Of a stretch of 42,971 nucleotides of DNA, positions 1-42,971 are shown piece by piece. The translations under genes were made by a program, and so were the position numbers. The notes below the pieces were generated by a model, which was given only the letters and a program-made list of their open reading frames with translations, was not told where the DNA came from and made no database searches. Every line of letters starts with the position of its first letter. The stretch's first letter is position 1. Source of the stretch: Acidimicrobiaceae bacterium (lineage in GTDB: Bacteria > Actinomycetota > Acidimicrobiia > Acidimicrobiales > RAAP-2); contig PKXH01000027.1 in assembly GCA_003133405.1 (NCBI GenBank), positions 91,274-134,244 of the forward strand, given 5' to 3'.

Positions 1-215
1 TTAGAAGAGGTCTTAGTAGTAGTAGGGCTGTTGACTAACAGGTAACTCTTTAATATCGCTGGTAAATGCCGGTTTAGAGGAAGTGCTTCTGCCCACAGCG
101 TTGTGAGTAACTCCCTCAACCTTCACGGTTCAAGCCGAACATGATGTGGGGTACGGGTTGATTTTCACCGCGACATCCACAAGTTGACCCCAACGTTGTG
201 CACAAATTTCTTCCT
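1..215. promoter_or_regulatory. oriC: candidate oriC segment in the dnaA 3' flank, truncated by the window edge
   Basis: Four tandem TAG at 14-25, then GGC and a DnaA-box-like TGTTGACTA (29-37); TGTGAGTAA (102-110), ACATCCACA (173-181) and palindromic TTGTGCACAA (196-205). Located downstream of dnaA, where dnaN would be expected. Confidence 0.6.
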
Positions 216-1664
216 CTAATTCTCTCCCTGTAGACGGCGTTTTAACTGATTGATTTGATTCAGCACCTCGGGGTTTGACGTGAGCTGCTCCTTGATTTTT
301 TCAACTCCGCTAATGACTGTCGTGTGGTTTCGTCCGTCGAAAATCCTCGCGATCATGGGGTACGAGTAGTTATTCAATAGGTCGCGAATGAGATACATCG
401 CCACGTGACGAGCGTGCACGAGGGGGCGAAGACGTTTCGATCCCCGGACTTCTTCTACCGACAGACCGTAGAAGTCCGCCACCACAGAAAGAATGGTCTC
501 TGGCTTTAATATGACCTGTTCATGACCGAGATTTGTGAGGTGCGCCTTGGCGAGTTCGAGGGTGATGGGCTCTTGGCGCAGATTGGCGAACGCTCGCAAC
601 ATCGTGATCGAGCCCTCCAGTTCTCGAATATTGTCACGGACCCGGTGAGCGATCCACTCCGCCACGTCACCCGGTAGGGCGATACCCTCGCGCTCAGACT
701 TAGAGCGAAGGATCGCGATTCGCGTCTCGAGATCGGGCTGGTCAATCTCGGTGACGAGCCCCTGCAAGAGGCGACTACGGAATCTCTCTTGTAGCCCCGC
801 CAGGTCGCGAGGCGAACGGTCCGAGGTCAACACGATCTGTTTGCCCTCGCCGTGTAGCGCGTTGTACGTGTGAAAAATCTCCTCGTGAAACGTCTCGCCA
901 CGCGTCTCCATGAACTGAATGTCGTCAATGAGCAGGACGTCGTTTTCCCGGTAGCGCTCGTGCAGTGAGAGTTGGGTACGTGTCTGAATGGCTCGGATGA
1001 AGTCATTAAGAAACGTCTCGGTTGAAACGTAGAGCACCTTTCGTCCGGGGTAGTTCTCCTGGACATAGTTGCCAATGGCGTGCAACAAGTGGGTCTTACC
1101 AAGGCCCGAGTTCCCGTAGATCATCAGGGGGTTATAGGCCCGCCCGGGGGTCTCGGCCACGGACTGCGCCGCGGCGAACGCCAAGCGGTTGGATGTCCCT
1201 GGAACGAAGGAATCAAAGGTCATTCGAGGATCGAGGCGGGCTGGGTGATCAACGCTGGACGCGAATGTGACCAAAGGCGGTGGCTCGACCGGCTCGGAAG
1301 CGAGTTCGGTGAACTCGGGTGCACTCATCGAGGCGGCGACGGTCAGTGACACGTGCATCTCGCGACCGACCAACTGCTCGGCCTGCTCGGTGATGAACGG
1401 TAGATAGCGCTGTTGGACACGTAAGAGTTGAATCTGATTCGGCGCGCCGATGACGAGTTGGTCGTCGTGGTAATCCACAAGGCGAAGTGTGCTAAGTCCC
1501 GCCGCCCAAACAGCTTCAGAAGCGTTGCCACGTAAGGAGTCGCGAAGAGCTGACCAGATTTCATCCCCACTCTGCACAATCTTCCTCCACAGATCAACTC
1601 TGACATTATCCACAAGCGGTCTTCGACGGAGATCCGCTGTTTCCCTGACAGGGAGAGTCACCAT
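216..1664 (-). CDS. dnaA: chromosomal replication initiator protein DnaA
   Basis: Walker A GNSGLGKTHLLHAIGN, Walker B LLIDDIQF, C-terminal domain IV signature GGRNHTTV-like (DGRNHTTVISGVEKI). A GTG codon at 1617 is an alternative start. Confidence 0.98.
   Translation of the reverse strand: MVTLPVRETADLRRRPLVDNVRVDLWRKIVQSGDEIWSALRDSLRGNASEAVWAAGLSTLRLVDYHDDQLVIGAPNQIQLLRVQQRYLPFITEQAEQLVGREMHVSLTVAASMSAPEFTELASEPVEPPPLVTFASSVDHPARLDPRMTFDSFVPGTSNRLAFAAAQSVAETPGRAYNPLMIYGNSGLGKTHLLHAIGNYVQENYPGRKVLYVSTETFLNDFIRAIQTRTQLSLHERYRENDVLLIDDIQFMETRGETFHEEIFHTYNALHGEGKQIVLTSDRSPRDLAGLQERFRSRLLQGLVTEIDQPDLETRIAILRSKSEREGIALPGDVAEWIAHRVRDNIRELEGSITMLRAFANLRQEPITLELAKAHLTNLGHEQVILKPETILSVVADFYGLSVEEVRGSKRLRPLVHARHVAMYLIRDLLNNYSYPMIARIFDGRNHTTVISGVEKIKEQLTSNPEVLNQINQLKRRLQGEN
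1606..1614 (+). promoter_or_regulatory. perfect DnaA box TTATCCACA at the 5' end of dnaA
   Basis: Exact TTATCCACA. Confidence 0.6.
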
Positions 1665-1787
1665 ACACCCATTTATGACGCTCCGCCGGGGCCGTTGGAT
1701 TGGTGGGGTAACATTGCGGGCTGTGGCGTGCCAGCGACCCCCAGGGGGTCACGCGAAACGCAGAGGATATTTTGAGAAGAGGTTTTT

Positions 1788-1922
1788 GTGAAGCGTACTT
1801 ATCAGCCAAACCAGAGAAAGAGAGCCAAAACACACGGTTTTCGCGCGCGAATGCGCACCCGTGCCGGTCGCGCCGTTCTTAAAGCCCGTCGCAACAAGGG
1901 CCGTCACCAATTGACGGTCTAG
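1788..1922 (+). CDS. rpmH: 50S ribosomal protein L34
   Basis: Read directly: GTG start, [47 protein letters not shown] stop. Absent from the ORF track because it is short. Confidence 0.97.
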
Positions 1923-1927
1923 CTAGG

Positions 1928-2257
1928 GTGCCCGGTCGGGTCCGAACCCGCCGGCAGTTCGCGCTCTTCGCGATACCAACTGGACGAGCTCAGAGTGGGC
2001 CGCTGCGAATCTCTTTCGTGGCCGGCCCATCAGAGAGCACTTCGGTGGACGTGGCGTTCGCGATCAGTCGAAAGGTCGGTAACGCGGTCGCACGCAATAG
2101 ACTCCGCCGGCGACTTCGGGCACTATTTGATGTCCTTACCCCCCAACCCAAGCCTGGTAGTTACCTGATCAGGTGTGGTTTTGAGACAGGAAAGCTCTCA
2201 TATGAAGAACTCCAACACCATCTCCAACAAGCCCTTCGCCGAGTCGAAGGAATCTAA
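1928..2257 (+). CDS. rnpA: ribonuclease P protein component
   Basis: RNR motif AFAISRKVGNAVARNRLRRRLR; position after rpmH. Confidence 0.95.
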   Translation: MPGRVRTRRQFALFAIPTGRAQSGPLRISFVAGPSESTSVDVAFAISRKVGNAVARNRLRRRLRALFDVLTPQPKPGSYLIRCGFETGKLSYEELQHHLQQALRRVEGI

Positions 2258-2513
2258 ATCGACGCTCGGTGCTCGAGTGTTGCTGGGGCTCATCGTCACC
2301 TATCAGAGTCTTCGCGCGGGACGCGTGGCCCCTTGTCGGTTCTACCCTTCGTGTTCGAACTACGCGGCTGAGGCGATCGCCACGCACGGAGCTGCGAGGG
2401 GAACGTGGTTGGCGCTACGCCGCGTGCTGCGCTGTCGCCCCTTTGGCCCGCACGGCATCGATCTGGTACCAGAGCCCAAGGCCGTTAGGAGTTCCGCGTC
2501 ATGCACTCAATAG
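2202..2513 (+). CDS. yidD: membrane protein insertion efficiency factor YidD
   Basis: CRFYPSCSNYAAEAI...GTWLALRRVLRCRPFGPHGIDLVP is the YidD signature; start chosen at MKNSNTI, overlapping rnpA. Confidence 0.92.
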   Translation: MKNSNTISNKPFAESKESKSTLGARVLLGLIVTYQSLRAGRVAPCRFYPSCSNYAAEAIATHGAARGTWLALRRVLRCRPFGPHGIDLVPEPKAVRSSASCTQ

Positions 2514-3505
2514 CGCATACCATCGGGGGGATTTTCCAGCCAATCTTCCGGCTCTTTGGGTGGCTGCTGGCTTTCTTCTACGGTCTTATTCCGAACTATG
2601 GGGTCGCGATCGCTCTGTTGACGATCGTGATCATGGGGGCCCTGACTCCCCTAACCATCAAGAGCACCCGCTCGATGATGTCGATGCAGAAGATCCAGCC
2701 CGAGATCAAGAAGCTCCAGCAGAAGTACAAGGGTCCCGAGAACCGTCAGATGATGAACGACGAGTTGATGCGGTTGTACCGAGAAGAGGGCGTCAATCCC
2801 ATCGGGGGCTGTCTACCCCTGTTGCTCCAGGCGCCGTTCCTCTTCATTCTCTACAGCGTTATCAAGGGCTTGTCGCACACGATCACGTCGACCAGCGGCA
2901 AGATCACCGCGCTGCCCCGGTATATCCCTTCAACAGGTTCCATGTCCAAGATGTACGAAAGTCTCATCCACTCCCTGGGACATATCAACGTCTGGGGCAT
3001 GGACTTAAGCCTCAAGCCCTTCAGCAGCGGCCTCTCGGTGCCGGCCCGGATCCCCTTCTTCGCCTTGGCGGCGGTGGCCGTGGCTTTGCAGTACTTCCAG
3101 ATGGCCCAGATGAACAACCGCAACAAGAAGACCGGTCAGAGTCTGCCCAGTCAACAACAGACCATGCAACGGATCCTTCCGATTGTTTTTGCATACTTCT
3201 ACATGGTGATACCAGCCGCCGTCGTGTTGTATATGATTTTTTCAACAGTCATTCGTATAATTACTCAAGACCTCATGTTCCGTACCGGCGTCTCCAATCC
3301 CCATAAGGGCGAGCGGGCGCTGCCGGCGGGTGAACGGGTTGAACCCGCGACCGAGATCGTCGAAGAGCCCAAAGCTAAACCCTCGACCCCTAAACCTCAA
3401 CCACCCTCGCGCCCGAGCAGCCGGTCGAAGAGTCAGCCCCGACCAGTCCCCAAGCCCCAAAGCCAGCCTCGCTCGAGGGCGAAGCGCAAGAGAAAGGCGC
3501 GATAG
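2501..3505 (+). CDS. yidC: membrane protein insertase YidC/Oxa1
   Basis: NYGVAIALLTIVIMGALTPLTIKSTRSMMSMQKIQPEIKKLQQKYKG and GGCLPLLLQAPFLFILYSVI; basic/proline-rich C-tail. Confidence 0.95.
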   Translation: MHSIAHTIGGIFQPIFRLFGWLLAFFYGLIPNYGVAIALLTIVIMGALTPLTIKSTRSMMSMQKIQPEIKKLQQKYKGPENRQMMNDELMRLYREEGVNPIGGCLPLLLQAPFLFILYSVIKGLSHTITSTSGKITALPRYIPSTGSMSKMYESLIHSLGHINVWGMDLSLKPFSSGLSVPARIPFFALAAVAVALQYFQMAQMNNRNKKTGQSLPSQQQTMQRILPIVFAYFYMVIPAAVVLYMIFSTVIRIITQDLMFRTGVSNPHKGERALPAGERVEPATEIVEEPKAKPSTPKPQPPSRPSSRSKSQPRPVPKPQSQPRSRAKRKRKAR

Positions 3506-3508
3506 TTC

Positions 3509-4363
3509 ATGGAGTGGGTCGAAACTACCGGAAAGACAGTTGACGAGGCGATGGATCGGGCGCTGGTGCACCTTGGCGTACATCGCGACGACGCCGAAGT
3601 CGAAGTACTTGAAGAGCCGAAAGCCGGTCTCTTCGGCAGGGTCCGAGGAGAAGCGAGGGTTCGTGCACGGGTCCGGCCGAGCGGGCCCCGTCCCAAGCGA
3701 TCGAGACGCTCAGGTCAGAACAGTGATCGTCCTCGCTCGGCAAGTGATCGAAACGAACGACCTCGCACCGAGCGGCGACCCGAAGTCGAGTCTCGCCGTG
3801 ACAAGGAGCCGAGTGCTCCACGTCAACCTTCGCGATCGCGAAACCAGCAGTCAGTAAAGAGTCCAAATAAGGAGGACAGTATGGCGGAGGGCATCTCGCT
3901 TGCCGAACAAGGAGCCATCGCGAAGGAGTTCCTCGAAGGACTCTTGGCGTCGATGGATATTAAGGCCGACGTCTCGGTGAGAGAGCTCGATGAAGAGACC
4001 GTGGAGATCTCGGTCAACGCCTCCCCGCCCACCGAACTCGGTGTTCTAGTGGGCCCCCGCGGGACGACGCTGCAAGCCTTACAAGAAGTGACCCGTACCG
4101 TCGTTCAGTCCAAGAGTCCTAGCCGGACTGACCGGATCCTCGTGGACGTCGCTCAATATCGCGAACGCCGGGTGGCAGCCCTCGGTCGATTCGCTCAACA
4201 GGTGGCGCTTGACGTCATTGAAACTGGCGAGGAACGGGCTTTGGAGCCCATGTCCGCCGCTGACCGCAAGGCCGTGCACGACGCATTGACGGAAAATGAG
4301 GCGGTTGTCACCCGTTCTGAAGGTGAAGACCCCCGACGATTCGTGGTCGTCGCACCGGCGTAG
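3509..4363 (+). CDS. Jag/KhpB-like KH-R3H RNA-binding protein
   Basis: N-terminal Jag-N like MEWVETTGKTVDEAMDRAL, KH VLVGPRGTTLQALQEV, R3H ALEPMSAADRKAVHDALTE; between yidC and rsmG. Confidence 0.9.
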   Translation: MEWVETTGKTVDEAMDRALVHLGVHRDDAEVEVLEEPKAGLFGRVRGEARVRARVRPSGPRPKRSRRSGQNSDRPRSASDRNERPRTERRPEVESRRDKEPSAPRQPSRSRNQQSVKSPNKEDSMAEGISLAEQGAIAKEFLEGLLASMDIKADVSVRELDEETVEISVNASPPTELGVLVGPRGTTLQALQEVTRTVVQSKSPSRTDRILVDVAQYRERRVAALGRFAQQVALDVIETGEERALEPMSAADRKAVHDALTENEAVVTRSEGEDPRRFVVVAPA

Positions 4364-4369
4364 TGACAG

Positions 4370-4993
4370 GTGATGAACGGTTGGTTGACCCGCGCTCTCG
4401 AGGAATCGAGGGCGCGGGGCCATTTAGGGCCTCAATCGATTGATCCCCAAATCGCCCACGCCGAGGGTTTCGCGCGCTGCTGGGAGGCCATTCGCCCGAC
4501 TCCCCCGGAGGACTTCTTGGACCTAGGGAGTGGTGGAGGGTTACCCGGTCTCGTTCTCCTTGACCGCTGGCACGGCCACGCGGTATTGCTTGATTCCATG
4601 GAGAAGAGAAGTAATTTCCTTCGTGAGGTCCTGGCCTGGCCCGACGCTCCCAAGAACGGCGAGGTAGTCACGGCCCGCGCCGAAGAAGCCGCGCGCTGGC
4701 CCGAATTGGAGGGTCGGTTTGACTTGGTGACGGCCCGATCGTTCGGGTCGCCGGCCGTGACTTCAGAGTGTGCGGTGCGGTTCTTGAAGTTAGGTGGCGT
4801 ACTGATCATCTCGGAACCGCCTGGTGAACGCGTTGACGAAAGGTGGAAAGCCTCCGGACTCGGGCTTTTGGGTCTGGTGGCGCAGGGTCGATCACGCTAT
4901 GGAACGGCCTACGAAGTCCTCATAAAGGAGGGCGCGACCGACGCCCACTATCCCCGGGTCACCGGGACTCCCAAAAAGAGGCCGCTTTTTTGA
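4370..4993 (+). CDS. rsmG: 16S rRNA (guanine-N7) methyltransferase RsmG
   Basis: FLDLGSGGGLPGLVLLDRW, EKRSNFLREVL, VTARSFGSPA; position before parA. Confidence 0.92.
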   Translation: MMNGWLTRALEESRARGHLGPQSIDPQIAHAEGFARCWEAIRPTPPEDFLDLGSGGGLPGLVLLDRWHGHAVLLDSMEKRSNFLREVLAWPDAPKNGEVVTARAEEAARWPELEGRFDLVTARSFGSPAVTSECAVRFLKLGGVLIISEPPGERVDERWKASGLGLLGLVAQGRSRYGTAYEVLIKEGATDAHYPRVTGTPKKRPLF

Positions 4994-5009
4994 TGTTTCA
5001 CGTGAAACA
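4994..5009. promoter_or_regulatory. parS: parS site 1
   Basis: Perfect TGTTTCACGTGAAACA. Confidence 0.97.
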
Positions 5010-5087
5010 TCCAAGAAGCGGTTGCTTTCGCGATCGGCCCCATTTCACTTGAATGGCGCCCAATTGACCCCCTTTTAGGTCACCAAT

Positions 5088-5103
5088 TGTTTCACGTGAA
5101 ACA
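5088..5103. promoter_or_regulatory. parS: parS site 2
   Basis: Perfect TGTTTCACGTGAAACA. Confidence 0.97.
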
Positions 5104-5124
5104 TTGACTCGCCCCCTAACGGGA

Positions 5125-5140
5125 TGTTTCACGTGAAACA
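5125..5140. promoter_or_regulatory. parS: parS site 3
   Basis: Perfect TGTTTCACGTGAAACA. Confidence 0.97.
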
Positions 5141-5227
5141 TTGGTACTTGACGAACCAACGAAAAGCGAGTTGAATGGCAGTGGTTCGACGCAGTGTCGG
5201 TACGAATTTACGCTCGAGAAGAGGGCA

Positions 5228-6001
5228 ATGGCGGACGCCAGCATCACAAGGATCTTTGCCGTGGCCAACCAAAAAGGCGGCGTCGGAAAGACGACAACGA
5301 CGGTTTCCCTGGCTGCCGCGCTGGCTGAGCGGGGCAAACGGGTGCTGGTCGTTGACCTGGACCCCCAGGGAAACGCCACCATGGGCCTGGGCGTCGACGG
5401 TCGAAAGTTTGAACGATCGGTGTACGACGTCCTTTTAAACGACGTCCCGATGGCCGATGTCGTCGAGCCCGTGGGCCTTCCGAACCTCTTTGTCGCTCCG
5501 GCAACCCTTGACCTCGCCGGCGTCGAGCAAGAGCTCACCTCGGTCATCTCTCGTGAATTGCGGCTTAAGAAGGCGCTGGCCTCGGTCGACGGCGATTTTG
5601 ACTTCATTTTCGTTGACTGTCCCCCGTCGCTGGGATTGATCACCATCAACGCGTTCGCGGCCGCCACGGACATCATGGTTCCAGTCCAAACCGAGTATTA
5701 CGCGCTCGAAGGTCTCACCCAGTTGCAGAAGATCGTTGACCTCGTTCAGAAGAACCTCAATCCCACGCTTCGCATCACCAAGGTGGTCCTGACCATGTAC
5801 GACGCACGCAACACGCTGTCGGTAGACGTGGCAAAGGAAGTCAAGAAACACTTCCCCGACGAACTCTGTAAGACCATAATTCCGCGCACCGTACGACTCG
5901 CCGAGGCGCCTTCGTACGGACAGCCCATAACGGAATATGATCGGACTTCCAAGGGTTCCAAGGCGTACAAAGCATTAGCAGAGGAGATCTTGAATGGCTA
6001 G
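5228..6001 (+). CDS. parA: chromosome partitioning ATPase ParA/Soj
   Basis: Deviant Walker A KGGVGKTTTTVSLAAALA, LVVDLDPQGNATMGLG, VDCPPSLGLITINA. The track ORF begins at 5141 but MADASITRI (5228) follows a plausible SD. Confidence 0.96.
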   Translation: MADASITRIFAVANQKGGVGKTTTTVSLAAALAERGKRVLVVDLDPQGNATMGLGVDGRKFERSVYDVLLNDVPMADVVEPVGLPNLFVAPATLDLAGVEQELTSVISRELRLKKALASVDGDFDFIFVDCPPSLGLITINAFAAATDIMVPVQTEYYALEGLTQLQKIVDLVQKNLNPTLRITKVVLTMYDARNTLSVDVAKEVKKHFPDELCKTIIPRTVRLAEAPSYGQPITEYDRTSKGSKAYKALAEEILNG

Positions 6002-6920
6002 AAAACCAGGCTTAGGCAAGGGACTTGGAGCCCTCATCCCAGAGACCAAAGCGACGCCGGAAGAAAAGGCTTCGACAACGTCACCGTCCAGCCCGCTTCG
6101 AATGGTGCCCGTCGACGCGATACGGCCGAACCAGTTTCAGCCCCGCAAGGTCTTTAACGACGAGAGCCTCAAGACCCTGGCGGCATCGGTCCAGGAGCTC
6201 GGTGTCCTTCAACCAATCATTGTCCGACCAGTCGAGGGCGAACCCGATCACTTCGAACTCATCGCGGGGGAGCGGCGTTGGCGAGCGGCGGTCATCGCGA
6301 AACTCGAGTTGGTGCCCGTTCTGCTCCAAGACGACGTCAACGATCGCCTTTCACTAGAGCAGGCCGTAGTTGAGAATCTTCATCGCGTTGACCTGCACGC
6401 GTTAGAAGAGGCCGCGGCCTATCAACAACTCGTCGACGATTTTAATCTCACTCACGACCAGGTGGCCCAGCGAGTCGGTAAGAGTCGAGCTTATGTTACG
6501 AATACGTTACGACTTCTTCAGTTGGGTGACGCTGCTCAGAGCGCGTTGGTCGCTTCGCAAATCACGCCTGGACACGCGCGAGCTCTGCTGGCTATTGGTG
6601 ATCCAAACGCTCAATCCACGATGTTGGCCCGTGTGATCAAAAATGAGTTCTCGGTGCGCTCGACCGAAGAGGCGGTCAAACTCTTTCTCGAGCCCAAGCC
6701 CGCGCCGAGCACCGAGTCCGCGACGAAGGCACCCGAGGGGGTTCCGCGGCTTCGTCCGGTGCCCGACGCCAGCGTGGCCGAACTCGAAGAGCTCTTGGAG
6801 AACTACCTCGACACGCGGGTCCACGTTGATCTAAAGGGCCGAAACGGCCGAATAATTATTGATTTTGCGGACCTTGACGACCTCGAACGGCTCTACAGCG
6901 TCATCGCAAAGCCCAAATAA
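5994..6920 (+). CDS. parB: chromosome partitioning protein ParB/Spo0J
   Basis: MARKPGLGKGLGALIP, IRPNQFQPRKVF, ELIAGERRWRAA, HTH with VGKSRAYVTNTLRLLQL, ITPGHARALLAI. Confidence 0.97.
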   Translation: MARKPGLGKGLGALIPETKATPEEKASTTSPSSPLRMVPVDAIRPNQFQPRKVFNDESLKTLAASVQELGVLQPIIVRPVEGEPDHFELIAGERRWRAAVIAKLELVPVLLQDDVNDRLSLEQAVVENLHRVDLHALEEAAAYQQLVDDFNLTHDQVAQRVGKSRAYVTNTLRLLQLGDAAQSALVASQITPGHARALLAIGDPNAQSTMLARVIKNEFSVRSTEEAVKLFLEPKPAPSTESATKAPEGVPRLRPVPDASVAELEELLENYLDTRVHVDLKGRNGRIIIDFADLDDLERLYSVIAKPK

Positions 6921-7008
6921 CTCTCAACCATCAACTTAACCCTCTCGTTGAAGTTTTCCCCAAGTTGTGGATGAAGTTGTGGGTTATTTCGTTTTTGCTT
7001 GATTTTTC

Positions 7009-7031
7009 AGGTATTTACCCCCGAAATACCT
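7009..7031. terminator. inverted repeat between convergent parB and cwlM-like gene; possible weak bidirectional terminator
   Basis: AGGTATTT-acccccg-AAATACCT, perfect 8-bp arms; AT-rich stem and no clear U-tract. Confidence 0.4.
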
Positions 7032-7049
7032 AACATTGAACTGGTATTT

Positions 7050-7955
7050 TCAACCCGGCCTGTGGATAACTTGCTCGACCACACCCTCGAGTGCGGTGAT
7101 GATTGGGTGAAGTACCTGTTCAGAGAGGTCACCGTGCTCTACGTGCACGGTTGTCATCTGGGTTTCACGAAGAATTGGAAGGGCCATGCCGGTCACCTCG
7201 ACCCTCGGTCCGTCCGAGACCAGCGCGAGGGCTGAAGCGAAGGCGCTCGCGACGAACTCGCCGCGTCGCGAGTGCGCGTGGTAGCCCGCCCAGTAATGCA
7301 AGTGGATGCCGTCGACCTCTGGACGAGCCTGAAACGACAACACCAGCGCCACGTTGTGAGAGTTGGCGAAGTCCGATGACTCCTCGTGTGAGGTGCCCTT
7401 CAGCACGTGGATCGCCGGCGAGTCACCGAGCGAGAGCGCCAGTGCGGGCACGAAAGGACTCTCCCCACAGAGCACGATCGATCCGGTCGCGAGGGGATTG
7501 AATCCCGCGAGGTCGCGCGCGTCATTGACCAGGCTTCGATTCGCATTCGTCCTTCGTACGCGGGTGAGTTCTTGGAGGGTCGCCTGGGTCAGCGCCCCGT
7601 CGGAGTCGAGGGCGCAGTTACGTTGAAACTCACTCAACGCGCTGTCGAGCTGCGGCCCAAAGATGCCGTCGATGCGGCCCGGGTTGAAACCGAGTTGGGC
7701 GAGGAGCACCTGAAGTTCCGCGACGTCGTCCCCGCGCAGATAGGGCCTCGTGAGGTACAAGAGGCGCGCGCCCAGTTGCCAGCGCGCTTCGCCGAGCCGT
7801 TCCCAGGTCGTGGCGTCCACGACGCCGGTGAGGGGGAGACCGCGGGAACGCTGAAAGGCCTCCACCAACGCGACCGTCGCGGCGTCAAAGACGTCGTTCG
7901 CGACGTTCGTCGGACGAAGGGTGAAGGCCCGCAGGCGTTCGTTGAGTTCGCGCAC
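7050..7955 (-). CDS. peptidoglycan-binding / N-acetylmuramoyl-L-alanine amidase-like protein (CwlM-like)
   Basis: Two PG_binding_1-type repeats (AFQRSRGLPLTGVVDATTWERL; LAQLGFNPGRIDGIFGPQLDSALSEFQRN) then an amidase_3-like C-terminal half; next to trxA as in mycobacterial cwlM. The start may lie slightly upstream. Confidence 0.8.
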   Translation of the reverse strand: MRELNERLRAFTLRPTNVANDVFDAATVALVEAFQRSRGLPLTGVVDATTWERLGEARWQLGARLLYLTRPYLRGDDVAELQVLLAQLGFNPGRIDGIFGPQLDSALSEFQRNCALDSDGALTQATLQELTRVRRTNANRSLVNDARDLAGFNPLATGSIVLCGESPFVPALALSLGDSPAIHVLKGTSHEESSDFANSHNVALVLSFQARPEVDGIHLHYWAGYHAHSRRGEFVASAFASALALVSDGPRVEVTGMALPILRETQMTTVHVEHGDLSEQVLHPIITALEGVVEQVIHRPG

Positions 7956-8002
7956 ACGCTGGCCCGTGGCACCCAGGCGGAGCGGTTCGAAGTTCAGGCG
8001 AA

Positions 8003-8329
8003 CTACAGGCTCGACGTGATCTCTTGCAAGAGCGCGCCCTTGGGCTTGGCCCCCACGAGTCGCGCGACGACCTCGCCGTTCTTAAAGAGTAAGAGGGTGG
8101 GGATGCTCATGACCGAGAACTTGGTCGCGGTCGCGACGTTGACGTCCACGTCGAGCTTGCCGACCGTGAACTTGTCGGACTGTTCAAGGGCGAACTCTTC
8201 GAGAATGGGGGCGATGGTCTTGCACGGGCCACACCACTCAGCCCAAAAGTCCACGAGAATGGGCTTCTCAGATGATCCAATGACCTCGGCGAACGTTGCG
8301 TCAGTCAGGGTCGTGATGTTGTCGCTCAT
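8003..8329 (-). CDS. trxA: thioredoxin
   Basis: [31 protein letters not shown]; start MSDNITTL with good SD (GAGGAGG). Confidence 0.96.
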
Positions 8330-8386
8330 GATGACCTCCTCGCGCGCCCGCGTCGACGTCGCGTCAACCACCTTAGCGACCGGGTG

Positions 8387-9340
8387 CTAAATCCCTTTCG
8401 TCTCGAGCCAGCGTTCGGCGTCAATCGCCGCGATGCAGCCCGAGCCCGCCGAGGTCACGGCCTGGCGGTAGACGTCGTCTTGGACGTCGCCGGCGGCGAA
8501 GAGTCCCTCGACGTTCGTGAACGAGCCGAGGCCGGTGCGCACGTAGCCGTTCGTGTGCAGATCCACCTGACCGGTGACCAGGGTGGTATTGGGCACGTGG
8601 CCGATGGCAACGAAGACCCCTGTCACCGCGAGGACGCGATCTTCGTTGGTGAGCGTGTCGCGAACCTTGAGGCCGGTGACCTTGTCGTCACCGAGTATCT
8701 CCACGACCTGGGTGTTCCACGCAAAGCGGATTTTCTCATTCGAGAAGGCCCGCTCTTGCATGATCTTCGAGGCGCGCAGGGCGTCGCGTCGGTGAATTAG
8801 CGTCACGCTCGACGCAAAGCGAGTGAGGAAGAGGGCCTCTTCGAGGGCCGAGTCGCCGCCGCCGACCACGGCGATGTCTTGACCACGAAAGAAGAAACCG
8901 TCGCACGTCGCGCACGTCGAGAGCCCGTGGCTGAGCAGTCGCTCTTCACCGGGAACATTCATCATCAGCGATCGTGCGCCAGTAGCCAGGATGACCGCGT
9001 CCGCGGTGAGACTCGCCTCTTCGTCGCCGGTGAGCCAGGCCCGAAAGGGGCGGGCGGAGGCGTCGAGCTTGTGCACTTTGTCAACCCGCAGGTCCGCGCC
9101 GAATCGCACCGCCTGTTCTCGCATCTTCATCATGAGCTCGGGCCCGGTGACCGATTCGGGAAAGCCGGGGTAGTTCTCGACGTCGGTGGTGAGCATGAGT
9201 TGGCCGCCGGGCTGATCGGAGGTGGACGAGGGCTCGCCCTCGATGACGATGGGGCTCAGCTGGGCGCGCGCGGCGTAGATCGCCGCGGTCAGCCCGGCTG
9301 GACCGGAGCCGATAATGAGGACACGAGTGTGCTCGGCCAT
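8387..9340 (-). CDS. trxB: thioredoxin-disulfide reductase
   Basis: [18 protein letters not shown], redox motif CATCDG, second dinucleotide fold [25 protein letters not shown]. Confidence 0.97.
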
Positions 9341-9657
9341 TACTTCCTAATTTTGAGGGGGCGACGGCGTCGCCAGATGATCAGTCCGGCGAGCGTCGAG
9401 GCGGCGCCGACCACGGCGTAGCTCAACCATTCGCGGCCGTGAAACGCGTAGATATTGAGCAAGCGCATGACGCCGATGACCAACACCACGACCAGGACCA
9501 GCGTGGCGAGCACGATGATGAAACCGTAGGCCAGCACGCGCGCCACCATGATGATCGGTCGCAGCACCCGATCGTGCACGACGTCGAGCAGATGGTCGAA
9601 AGCGGCCAGCAGTCGATCGACGAGATCGGATTCGCGCGGTTCGCTGGCTTCAGTCAC
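9340..9657 (-). CDS. small predicted membrane protein
   Basis: 105 aa with two hydrophobic segments; its stop overlaps the trxB start (TAATG). Confidence 0.6.
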
Positions 9658-9683
9658 ACTGCAAACTTAGTGGAGCGCGCTGG

Positions 9684-10523
9684 CTACCCTTCGATCCACG
9701 TCAGGCCGATGATGCCGGGGCCGCCGTGCGTTCCTACCGTCGGGCCGATGTCGGTGACGATGACGGGATGCTCGCTCGGGATGTCCTTGATGAGCGCCTC
9801 GAGCGCCGCGACGTCGTGGCAGGCGCCGTGAATCAACGCGAGTCGTCGCAGGGGCGCGTGCGAGGCTGCGACCTTGGCCACGGCGCTCAGGGCTTTGGCG
9901 CGGGTACGTTGGCGGCCCGCTTCAGCCACCACGCCGCCCTTGATCTCCACGAGGGGCTTGATCGAGAGCACCTGGCCGATGAGCGCCTTCGCGCCCCCGA
10001 CGCGCCCGCCCTTGATGAGGTGCTCGAGGGTGTCGAGCGCCGCCACGACGCCGGTCTTTTTTATCAGCACCTCGGTACGCTCCACGAGTTGATCGAGGTC
10101 GGCGCCCGTGGCGGCGAGCTCGGCCACGTCGAGCACGATGAGGCCCTGACCCATGGAGACGGTTTCGGTGTCGATCACGCGCACGTCGATGAGGTCGCGC
10201 ACCGCGTCGGCTGCGACGCTCGCGGACTGGTGCGTGGCCGAGAGCATCGACGAGAGGGTCAGCACGAGCACGCCGTCACAGCCATCGCGCTTCGCGCCCT
10301 CGTAGGCCGCTTGGAAGGCGCCCGGCGAGGGCGCGGACGTCTCGGGCAGGGTTTTCGAGCTCTTGCACTTGGCCCAAAAGACGTCGGGTGAGAGGTCGAC
10401 GCCGTCGGTGAACTCTTCGTCGCCGAAGCGAATCGTCAGTGAGACGACGTCAATGTCGAGGCGTTTGGCGTACTCCTTGGGCAGGTCGCTCGCACTGTCG
10501 GTGACTACGCGTATCCGTGTCAT
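9684..10523 (-). CDS. DegV family fatty-acid-binding protein
   Basis: MTRIRVVTDSASDLPKEYAKRLDIDVVSLTIRFGDEEFTDGVDLSPDVFW, KTSAPSPGAF-like TLPETSAPSPGAFQ, LEHLIKGGRVGGAKALIGQVLSIKPLV. Confidence 0.93.
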   Translation of the reverse strand: MTRIRVVTDSASDLPKEYAKRLDIDVVSLTIRFGDEEFTDGVDLSPDVFWAKCKSSKTLPETSAPSPGAFQAAYEGAKRDGCDGVLVLTLSSMLSATHQSASVAADAVRDLIDVRVIDTETVSMGQGLIVLDVAELAATGADLDQLVERTEVLIKKTGVVAALDTLEHLIKGGRVGGAKALIGQVLSIKPLVEIKGGVVAEAGRQRTRAKALSAVAKVAASHAPLRRLALIHGACHDVAALEALIKDIPSEHPVIVTDIGPTVGTHGGPGIIGLTWIEG

Positions 10524-10531
10524 GATCCCCC

Positions 10532-12136
10532 CTAGAACTGCTCAAGCCTTACACCTTTCGAGGTGCGTCGGCGCAGGCGCTGGTGTAACGCCACGACCAC
10601 CAGCCCGTAGGCGAGTACCCCGACCAAGATCGCCGCGGCGAAGCGCGCGATGAGCCCGGCGCCGTGCGTGGAAGTCGGAACCGCGTAGGCCAGGGCCATC
10701 ACGACGCTCGCCACCAGCGAGGCCAAGAGACTTCGCCGTACGTGCACGCTCCACAGCCCGGCGATGATGTTGACGTGGCGGCGGGCCAGTACGAAGAGCG
10801 CCGCGAGGGCCGCGGCGGTGTAGCCCACCGAGACGCTCGCGGTGAGTCCGGCCATGGAGTGGCGACCGAGCAACACGCACAGCACGATCGTCAAGGCGTT
10901 CTCGAAGGCGTAGAGCATGAACATCTCACGGGCACGCTGCATCGCCTGGAGCCCGCGCACGGCCAATTGAAAGACGGTGAATCCCGGCAGGCCCGCCGCC
11001 AGAACGGCCAGCACGGTGCCGACCGAGAGCCGGTGGTCGGCGTTGACGTGGTGCAACAGTATGGCCGCCAAGGGTTGGGAGAGCACGATGAGCACGAAGG
11101 AGCAGGGCACGATGATCACGAGCGATTGGCGCAGTGCGAAGCGCAGTCGTTCGCTGAGCCCCGCGAAGTCCTGGACGGTGGCCAAGCGCGCGAGTTGGGG
11201 CGTCACGGCGCCGAGCACCGAAACCACCACCACGGCGTAGGGCATCAGCATGAACGAAAAGCCGTAGGTGTACGCACTGACCGGACCGTTGCCGCCAATG
11301 CCAAAGGCGAAGGCCAGCACCACGAAGAGCGAAAGCTGGTTCGAGAGCACCACCGCCAGGGTCCAACTCCCGAGTCTCGCCACGGCGCGAACCGCGGGGT
11401 CTTTGAGATCGAGTCGAAAGCTGAGACGCCACAGATCACTGCGGGTCAGGGAAGGCACCAGGCAGAGGAACTGCACCGCGACGCCCAGCGTCGTGCCCAG
11501 TCCCAGCCAGAGCAGATCGTGCGAACCGCCCAGCGTGGCGAGTGCGGGTGTGGGATCCACGAGATGGAACCACACGAGTACGCCCATGCAGACCACGTTG
11601 TTGGCGATTGGGACCCAGGTCGCCACGCCGAAGCGGTGGCGGATGTTGAGCAACGCCGTCGCGATCGCGATGACCCCGTAAAAGAAGATCTGGGGAACGA
11701 ACCACCGTAAGAGCTGGGTGGCGACCGCGCGTTGCTGGACCAGGACGACGGCCGAGTGCGCCGAGGACGAGTGTTGTAGGAACGTGAAGGCGTCAATGAT
11801 CCACGGCGCGCAGAACCACGACACCACCGAGGCCCCGAAGAGAACGATCAACGACCCGGTGACGACGCTCGAGATCGACTTCCACGCGCGGCGTTCGCCG
11901 TCGAGGGCGAGGCGTTCGATAAAGACGGGTATGAACGTGGCCGTTAAGACCCCGCCGAGCACCAGATCGAACAGCATATTGGGCACGGTGTTGGCGAGGT
12001 TGAAGGCGTCCGATATTGGCGTAAAGCCCAGAACCCACGCCAGGACCAGGACCCGTAACAGCCCCGAGACGCGCGAGACCAGCGTGCCACTGGCCATGGC
12101 CACGACGCGAGAAGAATGAGTCGAGTCCTCGCTCAC
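10532..12136 (-). CDS. murJ: lipid II flippase MurJ/MviN family protein, without a C-terminal kinase-like domain
   Basis: SGTLVSRVSGLLRVLVLAWVLGFTPISDAFNLANTVPNMLFDLVLGGVLTATFIPVF; GTG start at 12136 overlaps the upstream stop (GTGA). Confidence 0.92.
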   Translation of the reverse strand: MSEDSTHSSRVVAMASGTLVSRVSGLLRVLVLAWVLGFTPISDAFNLANTVPNMLFDLVLGGVLTATFIPVFIERLALDGERRAWKSISSVVTGSLIVLFGASVVSWFCAPWIIDAFTFLQHSSSAHSAVVLVQQRAVATQLLRWFVPQIFFYGVIAIATALLNIRHRFGVATWVPIANNVVCMGVLVWFHLVDPTPALATLGGSHDLLWLGLGTTLGVAVQFLCLVPSLTRSDLWRLSFRLDLKDPAVRAVARLGSWTLAVVLSNQLSLFVVLAFAFGIGGNGPVSAYTYGFSFMLMPYAVVVVSVLGAVTPQLARLATVQDFAGLSERLRFALRQSLVIIVPCSFVLIVLSQPLAAILLHHVNADHRLSVGTVLAVLAAGLPGFTVFQLAVRGLQAMQRAREMFMLYAFENALTIVLCVLLGRHSMAGLTASVSVGYTAAALAALFVLARRHVNIIAGLWSVHVRRSLLASLVASVVMALAYAVPTSTHGAGLIARFAAAILVGVLAYGLVVVALHQRLRRRTSKGVRLEQF

Positions 12137-14085
12137 CGGGCGTGGCGACCCTTCGGCCGACGTCGATTCGTGCGCCACCACCAGAGCCCGAGCACGAACA
12201 GCGACGCGAACGTCAAGAGGTACCCGACCACTGAGGCCCCGGCAATGCGAACCTGAACGGCACTGCGCGCCAGCACGACCTGGTCGTTGGGCGTCGTGAG
12301 CACGATCTGCAAGGTGAGCGAGGAACCCTGCGGATCGGCGGTGGGCACGCGAATCGACTGGGTGGGCGAGCTCAGTGTGATGGGTATCGAGGCGCCTTTA
12401 GGGAACGTCAGCCGGTCGGTCACGAGATGAATGACCGCGCTGACGTGATACGGCGCTCGCGAGTTGACGGTGACCGGTAGCGAAGTACCTTGACCCGCGA
12501 GCGTAACGGCACTGGCGTCGACGGAGAACTGGGCGAGTTGCGCACTCAGTAGATCGTTCGCGGTGTTGATGGCGTTCTGGCGTTGGCTGGCGGTGGCGAG
12601 GATCTCGGTGCGTGCGACCGCGACGCGTAACTCGGTGGCGACGTTGCCGGACTTGATGCCCCGGGAGTATGAGTTGACGGCCCCGATCAGGGTCAGTAGC
12701 GAGCTGACGTTATGCGCCGACCACGTCGACGGCACCGACGCCGCAAGGGTGCGGACGCTGGGCGCCCCGTTCGTGCCGATGAGCGCGGGGTCGAACGACG
12801 GGGTGAGCGTGGTGAGCCGATCAAAGGGGTCGTCACGCAGTCCGCTGAGCAGATCGTTCACGAAGGCCTTGGACGTGGAACCCACGGGGGCTTCGATGAC
12901 GACCGTTCGATTCGCGGACGCGTAGGGCGCCTCGAAGTGCAAAAAGGCCAGGGTCGCCAGCGTCAAGGCGGCGCGGCGCCCCGGTTCGATGTTGGGGCTA
13001 CTGACCAGATCAGAGAGGGGACCGTCGCTACTGAGGGCGCGCAAGTTCCCCGCGCCCTCGACGTGAAAGGGAGCGCCCCAGGTAAGGGTGCTGGAAGGGG
13101 CTTCGCTCAGGTCGCCCTCGGGCAGTACGACGTCACTGACGCCAGCGCCGGCGAGGGCGAGCAGGCTCGCGGGCGACTGGGACCCGCTCAACACGACCGC
13201 AGCGTCGGCGTGGCGCCCCGTCAGCGAGGTCAAGAGGTTCTCCGACAACGTGAGTTGTTGGGGGACCTGGGTCGTCAGGCCGTTGGCGACGAGGCCGGCA
13301 AAGTCGATGGCGCGGGGTGGAGCGACCACGACGCGGTGCAGGGAACTGAAGAGGGCGCGGTCAAGGGCTCCGCGCCAACTCGTGCTCTGCGTCGGGCTCA
13401 ACTCGATCGCCGCCAAGGCCTCGTAGTCGACACTGAGCGTGAGCGGGGCGACGCCAAAGTGGCCAATCATGTTCAACACGCCCCATGAACGCTTCGGGTG
13501 TTTCAGCGCTGAAGGAGTGAGCGTTTCGATGAGTGCGACGCTGATTGGTTGGGCGACGTAGTTCTTTTGCACTGCGAGCAGCGACCACTTGGTGAGCGAG
13601 ACGCCGTTCACCGTCACGACGAAGCGCAAGGGATAGACGCCATCGCAGATTTCGGTGGCGCAGGGTAGACGCAGCCGGGGCGTCACGCCCGAACACGTGC
13701 TCGACGTCGATGGTGCGTGGGTGTAGATCGTGACACGAAAGGTCGCCACGCCGTTACGTAGACACCTCAGATCGAACTTTCCGGTTGACGAGACGGGCTT
13801 GGCGCTCGTGCCCGCGCCGCTCACAATGGGGGTGAGCTGAGAACGCGCCACTAGCGACGGATAGAGAGTGACGTCAGCGCTGGCCGGGACATTTGACGGT
13901 GAAAGACGCACCGTCACGACGAAGTGTGAGGTTCCTTGCGCCGAGAGGGGCGCGAGAGCGTTTTGGTGAACCAGGGTGAAGTGTGGCGTCGTGCCAGCGT
14001 GCGCGGCCGAGGGCCACGTCACCGTTGCGAGGCTGAGGAGTACGACGCTGAGCGCCCGCCACCAGGTCGTAGGCCGGTGCGACAT
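12133..14085 (-). CDS. DUF6049-like secreted/membrane-anchored protein (Rv3909-type)
   Basis: N-terminal signal segment, long extracytoplasmic region, C-terminal TM GYLLTFASLFVLGLWWW plus basic tail; directly upstream of murJ as in mycobacteria. Start chosen at MSHRPTTWW. Confidence 0.7.
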   Translation of the reverse strand: MSHRPTTWWRALSVVLLSLATVTWPSAAHAGTTPHFTLVHQNALAPLSAQGTSHFVVTVRLSPSNVPASADVTLYPSLVARSQLTPIVSGAGTSAKPVSSTGKFDLRCLRNGVATFRVTIYTHAPSTSSTCSGVTPRLRLPCATEICDGVYPLRFVVTVNGVSLTKWSLLAVQKNYVAQPISVALIETLTPSALKHPKRSWGVLNMIGHFGVAPLTLSVDYEALAAIELSPTQSTSWRGALDRALFSSLHRVVVAPPRAIDFAGLVANGLTTQVPQQLTLSENLLTSLTGRHADAAVVLSGSQSPASLLALAGAGVSDVVLPEGDLSEAPSSTLTWGAPFHVEGAGNLRALSSDGPLSDLVSSPNIEPGRRAALTLATLAFLHFEAPYASANRTVVIEAPVGSTSKAFVNDLLSGLRDDPFDRLTTLTPSFDPALIGTNGAPSVRTLAASVPSTWSAHNVSSLLTLIGAVNSYSRGIKSGNVATELRVAVARTEILATASQRQNAINTANDLLSAQLAQFSVDASAVTLAGQGTSLPVTVNSRAPYHVSAVIHLVTDRLTFPKGASIPITLSSPTQSIRVPTADPQGSSLTLQIVLTTPNDQVVLARSAVQVRIAGASVVGYLLTFASLFVLGLWWWRTNRRRPKGRHAR

Positions 14086-14145
14086 GCAGTTACAGGCTAC
14101 CTTCGTGAAGCCGATACTTCGCGCGCCCACTACCCTTCATTCGAA

Positions 14146-15570
14146 GTGACTTCATTCGCGTACGCCCACGATCGACTGAGCGAACTCGCCCGTTTATCGC
14201 GTCCGCTCTCGGACGCCTTCGCCGAGGCGGGCTTCTCTCTCTACGCCGTGGGCGGGTCGGTGCGCGACGCGCTGCTCGGCGAACCTCGTGGCGACGATGT
14301 GGAGATTGACTTCACGACCAACGCGCGCCCGGACGATATTGAGCGTCTGATGACGCCGCTGTGCAGTGCGTTATGGCAACAGGGAAAGGCCTTTGGGACC
14401 GTGGGCGGGCTGTTGCGCGCGAGTCGCGTCCAGGTGGAAATAACCACGTTTCGCTCAGAATCGTACGTCGATCATTCGCGCAAGCCCGCCGTGGAGTGGG
14501 GCGACTCGCTCCAAGCCGACCTCAGTCGGCGTGACTTCACGATCAACGCCCTGGCCCTGGACGTCGTCGCGCTCAACGCCGAGACTCCCGACGTGCAGAC
14601 GCTTTTTGACTACCACCGGGGCTTTCACGACCTTCAGGATCGAGTGTTGCGCACGCCCATCGACCCCGAGACACTCTTTCGTGACGATCCCCTTCGCATG
14701 CTGCGCGCCGCACGTTTTGCCGCACGATTCGACCTGGCCATCGACCCCGCGATCGAGAAGGCCTGCGTCACGATGGCCGAGCAGCTGGTCAAGGTCTCGC
14801 CCGAACGTATCCGGGGGGAACTCGATCTCTTGATGATGACCGCGCGGCCCTCGATCGGCCTTGACTTCATCGTGCGTACGGGTCTCGCGCAACACTTCTT
14901 CCCCGAACTGCCCACCTTGCAGCTCGAACAGGATCCGATCCACCAACACAAGGACGTGCTGCGCCACACGTGGGCCGTGGTCGACAAGACCTCGCCCGCG
15001 CTGGTGCTGCGCCTCGGTGCCTTGTTTCACGACATCGGAAAGCCCGCGACGCGCGCGATCAGCGACGAGGGGGTGACCTTTCGATTCCACGACGTGGTGG
15101 GGGCCAAGATCACCCGCCAACGCATGACGGCCCTGAAGTACGCCCAAGAGGTCATCGACGACGTCGCCACCTTGGTTGAGTTGCACCTTCGATTCCACAC
15201 CTACCAATTGGGCTGGAGCGACAAGGCGGTGCGCCGGTACGTGCGCGACGCCGGCCCCTTGCTCGAAGAGCTGAATGAACTCACGCGGTGTGACTGCACC
15301 ACGCGCAACGCCCGCAAGTCCGCCGCGCTCGCGCTACGCATGGACGAACTGGAAGCGCGCATCGCGGTGCTGCGTGAGCAAGAGGACTTGAGCCGTCTGC
15401 GCCCGGCCCTCGACGGGGTGGCCGTGATGGAACTGCTCGGCATTCCGCCCAGCCGAGCGGTCGGTCAAGCGCTCGACTTCTTGATGGAGATTCGTCTCGA
15501 CGAGGGCGAGATCTCCTCGGACGAGGCCGCCGCGCGACTGCACGCGTGGTGGGCGAGTCGGGCCAAGTAA
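14146..15570 (+). CDS. pcnA: CCA tRNA nucleotidyltransferase / poly(A) polymerase family with HD domain
   Basis: LYAVGGSVRDALLGEPRGDDVEIDFTTNA, RRDFTINALALDV, LFHDIGKPATR. GTG start at 14146 preferred over the track's 13936. Confidence 0.93.
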   Translation: MTSFAYAHDRLSELARLSRPLSDAFAEAGFSLYAVGGSVRDALLGEPRGDDVEIDFTTNARPDDIERLMTPLCSALWQQGKAFGTVGGLLRASRVQVEITTFRSESYVDHSRKPAVEWGDSLQADLSRRDFTINALALDVVALNAETPDVQTLFDYHRGFHDLQDRVLRTPIDPETLFRDDPLRMLRAARFAARFDLAIDPAIEKACVTMAEQLVKVSPERIRGELDLLMMTARPSIGLDFIVRTGLAQHFFPELPTLQLEQDPIHQHKDVLRHTWAVVDKTSPALVLRLGALFHDIGKPATRAISDEGVTFRFHDVVGAKITRQRMTALKYAQEVIDDVATLVELHLRFHTYQLGWSDKAVRRYVRDAGPLLEELNELTRCDCTTRNARKSAALALRMDELEARIAVLREQEDLSRLRPALDGVAVMELLGIPPSRAVGQALDFLMEIRLDEGEISSDEAAARLHAWWASRAK

Positions 15571-15574
15571 ATGA

Positions 15575-15601
15575 AAAAGCCCCCGCGGAGCGGGGGCTTT
15601 T
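15575..15601. terminator. strong bidirectional intrinsic terminator between pcnA and ino1
   Basis: AAAAGCCCCCGC-GGA-GCGGGGGCTTTT, perfect 12-bp arms with A/T tracts on both sides. Confidence 0.95.
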
Positions 15602-15616
15602 CCTGACGAACGGCGC

Positions 15617-16711
15617 TTAGGGCCAGACGGGATTCTCGACATTCCGGTCGGCGAAGGCCTCGACCATATCGTGGGCCTCGTCGTCGTGGTACTGCACCGG
15701 GGGCGACTTCATGAAGTAGGCCGAAGGACCAATGAGTGGTCCGCCGATGCCGCGGTCGAGGGCCACTTTGGCGCAGCGCACCGCGTCGATGATGACCCCG
15801 GCGGAGTTGGGCGAGTCCCAGACCTCGAGCTTGAGTTCGATGTTGAGCGGCGCGTCACCAAAGTTGCGGCCCTCCATGCGGATGTAGGCCCACTTACGGT
15901 CCTGGAGCCAGGGGATGTGGTCGCTCGGACCGATGTGCACATCGTCGGGGTCCATGTTGTTGAGTTCCAATTGCGAGGTGACGGCCTGGGTCTTGGAGAC
16001 CTTCTTCGACATCAAGCGTTCGCGGTCGAGCATGTTCTTAAAGTCCATATTGCCGCCCACGTTGAGTTGGTAGGTGTGATCGAGGGTGAGACCGCGGTCT
16101 TCGAACAGGCGCGTCAGCACGCGGTGCACGATCGTGGCCCCGACCTGGCTCTTGATGTCGTCACCGATGATGGGCACGTTGGCGTCGGTGAACTTCTTGG
16201 CCCACACCGGGTCCGACGCGATGAACACGGGTATGGCGTTCACGAAGGCGACGCCGGCGTCGAGTGCCGCCTGGGCGTAGAATTTCTGGGCCTTTTCCGA
16301 GCCGACCGGCAGGTACGCGACGAAGACTTCGGCCCGCGCGTCGCGTAGCGCCTGGGTGACGTCGACGGCCTCTAAGGGCGACTCTTCGATGGCCGCGCGG
16401 TAGTACTTGTTCAGCCCGTCGAGGGTCGGGCCGCGCTGGACGGTGACGCCCAGCGAGGGCACGTCGGCGAACTTCAGCGTGTTGTTCTGGCCCCCGTCGA
16501 TGGCCTTGCCGAGGTCGCTGCCGACCTTGGAGGCGTCCACGTCAAAGGCGGCGACGAACTCTAAGTCGCTGACGTGGTAGCCGCCGAGTTCGACGTGCAT
16601 GAGACCCGGGACGTGGTCACCAACCTTGGCGTCACGGTAGTACGTCACGCCTTGAATGAGTGAACTGGCGCAGTTCCCAACGCCGGCAATAGCCACGCGA
16701 ATCTTTCTCAT
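15617..16711 (-). CDS. ino1: inositol-3-phosphate synthase
   Basis: [75 protein letters not shown]. Confidence 0.96.
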
Positions 16712-16723
16712 GGCTCTCCTTTC

Positions 16724-17347
16724 CTACTTCGCTTCGTCGGCGAAGGATTGTGTCTGACTACGTTCTCGTGACAACAGGTTGTCGACCCACGTGAGGTCCA
16801 ATTCGACGCCTTCGGCGGCGTGTTCCATCACGCCGCGCGCGTACTTGTCGAGCTCTTGGTTGTGCGCACCGGCGCGAACTTCGGCCAGGCGTTCCACGAG
16901 ATCAGTGCGACGGCGCTCGAGAAGGCGTACGCGAAGGCTCGGCGTGAGGTATCGCGCGAGCGCCATGCGCAGTGAGAAATTCTTGCTGTCGTCCAACGTG
17001 GCGGGGTCGGCCAGCAACGTCACGAACTCTTGACGACCACGATCGGTGATGCGGTAGACCTTTCGTCCTCGCCGTCCGAGACCCGTCGTGGCGCGCAGCG
17101 AACGAAGGGAGGCGCGTTCTCCCGAGAGCGAACCGGTGGAAAGTGCGGCGGCACGTGGCGCCACCGGCGCGACGGCTTCGACGAATCCGCGACGTTCGAG
17201 GCGAGCGAGCGCGGGGTAGATCGAACCGAAGGAGACGTTCGCCCAGACGCCCAGTCGATCACGCAGCTGGGTGCGGATCTCGTAGCCGTGGTGATCCCGG
17301 TCCATGAGTAGACCGAGGATGGCAATGTCTAACACGCGATAGAGCAT
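16724..17347 (-). CDS. PadR family transcriptional regulator
   Basis: ILGLLMDRDHHGYEIRTQLRDRLGVWANVSFGSIYPALARLERRGFVE; adjacent to ino1. Confidence 0.9.
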   Translation of the reverse strand: MLYRVLDIAILGLLMDRDHHGYEIRTQLRDRLGVWANVSFGSIYPALARLERRGFVEAVAPVAPRAAALSTGSLSGERASLRSLRATTGLGRRGRKVYRITDRGRQEFVTLLADPATLDDSKNFSLRMALARYLTPSLRVRLLERRRTDLVERLAEVRAGAHNQELDKYARGVMEHAAEGVELDLTWVDNLLSRERSQTQSFADEAK

Positions 17348-17353
17348 ATCACA

Positions 17354-17365
17354 TCGATATATCGA
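17354..17365. promoter_or_regulatory. palindromic operator candidate upstream of padR
   Basis: TCGATATATCGA, perfect 12-bp palindrome just 5' of the padR start. Confidence 0.45.
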
Positions 17366-17419
17366 ACGATACGGTCCCTGCCACGCCCGTGATTTCCAAC
17401 GGCGGTAAGGTCACCCCTA

Positions 17420-17845
17420 ATGGATAAGCGATTCCGTACGAGCACGGCCAACGGGGCCGTTGTCGAGTTCGGTTTGGTACGTCACGCGCTGCTCGCCAAA
17501 TTGGCCACGGGCCAGCTGCGCGGTGAGGACGTTTGCGACGCGCACCCCGAACTACTTCGAGCGGCGCGCAACATCGGACGAAAGTCGGGCGAGACCTGCC
17601 CGGTGTGCGGGGACGGCGAACTCGTGGAAGTGACCTACGTCTTTGGCGCGCGGCTGCCGGCCGGTGGCACATGCCCCACGACTCGCGCGGACCTGTTGAA
17701 ACTCGAGCGGCGTGAAGACCCGGTGCAGTGCTACGCGGTGGAGGTCTGCGTCGCGTGTTCCTTCCACCACCTGGCTCGAAAGTGGAGCGCGGGCGGACGC
17801 CAAGTTCGTCGCGGCGTCTCGTTCGCGAAAAAGGTCGGCGAATGA
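17420..17845 (+). CDS. DUF5318 family protein
   Basis: TCPVCGDGELVEVTYVFGARLPAGGTCPTTRADL with several Cys; synteny with the ino1/padR neighbourhood. Confidence 0.8.
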   Translation: MDKRFRTSTANGAVVEFGLVRHALLAKLATGQLRGEDVCDAHPELLRAARNIGRKSGETCPVCGDGELVEVTYVFGARLPAGGTCPTTRADLLKLERREDPVQCYAVEVCVACSFHHLARKWSAGGRQVRRGVSFAKKVGE

Positions 17846-18663
17846 AACTGACCTCCCCGGTTCTGCGCGGGCGTAAGCGCCGAAACGGCGCGACGCCGCT
17901 GGTGATGGTGACGGCCTACGACGAGCCCGGCGCGCGCTTCGCCAGTGCCGCGGGCGTCGATCTGATCCTGGTGGGCGACTCGCTCGCCAACGTGGTGCTC
18001 GGTCACCAAGACACGTTGCACGTCAGCGTCGAAGAGATGTGCCACCACGTGCGCGCCGTCGCGGCGGCCAAGCCCGACGTGCACGTCGTGGCCGACATGC
18101 CGTGGTTGAGCTATCACCTGAGTGTCGCCGAAAGCGTTCGTAACGCGGCCGCCCTGATCCGTAGCGGTGCCGACAGCGTGAAGCTCGAGGGCGGTCGCGT
18201 CCGTCGTGAGGTCGTGCGTGCGATTCTCGACGCTGAGATTCCCGTGATGGGCCACCTCGGACTCACCCCCCAGAGTGTGCTGGTCATGGGCGGCTTCAAG
18301 GTGCAGGCCAAGACCCGCGAGGCCGCCCAGCAACTCCATCTCGACGCCAAGGTTCTCCAAGACGAGGGCGTGTTCGCCGTCGTGCTCGAGGGCGTGCCCA
18401 GCGTGGTGGGCACGAGAATGACCGAAGCCCTCGAGATCCCCACCATTGGTATCGGCGCGGGGCCCGACACCGACGGCCAGGTCCTGGTGTTTCACGATCT
18501 TTTAGGCCTCAGTCGAGGAACGCCCGCAAAGTTCGTGCGTCAGTACGCCAACTTGGGTCCGATCATCACCGAGGCGTTGCGCCATTTCGCTAGTGACGTA
18601 CGAAACGGGGAGTTTCCAGGACCGGACGAGGCCTACGCCAACCCCGAAGACCTGGTCAATTAG
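17842..18663 (+). CDS. panB: 3-methyl-2-oxobutanoate hydroxymethyltransferase
   Basis: VMVTAYDEPGARFASAAGVDLILVGDSLANVVLGHQDTLHVSVEEM, VMGHLGLTPQSVLVMGGFKVQ, IGIGAGPDTDGQVLVFHDLLGL. ATGA overlap with the upstream gene. Confidence 0.97.
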   Translation: MKLTSPVLRGRKRRNGATPLVMVTAYDEPGARFASAAGVDLILVGDSLANVVLGHQDTLHVSVEEMCHHVRAVAAAKPDVHVVADMPWLSYHLSVAESVRNAAALIRSGADSVKLEGGRVRREVVRAILDAEIPVMGHLGLTPQSVLVMGGFKVQAKTREAAQQLHLDAKVLQDEGVFAVVLEGVPSVVGTRMTEALEIPTIGIGAGPDTDGQVLVFHDLLGLSRGTPAKFVRQYANLGPIITEALRHFASDVRNGEFPGPDEAYANPEDLVN

Positions 18664-18784
18664 TCCACCCTTGGCCTAGGCGGTAGACTTCTCTTTCCCA
18701 CATCGGTGGGGATGTACCAATCACACCCTGCTCTGTTTTCCGCAGAGCCCGGCTCGCCCGGACCAGAGGGAAAGGAAACCGGCC

Positions 18785-19105
18785 ATGCGGCCCTATGAAA
18801 CCATGATCGTGTTCGACACCTCGGTCGACGCACAAGCCATTCAGATCGCGCTCGATCGAGCGCTCGAAACTATTCGAACCAACGGTGGGACCCCGGGAAC
18901 CATCGACCGTTGGGGCAAGCGTCCCTTGGCGTACGAGGTCAATAAGCGTAAAGAGGGTTACTACGTGTTGGTGGAGTTCAGCGGTGAATCGGTGACGGTC
19001 GATGAGCTTGACCGCATCCTGACCCTCTCCGACGAAGTCCTTCGTTACAAGATTCTTCGTCGCCACGTACGAGCCAGCGCCAGCCGTGTCACGGCCAAGG
19101 CGTAG
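18785..19105 (+). CDS. rpsF: 30S ribosomal protein S6
   Basis: MRPYETMIVFDTSV...GTIDRWGKRPLAYEVNKRKEGYYVLVEF. Confidence 0.97.
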   Translation: MRPYETMIVFDTSVDAQAIQIALDRALETIRTNGGTPGTIDRWGKRPLAYEVNKRKEGYYVLVEFSGESVTVDELDRILTLSDEVLRYKILRRHVRASASRVTAKA

Positions 19106-19134
19106 GTTCGGTCGCGTACCACTAAGGAGAAGAT

Positions 19135-19584
19135 ATGGCTGATAACACCGTTACCGTCGTGGGGAACATCACTCGTGACCCCGAGTTGAAGTTCTTGAAC
19201 AGCGGCCAAGCGGCCGTGCGGATCTCGATCGCCGTCAATCGTCGCTGGCAGAACCGCCAGACCCAAGAGTGGGAGGAGCGCGTCTCGTATTTCGAAGTGG
19301 CGGGCTATGGATCGATGGCCGAGAACGCCGCGAACTCGCTCACCAAGGGCACCCGCGTCATCGTCTCGGGACGGCTCGAACAACGCAGTTGGGAGACCGA
19401 GAACGGCGACAAGCGTTCCGTCGTGGAGATCAACGCCGACGAGATTGCCCCGTCGCTGCGCTTCGCCACGGCGGTGGTGACCCGCACGCCTCGCGCCGAG
19501 GGCTCGAACTTCTCGTCGAGCGACCGTCCGGCGCCGCGCACGAACGAGCCGAGTACCTACGCCTTCGACGAGGAGCCTTTCTAA
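19135..19584 (+). CDS. ssb: single-stranded DNA-binding protein
   Basis: [35 protein letters not shown]; acidic C-terminus FDEEPF. Confidence 0.97.
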
Positions 19585-20048
19585 TGCCACGTATTAATAA
19601 CCCCAAGCCGCCCAAGCGTGCGCCGAAGATTGACGTTCGACGCGGGGTAAAGAAAAAGCCCTGTTCGTTCTGTCAACACGGCGTCGATCGGGTCGACTAC
19701 AAGGACTTGGCCCAACTGCGCAAGTACATCTCGGACCGCGGCAAGATTCGCGGGCGCAAGGTCTCGGGCAACTGCCAGCAACACCAACGTGACGTCAGTG
19801 ACGCGATCAAGACCGCGCGCGAGTTAGCGCTGCTGCCCTACACCCAGCGAACGGTGACCGAGCGCCGTGGCGGACGGGGTCGCGAGGGCCGTGACGATCG
19901 TGGCCCGCGCAGCCCACGTCCGAGTCGCGACAGTGCGGAAACTCCGGCCGACGTCCCCGAACTCGTGCCCGAGGCCGTTTTGCTCGAGGACGCCAGTGTG
20001 GCCGCGGAGGTCTTGGCGGATGAAGTGGTCGAGGAGGTCGGCGAATGA
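19584..20048 (+). CDS. rpsR: 30S ribosomal protein S18 with long C-terminal extension
   Basis: [65 protein letters not shown], then ~60 extra residues. ATG overlaps the ssb stop (TAATG). Confidence 0.93.
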
Positions 20049-20491
20049 AAGTGTTGCTCCGCAGCGACGTCCACGGCCTGGGACGACGCGGTGACATTGT
20101 CAACGTGAAATCGGGCTACGCCCGAAACTTTCTCCTGCCCACGGGCGCGGCGCTCGTCGCCAGCTCGTCCACCGAAGTTCAAGCGTCCTCGATGCGCAAG
20201 GCCCGCGACATCCTCGACGCCAAGAGCCGCGAGGCGGCGGAGGCCCAACGGGCGATTATCGAGGCGAGGACGTTCACCATCGAAGCGCGCGCCGCAGCCA
20301 ACGGTCGGCTCTTCGGTTCGATTGGCGAGACGGACGTGGTGAACGCGATTCGCAGCGCCACGGGCATCTCGCTCGATCGTCACGCCATCTCGCTCGCCGA
20401 GCACTTGAAGGACGTCGGGAGCGCCACCGCGACCGCGACCCTCTTCGAGGGGGTCACGGCGAACGTGAACATCGAGGTCGTGGCCAAGTAA
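20045..20491 (+). CDS. rplI: 50S ribosomal protein L9
   Basis: [37 protein letters not shown]. Confidence 0.97.
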
Positions 20492-20511
20492 CGCCGCGAT
20501 TCACCAGTCGT

Positions 20512-20542
20512 ACCTCGCCGGGGCCCTTGGCTCCGGCGAGGT
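20512..20542 (+). terminator. hairpin after rplI, possible terminator
   Basis: ACCTCGCCGG-ggcccttggct-CCGGCGAGGT, perfect 10-bp arms; no clear U-tract. Confidence 0.5.
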
Positions 20543-20652
20543 CGTGTCACACCCTTTGGCGATGATGGATGAATGGTGAAGTTCCGCACAGGCTTTTCCC
20601 CACGTTGTTGTTCTTGCGACGCACAACCATTGTCGGCAACCGTTGGGGTCTT

Positions 20653-22017
20653 ATGACACAGATCGATCTCGAGCGTCCGCGTCCTGTGACGGGCGGTCGA
20701 GTACCACCGAGTGTCATCGAAGCCGAGGAGTCGTTAATCGGCGCGATGTTGTTGTCGCAAGACGCCGTCAGTATCGCCTTCGAGAACGTGCAGGCCGAAG
20801 ATTTCTATCGACCGTTGCACGGTCAGATTTTCAGCGCGATCATCGCACTGGCGCACGCCGGCGAGCCGGTGGACTACGTCACGGTGCAGGCGAAACTTCA
20901 AGAGCGCGGCGCCGTCGCCATCGAGTTGGCCGTTCTTTCTTCGTTGCAGATCAACACGCCCTCGGCCGCGAACGCGCAACACTACGCCGAACTGGTTCGC
21001 GAGAAGGCCCAACAGCGCCGGCTCATCTCCGTGGCCGGTGAGATCGTGGACGACGCCTACGTCGCCACTGACGACGTCATCGGCCTCATCGACGAGGCCG
21101 AGCGCAAGATCAACGCCATCGGCGACGACCGGCGCATGGACTCGGTTTCACCACTGCAGCGACTGTTGTTGAATGAAGCGGACATTCTCGAGCAGCGCGG
21201 TGAGACCCGAGGTCAACTGAACGGTCTGGAGACCGGGTACCGGTCGCTCGACGCCATTTTGCAAGGTCTCCAGCCCAGCTCGATGACCATCGTGGGCGCT
21301 CGACCGGCCACCGGCAAGACCGCCTTCGCGCTGGGCATCTTGATCCACGTCGGCGCGGTGGTGAACCGTCCGGCGCTCTTCTTCTCGTTGGAGATGAGCC
21401 GTCAAGAGTTGGCCGAGCGCATCCTGGCTTCGACCGCGCGCATCGACTCTTCGAAGCTGCGCACCGGCGATCTCAGCGAAGCCGACTGGAACCGGGCCCA
21501 CGAGGCGTTCGGGTATTTGCAGTCCGCGAAGGTCTTCATCGACGACAACCCCGCCTTGACCATCATGGACGTGCGGGCCCGCGCCCGGCGCATCAAGCAA
21601 CAGAACGGGGACCTCGGCGTCGTCATCATCGACTACTTGCAGTTGATGAGTTCGCGCGGTCGCGCGGAGAACCGCCAGGTCGAGGTCTCCGAGATGAGCC
21701 GATCACTAAAGATCCTCGCGCGCGAGCTCGAGTGTCCGGTGGTGGCGCTCTCGCAGCTCTCACGCAAGCTCGAAGAACGCGCCGACAAGCGTCCCATGAT
21801 GTCGGACCTGCGGGAGTCCGGTTCGCTGGAACAAGACGCCGACGTCGTGCTGTTCTTGTTCCGACCCGAGATCTACGGCGACGTGTCGAACGACATGAAA
21901 GCCGACGCCGAGATCATCGTGGGCAAAAACCGCAACGGTCCCACGCGCACTGCGCACTTGACCTGGCGTGGGGAGTTCGCGCGATTCGACAACGTGGCCG
22001 AGGCTCGCGAGATCTAG
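20653..22017 (+). CDS. dnaB: replicative DNA helicase DnaB
   Basis: GARPATGKTAFALGI, FSLEMSRQELAERIL, VVIIDYLQLMSS; no intein visible. Start at MTQIDLERP. Confidence 0.97.
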   Translation: MTQIDLERPRPVTGGRVPPSVIEAEESLIGAMLLSQDAVSIAFENVQAEDFYRPLHGQIFSAIIALAHAGEPVDYVTVQAKLQERGAVAIELAVLSSLQINTPSAANAQHYAELVREKAQQRRLISVAGEIVDDAYVATDDVIGLIDEAERKINAIGDDRRMDSVSPLQRLLLNEADILEQRGETRGQLNGLETGYRSLDAILQGLQPSSMTIVGARPATGKTAFALGILIHVGAVVNRPALFFSLEMSRQELAERILASTARIDSSKLRTGDLSEADWNRAHEAFGYLQSAKVFIDDNPALTIMDVRARARRIKQQNGDLGVVIIDYLQLMSSRGRAENRQVEVSEMSRSLKILARELECPVVALSQLSRKLEERADKRPMMSDLRESGSLEQDADVVLFLFRPEIYGDVSNDMKADAEIIVGKNRNGPTRTAHLTWRGEFARFDNVAEAREI

Positions 22018-22027
22018 GCGACCGAAC

Positions 22028-22804
22028 CTATTTGGGCTGCATGCGGATGCCCGCGTCGATGCGTATCGACTCGGCGTTCATGTAACTGTTCGACAAGAGT
22101 TCCACCGCGAGGGAGGCGAACTCCGCGGCGTAACCCAGGCGCCTGGGGAAGAGCACGCCCGCGCCCAAGCGGGCCTTGAACTCGTCGGACTGAGGGCCGG
22201 AGCCGTAGATCGGCGTGTCGATCAGCCCCGGCAAGATGCAGTTAGCGCGCACGCCAATCGGGGCGATGTCGCGCGCGAGGGGCAGCGTGAGGCCCACGAT
22301 TCCGCCCTTGGAGGACGAGTACGCCACCTGACCGATCTGACCGTCTTCGGCGGCGACCGAGGCGGTGTTGACCAGCGCGCCGCGCATGGCGTCGGCGTCG
22401 GGCGTGTTGTGACTCATGGCCGTCGCCGCCAGCCGACAGACGTTGAAGGTGCCGATCAAGTTGATCTCGATCACCTTGCGATAGATGTCGAGATCGTGCG
22501 CGGAGGCGTACTCCCCATCCTTGCCAATCGTGCGCGTCGCCCATCCGATGCCGGCGCAGTTCACCGCGCTCCACAGCGGGGCCATGGCCTTGGCCGCCTC
22601 AAGGGCGGCGATGACCTGGTCGGTGTTGGTCACGTCACAGTGCACGTACGCGCCGCCGATCTCCTTGGCGACGGCTTCGCCCGCGACGTCGTTGAGGTCC
22701 GCGATCACGACCTTGACCCCACGCGCGCTCAATGCCCGCGCGGTCGCCTCGCCGAGTCCTGATGCGCCGCCGGTGACAACGGCCGAAGTGTTCTTGAGTT
22801 CCAT
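22028..22804 (-). CDS. SDR family oxidoreductase, 3-hydroxyacyl-CoA dehydrogenase type 2-like
   Basis: VVTGGASGLGEATA, NCAGIGWA, active-site YSSSKGG. Confidence 0.88.
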   Translation of the reverse strand: MELKNTSAVVTGGASGLGEATARALSARGVKVVIADLNDVAGEAVAKEIGGAYVHCDVTNTDQVIAALEAAKAMAPLWSAVNCAGIGWATRTIGKDGEYASAHDLDIYRKVIEINLIGTFNVCRLAATAMSHNTPDADAMRGALVNTASVAAEDGQIGQVAYSSSKGGIVGLTLPLARDIAPIGVRANCILPGLIDTPIYGSGPQSDEFKARLGAGVLFPRRLGYAAEFASLAVELLSNSYMNAESIRIDAGIRMQPK

Positions 22805-22866
22805 GATGCTCCTGTCAACCGTCCAGCGACGGGCTGAACCGATACAGAGTCAAGCAGACTTCCGTT

Positions 22867-22901
22867 GGGCTGGGGCGGAACCGATCGCCCCGCCCCAGCC
22901 C
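22867..22901 (-). terminator. GC-rich hairpin downstream of the small membrane-protein ORF
   Basis: GGGCTGGGGCGG-aaccgatcgcc-CCGCCCCAGCCC, perfect 12-bp arms. Confidence 0.55.
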
Positions 22902-22911
22902 AGGGGGAAAC

Positions 22912-23136
22912 TCAAAGAGCGCTCAGGGCCAGCTCCGGGTTGTTCAGCACGATATGTCGGTACGCCTCGATCGTCGCTTCATGGTCAGCAATGAGGGCGC
23001 GTTGGCGAGCCAGTTCGGCCGCCTGATCACGCTCACGTTGGCGTGTCCGTTCGAGGTGCACGCTGAGCCAGGGAAGTCCGAGGCCCAGAGCCGACCCACA
23101 ACCAACGAGCAGAATGGAGAAATATACCGCGAGCAT
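22912..23136 (-). CDS. small hypothetical membrane-anchored protein (74 aa)
   Basis: N-terminal TM MLAVYFSILLVGCGSALGLGLPWL followed by a charged coiled-coil-like segment. Confidence 0.5.
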   Translation of the reverse strand: MLAVYFSILLVGCGSALGLGLPWLSVHLERTRQRERDQAAELARQRALIADHEATIEAYRHIVLNNPELALSAL

Positions 23137-23324
23137 GTGATGATCCTTTCGACGTGGTTACGGCCTCGACGTAGTTTGGCTTTCGAATTGGAGGATTGCG
23201 CAAGACCGGGTCAAGAGGGGAGTAAGAAGTTTTTCGTCGCACGTATTTTCATCGCCTTAGCGTTGACGAGGTTGTGAACACCGTGTAGAACACGCGATGG
23301 TGGAGGGTGTTCTAGCGTACGAAC

Positions 23325-24365
23325 ATGGCCTCAATCTATGAATACTCTAAAGAAGAGTTGGCCGATCTCCTGGTGGACGAGCCGCGGTATCGGCTCGATC
23401 AACTGTGGCACGGGTTGTGGGTTGATGGTCTAGAGATTGCGGCGATCACGACCATCCCCAAGTTGCTGCGAGCCCGACTTTTGGACCGGTTCCCGTCGAG
23501 TCTCGAGGTTCTTGACGACGTGGTGAGTGATCAAGGGGCCACACGTAAGTGGGTCTTTCGACTCGAGGACGGATCGACCATCGAGACCGTCTTGATGCGC
23601 TACGTGGATCGGGTCACGGTCTGTGTCTCCTCGCAAGCGGGCTGCGCGATGGGCTGCACGTTCTGCGCGACGGGCCAGATGGGCTTCAGTGGTCACTTGA
23701 GTGCGGGACAGGTGCTCGAACAAGTGATGTTCGCCGCCAGAGCCGCCGCGCCCACGCGGCTCTCGAACGTGGTCTTCATGGGGATGGGCGAACCACTCGA
23801 AAACTATCGAGTGACGGTGAACGTGATCCGACGACTTCACGAGTACCGGGGAATGTCGGCGCGACATCTAACGGTGTCAACGGTCGGCGTCGCGCCGGCG
23901 ATTGAGCGTCTCGCCACCGAGGGACTGCCGCTCACCCTGGCGGTGTCGTTGCACGCGGCGAATGACGAAACCCGCAACGAACTCGTCCCACTGAATCGTC
24001 GCTACCCCCTTGAGCGGTTGCACCGAGCCTGCACCACGTGGATCGAGACAACCGGGCGTCGCCTTAGTTTCGAGTGGGCCCTCATCGACGGCGTGAACGA
24101 CACGGACCGAGCAATCGACGAACTCGCCGAGTACGCTAACTCTCTTCACGCGCACGTCAATTTGATCCCGCTCAATCCGACGCCGGGCTATCTCGTGCGC
24201 GGTTCGAGCGCGACGCGGGTGGGTGAGTTCCAAGAGGGACTGCTACGTCAAGGCGTCAACGCGACGGTCAGGAGCACCAGGGGCCGATCGATCGCGGCGG
24301 CCTGTGGCCAACTGGCGAGCGTGACCAACGCTCGGCGACGAACGATTTCGGTGCGCGGAGCCTAA
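23325..24365 (+). CDS. rlmN: 23S rRNA (adenine2503-C2)-methyltransferase RlmN
   Basis: Radical SAM CAMGCTFCATGQMGFSGHL; VFMGMGEPLENY; FEWALIDGVNDT. Confidence 0.96.
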   Translation: MASIYEYSKEELADLLVDEPRYRLDQLWHGLWVDGLEIAAITTIPKLLRARLLDRFPSSLEVLDDVVSDQGATRKWVFRLEDGSTIETVLMRYVDRVTVCVSSQAGCAMGCTFCATGQMGFSGHLSAGQVLEQVMFAARAAAPTRLSNVVFMGMGEPLENYRVTVNVIRRLHEYRGMSARHLTVSTVGVAPAIERLATEGLPLTLAVSLHAANDETRNELVPLNRRYPLERLHRACTTWIETTGRRLSFEWALIDGVNDTDRAIDELAEYANSLHAHVNLIPLNPTPGYLVRGSSATRVGEFQEGLLRQGVNATVRSTRGRSIAAACGQLASVTNARRRTISVRGA

Positions 24366-25585
24366 AGCGAGGTCTCGCGCCAGAAACTGGGGCGCCAGCG
24401 CATGAGCGCGATCACACCTAGTACGCACATGACGCCGCCCGACACGATAGAGAACTCGGTCGAGGAGAAGTTCGCCACCGTACCCGATTCGAGGTCGCCC
24501 AAGCGCGGACCACCGGTGACGACCGCCATTTGAATTGACGAGACGCGACTGCGGTACTCGTCACTAATCGTGGTCTGCAAGATGGTGCTGCGAAGCACCG
24601 CCGAGATGACGTCCATCGTGCCCGCGACGGCGAGGGCGAGTAGCCCGACCCATAAGACAGGAACGAGTCCGAAGAGCGTCATCGCCACGCCCCAGGCCAT
24701 CACGACGAGCACCACGAGCCGACCGCGGCGGTGAACCCGGTCCATCCAGCCGGTGAAAACCGCCATGACGAGCGCGCCCGCGCCCGGCGCGGCGTAGAGC
24801 AGGCCCAGGATGAACGGCCCACCGTGGTAGACGTGCTCGGTGACCGCTGGAAAGAGCGCGCGCGGCAGACCAAAGACCATGGCGTTCAGGTCGACCAGAT
24901 ACACCGCCTGGACCACGGCGTGCGAGCGCACGTAGCGAAAGCCTTCGCGAATCGCGCGCATGGTCTTTATCCCGGCGTGGTCGCCGGCGGGCTTCATCGG
25001 CGCCATGAGGAACGTGGCGAGGACGAGGACAAAGAACGTGACGCCGTCTAAGAAATAGCACCACGACAGGCCCACTGTCGCCAACAAGACGCCCGCGGCG
25101 CCCGGTCCGGCGACGGCGCCGAGATTGAAGATGATCTGGTTTAGCGAAAAAGCGGCGACGAGCTCCTCCGGGCGAACCAGCATCGGTATCGCCGCCGTGC
25201 GAAGGGGGCCCGAGAGTCCGGCGAAGCCCGCCGCGAGCGCGGGCACGATGACCAGCACGGCGAAGTTGGCGTGGTGAAACGACGCGTTCGTACCCAAGGC
25301 GCAACTTAAGAGCCCCAGGACGAACGAGGCGACAATGAGGAGCGTTCGTCGATCGAAGCGATCTCCGAGCGCGCCGCCCCAGAGTGCGCCGGTGATGAGC
25401 AGAGGAAGTTGAATGAAGCTGACGACCCCGACCCAAAGACTCGAGTGCGTCTCCTGGTAGACCTGGTACGCCACGGCGACGATCGTGAGGTTACTTCCCA
25501 GTACTGAGACCAGTTGGCCGAGGAAGAGTAATCGAAAGTTTCGGCTCGTGCGCAGTGGCGTGACGTCAACGAGTAGCCGGGGCAC
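24362..25585 (-). CDS. MFS transporter
   Basis: 407 aa multi-TM protein; LPLLITGALWGGALGDRFDRRTLLIVASF is an MFS A-motif. Confidence 0.88.
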   Translation of the reverse strand: MPRLLVDVTPLRTSRNFRLLFLGQLVSVLGSNLTIVAVAYQVYQETHSSLWVGVVSFIQLPLLITGALWGGALGDRFDRRTLLIVASFVLGLLSCALGTNASFHHANFAVLVIVPALAAGFAGLSGPLRTAAIPMLVRPEELVAAFSLNQIIFNLGAVAGPGAAGVLLATVGLSWCYFLDGVTFFVLVLATFLMAPMKPAGDHAGIKTMRAIREGFRYVRSHAVVQAVYLVDLNAMVFGLPRALFPAVTEHVYHGGPFILGLLYAAPGAGALVMAVFTGWMDRVHRRGRLVVLVVMAWGVAMTLFGLVPVLWVGLLALAVAGTMDVISAVLRSTILQTTISDEYRSRVSSIQMAVVTGGPRLGDLESGTVANFSSTEFSIVSGGVMCVLGVIALMRWRPSFWRETSL

Positions 25586-25641
25586 TCCTTCATGGTACGA
25601 GAGTAAGGTATTCGCTGGGCGTTGTGGTCTAAGGAGAGTCG

Positions 25642-26712
25642 ATGATCGGCGAAGAACTAGTCCAGTTGCTCACCCCCGAAGGCGAGCGCATCGCTAACTC
25701 CGAGTACGAGTCCACGCTGGGAATCGACGAGATCTTTGGCTTGTATCGCGACATGGTCATTATCCGACGGCTGTGCAACGAGTCGACGTCGCTCCAACGA
25801 CAGGGCCAGCTCGCGCTGTGGGCGCCGGTCCAGGGCCAAGAAGCGGCGCAGATCGGCGCGGGGCGCGCGCTCCAGCCCATGGATTTCACGTTTCCCACGT
25901 ATCGAGAGCACGGAATTGCCTGGTGTCGCGGGGTGCCACCCAAGGACATGCTGCGACTCTTTCGCGCGACGTCCAACGGTGGCTGGGACCCTCAGAAGTA
26001 CCGGCACTCGGTGCCGACCGTCGTGCTCGGCAACCAGGCGTTGAACGCGGTGGGCTACGCCATGGGTATCCAGCGCGACGGGGCCGAAGAGGCGGTGATG
26101 GCCTTCTTCGGTGACGGGGCCTCGAGCCAGGGTGACGTACTGGAGTCCTTCGTGTGGGCGTCGTCGTTCAATACGCCCGTCGTCTTTTTCTGTCAGAACA
26201 ACCAGTGGGGTATCTCGACGCCGATGTCCATCCAGTCGAAGATTCCGCTGTACCATCGCGCCCACGGTTTTGGTTTTCCCGGTATTCGAGTGGACGGTAA
26301 CGACGTGCTGGCGGTCTACGAGGTCACCAAGCGCGCGCTCGACAGCGCGCGGGTCGGCGGTGGTCCGACGTTGATCGAGGCCTACACCTACCGATTGGGC
26401 GCGCACACCACCTCCGATGACCCAACGCGCTATCGCATCGACGCCGAGGTGGAGGTCTGGAAGCACCGCGATCCCATCGAACGCGTGAAATCACTCCTGG
26501 TGCGCGAGTACCACGTGAAGAGCGCCAAGTTCGACGAGGTGATTACTGAAGCTGACGCCATGGCATTGCAGCTCCGTGAGGACGTGCTGGCCATGGATCG
26601 ACCCGATCCCATCACGATGTTTGACCACGCCTACGCCGCTCCGCATCCCCTCGTCGAAGAGGGTCGGCGCGAAATGATCGAACTCGGCGTCAGCGCCGCG
26701 AGCCCCTCGTGA
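25642..26712 (+). CDS. pyruvate/2-oxoacid dehydrogenase E1 component alpha subunit
   Basis: TPP-binding FFGDGASSQGDVLESFVWASSFNTPVVFFCQNNQWGIS; YRLGAHTTSDDPTRYR. Confidence 0.93.
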   Translation: MIGEELVQLLTPEGERIANSEYESTLGIDEIFGLYRDMVIIRRLCNESTSLQRQGQLALWAPVQGQEAAQIGAGRALQPMDFTFPTYREHGIAWCRGVPPKDMLRLFRATSNGGWDPQKYRHSVPTVVLGNQALNAVGYAMGIQRDGAEEAVMAFFGDGASSQGDVLESFVWASSFNTPVVFFCQNNQWGISTPMSIQSKIPLYHRAHGFGFPGIRVDGNDVLAVYEVTKRALDSARVGGGPTLIEAYTYRLGAHTTSDDPTRYRIDAEVEVWKHRDPIERVKSLLVREYHVKSAKFDEVITEADAMALQLREDVLAMDRPDPITMFDHAYAAPHPLVEEGRREMIELGVSAASPS

Positions 26713-27695
26713 CGACGACCAACATGACCATGGCCAAAGCCCTCAACGAGGGACTGCGCCGGGCCATGGAGAAGAACAAGAAGGTGCTGATTATGGGCGA
26801 GGACGTCGGCAAACTCGGCGGCGTCTTTCGCATCACCGATGGCTTGCAAAAAGACTTTGGCGAGGATCGCGTGATTGACGCCCCCCTCGCCGAGTCGGCC
26901 ATCGTGGGCACCGCGGTGGGACTGGCGATTCGGGGATACCGGACTGTCTGTGAGATTCAGTTTGACGGATTCGTCTACCCGGCCTTTGACCAGATTGTCT
27001 CGCAAGTGGCCAAGCTGCACAAGCGTTCGGACGGCGTGTACACGATGGGTCTCGTGATTCGCATTCCCTTCCAGGGTGGTATCGGCGCGATCGAGCACCA
27101 CTCCGAGAGTCCCGAGGCGTACTTCGCCCAGACCGCGGGACTGAGGGTGGTCTCGTGCTCGAACCCGAGCGACGCGTACTGGATGATTCAACAGTCCATC
27201 GAGCACGATGACCCAATCATCTTCTGCGAGGCGAAGAGCCGCTATTGGGAGAAGGGTGAAGTCGATCTGGACAACCCACCCCAGGGACTCTTCGACGCTG
27301 CGGTGCGTCGTGAGGGCACCGACGTCACCGTGATCGGCTACGGCTCTTCCGTCAAGACGATGCTGCGCGCGGCCGACACCGCCGTCGCCGAGGGCACGTC
27401 GTTGGAGATCATTGACGCACGCTCGCTCGCGCCTTTGGACCTGGACACGATGGCCCGCTCGCTCGAGAAGACCGGTCGACTGGTCGTCGTGCAAGAGGCG
27501 CCGCACATGGCTTCGATTGGTTCAGAGATCGTCGCCGAGTTGAGCGAACGGTGTTTCTACTCCCTGCGCGCGCCGGGCTTACGGGTGAGTGGCTATCACG
27601 TGCCGTATCCGCCCTCGCGAATTGAAGAGGACTACCGACCCAGCGTCGAGCGGATCTTGGACGCGGTCGACCGGGTAATGGGAGCCGAGAGTTGA
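26709..27695 (+). CDS. pyruvate/2-oxoacid dehydrogenase E1 component beta subunit
   Basis: MTMAKALNEGLRRAMEKNKKVLIMGEDVGKLGGVFRITDGLQKDFGEDRVIDAPLAES; GTGA overlap with E1 alpha. Confidence 0.94.
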   Translation: MTTTNMTMAKALNEGLRRAMEKNKKVLIMGEDVGKLGGVFRITDGLQKDFGEDRVIDAPLAESAIVGTAVGLAIRGYRTVCEIQFDGFVYPAFDQIVSQVAKLHKRSDGVYTMGLVIRIPFQGGIGAIEHHSESPEAYFAQTAGLRVVSCSNPSDAYWMIQQSIEHDDPIIFCEAKSRYWEKGEVDLDNPPQGLFDAAVRREGTDVTVIGYGSSVKTMLRAADTAVAEGTSLEIIDARSLAPLDLDTMARSLEKTGRLVVVQEAPHMASIGSEIVAELSERCFYSLRAPGLRVSGYHVPYPPSRIEEDYRPSVERILDAVDRVMGAES

Positions 27696-29116
27696 GCGAG
27701 AAGATCTTCGAACTGCCTGACGTCGGCGAAGGATTGGTCGAAGCCGAGATCGTCACCTGGAAGGTGAAGGTCGGCGACGTCGTCACGTTGAACCAGCCAC
27801 TCGTGGACATTGAGACCGCCAAGGCCACGGTGGAACTGCCGAGCCCGTACGCGGGCAGGATCGTTGCACTGCACGGCAACGTGGGTGACGTGATGGAGGT
27901 GCACAAGCCGCTCATCACCTTCGACGTTGGCGGCGACGCTGACGCTTCCGTCGCGGTCGAAAGTGAAGAGCCCGTTGTTGAAGTGAAGCCGGCGGCGACC
28001 GGCGAAGGTCGCGAGGCGGTGCTCGTGGGTTATGGCGTCGCGAACGAAGACGGTGTCACGACGCGCACGCGCCGCCGACAAGGGTCGGCACCGGCACCCG
28101 CTCCCGCACCCGCTCTCGCTCCCGCGCCCGCTCCCGCACTTGCGCCAACGCCCGCTCCCGTGGCGACGACCGCGACGCCCGGCCTGGCCCCGCGATCGAC
28201 CCCGCCCGTCCGTCTCTACGCCAAGCAAAACGGCGTTGACCTCGCGACGCTTTCGGGCACCGGTCGAGAGGGACTCATTACCCGAGACGACGTGGCTCGG
28301 GCGTTGAGCGGATCGCCGGTGACCGCGCCCGCTCCGTTACGCTCCACGCCCATCACCGGTCCGACCTCCACGTCGCGCTTCGTCGGGCGAGAGTTGGCGT
28401 CGTGGGCGAGCGGGCCCAAGGAGGAGCGCATTCCGGTAAAGGGTGTGCTTCGCTCGATGTCTGACGCCATGGTCCAAAGCGCGTTCAGCGCGCCGCACGC
28501 GGCCGTGTGGGTTCGCTTCGACGTGACGAAGACGATGGAGTTGCTGGCCTCGCTGAAAGGCCGCCGCAATCTCCAAGACATTCGTCTCTCGCCGTTGACC
28601 ATCGTGGCCCTGGCGTTCTGTGACGCGGCTCGCCACTTTCCGGGCCTCAATTCAAGTTTCGACGCGGCCGCAGGCGAGGTCATTGTCCGAAGAAGCGTGA
28701 ATCTCGGCATCGCTGCCGATACGCCGCGTGGGCTGATCGTGCCCAACATCAAAGGCGCCGATCAGCTCGATCTAGTGGGAATGGCCCAAGCGCTCGAGGT
28801 GTTGATTGAAAAGGCCCGCAATGGCACCACGACCCCCAACGAGATGTACGCCACGACGTTGACCATCACTAACGTCGGTCCCTTTGGCGTGGACGCGGCG
28901 ATACCGATTCTTCCCCCGGGCACCGGCGCGATCTTGGCGGTCGGTCAGTTCGCCAAAGCTCCCTGGGTGGTGAACGACGAGGTCGTCGTGCGCTTCGTCG
29001 GTGAGATCGCGATGTCGTTTGATCACCGCCAAGTGGACGGCGCGATGGCCTCACGAGTGCTCAGCCACGTCGCTCGCTATCTCGAAGATCCCGCCGCGGC
29101 GATAATCGCGGGCTAG
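27692..29116 (+). CDS. dihydrolipoamide acyltransferase E2
   Basis: Lipoyl domain DIETAKATVELPSPYAG, peripheral subunit-binding domain, catalytic MSFDHRQVDGAMASRVL; TTG start overlapping the E1 beta stop. Confidence 0.94.
   Translation: MSEKIFELPDVGEGLVEAEIVTWKVKVGDVVTLNQPLVDIETAKATVELPSPYAGRIVALHGNVGDVMEVHKPLITFDVGGDADASVAVESEEPVVEVKPAATGEGREAVLVGYGVANEDGVTTRTRRRQGSAPAPAPAPALAPAPAPALAPTPAPVATTATPGLAPRSTPPVRLYAKQNGVDLATLSGTGREGLITRDDVARALSGSPVTAPAPLRSTPITGPTSTSRFVGRELASWASGPKEERIPVKGVLRSMSDAMVQSAFSAPHAAVWVRFDVTKTMELLASLKGRRNLQDIRLSPLTIVALAFCDAARHFPGLNSSFDAAAGEVIVRRSVNLGIAADTPRGLIVPNIKGADQLDLVGMAQALEVLIEKARNGTTTPNEMYATTLTITNVGPFGVDAAIPILPPGTGAILAVGQFAKAPWVVNDEVVVRFVGEIAMSFDHRQVDGAMASRVLSHVARYLEDPAAAIIAG
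28086..28160 (+). repeat. Ala/Pro-rich low-complexity linker repeat within E2
   Basis: Imperfect tandem GCWCCCGCRCCCGCT-type units encoding APAPAPALAPAPAPALAPTPAP. Confidence 0.85.
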
Positions 29117-29121
29117 TCGCC

Positions 29122-29568
29122 TCAGGTGCGCAGCGCCGCCAGCGCGCGGTCGGCGTGCGCGTTCATCGAGACTTCGCTGGTGATGACGTCGCGTATCCGA
29201 CGGTCTCGATCGATGACGAACGTCGCGCGCTTGACCTTTAAGAAACCGAGGGATCGCTTGACCCCGTAGAGTCGGGCGACCACGCCCTCGACGTCGGCGA
29301 GTAGCGGATAGTTGAGCCCGTGCTTGAGGGCGAACTGCGCCTGGCGTTCGGGCGGGTCCATCGAGACGCCCACGAGCTGGGCGTCGAGTTGAGCGAACTC
29401 GTCGGCGAGGTCACGAAAGTGGCACGACTCCTTCGTGCAGCCCGGACTCAGGGCCGCGGGGTAGAAGAACAACACGACGGTGCCGTTAACGAGCAGCGTC
29501 GAGAGGGTTCGCTCGTTGCCCTCTTGATCCAAGAGCGAGAAATCAGGGGCCAGATCATTTTTCTGCAC
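29122..29568 (-). CDS. bcp: peroxiredoxin (BCP/thiol peroxidase family)
   Basis: APDFSLLDQEGNERTLSTL, FFYPAALSPGCTKESCHFRD. Confidence 0.93.
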   Translation of the reverse strand: MQKNDLAPDFSLLDQEGNERTLSTLLVNGTVVLFFYPAALSPGCTKESCHFRDLADEFAQLDAQLVGVSMDPPERQAQFALKHGLNYPLLADVEGVVARLYGVKRSLGFLKVKRATFVIDRDRRIRDVITSEVSMNAHADRALAALRT

Positions 29569-29577
29569 CCCTAAAGG

Positions 29578-30279
29578 CTAAGCGTCCAGGCGGAAGCCGA
29601 CGCCGCGGATGGTCAAGAGATGCCGTGGGTTGGCCGGATCGTCCTCGATCTTCTGACGAAGCCGTTTGACGTGCGTGTCGAGAGTTCGCGTGTCCGAGAG
29701 TTCCAGGCCCCACCAGAGCGTGTCGAGACAGACCTCGCGGGTCACCACCTGGCCCAGGCGAGTCGCGAAGAGCGCGAGCAGGTCGAACTCCTTGCGGCTG
29801 AGTTCGACCTCGTGACCGCGCCGGGTCACCGTGCGTCGAATGAAGTCGATTCGCAGGTCGCCGAAGTTGACCACCTCGCCTTCGCTGATCGAGGTCGGAC
29901 GACGCAACACCGCGCGGATTCGAGCGACGAGTTCACGAAGGCGATAAGGCTTGGTGACGTAGTCCGTCGCGCCGATCTCCAGACCGAGGATGACGTCGAC
30001 TTCGCCTGTACGTGCCGTGACCATGATGATGGGGATGCGCGTGGTGTCGTGCAGTTCGCGACAGTAGTCGAGTCCCGATCCGTCGGGCAGCATCACGTCG
30101 AGCAGCACGAGGTCCGGTTTGGCGGTGACGAGCAGTTCACGAGCCTCGGCGATATTGGTCGCACCAACCACGACGAAGCCCTCGACACTCAGGCCGATGC
30201 TGAGCGCGTCTTGGTAACTTTCCTCGTCTTCGACGATGAGGATGACGGGACGACGCTGCTGTTCAACCATGGCGGTCAC
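29578..30279 (-). CDS. OmpR/RegX3-like two-component response regulator
   Basis: Receiver ILIVEDEES...LVLLDVMLPDGSG...TARTGEVDVILGLEIGATDYVTKPY, winged helix TLDTHVKRLRQKIEDDPANPRHLLTIRGVGFRLD. Confidence 0.93.
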   Translation of the reverse strand: MTAMVEQQRRPVILIVEDEESYQDALSIGLSVEGFVVVGATNIAEARELLVTAKPDLVLLDVMLPDGSGLDYCRELHDTTRIPIIMVTARTGEVDVILGLEIGATDYVTKPYRLRELVARIRAVLRRPTSISEGEVVNFGDLRIDFIRRTVTRRGHEVELSRKEFDLLALFATRLGQVVTREVCLDTLWWGLELSDTRTLDTHVKRLRQKIEDDPANPRHLLTIRGVGFRLDA

Positions 30280-30527
30280 GATCGATCGGCGCGGGACGGG
30301 GGGCGGAGCGCGGCACGCCCGAATTCATCAAGGGGACGGTGAGATCGTTGGCGTGCCACGAACCCACCGTAAAAAGGCCGGGTTACCGCAACGTGAAAGG
30401 GGGGGTATCGAAAGGTGGTCGAGAGATGAAACCTTGTGGCGCCCATTCCTCGGGGCCGAGTGCGCCCGAGTCACTGCACCGGGGAGAAGGCGGATCACCG
30501 CTGGGCGCTCTAATCTGGGGCGCACGA

Positions 30528-31460
30528 ATGGGGATGGGCATGATCAAAGCTGACGTCAGAGTCACCCGGGACCAGCACGTGTGGTCCTTTGACGCGCGGC
30601 GTGAGGCGGTGTTGGTGGTCGATCCTGGCACGGTGATCGAGATTGAGACCTGGGACTGTTTCACGGGGCAGGTCCAAAGCGAAGAGGACACGCTCGAAAA
30701 ACTCGATCTCGGTAGGGTCAATAGCGCGACGGGGCCCATTGGCATTCGGGGTGCCGAACCGGGCGACACCTTGTCGGTGACGTTGCTCGACATACGTCCA
30801 GGCGCCCAAGGTGCGGCGATGTGCATCCCGGGATGGGGACAGCTCATCAACGAAGTCGCGTCGCCCACGACGCGGATCTTCAAGGTGGCCAACGGCGTTG
30901 TGACGATGAACGATCGAGTCTCTTTTCCGGCCCAGCCGATGTTCGGCGTGATCGGCGTGTCACCGGCCGCCGGGGAGATCTCGACGTTCCTCGCCGGGCG
31001 ACACGGCGGCAATCTCGATGACCACGTCAACGGCATCGGCGCGACGGTTCACTTGCCGGTGTTCCAACCCGGTGCCCAGTTGGCGATCGGCGACATGCAC
31101 GCGTCAATGGGCGACGGTGAGATCTCGGGCACGGGAGTGGAGATCGAGGGCACCGGGCTCATCAGGGTTGAGCTCATCAAGCACAAGCAAAGCCAGTGGC
31201 CCATCACCGAAACCGCGGAGGCGTTCTTCACCCACGGCACGTCGCCGGACTCTATCGACGACGCCTTGCAACACGCCTGCGAAGAGGCCTTCAAGATTCT
31301 CGTAGATGAGTGGCAGTTCTCGCGAGAAGACGCGTTCATCTTTCTCTCCGTCGCCGGCGATCTCGGTATTGCGGCGTACTACCACCCCTCGCCGGGGTGT
31401 GTCACCGCGCGTCTGCGGGTGCCGAAACTACCCTCGAACCCGTTACCGTTTCGCCCCTAG
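30528..31460 (+). CDS. acetamidase/formamidase family protein
   Basis: Body from MIKADVRVTRDQHVW; GAEPGDTLSVTLLDI; FGVIGVSPAAGEISTFLAGRHGGNLDDH; start among clustered ATGs 30528-30540. Confidence 0.88.
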   Translation: MGMGMIKADVRVTRDQHVWSFDARREAVLVVDPGTVIEIETWDCFTGQVQSEEDTLEKLDLGRVNSATGPIGIRGAEPGDTLSVTLLDIRPGAQGAAMCIPGWGQLINEVASPTTRIFKVANGVVTMNDRVSFPAQPMFGVIGVSPAAGEISTFLAGRHGGNLDDHVNGIGATVHLPVFQPGAQLAIGDMHASMGDGEISGTGVEIEGTGLIRVELIKHKQSQWPITETAEAFFTHGTSPDSIDDALQHACEEAFKILVDEWQFSREDAFIFLSVAGDLGIAAYYHPSPGCVTARLRVPKLPSNPLPFRP

Positions 31461-32905
31461 CTGTTCAGGGTGAAGCCCTCGTACATGGTGGACGAGCGGA
31501 GATAACTCCCCGTCGCGGTGCAGGTGTTCGTCGTGACACAGACCACCGCGTAGACGCCGCCGTCCACGCCGACCGTCGTGGCGCCCCCGGGTAAGACGAC
31601 GAGGGTGCCCCGATGCCACGTGCCGTTGGATTCGGTCACTACCAGTGCTTGATAGGCGTTCGTGCCGTCGAGGTAGGCCGCACCCGCTCGACAGTTGCCC
31701 ACGCGTGGGCACGAGATCGCCACCACCCCGCCGTTCTTGCCCGCTTCCAGGGCGCCACTCGGTAGGGCGAGTGGCACGGCTCGCTTCCACGTACCGCCGT
31801 TTTCATTCTCGAGGAAGCCCTCGAACTTCCCGGCGCTGTTCTTGTACTGCCCACCCAGGCTGCAGTTGCCCACCGAGGCGCACGCGATGCCTTCATAACC
31901 GTAAAGGAATACGTGAGGATTGGTCGCGGCGTCCGAGGGCATCGTCAACTCTTGGGCGCGCGACCACTTTCCCTTCGACTCGGTGGCGCTCAGCCCCTCC
32001 ATCGCGCCGGTGTTGGTGTTGAACGTGCCCAGGACCGCGCAGCCGGCTCTCTTGACGCAGGCGACTTCACTCACGCTGGCCCCCGCGTACGCACTGGCGT
32101 TGGCCGGCAGCGTCAGCGTGAGTCCCTGGCCCCACACGCCGTTCACCTGGTCGACGAGGAGTCCCTCGTTCACGACATTGACGTCGATGAACGACCCCAC
32201 CGCCACGCAGTTACCCACCGAGGCGCACGCGATCTGATTCATGGTGACGTAGGGGTTGGAGTTCGTGCTCGAGGTGAGGGCGATCTCTGTCGCGTTCTGC
32301 CAGGATCCGCCCACCTCACTGGTGACGAACCCGACAGTGCGTGACGTCGAGGCGTTGTTGTCCAAGTAGCCGCCCACGGCGCTGCAGTTTCCGCCCGACG
32401 AGCACACCACCGAGCGCACCAGCGCCACCTGGCCGGTGCCCACGGCGTTGGAGGGCAGTGTCACTTCCTTCGCGGGGAGCCACTTTCGGCCGACTTCGTT
32501 CGCGACGAACGCCTGAATGGTCGTGTTGCCGTCTTGGTAACTGCCCACGGCGCTGCAGTTGCCGAGCGATCCACACGACAGGCCATAGACCGTCATGCCC
32601 GGTTCGGTGGCCGCGCCCGCCGGTGCCACCAAAGTGGTGGGCGCGGTCCACGTTCCGTTCACCTCGTTCAGTACCAGACCCTCGACGAAACTACTGGCGG
32701 CGGTATAAGAGCCGCCGGCTTCACAGTTGCCGGCCGAGACGCAAGAGAGCGCGGGCAGGTAGCCCGAGGGAAGCCCCCTGGCGCCTGCGGGCAGCGCGGC
32801 CTGCTTTGCCTTGGACCAGGCGAAGGTGCCGCTCGCCGCTGCTGGAACCACCGTTGAGAGGGTCACCAACGTCGCGACCACGATCGCGCTGCGTAGTGGC
32901 TTCAT
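31457..32905 (-). CDS. secreted hypothetical protein with eight ~56-aa repeats carrying a C-x5-C motif
   Basis: Signal peptide MKPLRSAIVVATLVTLSTVVPAAASG; repeats of GTW..A..L.LP..A....V....I.C.S.GNC.A.G.Y.D......GF...E.. Confidence 0.85.
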   Translation of the reverse strand: MKPLRSAIVVATLVTLSTVVPAAASGTFAWSKAKQAALPAGARGLPSGYLPALSCVSAGNCEAGGSYTAASSFVEGLVLNEVNGTWTAPTTLVAPAGAATEPGMTVYGLSCGSLGNCSAVGSYQDGNTTIQAFVANEVGRKWLPAKEVTLPSNAVGTGQVALVRSVVCSSGGNCSAVGGYLDNNASTSRTVGFVTSEVGGSWQNATEIALTSSTNSNPYVTMNQIACASVGNCVAVGSFIDVNVVNEGLLVDQVNGVWGQGLTLTLPANASAYAGASVSEVACVKRAGCAVLGTFNTNTGAMEGLSATESKGKWSRAQELTMPSDAATNPHVFLYGYEGIACASVGNCSLGGQYKNSAGKFEGFLENENGGTWKRAVPLALPSGALEAGKNGGVVAISCPRVGNCRAGAAYLDGTNAYQALVVTESNGTWHRGTLVVLPGGATTVGVDGGVYAVVCVTTNTCTATGSYLRSSTMYEGFTLNS

Positions 32906-33101
32906 CGGTCGTGCTCCAGTATCAAGAGTGTCATCTGGCAGACACTCAGACTCGCAATGGCAATCGGTTGATCGGCCGCGTCGGTTCGAACATCAGTATA
33001 AGTGAGGCGTGAAAGTGAGGCTCGGTGCCACGCCCCGCGCGTCTCGGGTTTGGCTGTTCGCTTTCGCCGAAGGCGTCCAAGGGCGGACTAAGGGTGCTGT
33101 C

Positions 33102-33482
33102 TCAGTTCGGCACGTCGACGATGCGACACGGGATATTAGAGTTCTCGTTAATCCAGTAGCTCGCACATATTCGGTGGTAACCGTCGGCGACGATGAGCGT
33201 ACGACTCTTCGTCAGCCTGCCCCTTATGAGCAACACGGGTGAGAGTTTGTGTCCGGCTTTGACCTGGGCCAGGTCCTTTGCCACGTGGGCGTTGTCCCTT
33301 TGGAGCAGTTGGAGACTGCTCGCCCGTAAGAGATCCTTCGCCTGGTAGATGACCGAGGGTGCCGACTTGAGAAGTCTCATGAGCTGATCGGCCAACGTTG
33401 GTTCGCAGATCAAACTGAGATACGTCGCCGCCGCGGGGAAGTCGTGCTCGTCCGGTTCCAACTTCCAGTGTTCGCTGTGCAT
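33102..33482 (-). CDS. small ParB/sulfiredoxin-like domain protein
   Basis: KLSPVLLIRGRLTKSRTLIVADGYHRICASYWINENSNIPCRIVD resembles the ParB N-terminal fold. Confidence 0.65.
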   Translation of the reverse strand: MHSEHWKLEPDEHDFPAAATYLSLICEPTLADQLMRLLKSAPSVIYQAKDLLRASSLQLLQRDNAHVAKDLAQVKAGHKLSPVLLIRGRLTKSRTLIVADGYHRICASYWINENSNIPCRIVDVPN

Positions 33483-33787
33483 GTCGCCTCCCTCGTGAGA
33501 GCCTAGGTGCGTCGCCGCGACGCTGAAAGTTCGCGGTCGAGAATAGCCATGTCTTAGGATCTAGAGCGACTCGCTGAATCTTGCTCGATGAACCCTTCAA
33601 ACGTTCGGGTTCACGAGTGAACTACCTCAGCGTGTTCAATACGCCAGCCGGCTGGGGGGCCCGCAAAACTGTTTTATAGTCGAGGGTAATCGCGAAGTTC
33701 TGGCAGAGTTGGTGGCTGGCCAGGTGGGGCGTGGCGAAGGTACGGCGTTTCGTCGAAACGTTGAGACGGAAGATTCCGAAGGAATTC

Positions 33788-34729
33788 ATGAATCGATTGG
33801 TGAGATATCTTGTGGCGAGTGCCGTCGTGGCGTCCCTCGCCGTCGGTGTCTTTCTCATCTCGCGCACCGCTGATGTTCTGCCGGCCGGTGCCGCGTCGGG
33901 AACGTCGACGACCACGACCTTGACCCCGGTGACCTTGACGGGCTTCTATCTCGCGGTTGGCGCGTCGTCGTCGCTCGGCTTTCAACCAACGGGAATTGTC
34001 CACCACGACGGTCGTCGAACGCCGGACGGGTACGCCAACGATCTCGTGCTACTCGAGAGCTTCCAGGGGGTTGCGCTCACGTTGGACCAAATTGGCTGTC
34101 CCGGCGAAACCGTCCAGACCATTCTCAATACCAGGGTGGCCGATCACTGTTACGCACTACCCGAGACTCAGATGACCCAGGCCGTGTCGTTCCTCGAGTC
34201 CAACCAGAGTTCAACTGGCCTCGTCACCGTGGATCTGGGCTTTAACAGCATCCGGCTGTGCCTCTGGCCGGCGGTGGTGAACGAAGCGTGCGTCAACCAA
34301 GCGATCGCCGCCGTACGTGTCGACATGCCCAAGGTCCTACGAGAGTTGAAGGGCGCCGCGGGACCGAATGTTCGATTCGTCGGTCTCGAGTACTACGACC
34401 CCTTTCTCTCGCGATACTTCAACGGCGCGACTGGCTACGCGGACGCCAGCGCGTCACTCGTGGCTATGGATCGGATGAACGCCACGCTCGATCAGGTCTA
34501 CCTCAACGCGGGGGTATCGGCGGCGAACGTTCCCGCTTTGTTCGACTCCGACGTCACGTCGCGGGTCGCCTCGACCGGTCGAGGCGTCGTCCCCGAGAAC
34601 GTGGCGCAGGCGTGCGCGATGACCTGGATGTGTTACGCCGCGCCTTTTGGTCCCGATGATCATCCCAACGACGCGGGCTACGCCTTGATCGCCCAGGCGA
34701 TTGCCGCGGTGCTACCCAAGTCGTGGTGA
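33788..34729 (+). CDS. SGNH/GDSL-hydrolase-like secreted or anchored protein
   Basis: N-terminal hydrophobic segment, block I variant YLAVGASSSLG, C-terminal block V DDHPNDAGYALIAQAI. Confidence 0.75.
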   Translation: MNRLVRYLVASAVVASLAVGVFLISRTADVLPAGAASGTSTTTTLTPVTLTGFYLAVGASSSLGFQPTGIVHHDGRRTPDGYANDLVLLESFQGVALTLDQIGCPGETVQTILNTRVADHCYALPETQMTQAVSFLESNQSSTGLVTVDLGFNSIRLCLWPAVVNEACVNQAIAAVRVDMPKVLRELKGAAGPNVRFVGLEYYDPFLSRYFNGATGYADASASLVAMDRMNATLDQVYLNAGVSAANVPALFDSDVTSRVASTGRGVVPENVAQACAMTWMCYAAPFGPDDHPNDAGYALIAQAIAAVLPKSW

Positions 34730-34772
34730 GTTGACCGGCGCCACAGAAGTGCCGGCGGTGAAACAACGTTCG

Positions 34773-35048
34773 CTAGGGAGAACTTCGGAGCAACTCTTTG
34801 CGTTTGGTGTACTCGTCCGCGTCAATATCTCCGCGGGCGAACCGCTCGTCCAAAATTCGTAACGCGTCGGAACTCCCATTTGAGGGCGGGTTCGCGCCGG
34901 GGGAGAGCTCGTGGCGGTGAACGTGCCCGCCCGGGCGCACCAATGCGGTGACGATCCACACGATGATGCAGACCGCAATGAGGATGAGTAAGAGGGCAAA
35001 GAAGCCCCTGCCCCAGCCCATGTTCGGGCCCTGGTCTCTAAATGGCAT
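34773..35048 (-). CDS. SHOCT-domain membrane protein
   Basis: TM FFALLLILIAVCIIVWIVTAL; C-terminal ALRILDERFARGDIDADEYTKRKELL. Confidence 0.88.
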   Translation of the reverse strand: MPFRDQGPNMGWGRGFFALLLILIAVCIIVWIVTALVRPGGHVHRHELSPGANPPSNGSSDALRILDERFARGDIDADEYTKRKELLRSSP

Positions 35049-35079
35049 TGACGAGTCCTTTCGCTCAGTACCTATCCTA

Positions 35080-35097
35080 AGTACTAAGTCACGTGAC
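35080..35097. promoter_or_regulatory. operator-like motif upstream of the SHOCT gene
   Basis: AGTACTAAGTCAC(GTGAC); contains perfect palindrome GTCACGTGAC (35088-35097). Confidence 0.45.
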
Positions 35098-35242
35098 GAC
35101 GGATTGCAAGGTCAAACGGGCGTGCCCGCTCGATTCTTACGACATTCTTCCGATTCCATAAGTGTGCGCTTTTACTTCAACGGGCGGTTCGAAGCCGCAC
35201 GCCACCGGTGAGTGCTCGCGACGAACGAAAAAGTCGCTGTCC

Positions 35243-35527
35243 TTAACTGGGCGCGGGTTCGAGACCGGCGTTCGTCAGCATTCGTCGTAAGTTCAGAATC
35301 TCTTGGGCGCTGACGTCTTTGTGTTTGGGCCTTTCGAGAACTTCGACGACCGAGCCCAGGGTCAGCGCATATTTGCCGTCACGTCGTTCTTCGACCACTC
35401 CGACGGCGGCCATTAGTGAGAGGACGTCCTTCCACTCCAGGTTGTGGTTTACCGGGTGCTGATAGATCTTGGCCAACGTCGTGCGGTGGTGATTGTTGAG
35501 ATGCACTGGCTCGGAACTGTTCGACAT
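35243..35527 (-). CDS. small HicA-like/hypothetical protein
   Basis: MSNSSEPVHLNNHHRTTLAKIYQHPVNHNLEWKDVLSLMAAVGVVEERRDGKYALTLG; family call is tentative. Confidence 0.5.
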   Translation of the reverse strand: MSNSSEPVHLNNHHRTTLAKIYQHPVNHNLEWKDVLSLMAAVGVVEERRDGKYALTLGSVVEVLERPKHKDVSAQEILNLRRMLTNAGLEPAPS

Positions 35528-35614
35528 GGTGAGCCTCCTCGTCACTTCGAGACTAACGCTCAAGTCGCGCCGACCCCGACGGGTCCCCGTCGTCCTCGAC
35601 ACGTGCGTCGAGAC

Positions 35615-36559
35615 CTATGACGCGGTATTGGCTCGAAAACCTTTCGTGGCGCGCCGCGCGCCCGCTAAGGCGGTCACGAGTCCAAGGATCATCAAGAGTC
35701 CCGCGGCGATGAGGGCGGGTGGCAACGTACTGGAGGTGAGGAAGAGTCCACTCCCAATGCCGTGGCGTAGAAACGCTGGGGCGTACATGGATTCGCTCGC
35801 CCACCACGCCACGGTTCCGGCGGTGACGATCGCCATCAAGACCGTGACGGCGAGGGCGGTGCTCGACAGAACCAGCAACGCTTTTCGCGATAGGTCAATC
35901 TGACGGGTCACGGATATCGCCGTTGACGTCGCGGTGATGACGGCGGCCACGAGGACGAGCGCGCACAGGAGAACGACCACTTCGTACGCCACCGAGCCCC
36001 CATTGCGTTGGTGACTGTTTAAGAAACGCGCCCATACAGCCACCGCGCTCGTCAGCAGCAGCGCCGTCGACACGACAGTGACACCTCGTACGATCGGACG
36101 TCGAACGCGAGACCAGCCGCCGTCACGTAAAAGGGCGATGACCGCCGGCAGGACGAACACGCCCGCGAGCAGCACTAACACCATGCCCACGCCACCCGCC
36201 CACTGCACGGCGACGTCGCTGATGCGCGGAAGGGTGCGGTGAGCCACGGGGGTGGCGACGCCCCAATGCTCCGTGAACTTCGCGAAGATCGCGCCCGCCA
36301 CCATGAAGAGCGACCACCCGCACAAGACGAGCTGCGATCCGCTTCGCAAGCGACCGTCGGCACTCGTCGCGACGCCGACGAGTCCGGTCTCTCGGACCCT
36401 CTCGGTGAGACCGGCACGGGCGATCGATATCTGGGCGCGCCGCGAAATGTGCTGGCCGTACGTATCGTCCAAGAGCGCCGCGAAGCCTTCACCGTAGCGA
36501 GCTCGCCAGCTGGGCGGGTACCAACGAAGAAGGCGCTCGCCAGTTCTCGGCGTTCTCAT
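35615..36559 (-). CDS. multi-TM protein co-encoded with PadR
   Basis: N-terminal LLRWYPPSWRARYGEGFAALLDD then several hydrophobic helices; overlaps the padR stop by 4 nt. Confidence 0.75.
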   Translation of the reverse strand: MRTPRTGERLLRWYPPSWRARYGEGFAALLDDTYGQHISRRAQISIARAGLTERVRETGLVGVATSADGRLRSGSQLVLCGWSLFMVAGAIFAKFTEHWGVATPVAHRTLPRISDVAVQWAGGVGMVLVLLAGVFVLPAVIALLRDGGWSRVRRPIVRGVTVVSTALLLTSAVAVWARFLNSHQRNGGSVAYEVVVLLCALVLVAAVITATSTAISVTRQIDLSRKALLVLSSTALAVTVLMAIVTAGTVAWWASESMYAPAFLRHGIGSGLFLTSSTLPPALIAAGLLMILGLVTALAGARRATKGFRANTAS

Positions 36560-36936
36560 TGGCTCACTCCCAGGACGGCGGGACTCGGTCGACGGCGAGT
36601 GGTCACCTCGCGTCGTCGTAGACGCATCGCCCCTTCTTCGGCCAACGAGCGCATCTCATTAACCGCGCTGGCGAGCGCCGTGCGTCCATTGGGTGTGAGG
36701 CGATACGGTTGGCGGCGATCCCGGCTCGGCGTCGGGGCGATGAGCCCTCGTTCTTCCAGGCGCGCGATCGCTCCGTACAGTGTCCCTGGACCCAGACGGA
36801 CGCCGGAAAACGCTTCGATGTCCTTGGTCAGCGCGTACCCGTGCTTGGTGCCCGAAGCGAGGCTGGTCAAGATGAGGAGTGCGGGTTCGTTGTGGCGATC
36901 GAGGTCGTTGGCCGTTCGAGGCGTTCGTTTTGCCAT
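36556..36936 (-). CDS. PadR family transcriptional regulator
   Basis: ALLILTSLASGTKHGYALTKDIEAFSGVRLGPGTLYGAIARLEERGLIAP. Confidence 0.92.
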   Translation of the reverse strand: MAKRTPRTANDLDRHNEPALLILTSLASGTKHGYALTKDIEAFSGVRLGPGTLYGAIARLEERGLIAPTPSRDRRQPYRLTPNGRTALASAVNEMRSLAEEGAMRLRRREVTTRRRPSPAVLGVSQ

Positions 36937-36945
36937 GCTCACCAG

Positions 36946-36965
36946 AGTACTACGTCACACGTACT
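36946..36965. promoter_or_regulatory. operator-like motif upstream of padR
   Basis: AGTACTACGTCACACGTACT: AGTAC/GTACT inverted ends, inner TACGT-cac-ACGTA. Confidence 0.5.
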
Positions 36966-37099
36966 ATCTGGGCGCGCGGTGGAGGCCATACGATGGCCCT
37001 GGGTCCATAAGAGTCACGGGCTTCGAAGGGCGGAAGAAGAGCGACGGAGCGGTCGGTACTGGCGCGTTCGAAGGGGTCGAGCCTTTGTATTATTCGCCA

Positions 37100-38248
37100 A
37101 TGGACAAAGTACGCGTCGAAAAGACCGTGAGTGCTTCAAAACCATCTCGACCACCGGTCATGGCGGACTTTGGAGTTACGGCAACGTCGTGCAACCGGTT
37201 TCTCGTGGGCGACGGTCCTCGCAAGATCGAAGAACTGTTGTCGACCATTCCGGCCACCACGGTGATGGACTACTACGGAGCCGGGGGTGTGGTTACCGAT
37301 CTCGAGGCCGAAGTCGCATCGTTGCTCGGTAAGCCGTCGGCGTTGTTTCTGCCGACGGGCACGATGGCTCAACAGGCGACCCTTCGCGTTCACGCCGATC
37401 GGCGCTCGTCAAAGAGCATCGTGTTTCACCCTTGCTGTCACCTCGAGACCCATGAGGAACGTGGCTACCAACGCCTCCACGGGCTCTTCGGCGTTCCCGT
37501 CGGTTCGCGACACGAGCCGCTGACGTTGGCGAACCTGGAAAACGTCAGGGAGCCGGTGGCCGCACTCGTGCTCGAGTTGCCCCAACGTGACCTGGGAGGG
37601 ACGTTGCCGACGTGGAAGGAACTGAGCGCGCAGGTGAGTTGGGCTCGAGAGCGCGGGGCCGCGGTTCACCTCGACGGCGCGCGGCTCTGGGAGGCGGCGC
37701 CCTACTACGCCAAGTCCCAACAGAAGTCCCTCGCTGACATCGCTGCTCTCTTTGATTCGGTCTACGTCTCGTTCTATAAGGGTCTCGGCGCGATCGCGGG
37801 GTGCTGTGTCGCGGGCGAAACGGACGTGATCGACGAGCTGTCGGTGTGGCGAACTCGCCACGGAGGCCGGACCTTCATGATGTGGCCCTACGCCGCGTCG
37901 GCCCTCACCGTTTTGCGAGAGCGTCCGGCCCTGATGGCCACGTATTACCGCCGGGCGCAAGCCATTGCTCGCGAGCTCCGTAAGATCGATGGCGTCGACG
38001 TGCTGCCCGAGCGCGTGCAAAGTCCGATGATGCATCTGCGACTCTCGGGCAGCGTGAAGCAGATCCGTCAACGGGTTCGCGATATCGCTAAGAAACAAAA
38101 GATCATGACCTTTTCGCGTCCGTATACCAGCGAGGGTCCTAATCTTCAACGATTCGAGTTTCAAGTCGGTCGCGCCACCATGGACTTCACCCCGCGCGAG
38201 GTCGCTCGTCTGGTCGCACAACTCGTGGGCGCCGACTCGATTCGTTGA
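37100..38248 (+). CDS. low-specificity threonine aldolase / beta-eliminating lyase family
   Basis: PLP-fold LDGARLWEAAPYYAKS and DSVYVSFYKGLGAIAGCCVAG (Lys motif); start chosen at MDKVRVEKT. Confidence 0.85.
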   Translation: MDKVRVEKTVSASKPSRPPVMADFGVTATSCNRFLVGDGPRKIEELLSTIPATTVMDYYGAGGVVTDLEAEVASLLGKPSALFLPTGTMAQQATLRVHADRRSSKSIVFHPCCHLETHEERGYQRLHGLFGVPVGSRHEPLTLANLENVREPVAALVLELPQRDLGGTLPTWKELSAQVSWARERGAAVHLDGARLWEAAPYYAKSQQKSLADIAALFDSVYVSFYKGLGAIAGCCVAGETDVIDELSVWRTRHGGRTFMMWPYAASALTVLRERPALMATYYRRAQAIARELRKIDGVDVLPERVQSPMMHLRLSGSVKQIRQRVRDIAKKQKIMTFSRPYTSEGPNLQRFEFQVGRATMDFTPREVARLVAQLVGADSIR

Positions 38249-38289
38249 CCGAATGGTCACCGGGGTCACTGCGAATTGGTACTATCGAC

Positions 38290-38406
38290 ACGGAGCGATG
38301 AGGCCCGCCCCTAAAAGCGCCGCGCAACTTACGGCTAATGGCATCTACCAGCAGGATTCGTCAGCTGGTAGGGCCGGTGCTCCGTACCCCTGCCAAGTCA
38401 GGAGGT
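38290..38406 (+). ncRNA. fluoride riboswitch (crcB motif) with expression platform
   Basis: GGAGCGATGAGGCCCGCCCCTAAAAGCGCCG...CGGCTAATGGCATCTACC matches the fluoride aptamer core; followed by hairpin CTACCAGC-N11-GCTGGTAG and the antiporter SD. A -10-like TACTAT (38280-38285) precedes it. Confidence 0.87.
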
Positions 38407-38410
38407 ATCG

Positions 38411-39619
38411 ATGAACGTGTACTACGTATTGGCAATCTGGATTGGCATGGCGCTGCTGGCGTCGTTCATCAGCATTCGAGTGGGCATCTCGGTCGCCTTG
38501 ATCGAGATACTGGTCGGCGCGGTGTTGGGCAACATTCCCGGCATCAAAGAACACGTGCAACAGACGGACTACACCACGCTGCTCGCAGGCGTGGGTTCGA
38601 TTCTGTTGACCTTTCTCGCGGGCGCCGAGATCGATCCGGTCTCACTGCGCCGGCATTGGAAGGCCAGCCTCTCCATCGGCGCCGCGTCTTTCGTGCTGCC
38701 GTTGATCGGGGCTTTTTGTTACACGCGATATTTCCTGGACTGGAATCTGCACGCGGCCGAGATTGCCGGCATCGCGCTCAGCACGACGTCGGTGGCGGTG
38801 GTCTATGCGGTGATGGTCGAGACTGGACTCAATCGTCACGACATCGGCAAGTTGATCTTGGCCGCGTGCTTCGTGACCGACCTGGGCACGGTCCTCGCGC
38901 TCGGGGGGCTCTTCGCCACCTACGGGTGGTTGTTGCTGGTGTTCGTCGTCGTCACCGCGGTCACCTTGTACTTCTTTCCACGAATCTTGCGCTGGACCGT
39001 CGCGAATCTCGGTCACCGAGTGAGTGAGCCCGAGATCAAGTTGATCTTCGTTGTGTTGCTCGCTCTGGGGGGACTGGCGACGGCCGCGGGCAGCGAGGCG
39101 GTGCTGCCGGCCTACGTGGCGGGACTCGTGGTCGCGGGCGTCTTTATGAACGACCGCGTGATCTTGGAACGGATTCGTACCATCGCCTTCGCCCTCTTGA
39201 CGCCGTTTTTCTTCCTGCGCGCGGGCACGCTCATCTCGGCCCCCGCGCTGGTCACCGGGGCCAGTGTGATCGGGGCGCTCTTTGCGGTGAAGATGGTAAC
39301 CAAATTCCTCGGTGTGTGGCCGACGTCCACTTACTTTCGTCTCCCCAAGCGAGAGCGGGCCTACACGACCTTGCTCATGGCGACGGGCCTGACGTTCGGC
39401 TCGATCGCCGCCCTGTTCGGCCTCACGCACAAGTTGATTAGCGAGGCACAGTACACAGAGTTGGTGACCGTGGTCATTCTTTCGGCGTTCGTGCCCACCC
39501 TGGTGGCCCAGCAGTTCTTTCGCCCGACGACAGAGATGTCGGAGGAGAAGGAGGAGGCGCTCGGGGAAGAAGACCTCTCGATCCTCCGTCCCCGGCGCAC
39601 CCATCCCGAGACCGGGTAA
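38411..39619 (+). CDS. CPA2-family cation/proton antiporter
   Basis: GVGSILLTFLAGAEIDP, GIALSTTSVAVVYAVMVETGL, FVTDLGTVLALG; SD AGGAGGT at 38400-38406. Confidence 0.9.
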   Translation: MNVYYVLAIWIGMALLASFISIRVGISVALIEILVGAVLGNIPGIKEHVQQTDYTTLLAGVGSILLTFLAGAEIDPVSLRRHWKASLSIGAASFVLPLIGAFCYTRYFLDWNLHAAEIAGIALSTTSVAVVYAVMVETGLNRHDIGKLILAACFVTDLGTVLALGGLFATYGWLLLVFVVVTAVTLYFFPRILRWTVANLGHRVSEPEIKLIFVVLLALGGLATAAGSEAVLPAYVAGLVVAGVFMNDRVILERIRTIAFALLTPFFFLRAGTLISAPALVTGASVIGALFAVKMVTKFLGVWPTSTYFRLPKRERAYTTLLMATGLTFGSIAALFGLTHKLISEAQYTELVTVVILSAFVPTLVAQQFFRPTTEMSEEKEEALGEEDLSILRPRRTHPETG

Positions 39620-39742
39620 GGCAAGGTAGTCACCCGGACCATTCTTTGAGCGAGTGCGCTTGGACCGGAGTTACTAGTGTTCGTGGAGGCGCCCGCTGAG
39701 TGCTCGCTCGGCGGAGAGTGCGCACGGTAAAGAGAGGTCATC

Positions 39743-40273
39743 ATGTCGAGAGATCCATACGCCGACCTACCCAAGATGCCATCGTTTGAAGTGACTTCGG
39801 ACGACTTTACCGACGGCGGCGTCTTTAAAGCGGCGCAGGTCAGTGGCATCATGGGTGCCGGAGGTTCGGACACTTCGCCGCAGCTTTTGTGGCGTGGATT
39901 TCCCGATGACACCAAGAGTTTCGCCGTGACGATTTACGACCCTGACGCGCCGACGGCCTCGGGCTTTTGGCATTGGGCGGTCGCCGATATTCCAGTGTCG
40001 ACGACGTCGCTCGTCTCAGGCGCGGGCGACGAGACGGGCAGTGGTCTACCGGTGGGTGCGGCGCAACTCGCCAATGACGCTGGCGTGAAGCGTTATCTCG
40101 GACCGGCCCCGCCACAAGGTCACGGCGTTCATCACTACTTCGTCGTGGTGCACGCGCTGGACGTGGCGCACCTGGACCTACCTGATGGTGCGACGCCGGC
40201 CTACCTTGGCTTCAACCTCTTCATGCACACCCTGGCCCGCGCGGTGATGGTGGGGACCTACGAGCAGCGTTAG
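39743..40273 (+). CDS. YbhB/YbcL-type PEBP family protein
   Basis: [61 protein letters not shown]. Confidence 0.94.
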
Positions 40274-40336
40274 GCGTGAACTTCGTTGCTCAACAACTGG
40301 ACTAGGTGGCGCGTGACGGCGCGACGCGAGACCTCG

Positions 40337-40987
40337 CTAGTGGGCGTTGGGGAGTAATTCACCGAGGAGGCCCGCGACATGCTGCTCGATGTCGTCGCGG
40401 ATGACGCGAACGGCCGTGAGGTCCTTGCCTGCGGGGTCGTCCAGCTCCCAATCGAGATAGCGCTTGCCTGGGTAAATCGGACACACGTCGCCACAGCCCA
40501 TGGCGATCACGACGTCGACAGCCTGAACGATTTCGTCGGTCCACGGCTTCGGGAACTCCTCGCGTATATCAACGCCAACTTCGGCCATCGCGCTAACGAC
40601 GACGGGATTGAGTTCGGCGCCGGGTTCAGAGCCGCCCGTGTAGACGTTGATCCGATCGCCCGCGAGATGTCGCAGCCAACCGGCGGCCATTTGCGACCGT
40701 CCGGCGTTGTGGACGCACAGAAAGAGCACGCCCGGCTTGCCCGGCGCAGAGTCTTCGAGTTGCGCCATCGCTTTGAGGCGCTCGCGGGCGAAGCGCTCGG
40801 CCTGAACGCCGATGTAGGTTTTCACCTTCGCGCTCGCCGAGAGTCGCTCAAAGGAGTCGACGAGAAAATGCTCGATGGTCTCGTCGTCGAAGGTTCCTTT
40901 GAATTCGGTCTGTAGCACCCCCAGTGCCCGACCGAGGAGACGTTGGTCCTCGGGCGCGAGGTCCTCGACTCGGTGTTCTTTAGGCAT
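40337..40987 (-). CDS. arsC: arsenate reductase with N-terminal helical domain (mycothiol-transferase-like)
   Basis: N-terminal ~85 aa helical region then VLFLCVHNAGRSQMAAGWLRHLAG...VIAMGCGDVCPIYPGKRYLDWELDDPAG. Start MPKEHRV. Confidence 0.9.
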   Translation of the reverse strand: MPKEHRVEDLAPEDQRLLGRALGVLQTEFKGTFDDETIEHFLVDSFERLSASAKVKTYIGVQAERFARERLKAMAQLEDSAPGKPGVLFLCVHNAGRSQMAAGWLRHLAGDRINVYTGGSEPGAELNPVVVSAMAEVGVDIREEFPKPWTDEIVQAVDVVIAMGCGDVCPIYPGKRYLDWELDDPAGKDLTAVRVIRDDIEQHVAGLLGELLPNAH

Positions 40988-41414
40988 ACTGACCCCTTTC
41001 TGTCTTGGGATTGGGTGAAAGTAATTCGTTGATAAGGGCCCGAACACGCCGCTCGATGTCGTCGCGAATGTGTCGAACCACTTCGATTGGTTGGTCGGCC
41101 GGGTCGGGTAGTTCCCAGTCGAGGTAGCGCTTACCGGGATAGACGGGACAGGCATCGCCGCAGCCCATCGTCACCACCACGTTGGCGCGCTGGCCCATCT
41201 CGTTAGTCAACTTCTGAGGTGATTCGCCTGAAATATCAATGCCCTTCTCCCGCATTGCGGTGACGACGGCGGGGTTCAGGCTCTCCCCGGGCGCAGTGCC
41301 AGCCGAATGTACAACGACACGGTCTTCGCCAACTTCTCTGGCGAAGGCGGCGGCCATTTGCGACCGCCCGGCGTTATGCACGCAAAGGAAAAGGATCTCC
41401 GGACGAATCTTCAC
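40980..41414 (-). CDS. arsC: arsenate reductase, single-domain LMW-PTP fold
   Basis: ILFLCVHNAGRSQMAAAFAREVG...VVTMGCGDACPVYPGKRYLDWELPDPAD; GTG start overlaps the acr3 stop (GTGA). Confidence 0.92.
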   Translation of the reverse strand: MKIRPEILFLCVHNAGRSQMAAAFAREVGEDRVVVHSAGTAPGESLNPAVVTAMREKGIDISGESPQKLTNEMGQRANVVVTMGCGDACPVYPGKRYLDWELPDPADQPIEVVRHIRDDIERRVRALINELLSPNPKTERGQYA

Positions 41415-42553
41415 CGAGTTCCGTCGACGGCGGGCACTGACCAGTACAAGTGTCGCTTCGCCCATAGCGACACGTAGACCAGGCCGACGAGGACCGGTAC
41501 CTCGATGAGCGGACCGACCACCCCGGCCAGGGCCTCGCCGCTCGTGACCCCAAAGACGCCAATGGCGACCGCGATGGCCAACTCGAAATTGTTGCCCGCC
41601 GCGGTGAATGCCAGCGTCGCGGTTCGATCGTAGGGAAGCCCCAGCGCTCGGCCCAGGGCGAATGACCCGAACCACATGATGGCGAAATAGCACAGCAGTG
41701 GCAAAGCAATGCGCGCCACGTCGCCGGGCCGAGAGGTAATGGTGTGCCCTTGCAGGGCGAAGAGGATCACGATGGTATAGAGCAATCCGTAGAGGGCGAA
41801 GGGACCGAGGCGAGGTAGGAGTTTCGTTTCGTACCACTCTCGACCTCGCCGGCGTTCACCCAGGGTGCGAGTCAAGTAGCCCGCGACAAGCGGCACGCCG
41901 AGGAAGATCGCAACGGTTTCAGCGATTCGTCCGATCGACAGTTGAAGGCCCTCGGTGCTAAGTCCGAGCCATCCGGGCAGCAGCTTTAGATAGAAATAGC
42001 CCAGGAAGGCGAAGGCGACGATCTGGAACAGTGAGTTGAGCGCCACCAGCACGGCGCCCGCCTCTCGGTTGCCCCCCGATAGATCGTTCCAGATCAGCAC
42101 CATCGCGATACAACGGGCCACGCCGACGATGATCAGACCAGTTCGGTACGTTGGCAGGTCGGGCAGCAGCAACCAGGCCAGCGAGAACATCACCGCCGGG
42201 CCGACCAGCCAGTTCAGTACGAGCGACGCCACCAGCAACCGTCGGTCGCGCGTTACCGTGCCCAACCGGTCGTAGCGGACCTTGGCGAGCACTGGATACA
42301 TCATCACCAGAAGCCCCAGAAAGATGGGCAACGAAGTACCCGACGTCACCTGCACGGCGTTGAGGTGGCTGTTGAGGCTCGGCACCGCCCGGCCGAGCCC
42401 GATGCCTACGGCCATCGCCAGGATGATCCAAAGGGGTAGGAATCGGTTGAGGAACGAGAGTTGCGCAATGACCGGCGCAGGCGATTCGCTGTGCGACGAG
42501 CGAATCGAGACCATGTCGCTCATCGTCGTTTCGAGTGTTCGATGAATCGACAA
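41411..42553 (-). CDS. acr3: ACR3-family arsenite efflux transporter
   Basis: LPIFLGLLVMMYPVLAKVRYDRL, GVARCIAMVLIWNDLSGGNREAGAVLVALNSLFQI, FTAAGNNFELAIAVAIGVFG. Confidence 0.95.
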   Translation of the reverse strand: MSIHRTLETTMSDMVSIRSSHSESPAPVIAQLSFLNRFLPLWIILAMAVGIGLGRAVPSLNSHLNAVQVTSGTSLPIFLGLLVMMYPVLAKVRYDRLGTVTRDRRLLVASLVLNWLVGPAVMFSLAWLLLPDLPTYRTGLIIVGVARCIAMVLIWNDLSGGNREAGAVLVALNSLFQIVAFAFLGYFYLKLLPGWLGLSTEGLQLSIGRIAETVAIFLGVPLVAGYLTRTLGERRRGREWYETKLLPRLGPFALYGLLYTIVILFALQGHTITSRPGDVARIALPLLCYFAIMWFGSFALGRALGLPYDRTATLAFTAAGNNFELAIAVAIGVFGVTSGEALAGVVGPLIEVPVLVGLVYVSLWAKRHLYWSVPAVDGTR

Positions 42554-42554
42554 C

Positions 42555-42971
42555 TCAGCAGCACGGAGTTTTCTCAGACGTCGTCAATGATCCTGAGGTG
42601 CAGCAATTGTCGCCGGCCAGTGAGGAAGCGTCGCTTGCGTCGGCGAGCACCGTATAGACCTCCCAACGAGAGGCGTCGGGGCCGTCGACCCAGACCTTGT
42701 CCTGCACTGCGTAGCAGCACGTTGTCTGCTTCTCGACGTCGGTGGCGAAGCCTTGGTCGGCGAGGTACTTGGTGGCCGTGACGACTTCTTCAGTGGAAGA
42801 GACCTCGACGCCGAGGTGGTTGATCGTGCCGGGAGCCTCGGTGTTCTCGAAGAGTACGAGCTTGAGCGGCGGCTCGGCGATCGCGAAGTTGGCGTAACCC
42901 GGGCGGAGCTTCGCCGGTTCGGTCTGGAAGAACTTGGAGTAAAAGGCAACGGCTTCGTCGAGATTCGACAC
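42555..42971 (-). CDS. arsI: ArsI/CadI family glyoxalase-fold protein, 5' end truncated by window edge
   Basis: LDEAVAFYSKFFQTEPAKLRPGYANFAIAEPPLKLVLFE, NHLGVEV, KQTTCCYAVQDKVWVDGPDA. The conserved N-terminus lies outside the window. Confidence 0.85.
   Translation of the reverse strand: MSNLDEAVAFYSKFFQTEPAKLRPGYANFAIAEPPLKLVLFENTEAPGTINHLGVEVSSTEEVVTATKYLADQGFATDVEKQTTCCYAVQDKVWVDGPDASRWEVYTVLADASDASSLAGDNCCTSGSLTTSEKTPCC

Follow-up and report, generated by a model that had tools for sequence, protein, structure and literature searches.

A variant fluoride riboswitch leader upstream of a CPA2-type antiporter gene in an Acidimicrobiaceae bacterium and the fluoride-linked antiporter clade to which the gene belongs

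A gene for a CPA2-type cation/proton antiporter in the draft genome of an Acidimicrobiaceae bacterium is preceded by a leader that resembles the crcB-motif (RF01734) aptamer. This raises the questions of whether the leader is a fluoride riboswitch, how it would control the gene, and why a cation/proton antiporter should be placed under the control of fluoride. The window analysed here is the whole stretch of 42,971 nucleotides that contains the locus, and its relevant features are listed in Table 1. We consider it likely, for the explanation as a whole, that the leader is a translational fluoride ON switch and that the antiporter, as a member of a clade devoted to fluoride response, would act electroneutrally to adjust the pH or ion state of the cell.

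Table 1. Features of the riboswitch leader and the antiporter gene (positions in the window).
Feature	Position	Strand	Remarks
Likely -10 element TACTAT	38280..38285	+	Inferred from the sequence and the leaders of relatives
Aptamer stem P1	38293-38297 with 38306-38310	+	A.C mismatch at the second pair
Pseudoknot	38300-38305 (GAGGCC) with 38340-38345 (GGCATC)	+	Third pair is G.A
Aptamer stem P2	38319-38322 with 38332-38335	+	Compensatory changes in relatives
Hairpin A, aptamer competitor	Tail 38345-38352 CTACCAGC with 38364-38371 GCTGGTAG	+	97% of cells paired
Hairpin B, proposed anti-sequestrator	38367-38373 GGTAGGG with 38388-38394 CCCTGCC	+	98.9% of cells paired
Hairpin C, Shine-Dalgarno sequestrator	38385-38392 TACCCCTG with 38399-38407 CAGGAGGTA	+	Covariation
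Shine-Dalgarno AGGAGG	38400..38405	+	From the sequence; the ATG at 38411 follows after 5 nt
CPA2-type cation/proton antiporter, 402 aa	38411..39619	+	T156-D157, K294, K298, GLTFG 326-330

A variant aptamer of the crcB class

The Infernal comparison with RF01734 that was proposed in a preliminary description of this DNA gives a match at 38284-38354 (+) with 27.0 bits and an E-value of 9e-6 (scan of 38200-38450, 251 nt). The alignment is full-length (model positions 1-64 of 64) and every model base pair is standard, though the score is below the curated gathering cut-off of 34 bits by which membership of RF01734 is decided, and the whole window, when scanned with Rfam at gathering thresholds, yields no match. 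In the 2.27 Mb draft genome of the bacterium itself, the aptamer has an E-value of 1.9e-5, and the runner-up RF01734 candidate has 13.3 bits (E 0.64). When 100 related genomes are searched with an IUPAC pattern of the aptamer core, a single match each is found in G000, G399, G406, G424 and G506, all of which bear the antiporter, and none in the other genomes; the reversed control of the pattern has zero matches in the same 100 genomes.

P1, P2 and the pseudoknot are all present with the conserved core, and P1 and the pseudoknot contain one mismatch each. The aptamer is located in the 5' leader of a fluoride-response gene, its 3' end lies 56 nt upstream of the antiporter start codon, and its tail is overlapped by an expression platform. 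At the level of sequence, the leader (38284-38410) is confirmed as a crcB-class (RF01734) fluoride riboswitch, and it is predicted to bind fluoride. The riboswitch had been placed at 38290-38350 in the preliminary description, which is correct except that the actual aptamer is slightly wider; the letters quoted there as a likeness to the crcB motif are present, whereas the deviations from the motif (the A.C mismatch of P1 and the G.A mismatch of the pseudoknot) had been understated. The aptamer is credible despite its low score: the decisive evidence is comparative, and it was gathered with the protein rather than the RNA as the starting point.

Thirteen distinct leaders were compared. P2 covaries, with two pairs changed on both sides and 100% of cells paired, and five of the six pseudoknot pairs are formed (invariant or compatible) in all the leaders. 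Nine leaders have G.A as the third pseudoknot pair, two have G.U and two have A-U. At the second pair of P1, 12 of the 13 leaders deviate from standard pairing, ten of them with A.C. Other fluoride switches tolerate, or even require, a weak pair in the pseudoknot for switching (PMC11077080), and in the present soil bacteria the internal G.A or G.U pair may have such a role. The layout of P1, P2 and the pseudoknot and the conserved GCGAUG and UNAUG...CUAC are shared with the RF01734 examples of Bacillus cereus and Thermotoga petrophila (Baker 2012; Ren 2012), but the present leader differs in its sub-cut-off score, in its conserved A.C and G.A mismatches and in a Shine-Dalgarno platform that replaces the terminator. 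This aptamer, newly described here, can be regarded as a somewhat variant, sub-threshold representative of RF01734.

The expression platform and a proposed translational switch

Counterparts of the likely -10 element in the leaders of relatives include TACCAT, TACGCT, TACACT and TATTCT; a scan of the leader finds no full consensus sigma-70 promoter. Three mutually exclusive helices, hairpins A, B and C, are located 3' of the aptamer. Their slid controls have far fewer paired cells (25-63%). In hairpin C, UACCCCUG and the Shine-Dalgarno strand are paired in 86% of cells, and the outer pair is variously UA, AU, CG or UG. The competition between the tail CUACCAG and the downstream CUGGUAG presumably resembles that at the B. 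cereus terminator. The window leader has no intrinsic terminator and no U-run; because of this lack of a U-run, the expression platform of this leader group looks translational, which is a new feature described here. U-run terminator-like sequences are recognized by eye 3' of the aptamer in the homologous loci L052, L053, L056, L130, L134 and L138.

In folding of the free leaders, hairpin A is the predicted default in 12 of the 13, and the Shine-Dalgarno is mostly closed by hairpin C or in another manner, corresponding to an OFF state. Default sequestration of the Shine-Dalgarno is well supported. When the aptamer tail is held, equilibrium folding of the full leader does not produce a flip to hairpin B in the window leader or in any other leader except L044. 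When the tail is held via the linchpin and the Shine-Dalgarno is not yet made, hairpin B has a probability of 0.91 in the window leader, and a probability above 0.5 in ten of the 13 leaders. As hairpin B is thus obtained only before synthesis of the Shine-Dalgarno, switching is proposed to be co-transcriptional, or to differ in detail. RNAalifold gives an alternative register in which the same CCUGCC sequesters the Shine-Dalgarno; because this register also explains the conservation of CCUGCC, hairpin B is less secure than hairpins A and C, and the flip through hairpin B is moderately supported.

The leader is probably an ON switch that acts on translation of the antiporter when fluoride enters the cell. 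When fluoride is absent, the aptamer tail (CUACCAGC) would pair with GCUGGUAG to form hairpin A, which would leave CCCCUG free to cover the Shine-Dalgarno as hairpin C (OFF). When fluoride is present, the pseudoknot would retain the tail, enabling GGUAGGG to pair with CCCUGCC in hairpin B while the Shine-Dalgarno is still untranscribed. This hairpin would then free the Shine-Dalgarno, and ribosomes could start translation of the antiporter. Such a leader, a compact translational fluoride switch with a natural weakening of the pseudoknot, would be useful for testing how pseudoknot strength relates to switching.

A CPA2 clade wired to fluoride sensors

The antiporter belongs to Pfam PF00999 (E 2e-39) and matches NCBIfam TIGR00932 (6.7e-31), but below the cut-off of the TIGR00932 model itself. 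PF00999 is the sole domain found in the gene, with neither a PF00654 (CLC) nor a PF02537 (Fluc) domain. The AlphaFold model (mean pLDDT 85) has the two broken crossing helices of the NhaA fold, with breaks at 124-127 and 324-327. NapA is the top match of a fold search, in which KefC is also high; a profile search of the PDB finds both, and a single-sequence search of the PDB finds no match. The fold is common to NapA (4bwz, 5bz2; TMq 0.76) and KefC (8bxg; about 0.7), as are the positions of D157 and K298, although identity is only about 20%. Unlike NapA, which has D156, members of the clade described below have T or N at this position; in addition, GLTFG replaces the RGE-type TM11 motif of NapA and KefC, and an extra K294 is present. 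The Kef regulatory domain of KefC is absent from the antiporter.

Of 15 relatives of the antiporter taken from GTDB contigs, one is a fragment (L058) and in one the aptamer is masked by Ns (L057). RF01734 is found at the same place in every one of these homologues with a readable upstream region, i.e., ten loci plus L054, L055 and L056; they span several phyla, and some scores exceed the cut-off. The aptamer of a Deltaproteobacteria homologue (60% identity) has 38.7 bits; within the same family as the bacterium, scores reach 34.9 bits, in the leader of a close homologue (L083). A homologue of Alicyclobacillaceae (55% identity) also carries the aptamer, and in an Acidobacteria MAG (L053; 58% identity) tandem aptamers of 60.0 and 51.1 bits (2808-2867 and 2892-2954) precede the antiporter. 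In a phylum-wide sample, RF01734 is upstream of 13 of 16 further homologues (31-57% identity) whereas none of 16 control PF00999 antiporters, taken from a partly shared set of genomes, has it (Fisher p 3e-6); a fourteenth homologue (L136) has, by eye, an aptamer with a long P2.

In a gene tree whose members were chosen for their resemblance to the window protein, except that L113 and L117 entered via their riboswitches, the homologues form a fully supported clade of 25 rows on a long branch apart from other PF00999 proteins. Twenty-three rows are linked to the riboswitch, and L144 and L145 are not. The ion-site signature of the clade is [TN]D, K-x3-K and GLTFG. The added lysine, K294, is invariant in the clade and, being four residues (one turn) from K298, should face the same side; K294 and GLTFG are absent from all 16 control paralogues and from the unlinked outgroup L145. 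The window neighbours of the gene, for an aldolase and a PEBP, are not adjacent to the homologues, so that the downstream PEBP gene was rejected as an operon partner, and the pairing of riboswitch and antiporter persists. As judged from these comparisons, the linked antiporters make up one CPA2 clade whose genes are nearly always coupled to fluoride sensors and whose ion site is unusual.

A relative of 48% identity that bears this signature is widespread in plasmids of Enterobacteriaceae, of which one, from Enterobacter cloacae, was inspected closely. Its antiporter gene lies under an aptamer of 59.4 bits, is followed by UspA and MutS genes, and shares one island with crcB, gpmA, eno and uspA. 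In E. cloacae FRM, a ppaC-uspA-eno-gpmA-crcB set confers fluoride resistance experimentally (PMC5533749); the island shares crcB, gpmA, eno and uspA with this operon, so a fluoride role is likely. The operon description, in its accessible text, names no antiporter and gives no identity for orf5249 (PMC5533749), and the window gene differs from both in standing alone. Thirty-eight plasmid records with a fluoride-linked antiporter were collected (e.g., NZ_CP103612.1 40277-59401, L185), mostly of conjugative or mobilizable plasmids. Copper resistance genes adjoin the antiporter in the single plasmid island inspected.

Near-universal linkage and the plasmid island support dedication of the clade to the fluoride response, in agreement with the preliminary description, which had assigned the gene downstream of the riboswitch to a CPA2-type antiporter, as the PF00999 and TIGR00932 matches bear out, and had proposed that it belongs to a fluoride response. 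The acid-exposed setting suggested there is plausible, close relatives being Acidimicrobiaceae MAGs from palsa and bog. The gene context was likewise rightly described as established: riboswitch-linked Na+/H+ or K+ transport genes have been listed since 2010-2012 (Weinberg 2010, PMC2864571; PMC11139923), and antiporter genes are the second most common riboswitch-linked class after exporters (PMC11139923; Baker 2012 cited there). The pairing seen here is the same, but here one CPA2 clade is delimited and set apart from the remaining PF00999 proteins in the genomes sampled. The definition of this fluoride-linked clade with its own ion-site signature is new. A literature search found no paper on what riboswitch-linked antiporters do and no experiment on this clade; now that the clade is defined across several phyla and on conjugative plasmids, what was a loose association becomes a protein family for which substrate and direction are measurable.

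Transport direction, substrate and alternative readings

CPA2 proteins have D at motif position 7 and K or R at position 8, and lack the combination of E at 5 with R at 8 (PMC6181914). By alignment to NapA, the antiporter has D157 and K298 at these positions and no E at the position-5 site. Electrogenic CPA2 proteins of the NhaA and NapA type have an acidic residue at position 6 in addition to K at 8 (Masrati 2018, PMC6181914); the antiporter has T156, one subclade has N, and E occurs only in L143. As T/N-D stands in place of D-D, one-to-one electroneutral cation/H+ exchange is predicted by the Masrati model (PMC6181914).

Most probably, the antiporter would adjust the cytoplasmic pH or ion state that governs HF trapping. 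With acid outside, H+ would enter by electroneutral exchange for outgoing K+ or Na+, since the gradients of both H+ and K+ would drive it in this direction; the H+ inflow would reduce the pH gradient and thereby fluoride accumulation. With assumed gradients, the weak-acid equation (pKa 3.17, external pH 4) gives an equilibrium accumulation of about 276-fold at an internal pH of 6.5 and 28-fold at 5.5.

Under the same riboswitch, the antiporter might instead extrude H+ (or Na+), restoring pH and the proton-motive force after HF entry. This is the usual reading of riboswitch-linked antiporters, in terms of pH homeostasis (review PMC11139923), and agrees with the PF00999 assignment and the NapA-like fold. 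However, the clade lacks the second carboxylate expected for electrogenic exchange (T/N at 156; PMC6181914), and electroneutral exchange with acid outside and high K+ inside runs H+ inward, so that we hold extrusion to be a possible but tentative reading.

It is unlikely that the antiporter itself moves fluoride as an F-/H+ exchanger of the CPA fold that has converged with CLC-F, and similarly doubtful that the proteins of the linked clade, rather than being ordinary Na+/K+-H+ antiporters, represent a third type of specialized fluoride transporter, with an ion site rebuilt for fluoride- or HF-coupled exchange. Such transport is suggested by the near-obligate linkage to fluoride sensing, by loss of the R-G-E type motif of TM11 and gain of the invariant K294, and by the bacterium's own gene content: PF02537 Fluc is not detected in the draft genome (90.5% complete), and its sole CLC lacks the fluoride-type signature GNNLI/GMGLI (signature: PMC11139923). 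Against this, all solved relatives are cation exchangers, D157 is retained, and Fluc pairs are present in most close relatives with the gene, because of which the Fluc absence may reflect incompleteness of the draft.

A degenerated, fluoride-unresponsive aptamer, either a relic or a leader that responds to another cue (e.g., pH via the A.C pair), would fit the score of only 27 bits, the A.C pair in 10 of 13 leaders and the G.A pair in 9 of 13; yet the three regulatory hairpins and the aptamer core are kept across species while the flanks diverge, and a weakened pseudoknot pair is tolerated or needed in the fluoride switches studied (PMC11077080), which makes this reading quite improbable. A chance match to the motif, to which the sub-threshold score in the whole-window scan might point, is refuted by the uniqueness of the aptamer in its genome, the linkage in homologues, the 0/16 controls and the core-pattern search, and deserves almost no credence. 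The reading of a fluoride switch that controls an electroneutral antiporter is preferred.

The antiporter is the only PF00999 member of its genome. Several side observations concern other genes. RF01734 occurs repeatedly upstream of bacterial dynamin-like GTPases, L110, L112, L124 and L129 being among the loci; Dynamin_N is detected by Pfam in L110, L112, L056 (872-2623, -), L138 (3013-4146, +), L134 (3367-4110, +) and L141 (4-1081, -), and a P-loop motif in L124 and L129. The dynamin-like gene is divergent from the fluoride CPA2 antiporter in three loci and just downstream of it in one; a literature search found no paper mentioning both fluoride riboswitches and dynamin-like GTPases. At the class level, RF01734 also precedes genes for membrane subunits of the NADH dehydrogenase/formate hydrogenlyase type (L093, with NADHdh confirmed by Pfam; L090, L104, L105 and L126, by eye) and MutS-family genes (L116, L123), in agreement with published associations. 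In the window, 40340-42971 (-) encodes an SBF-family transporter (possibly Acr3-type), two ArsC-like low-molecular-weight phosphatase proteins and a glyoxalase-family protein, and this cluster looks like an arsenic resistance island beside the fluoride gene.
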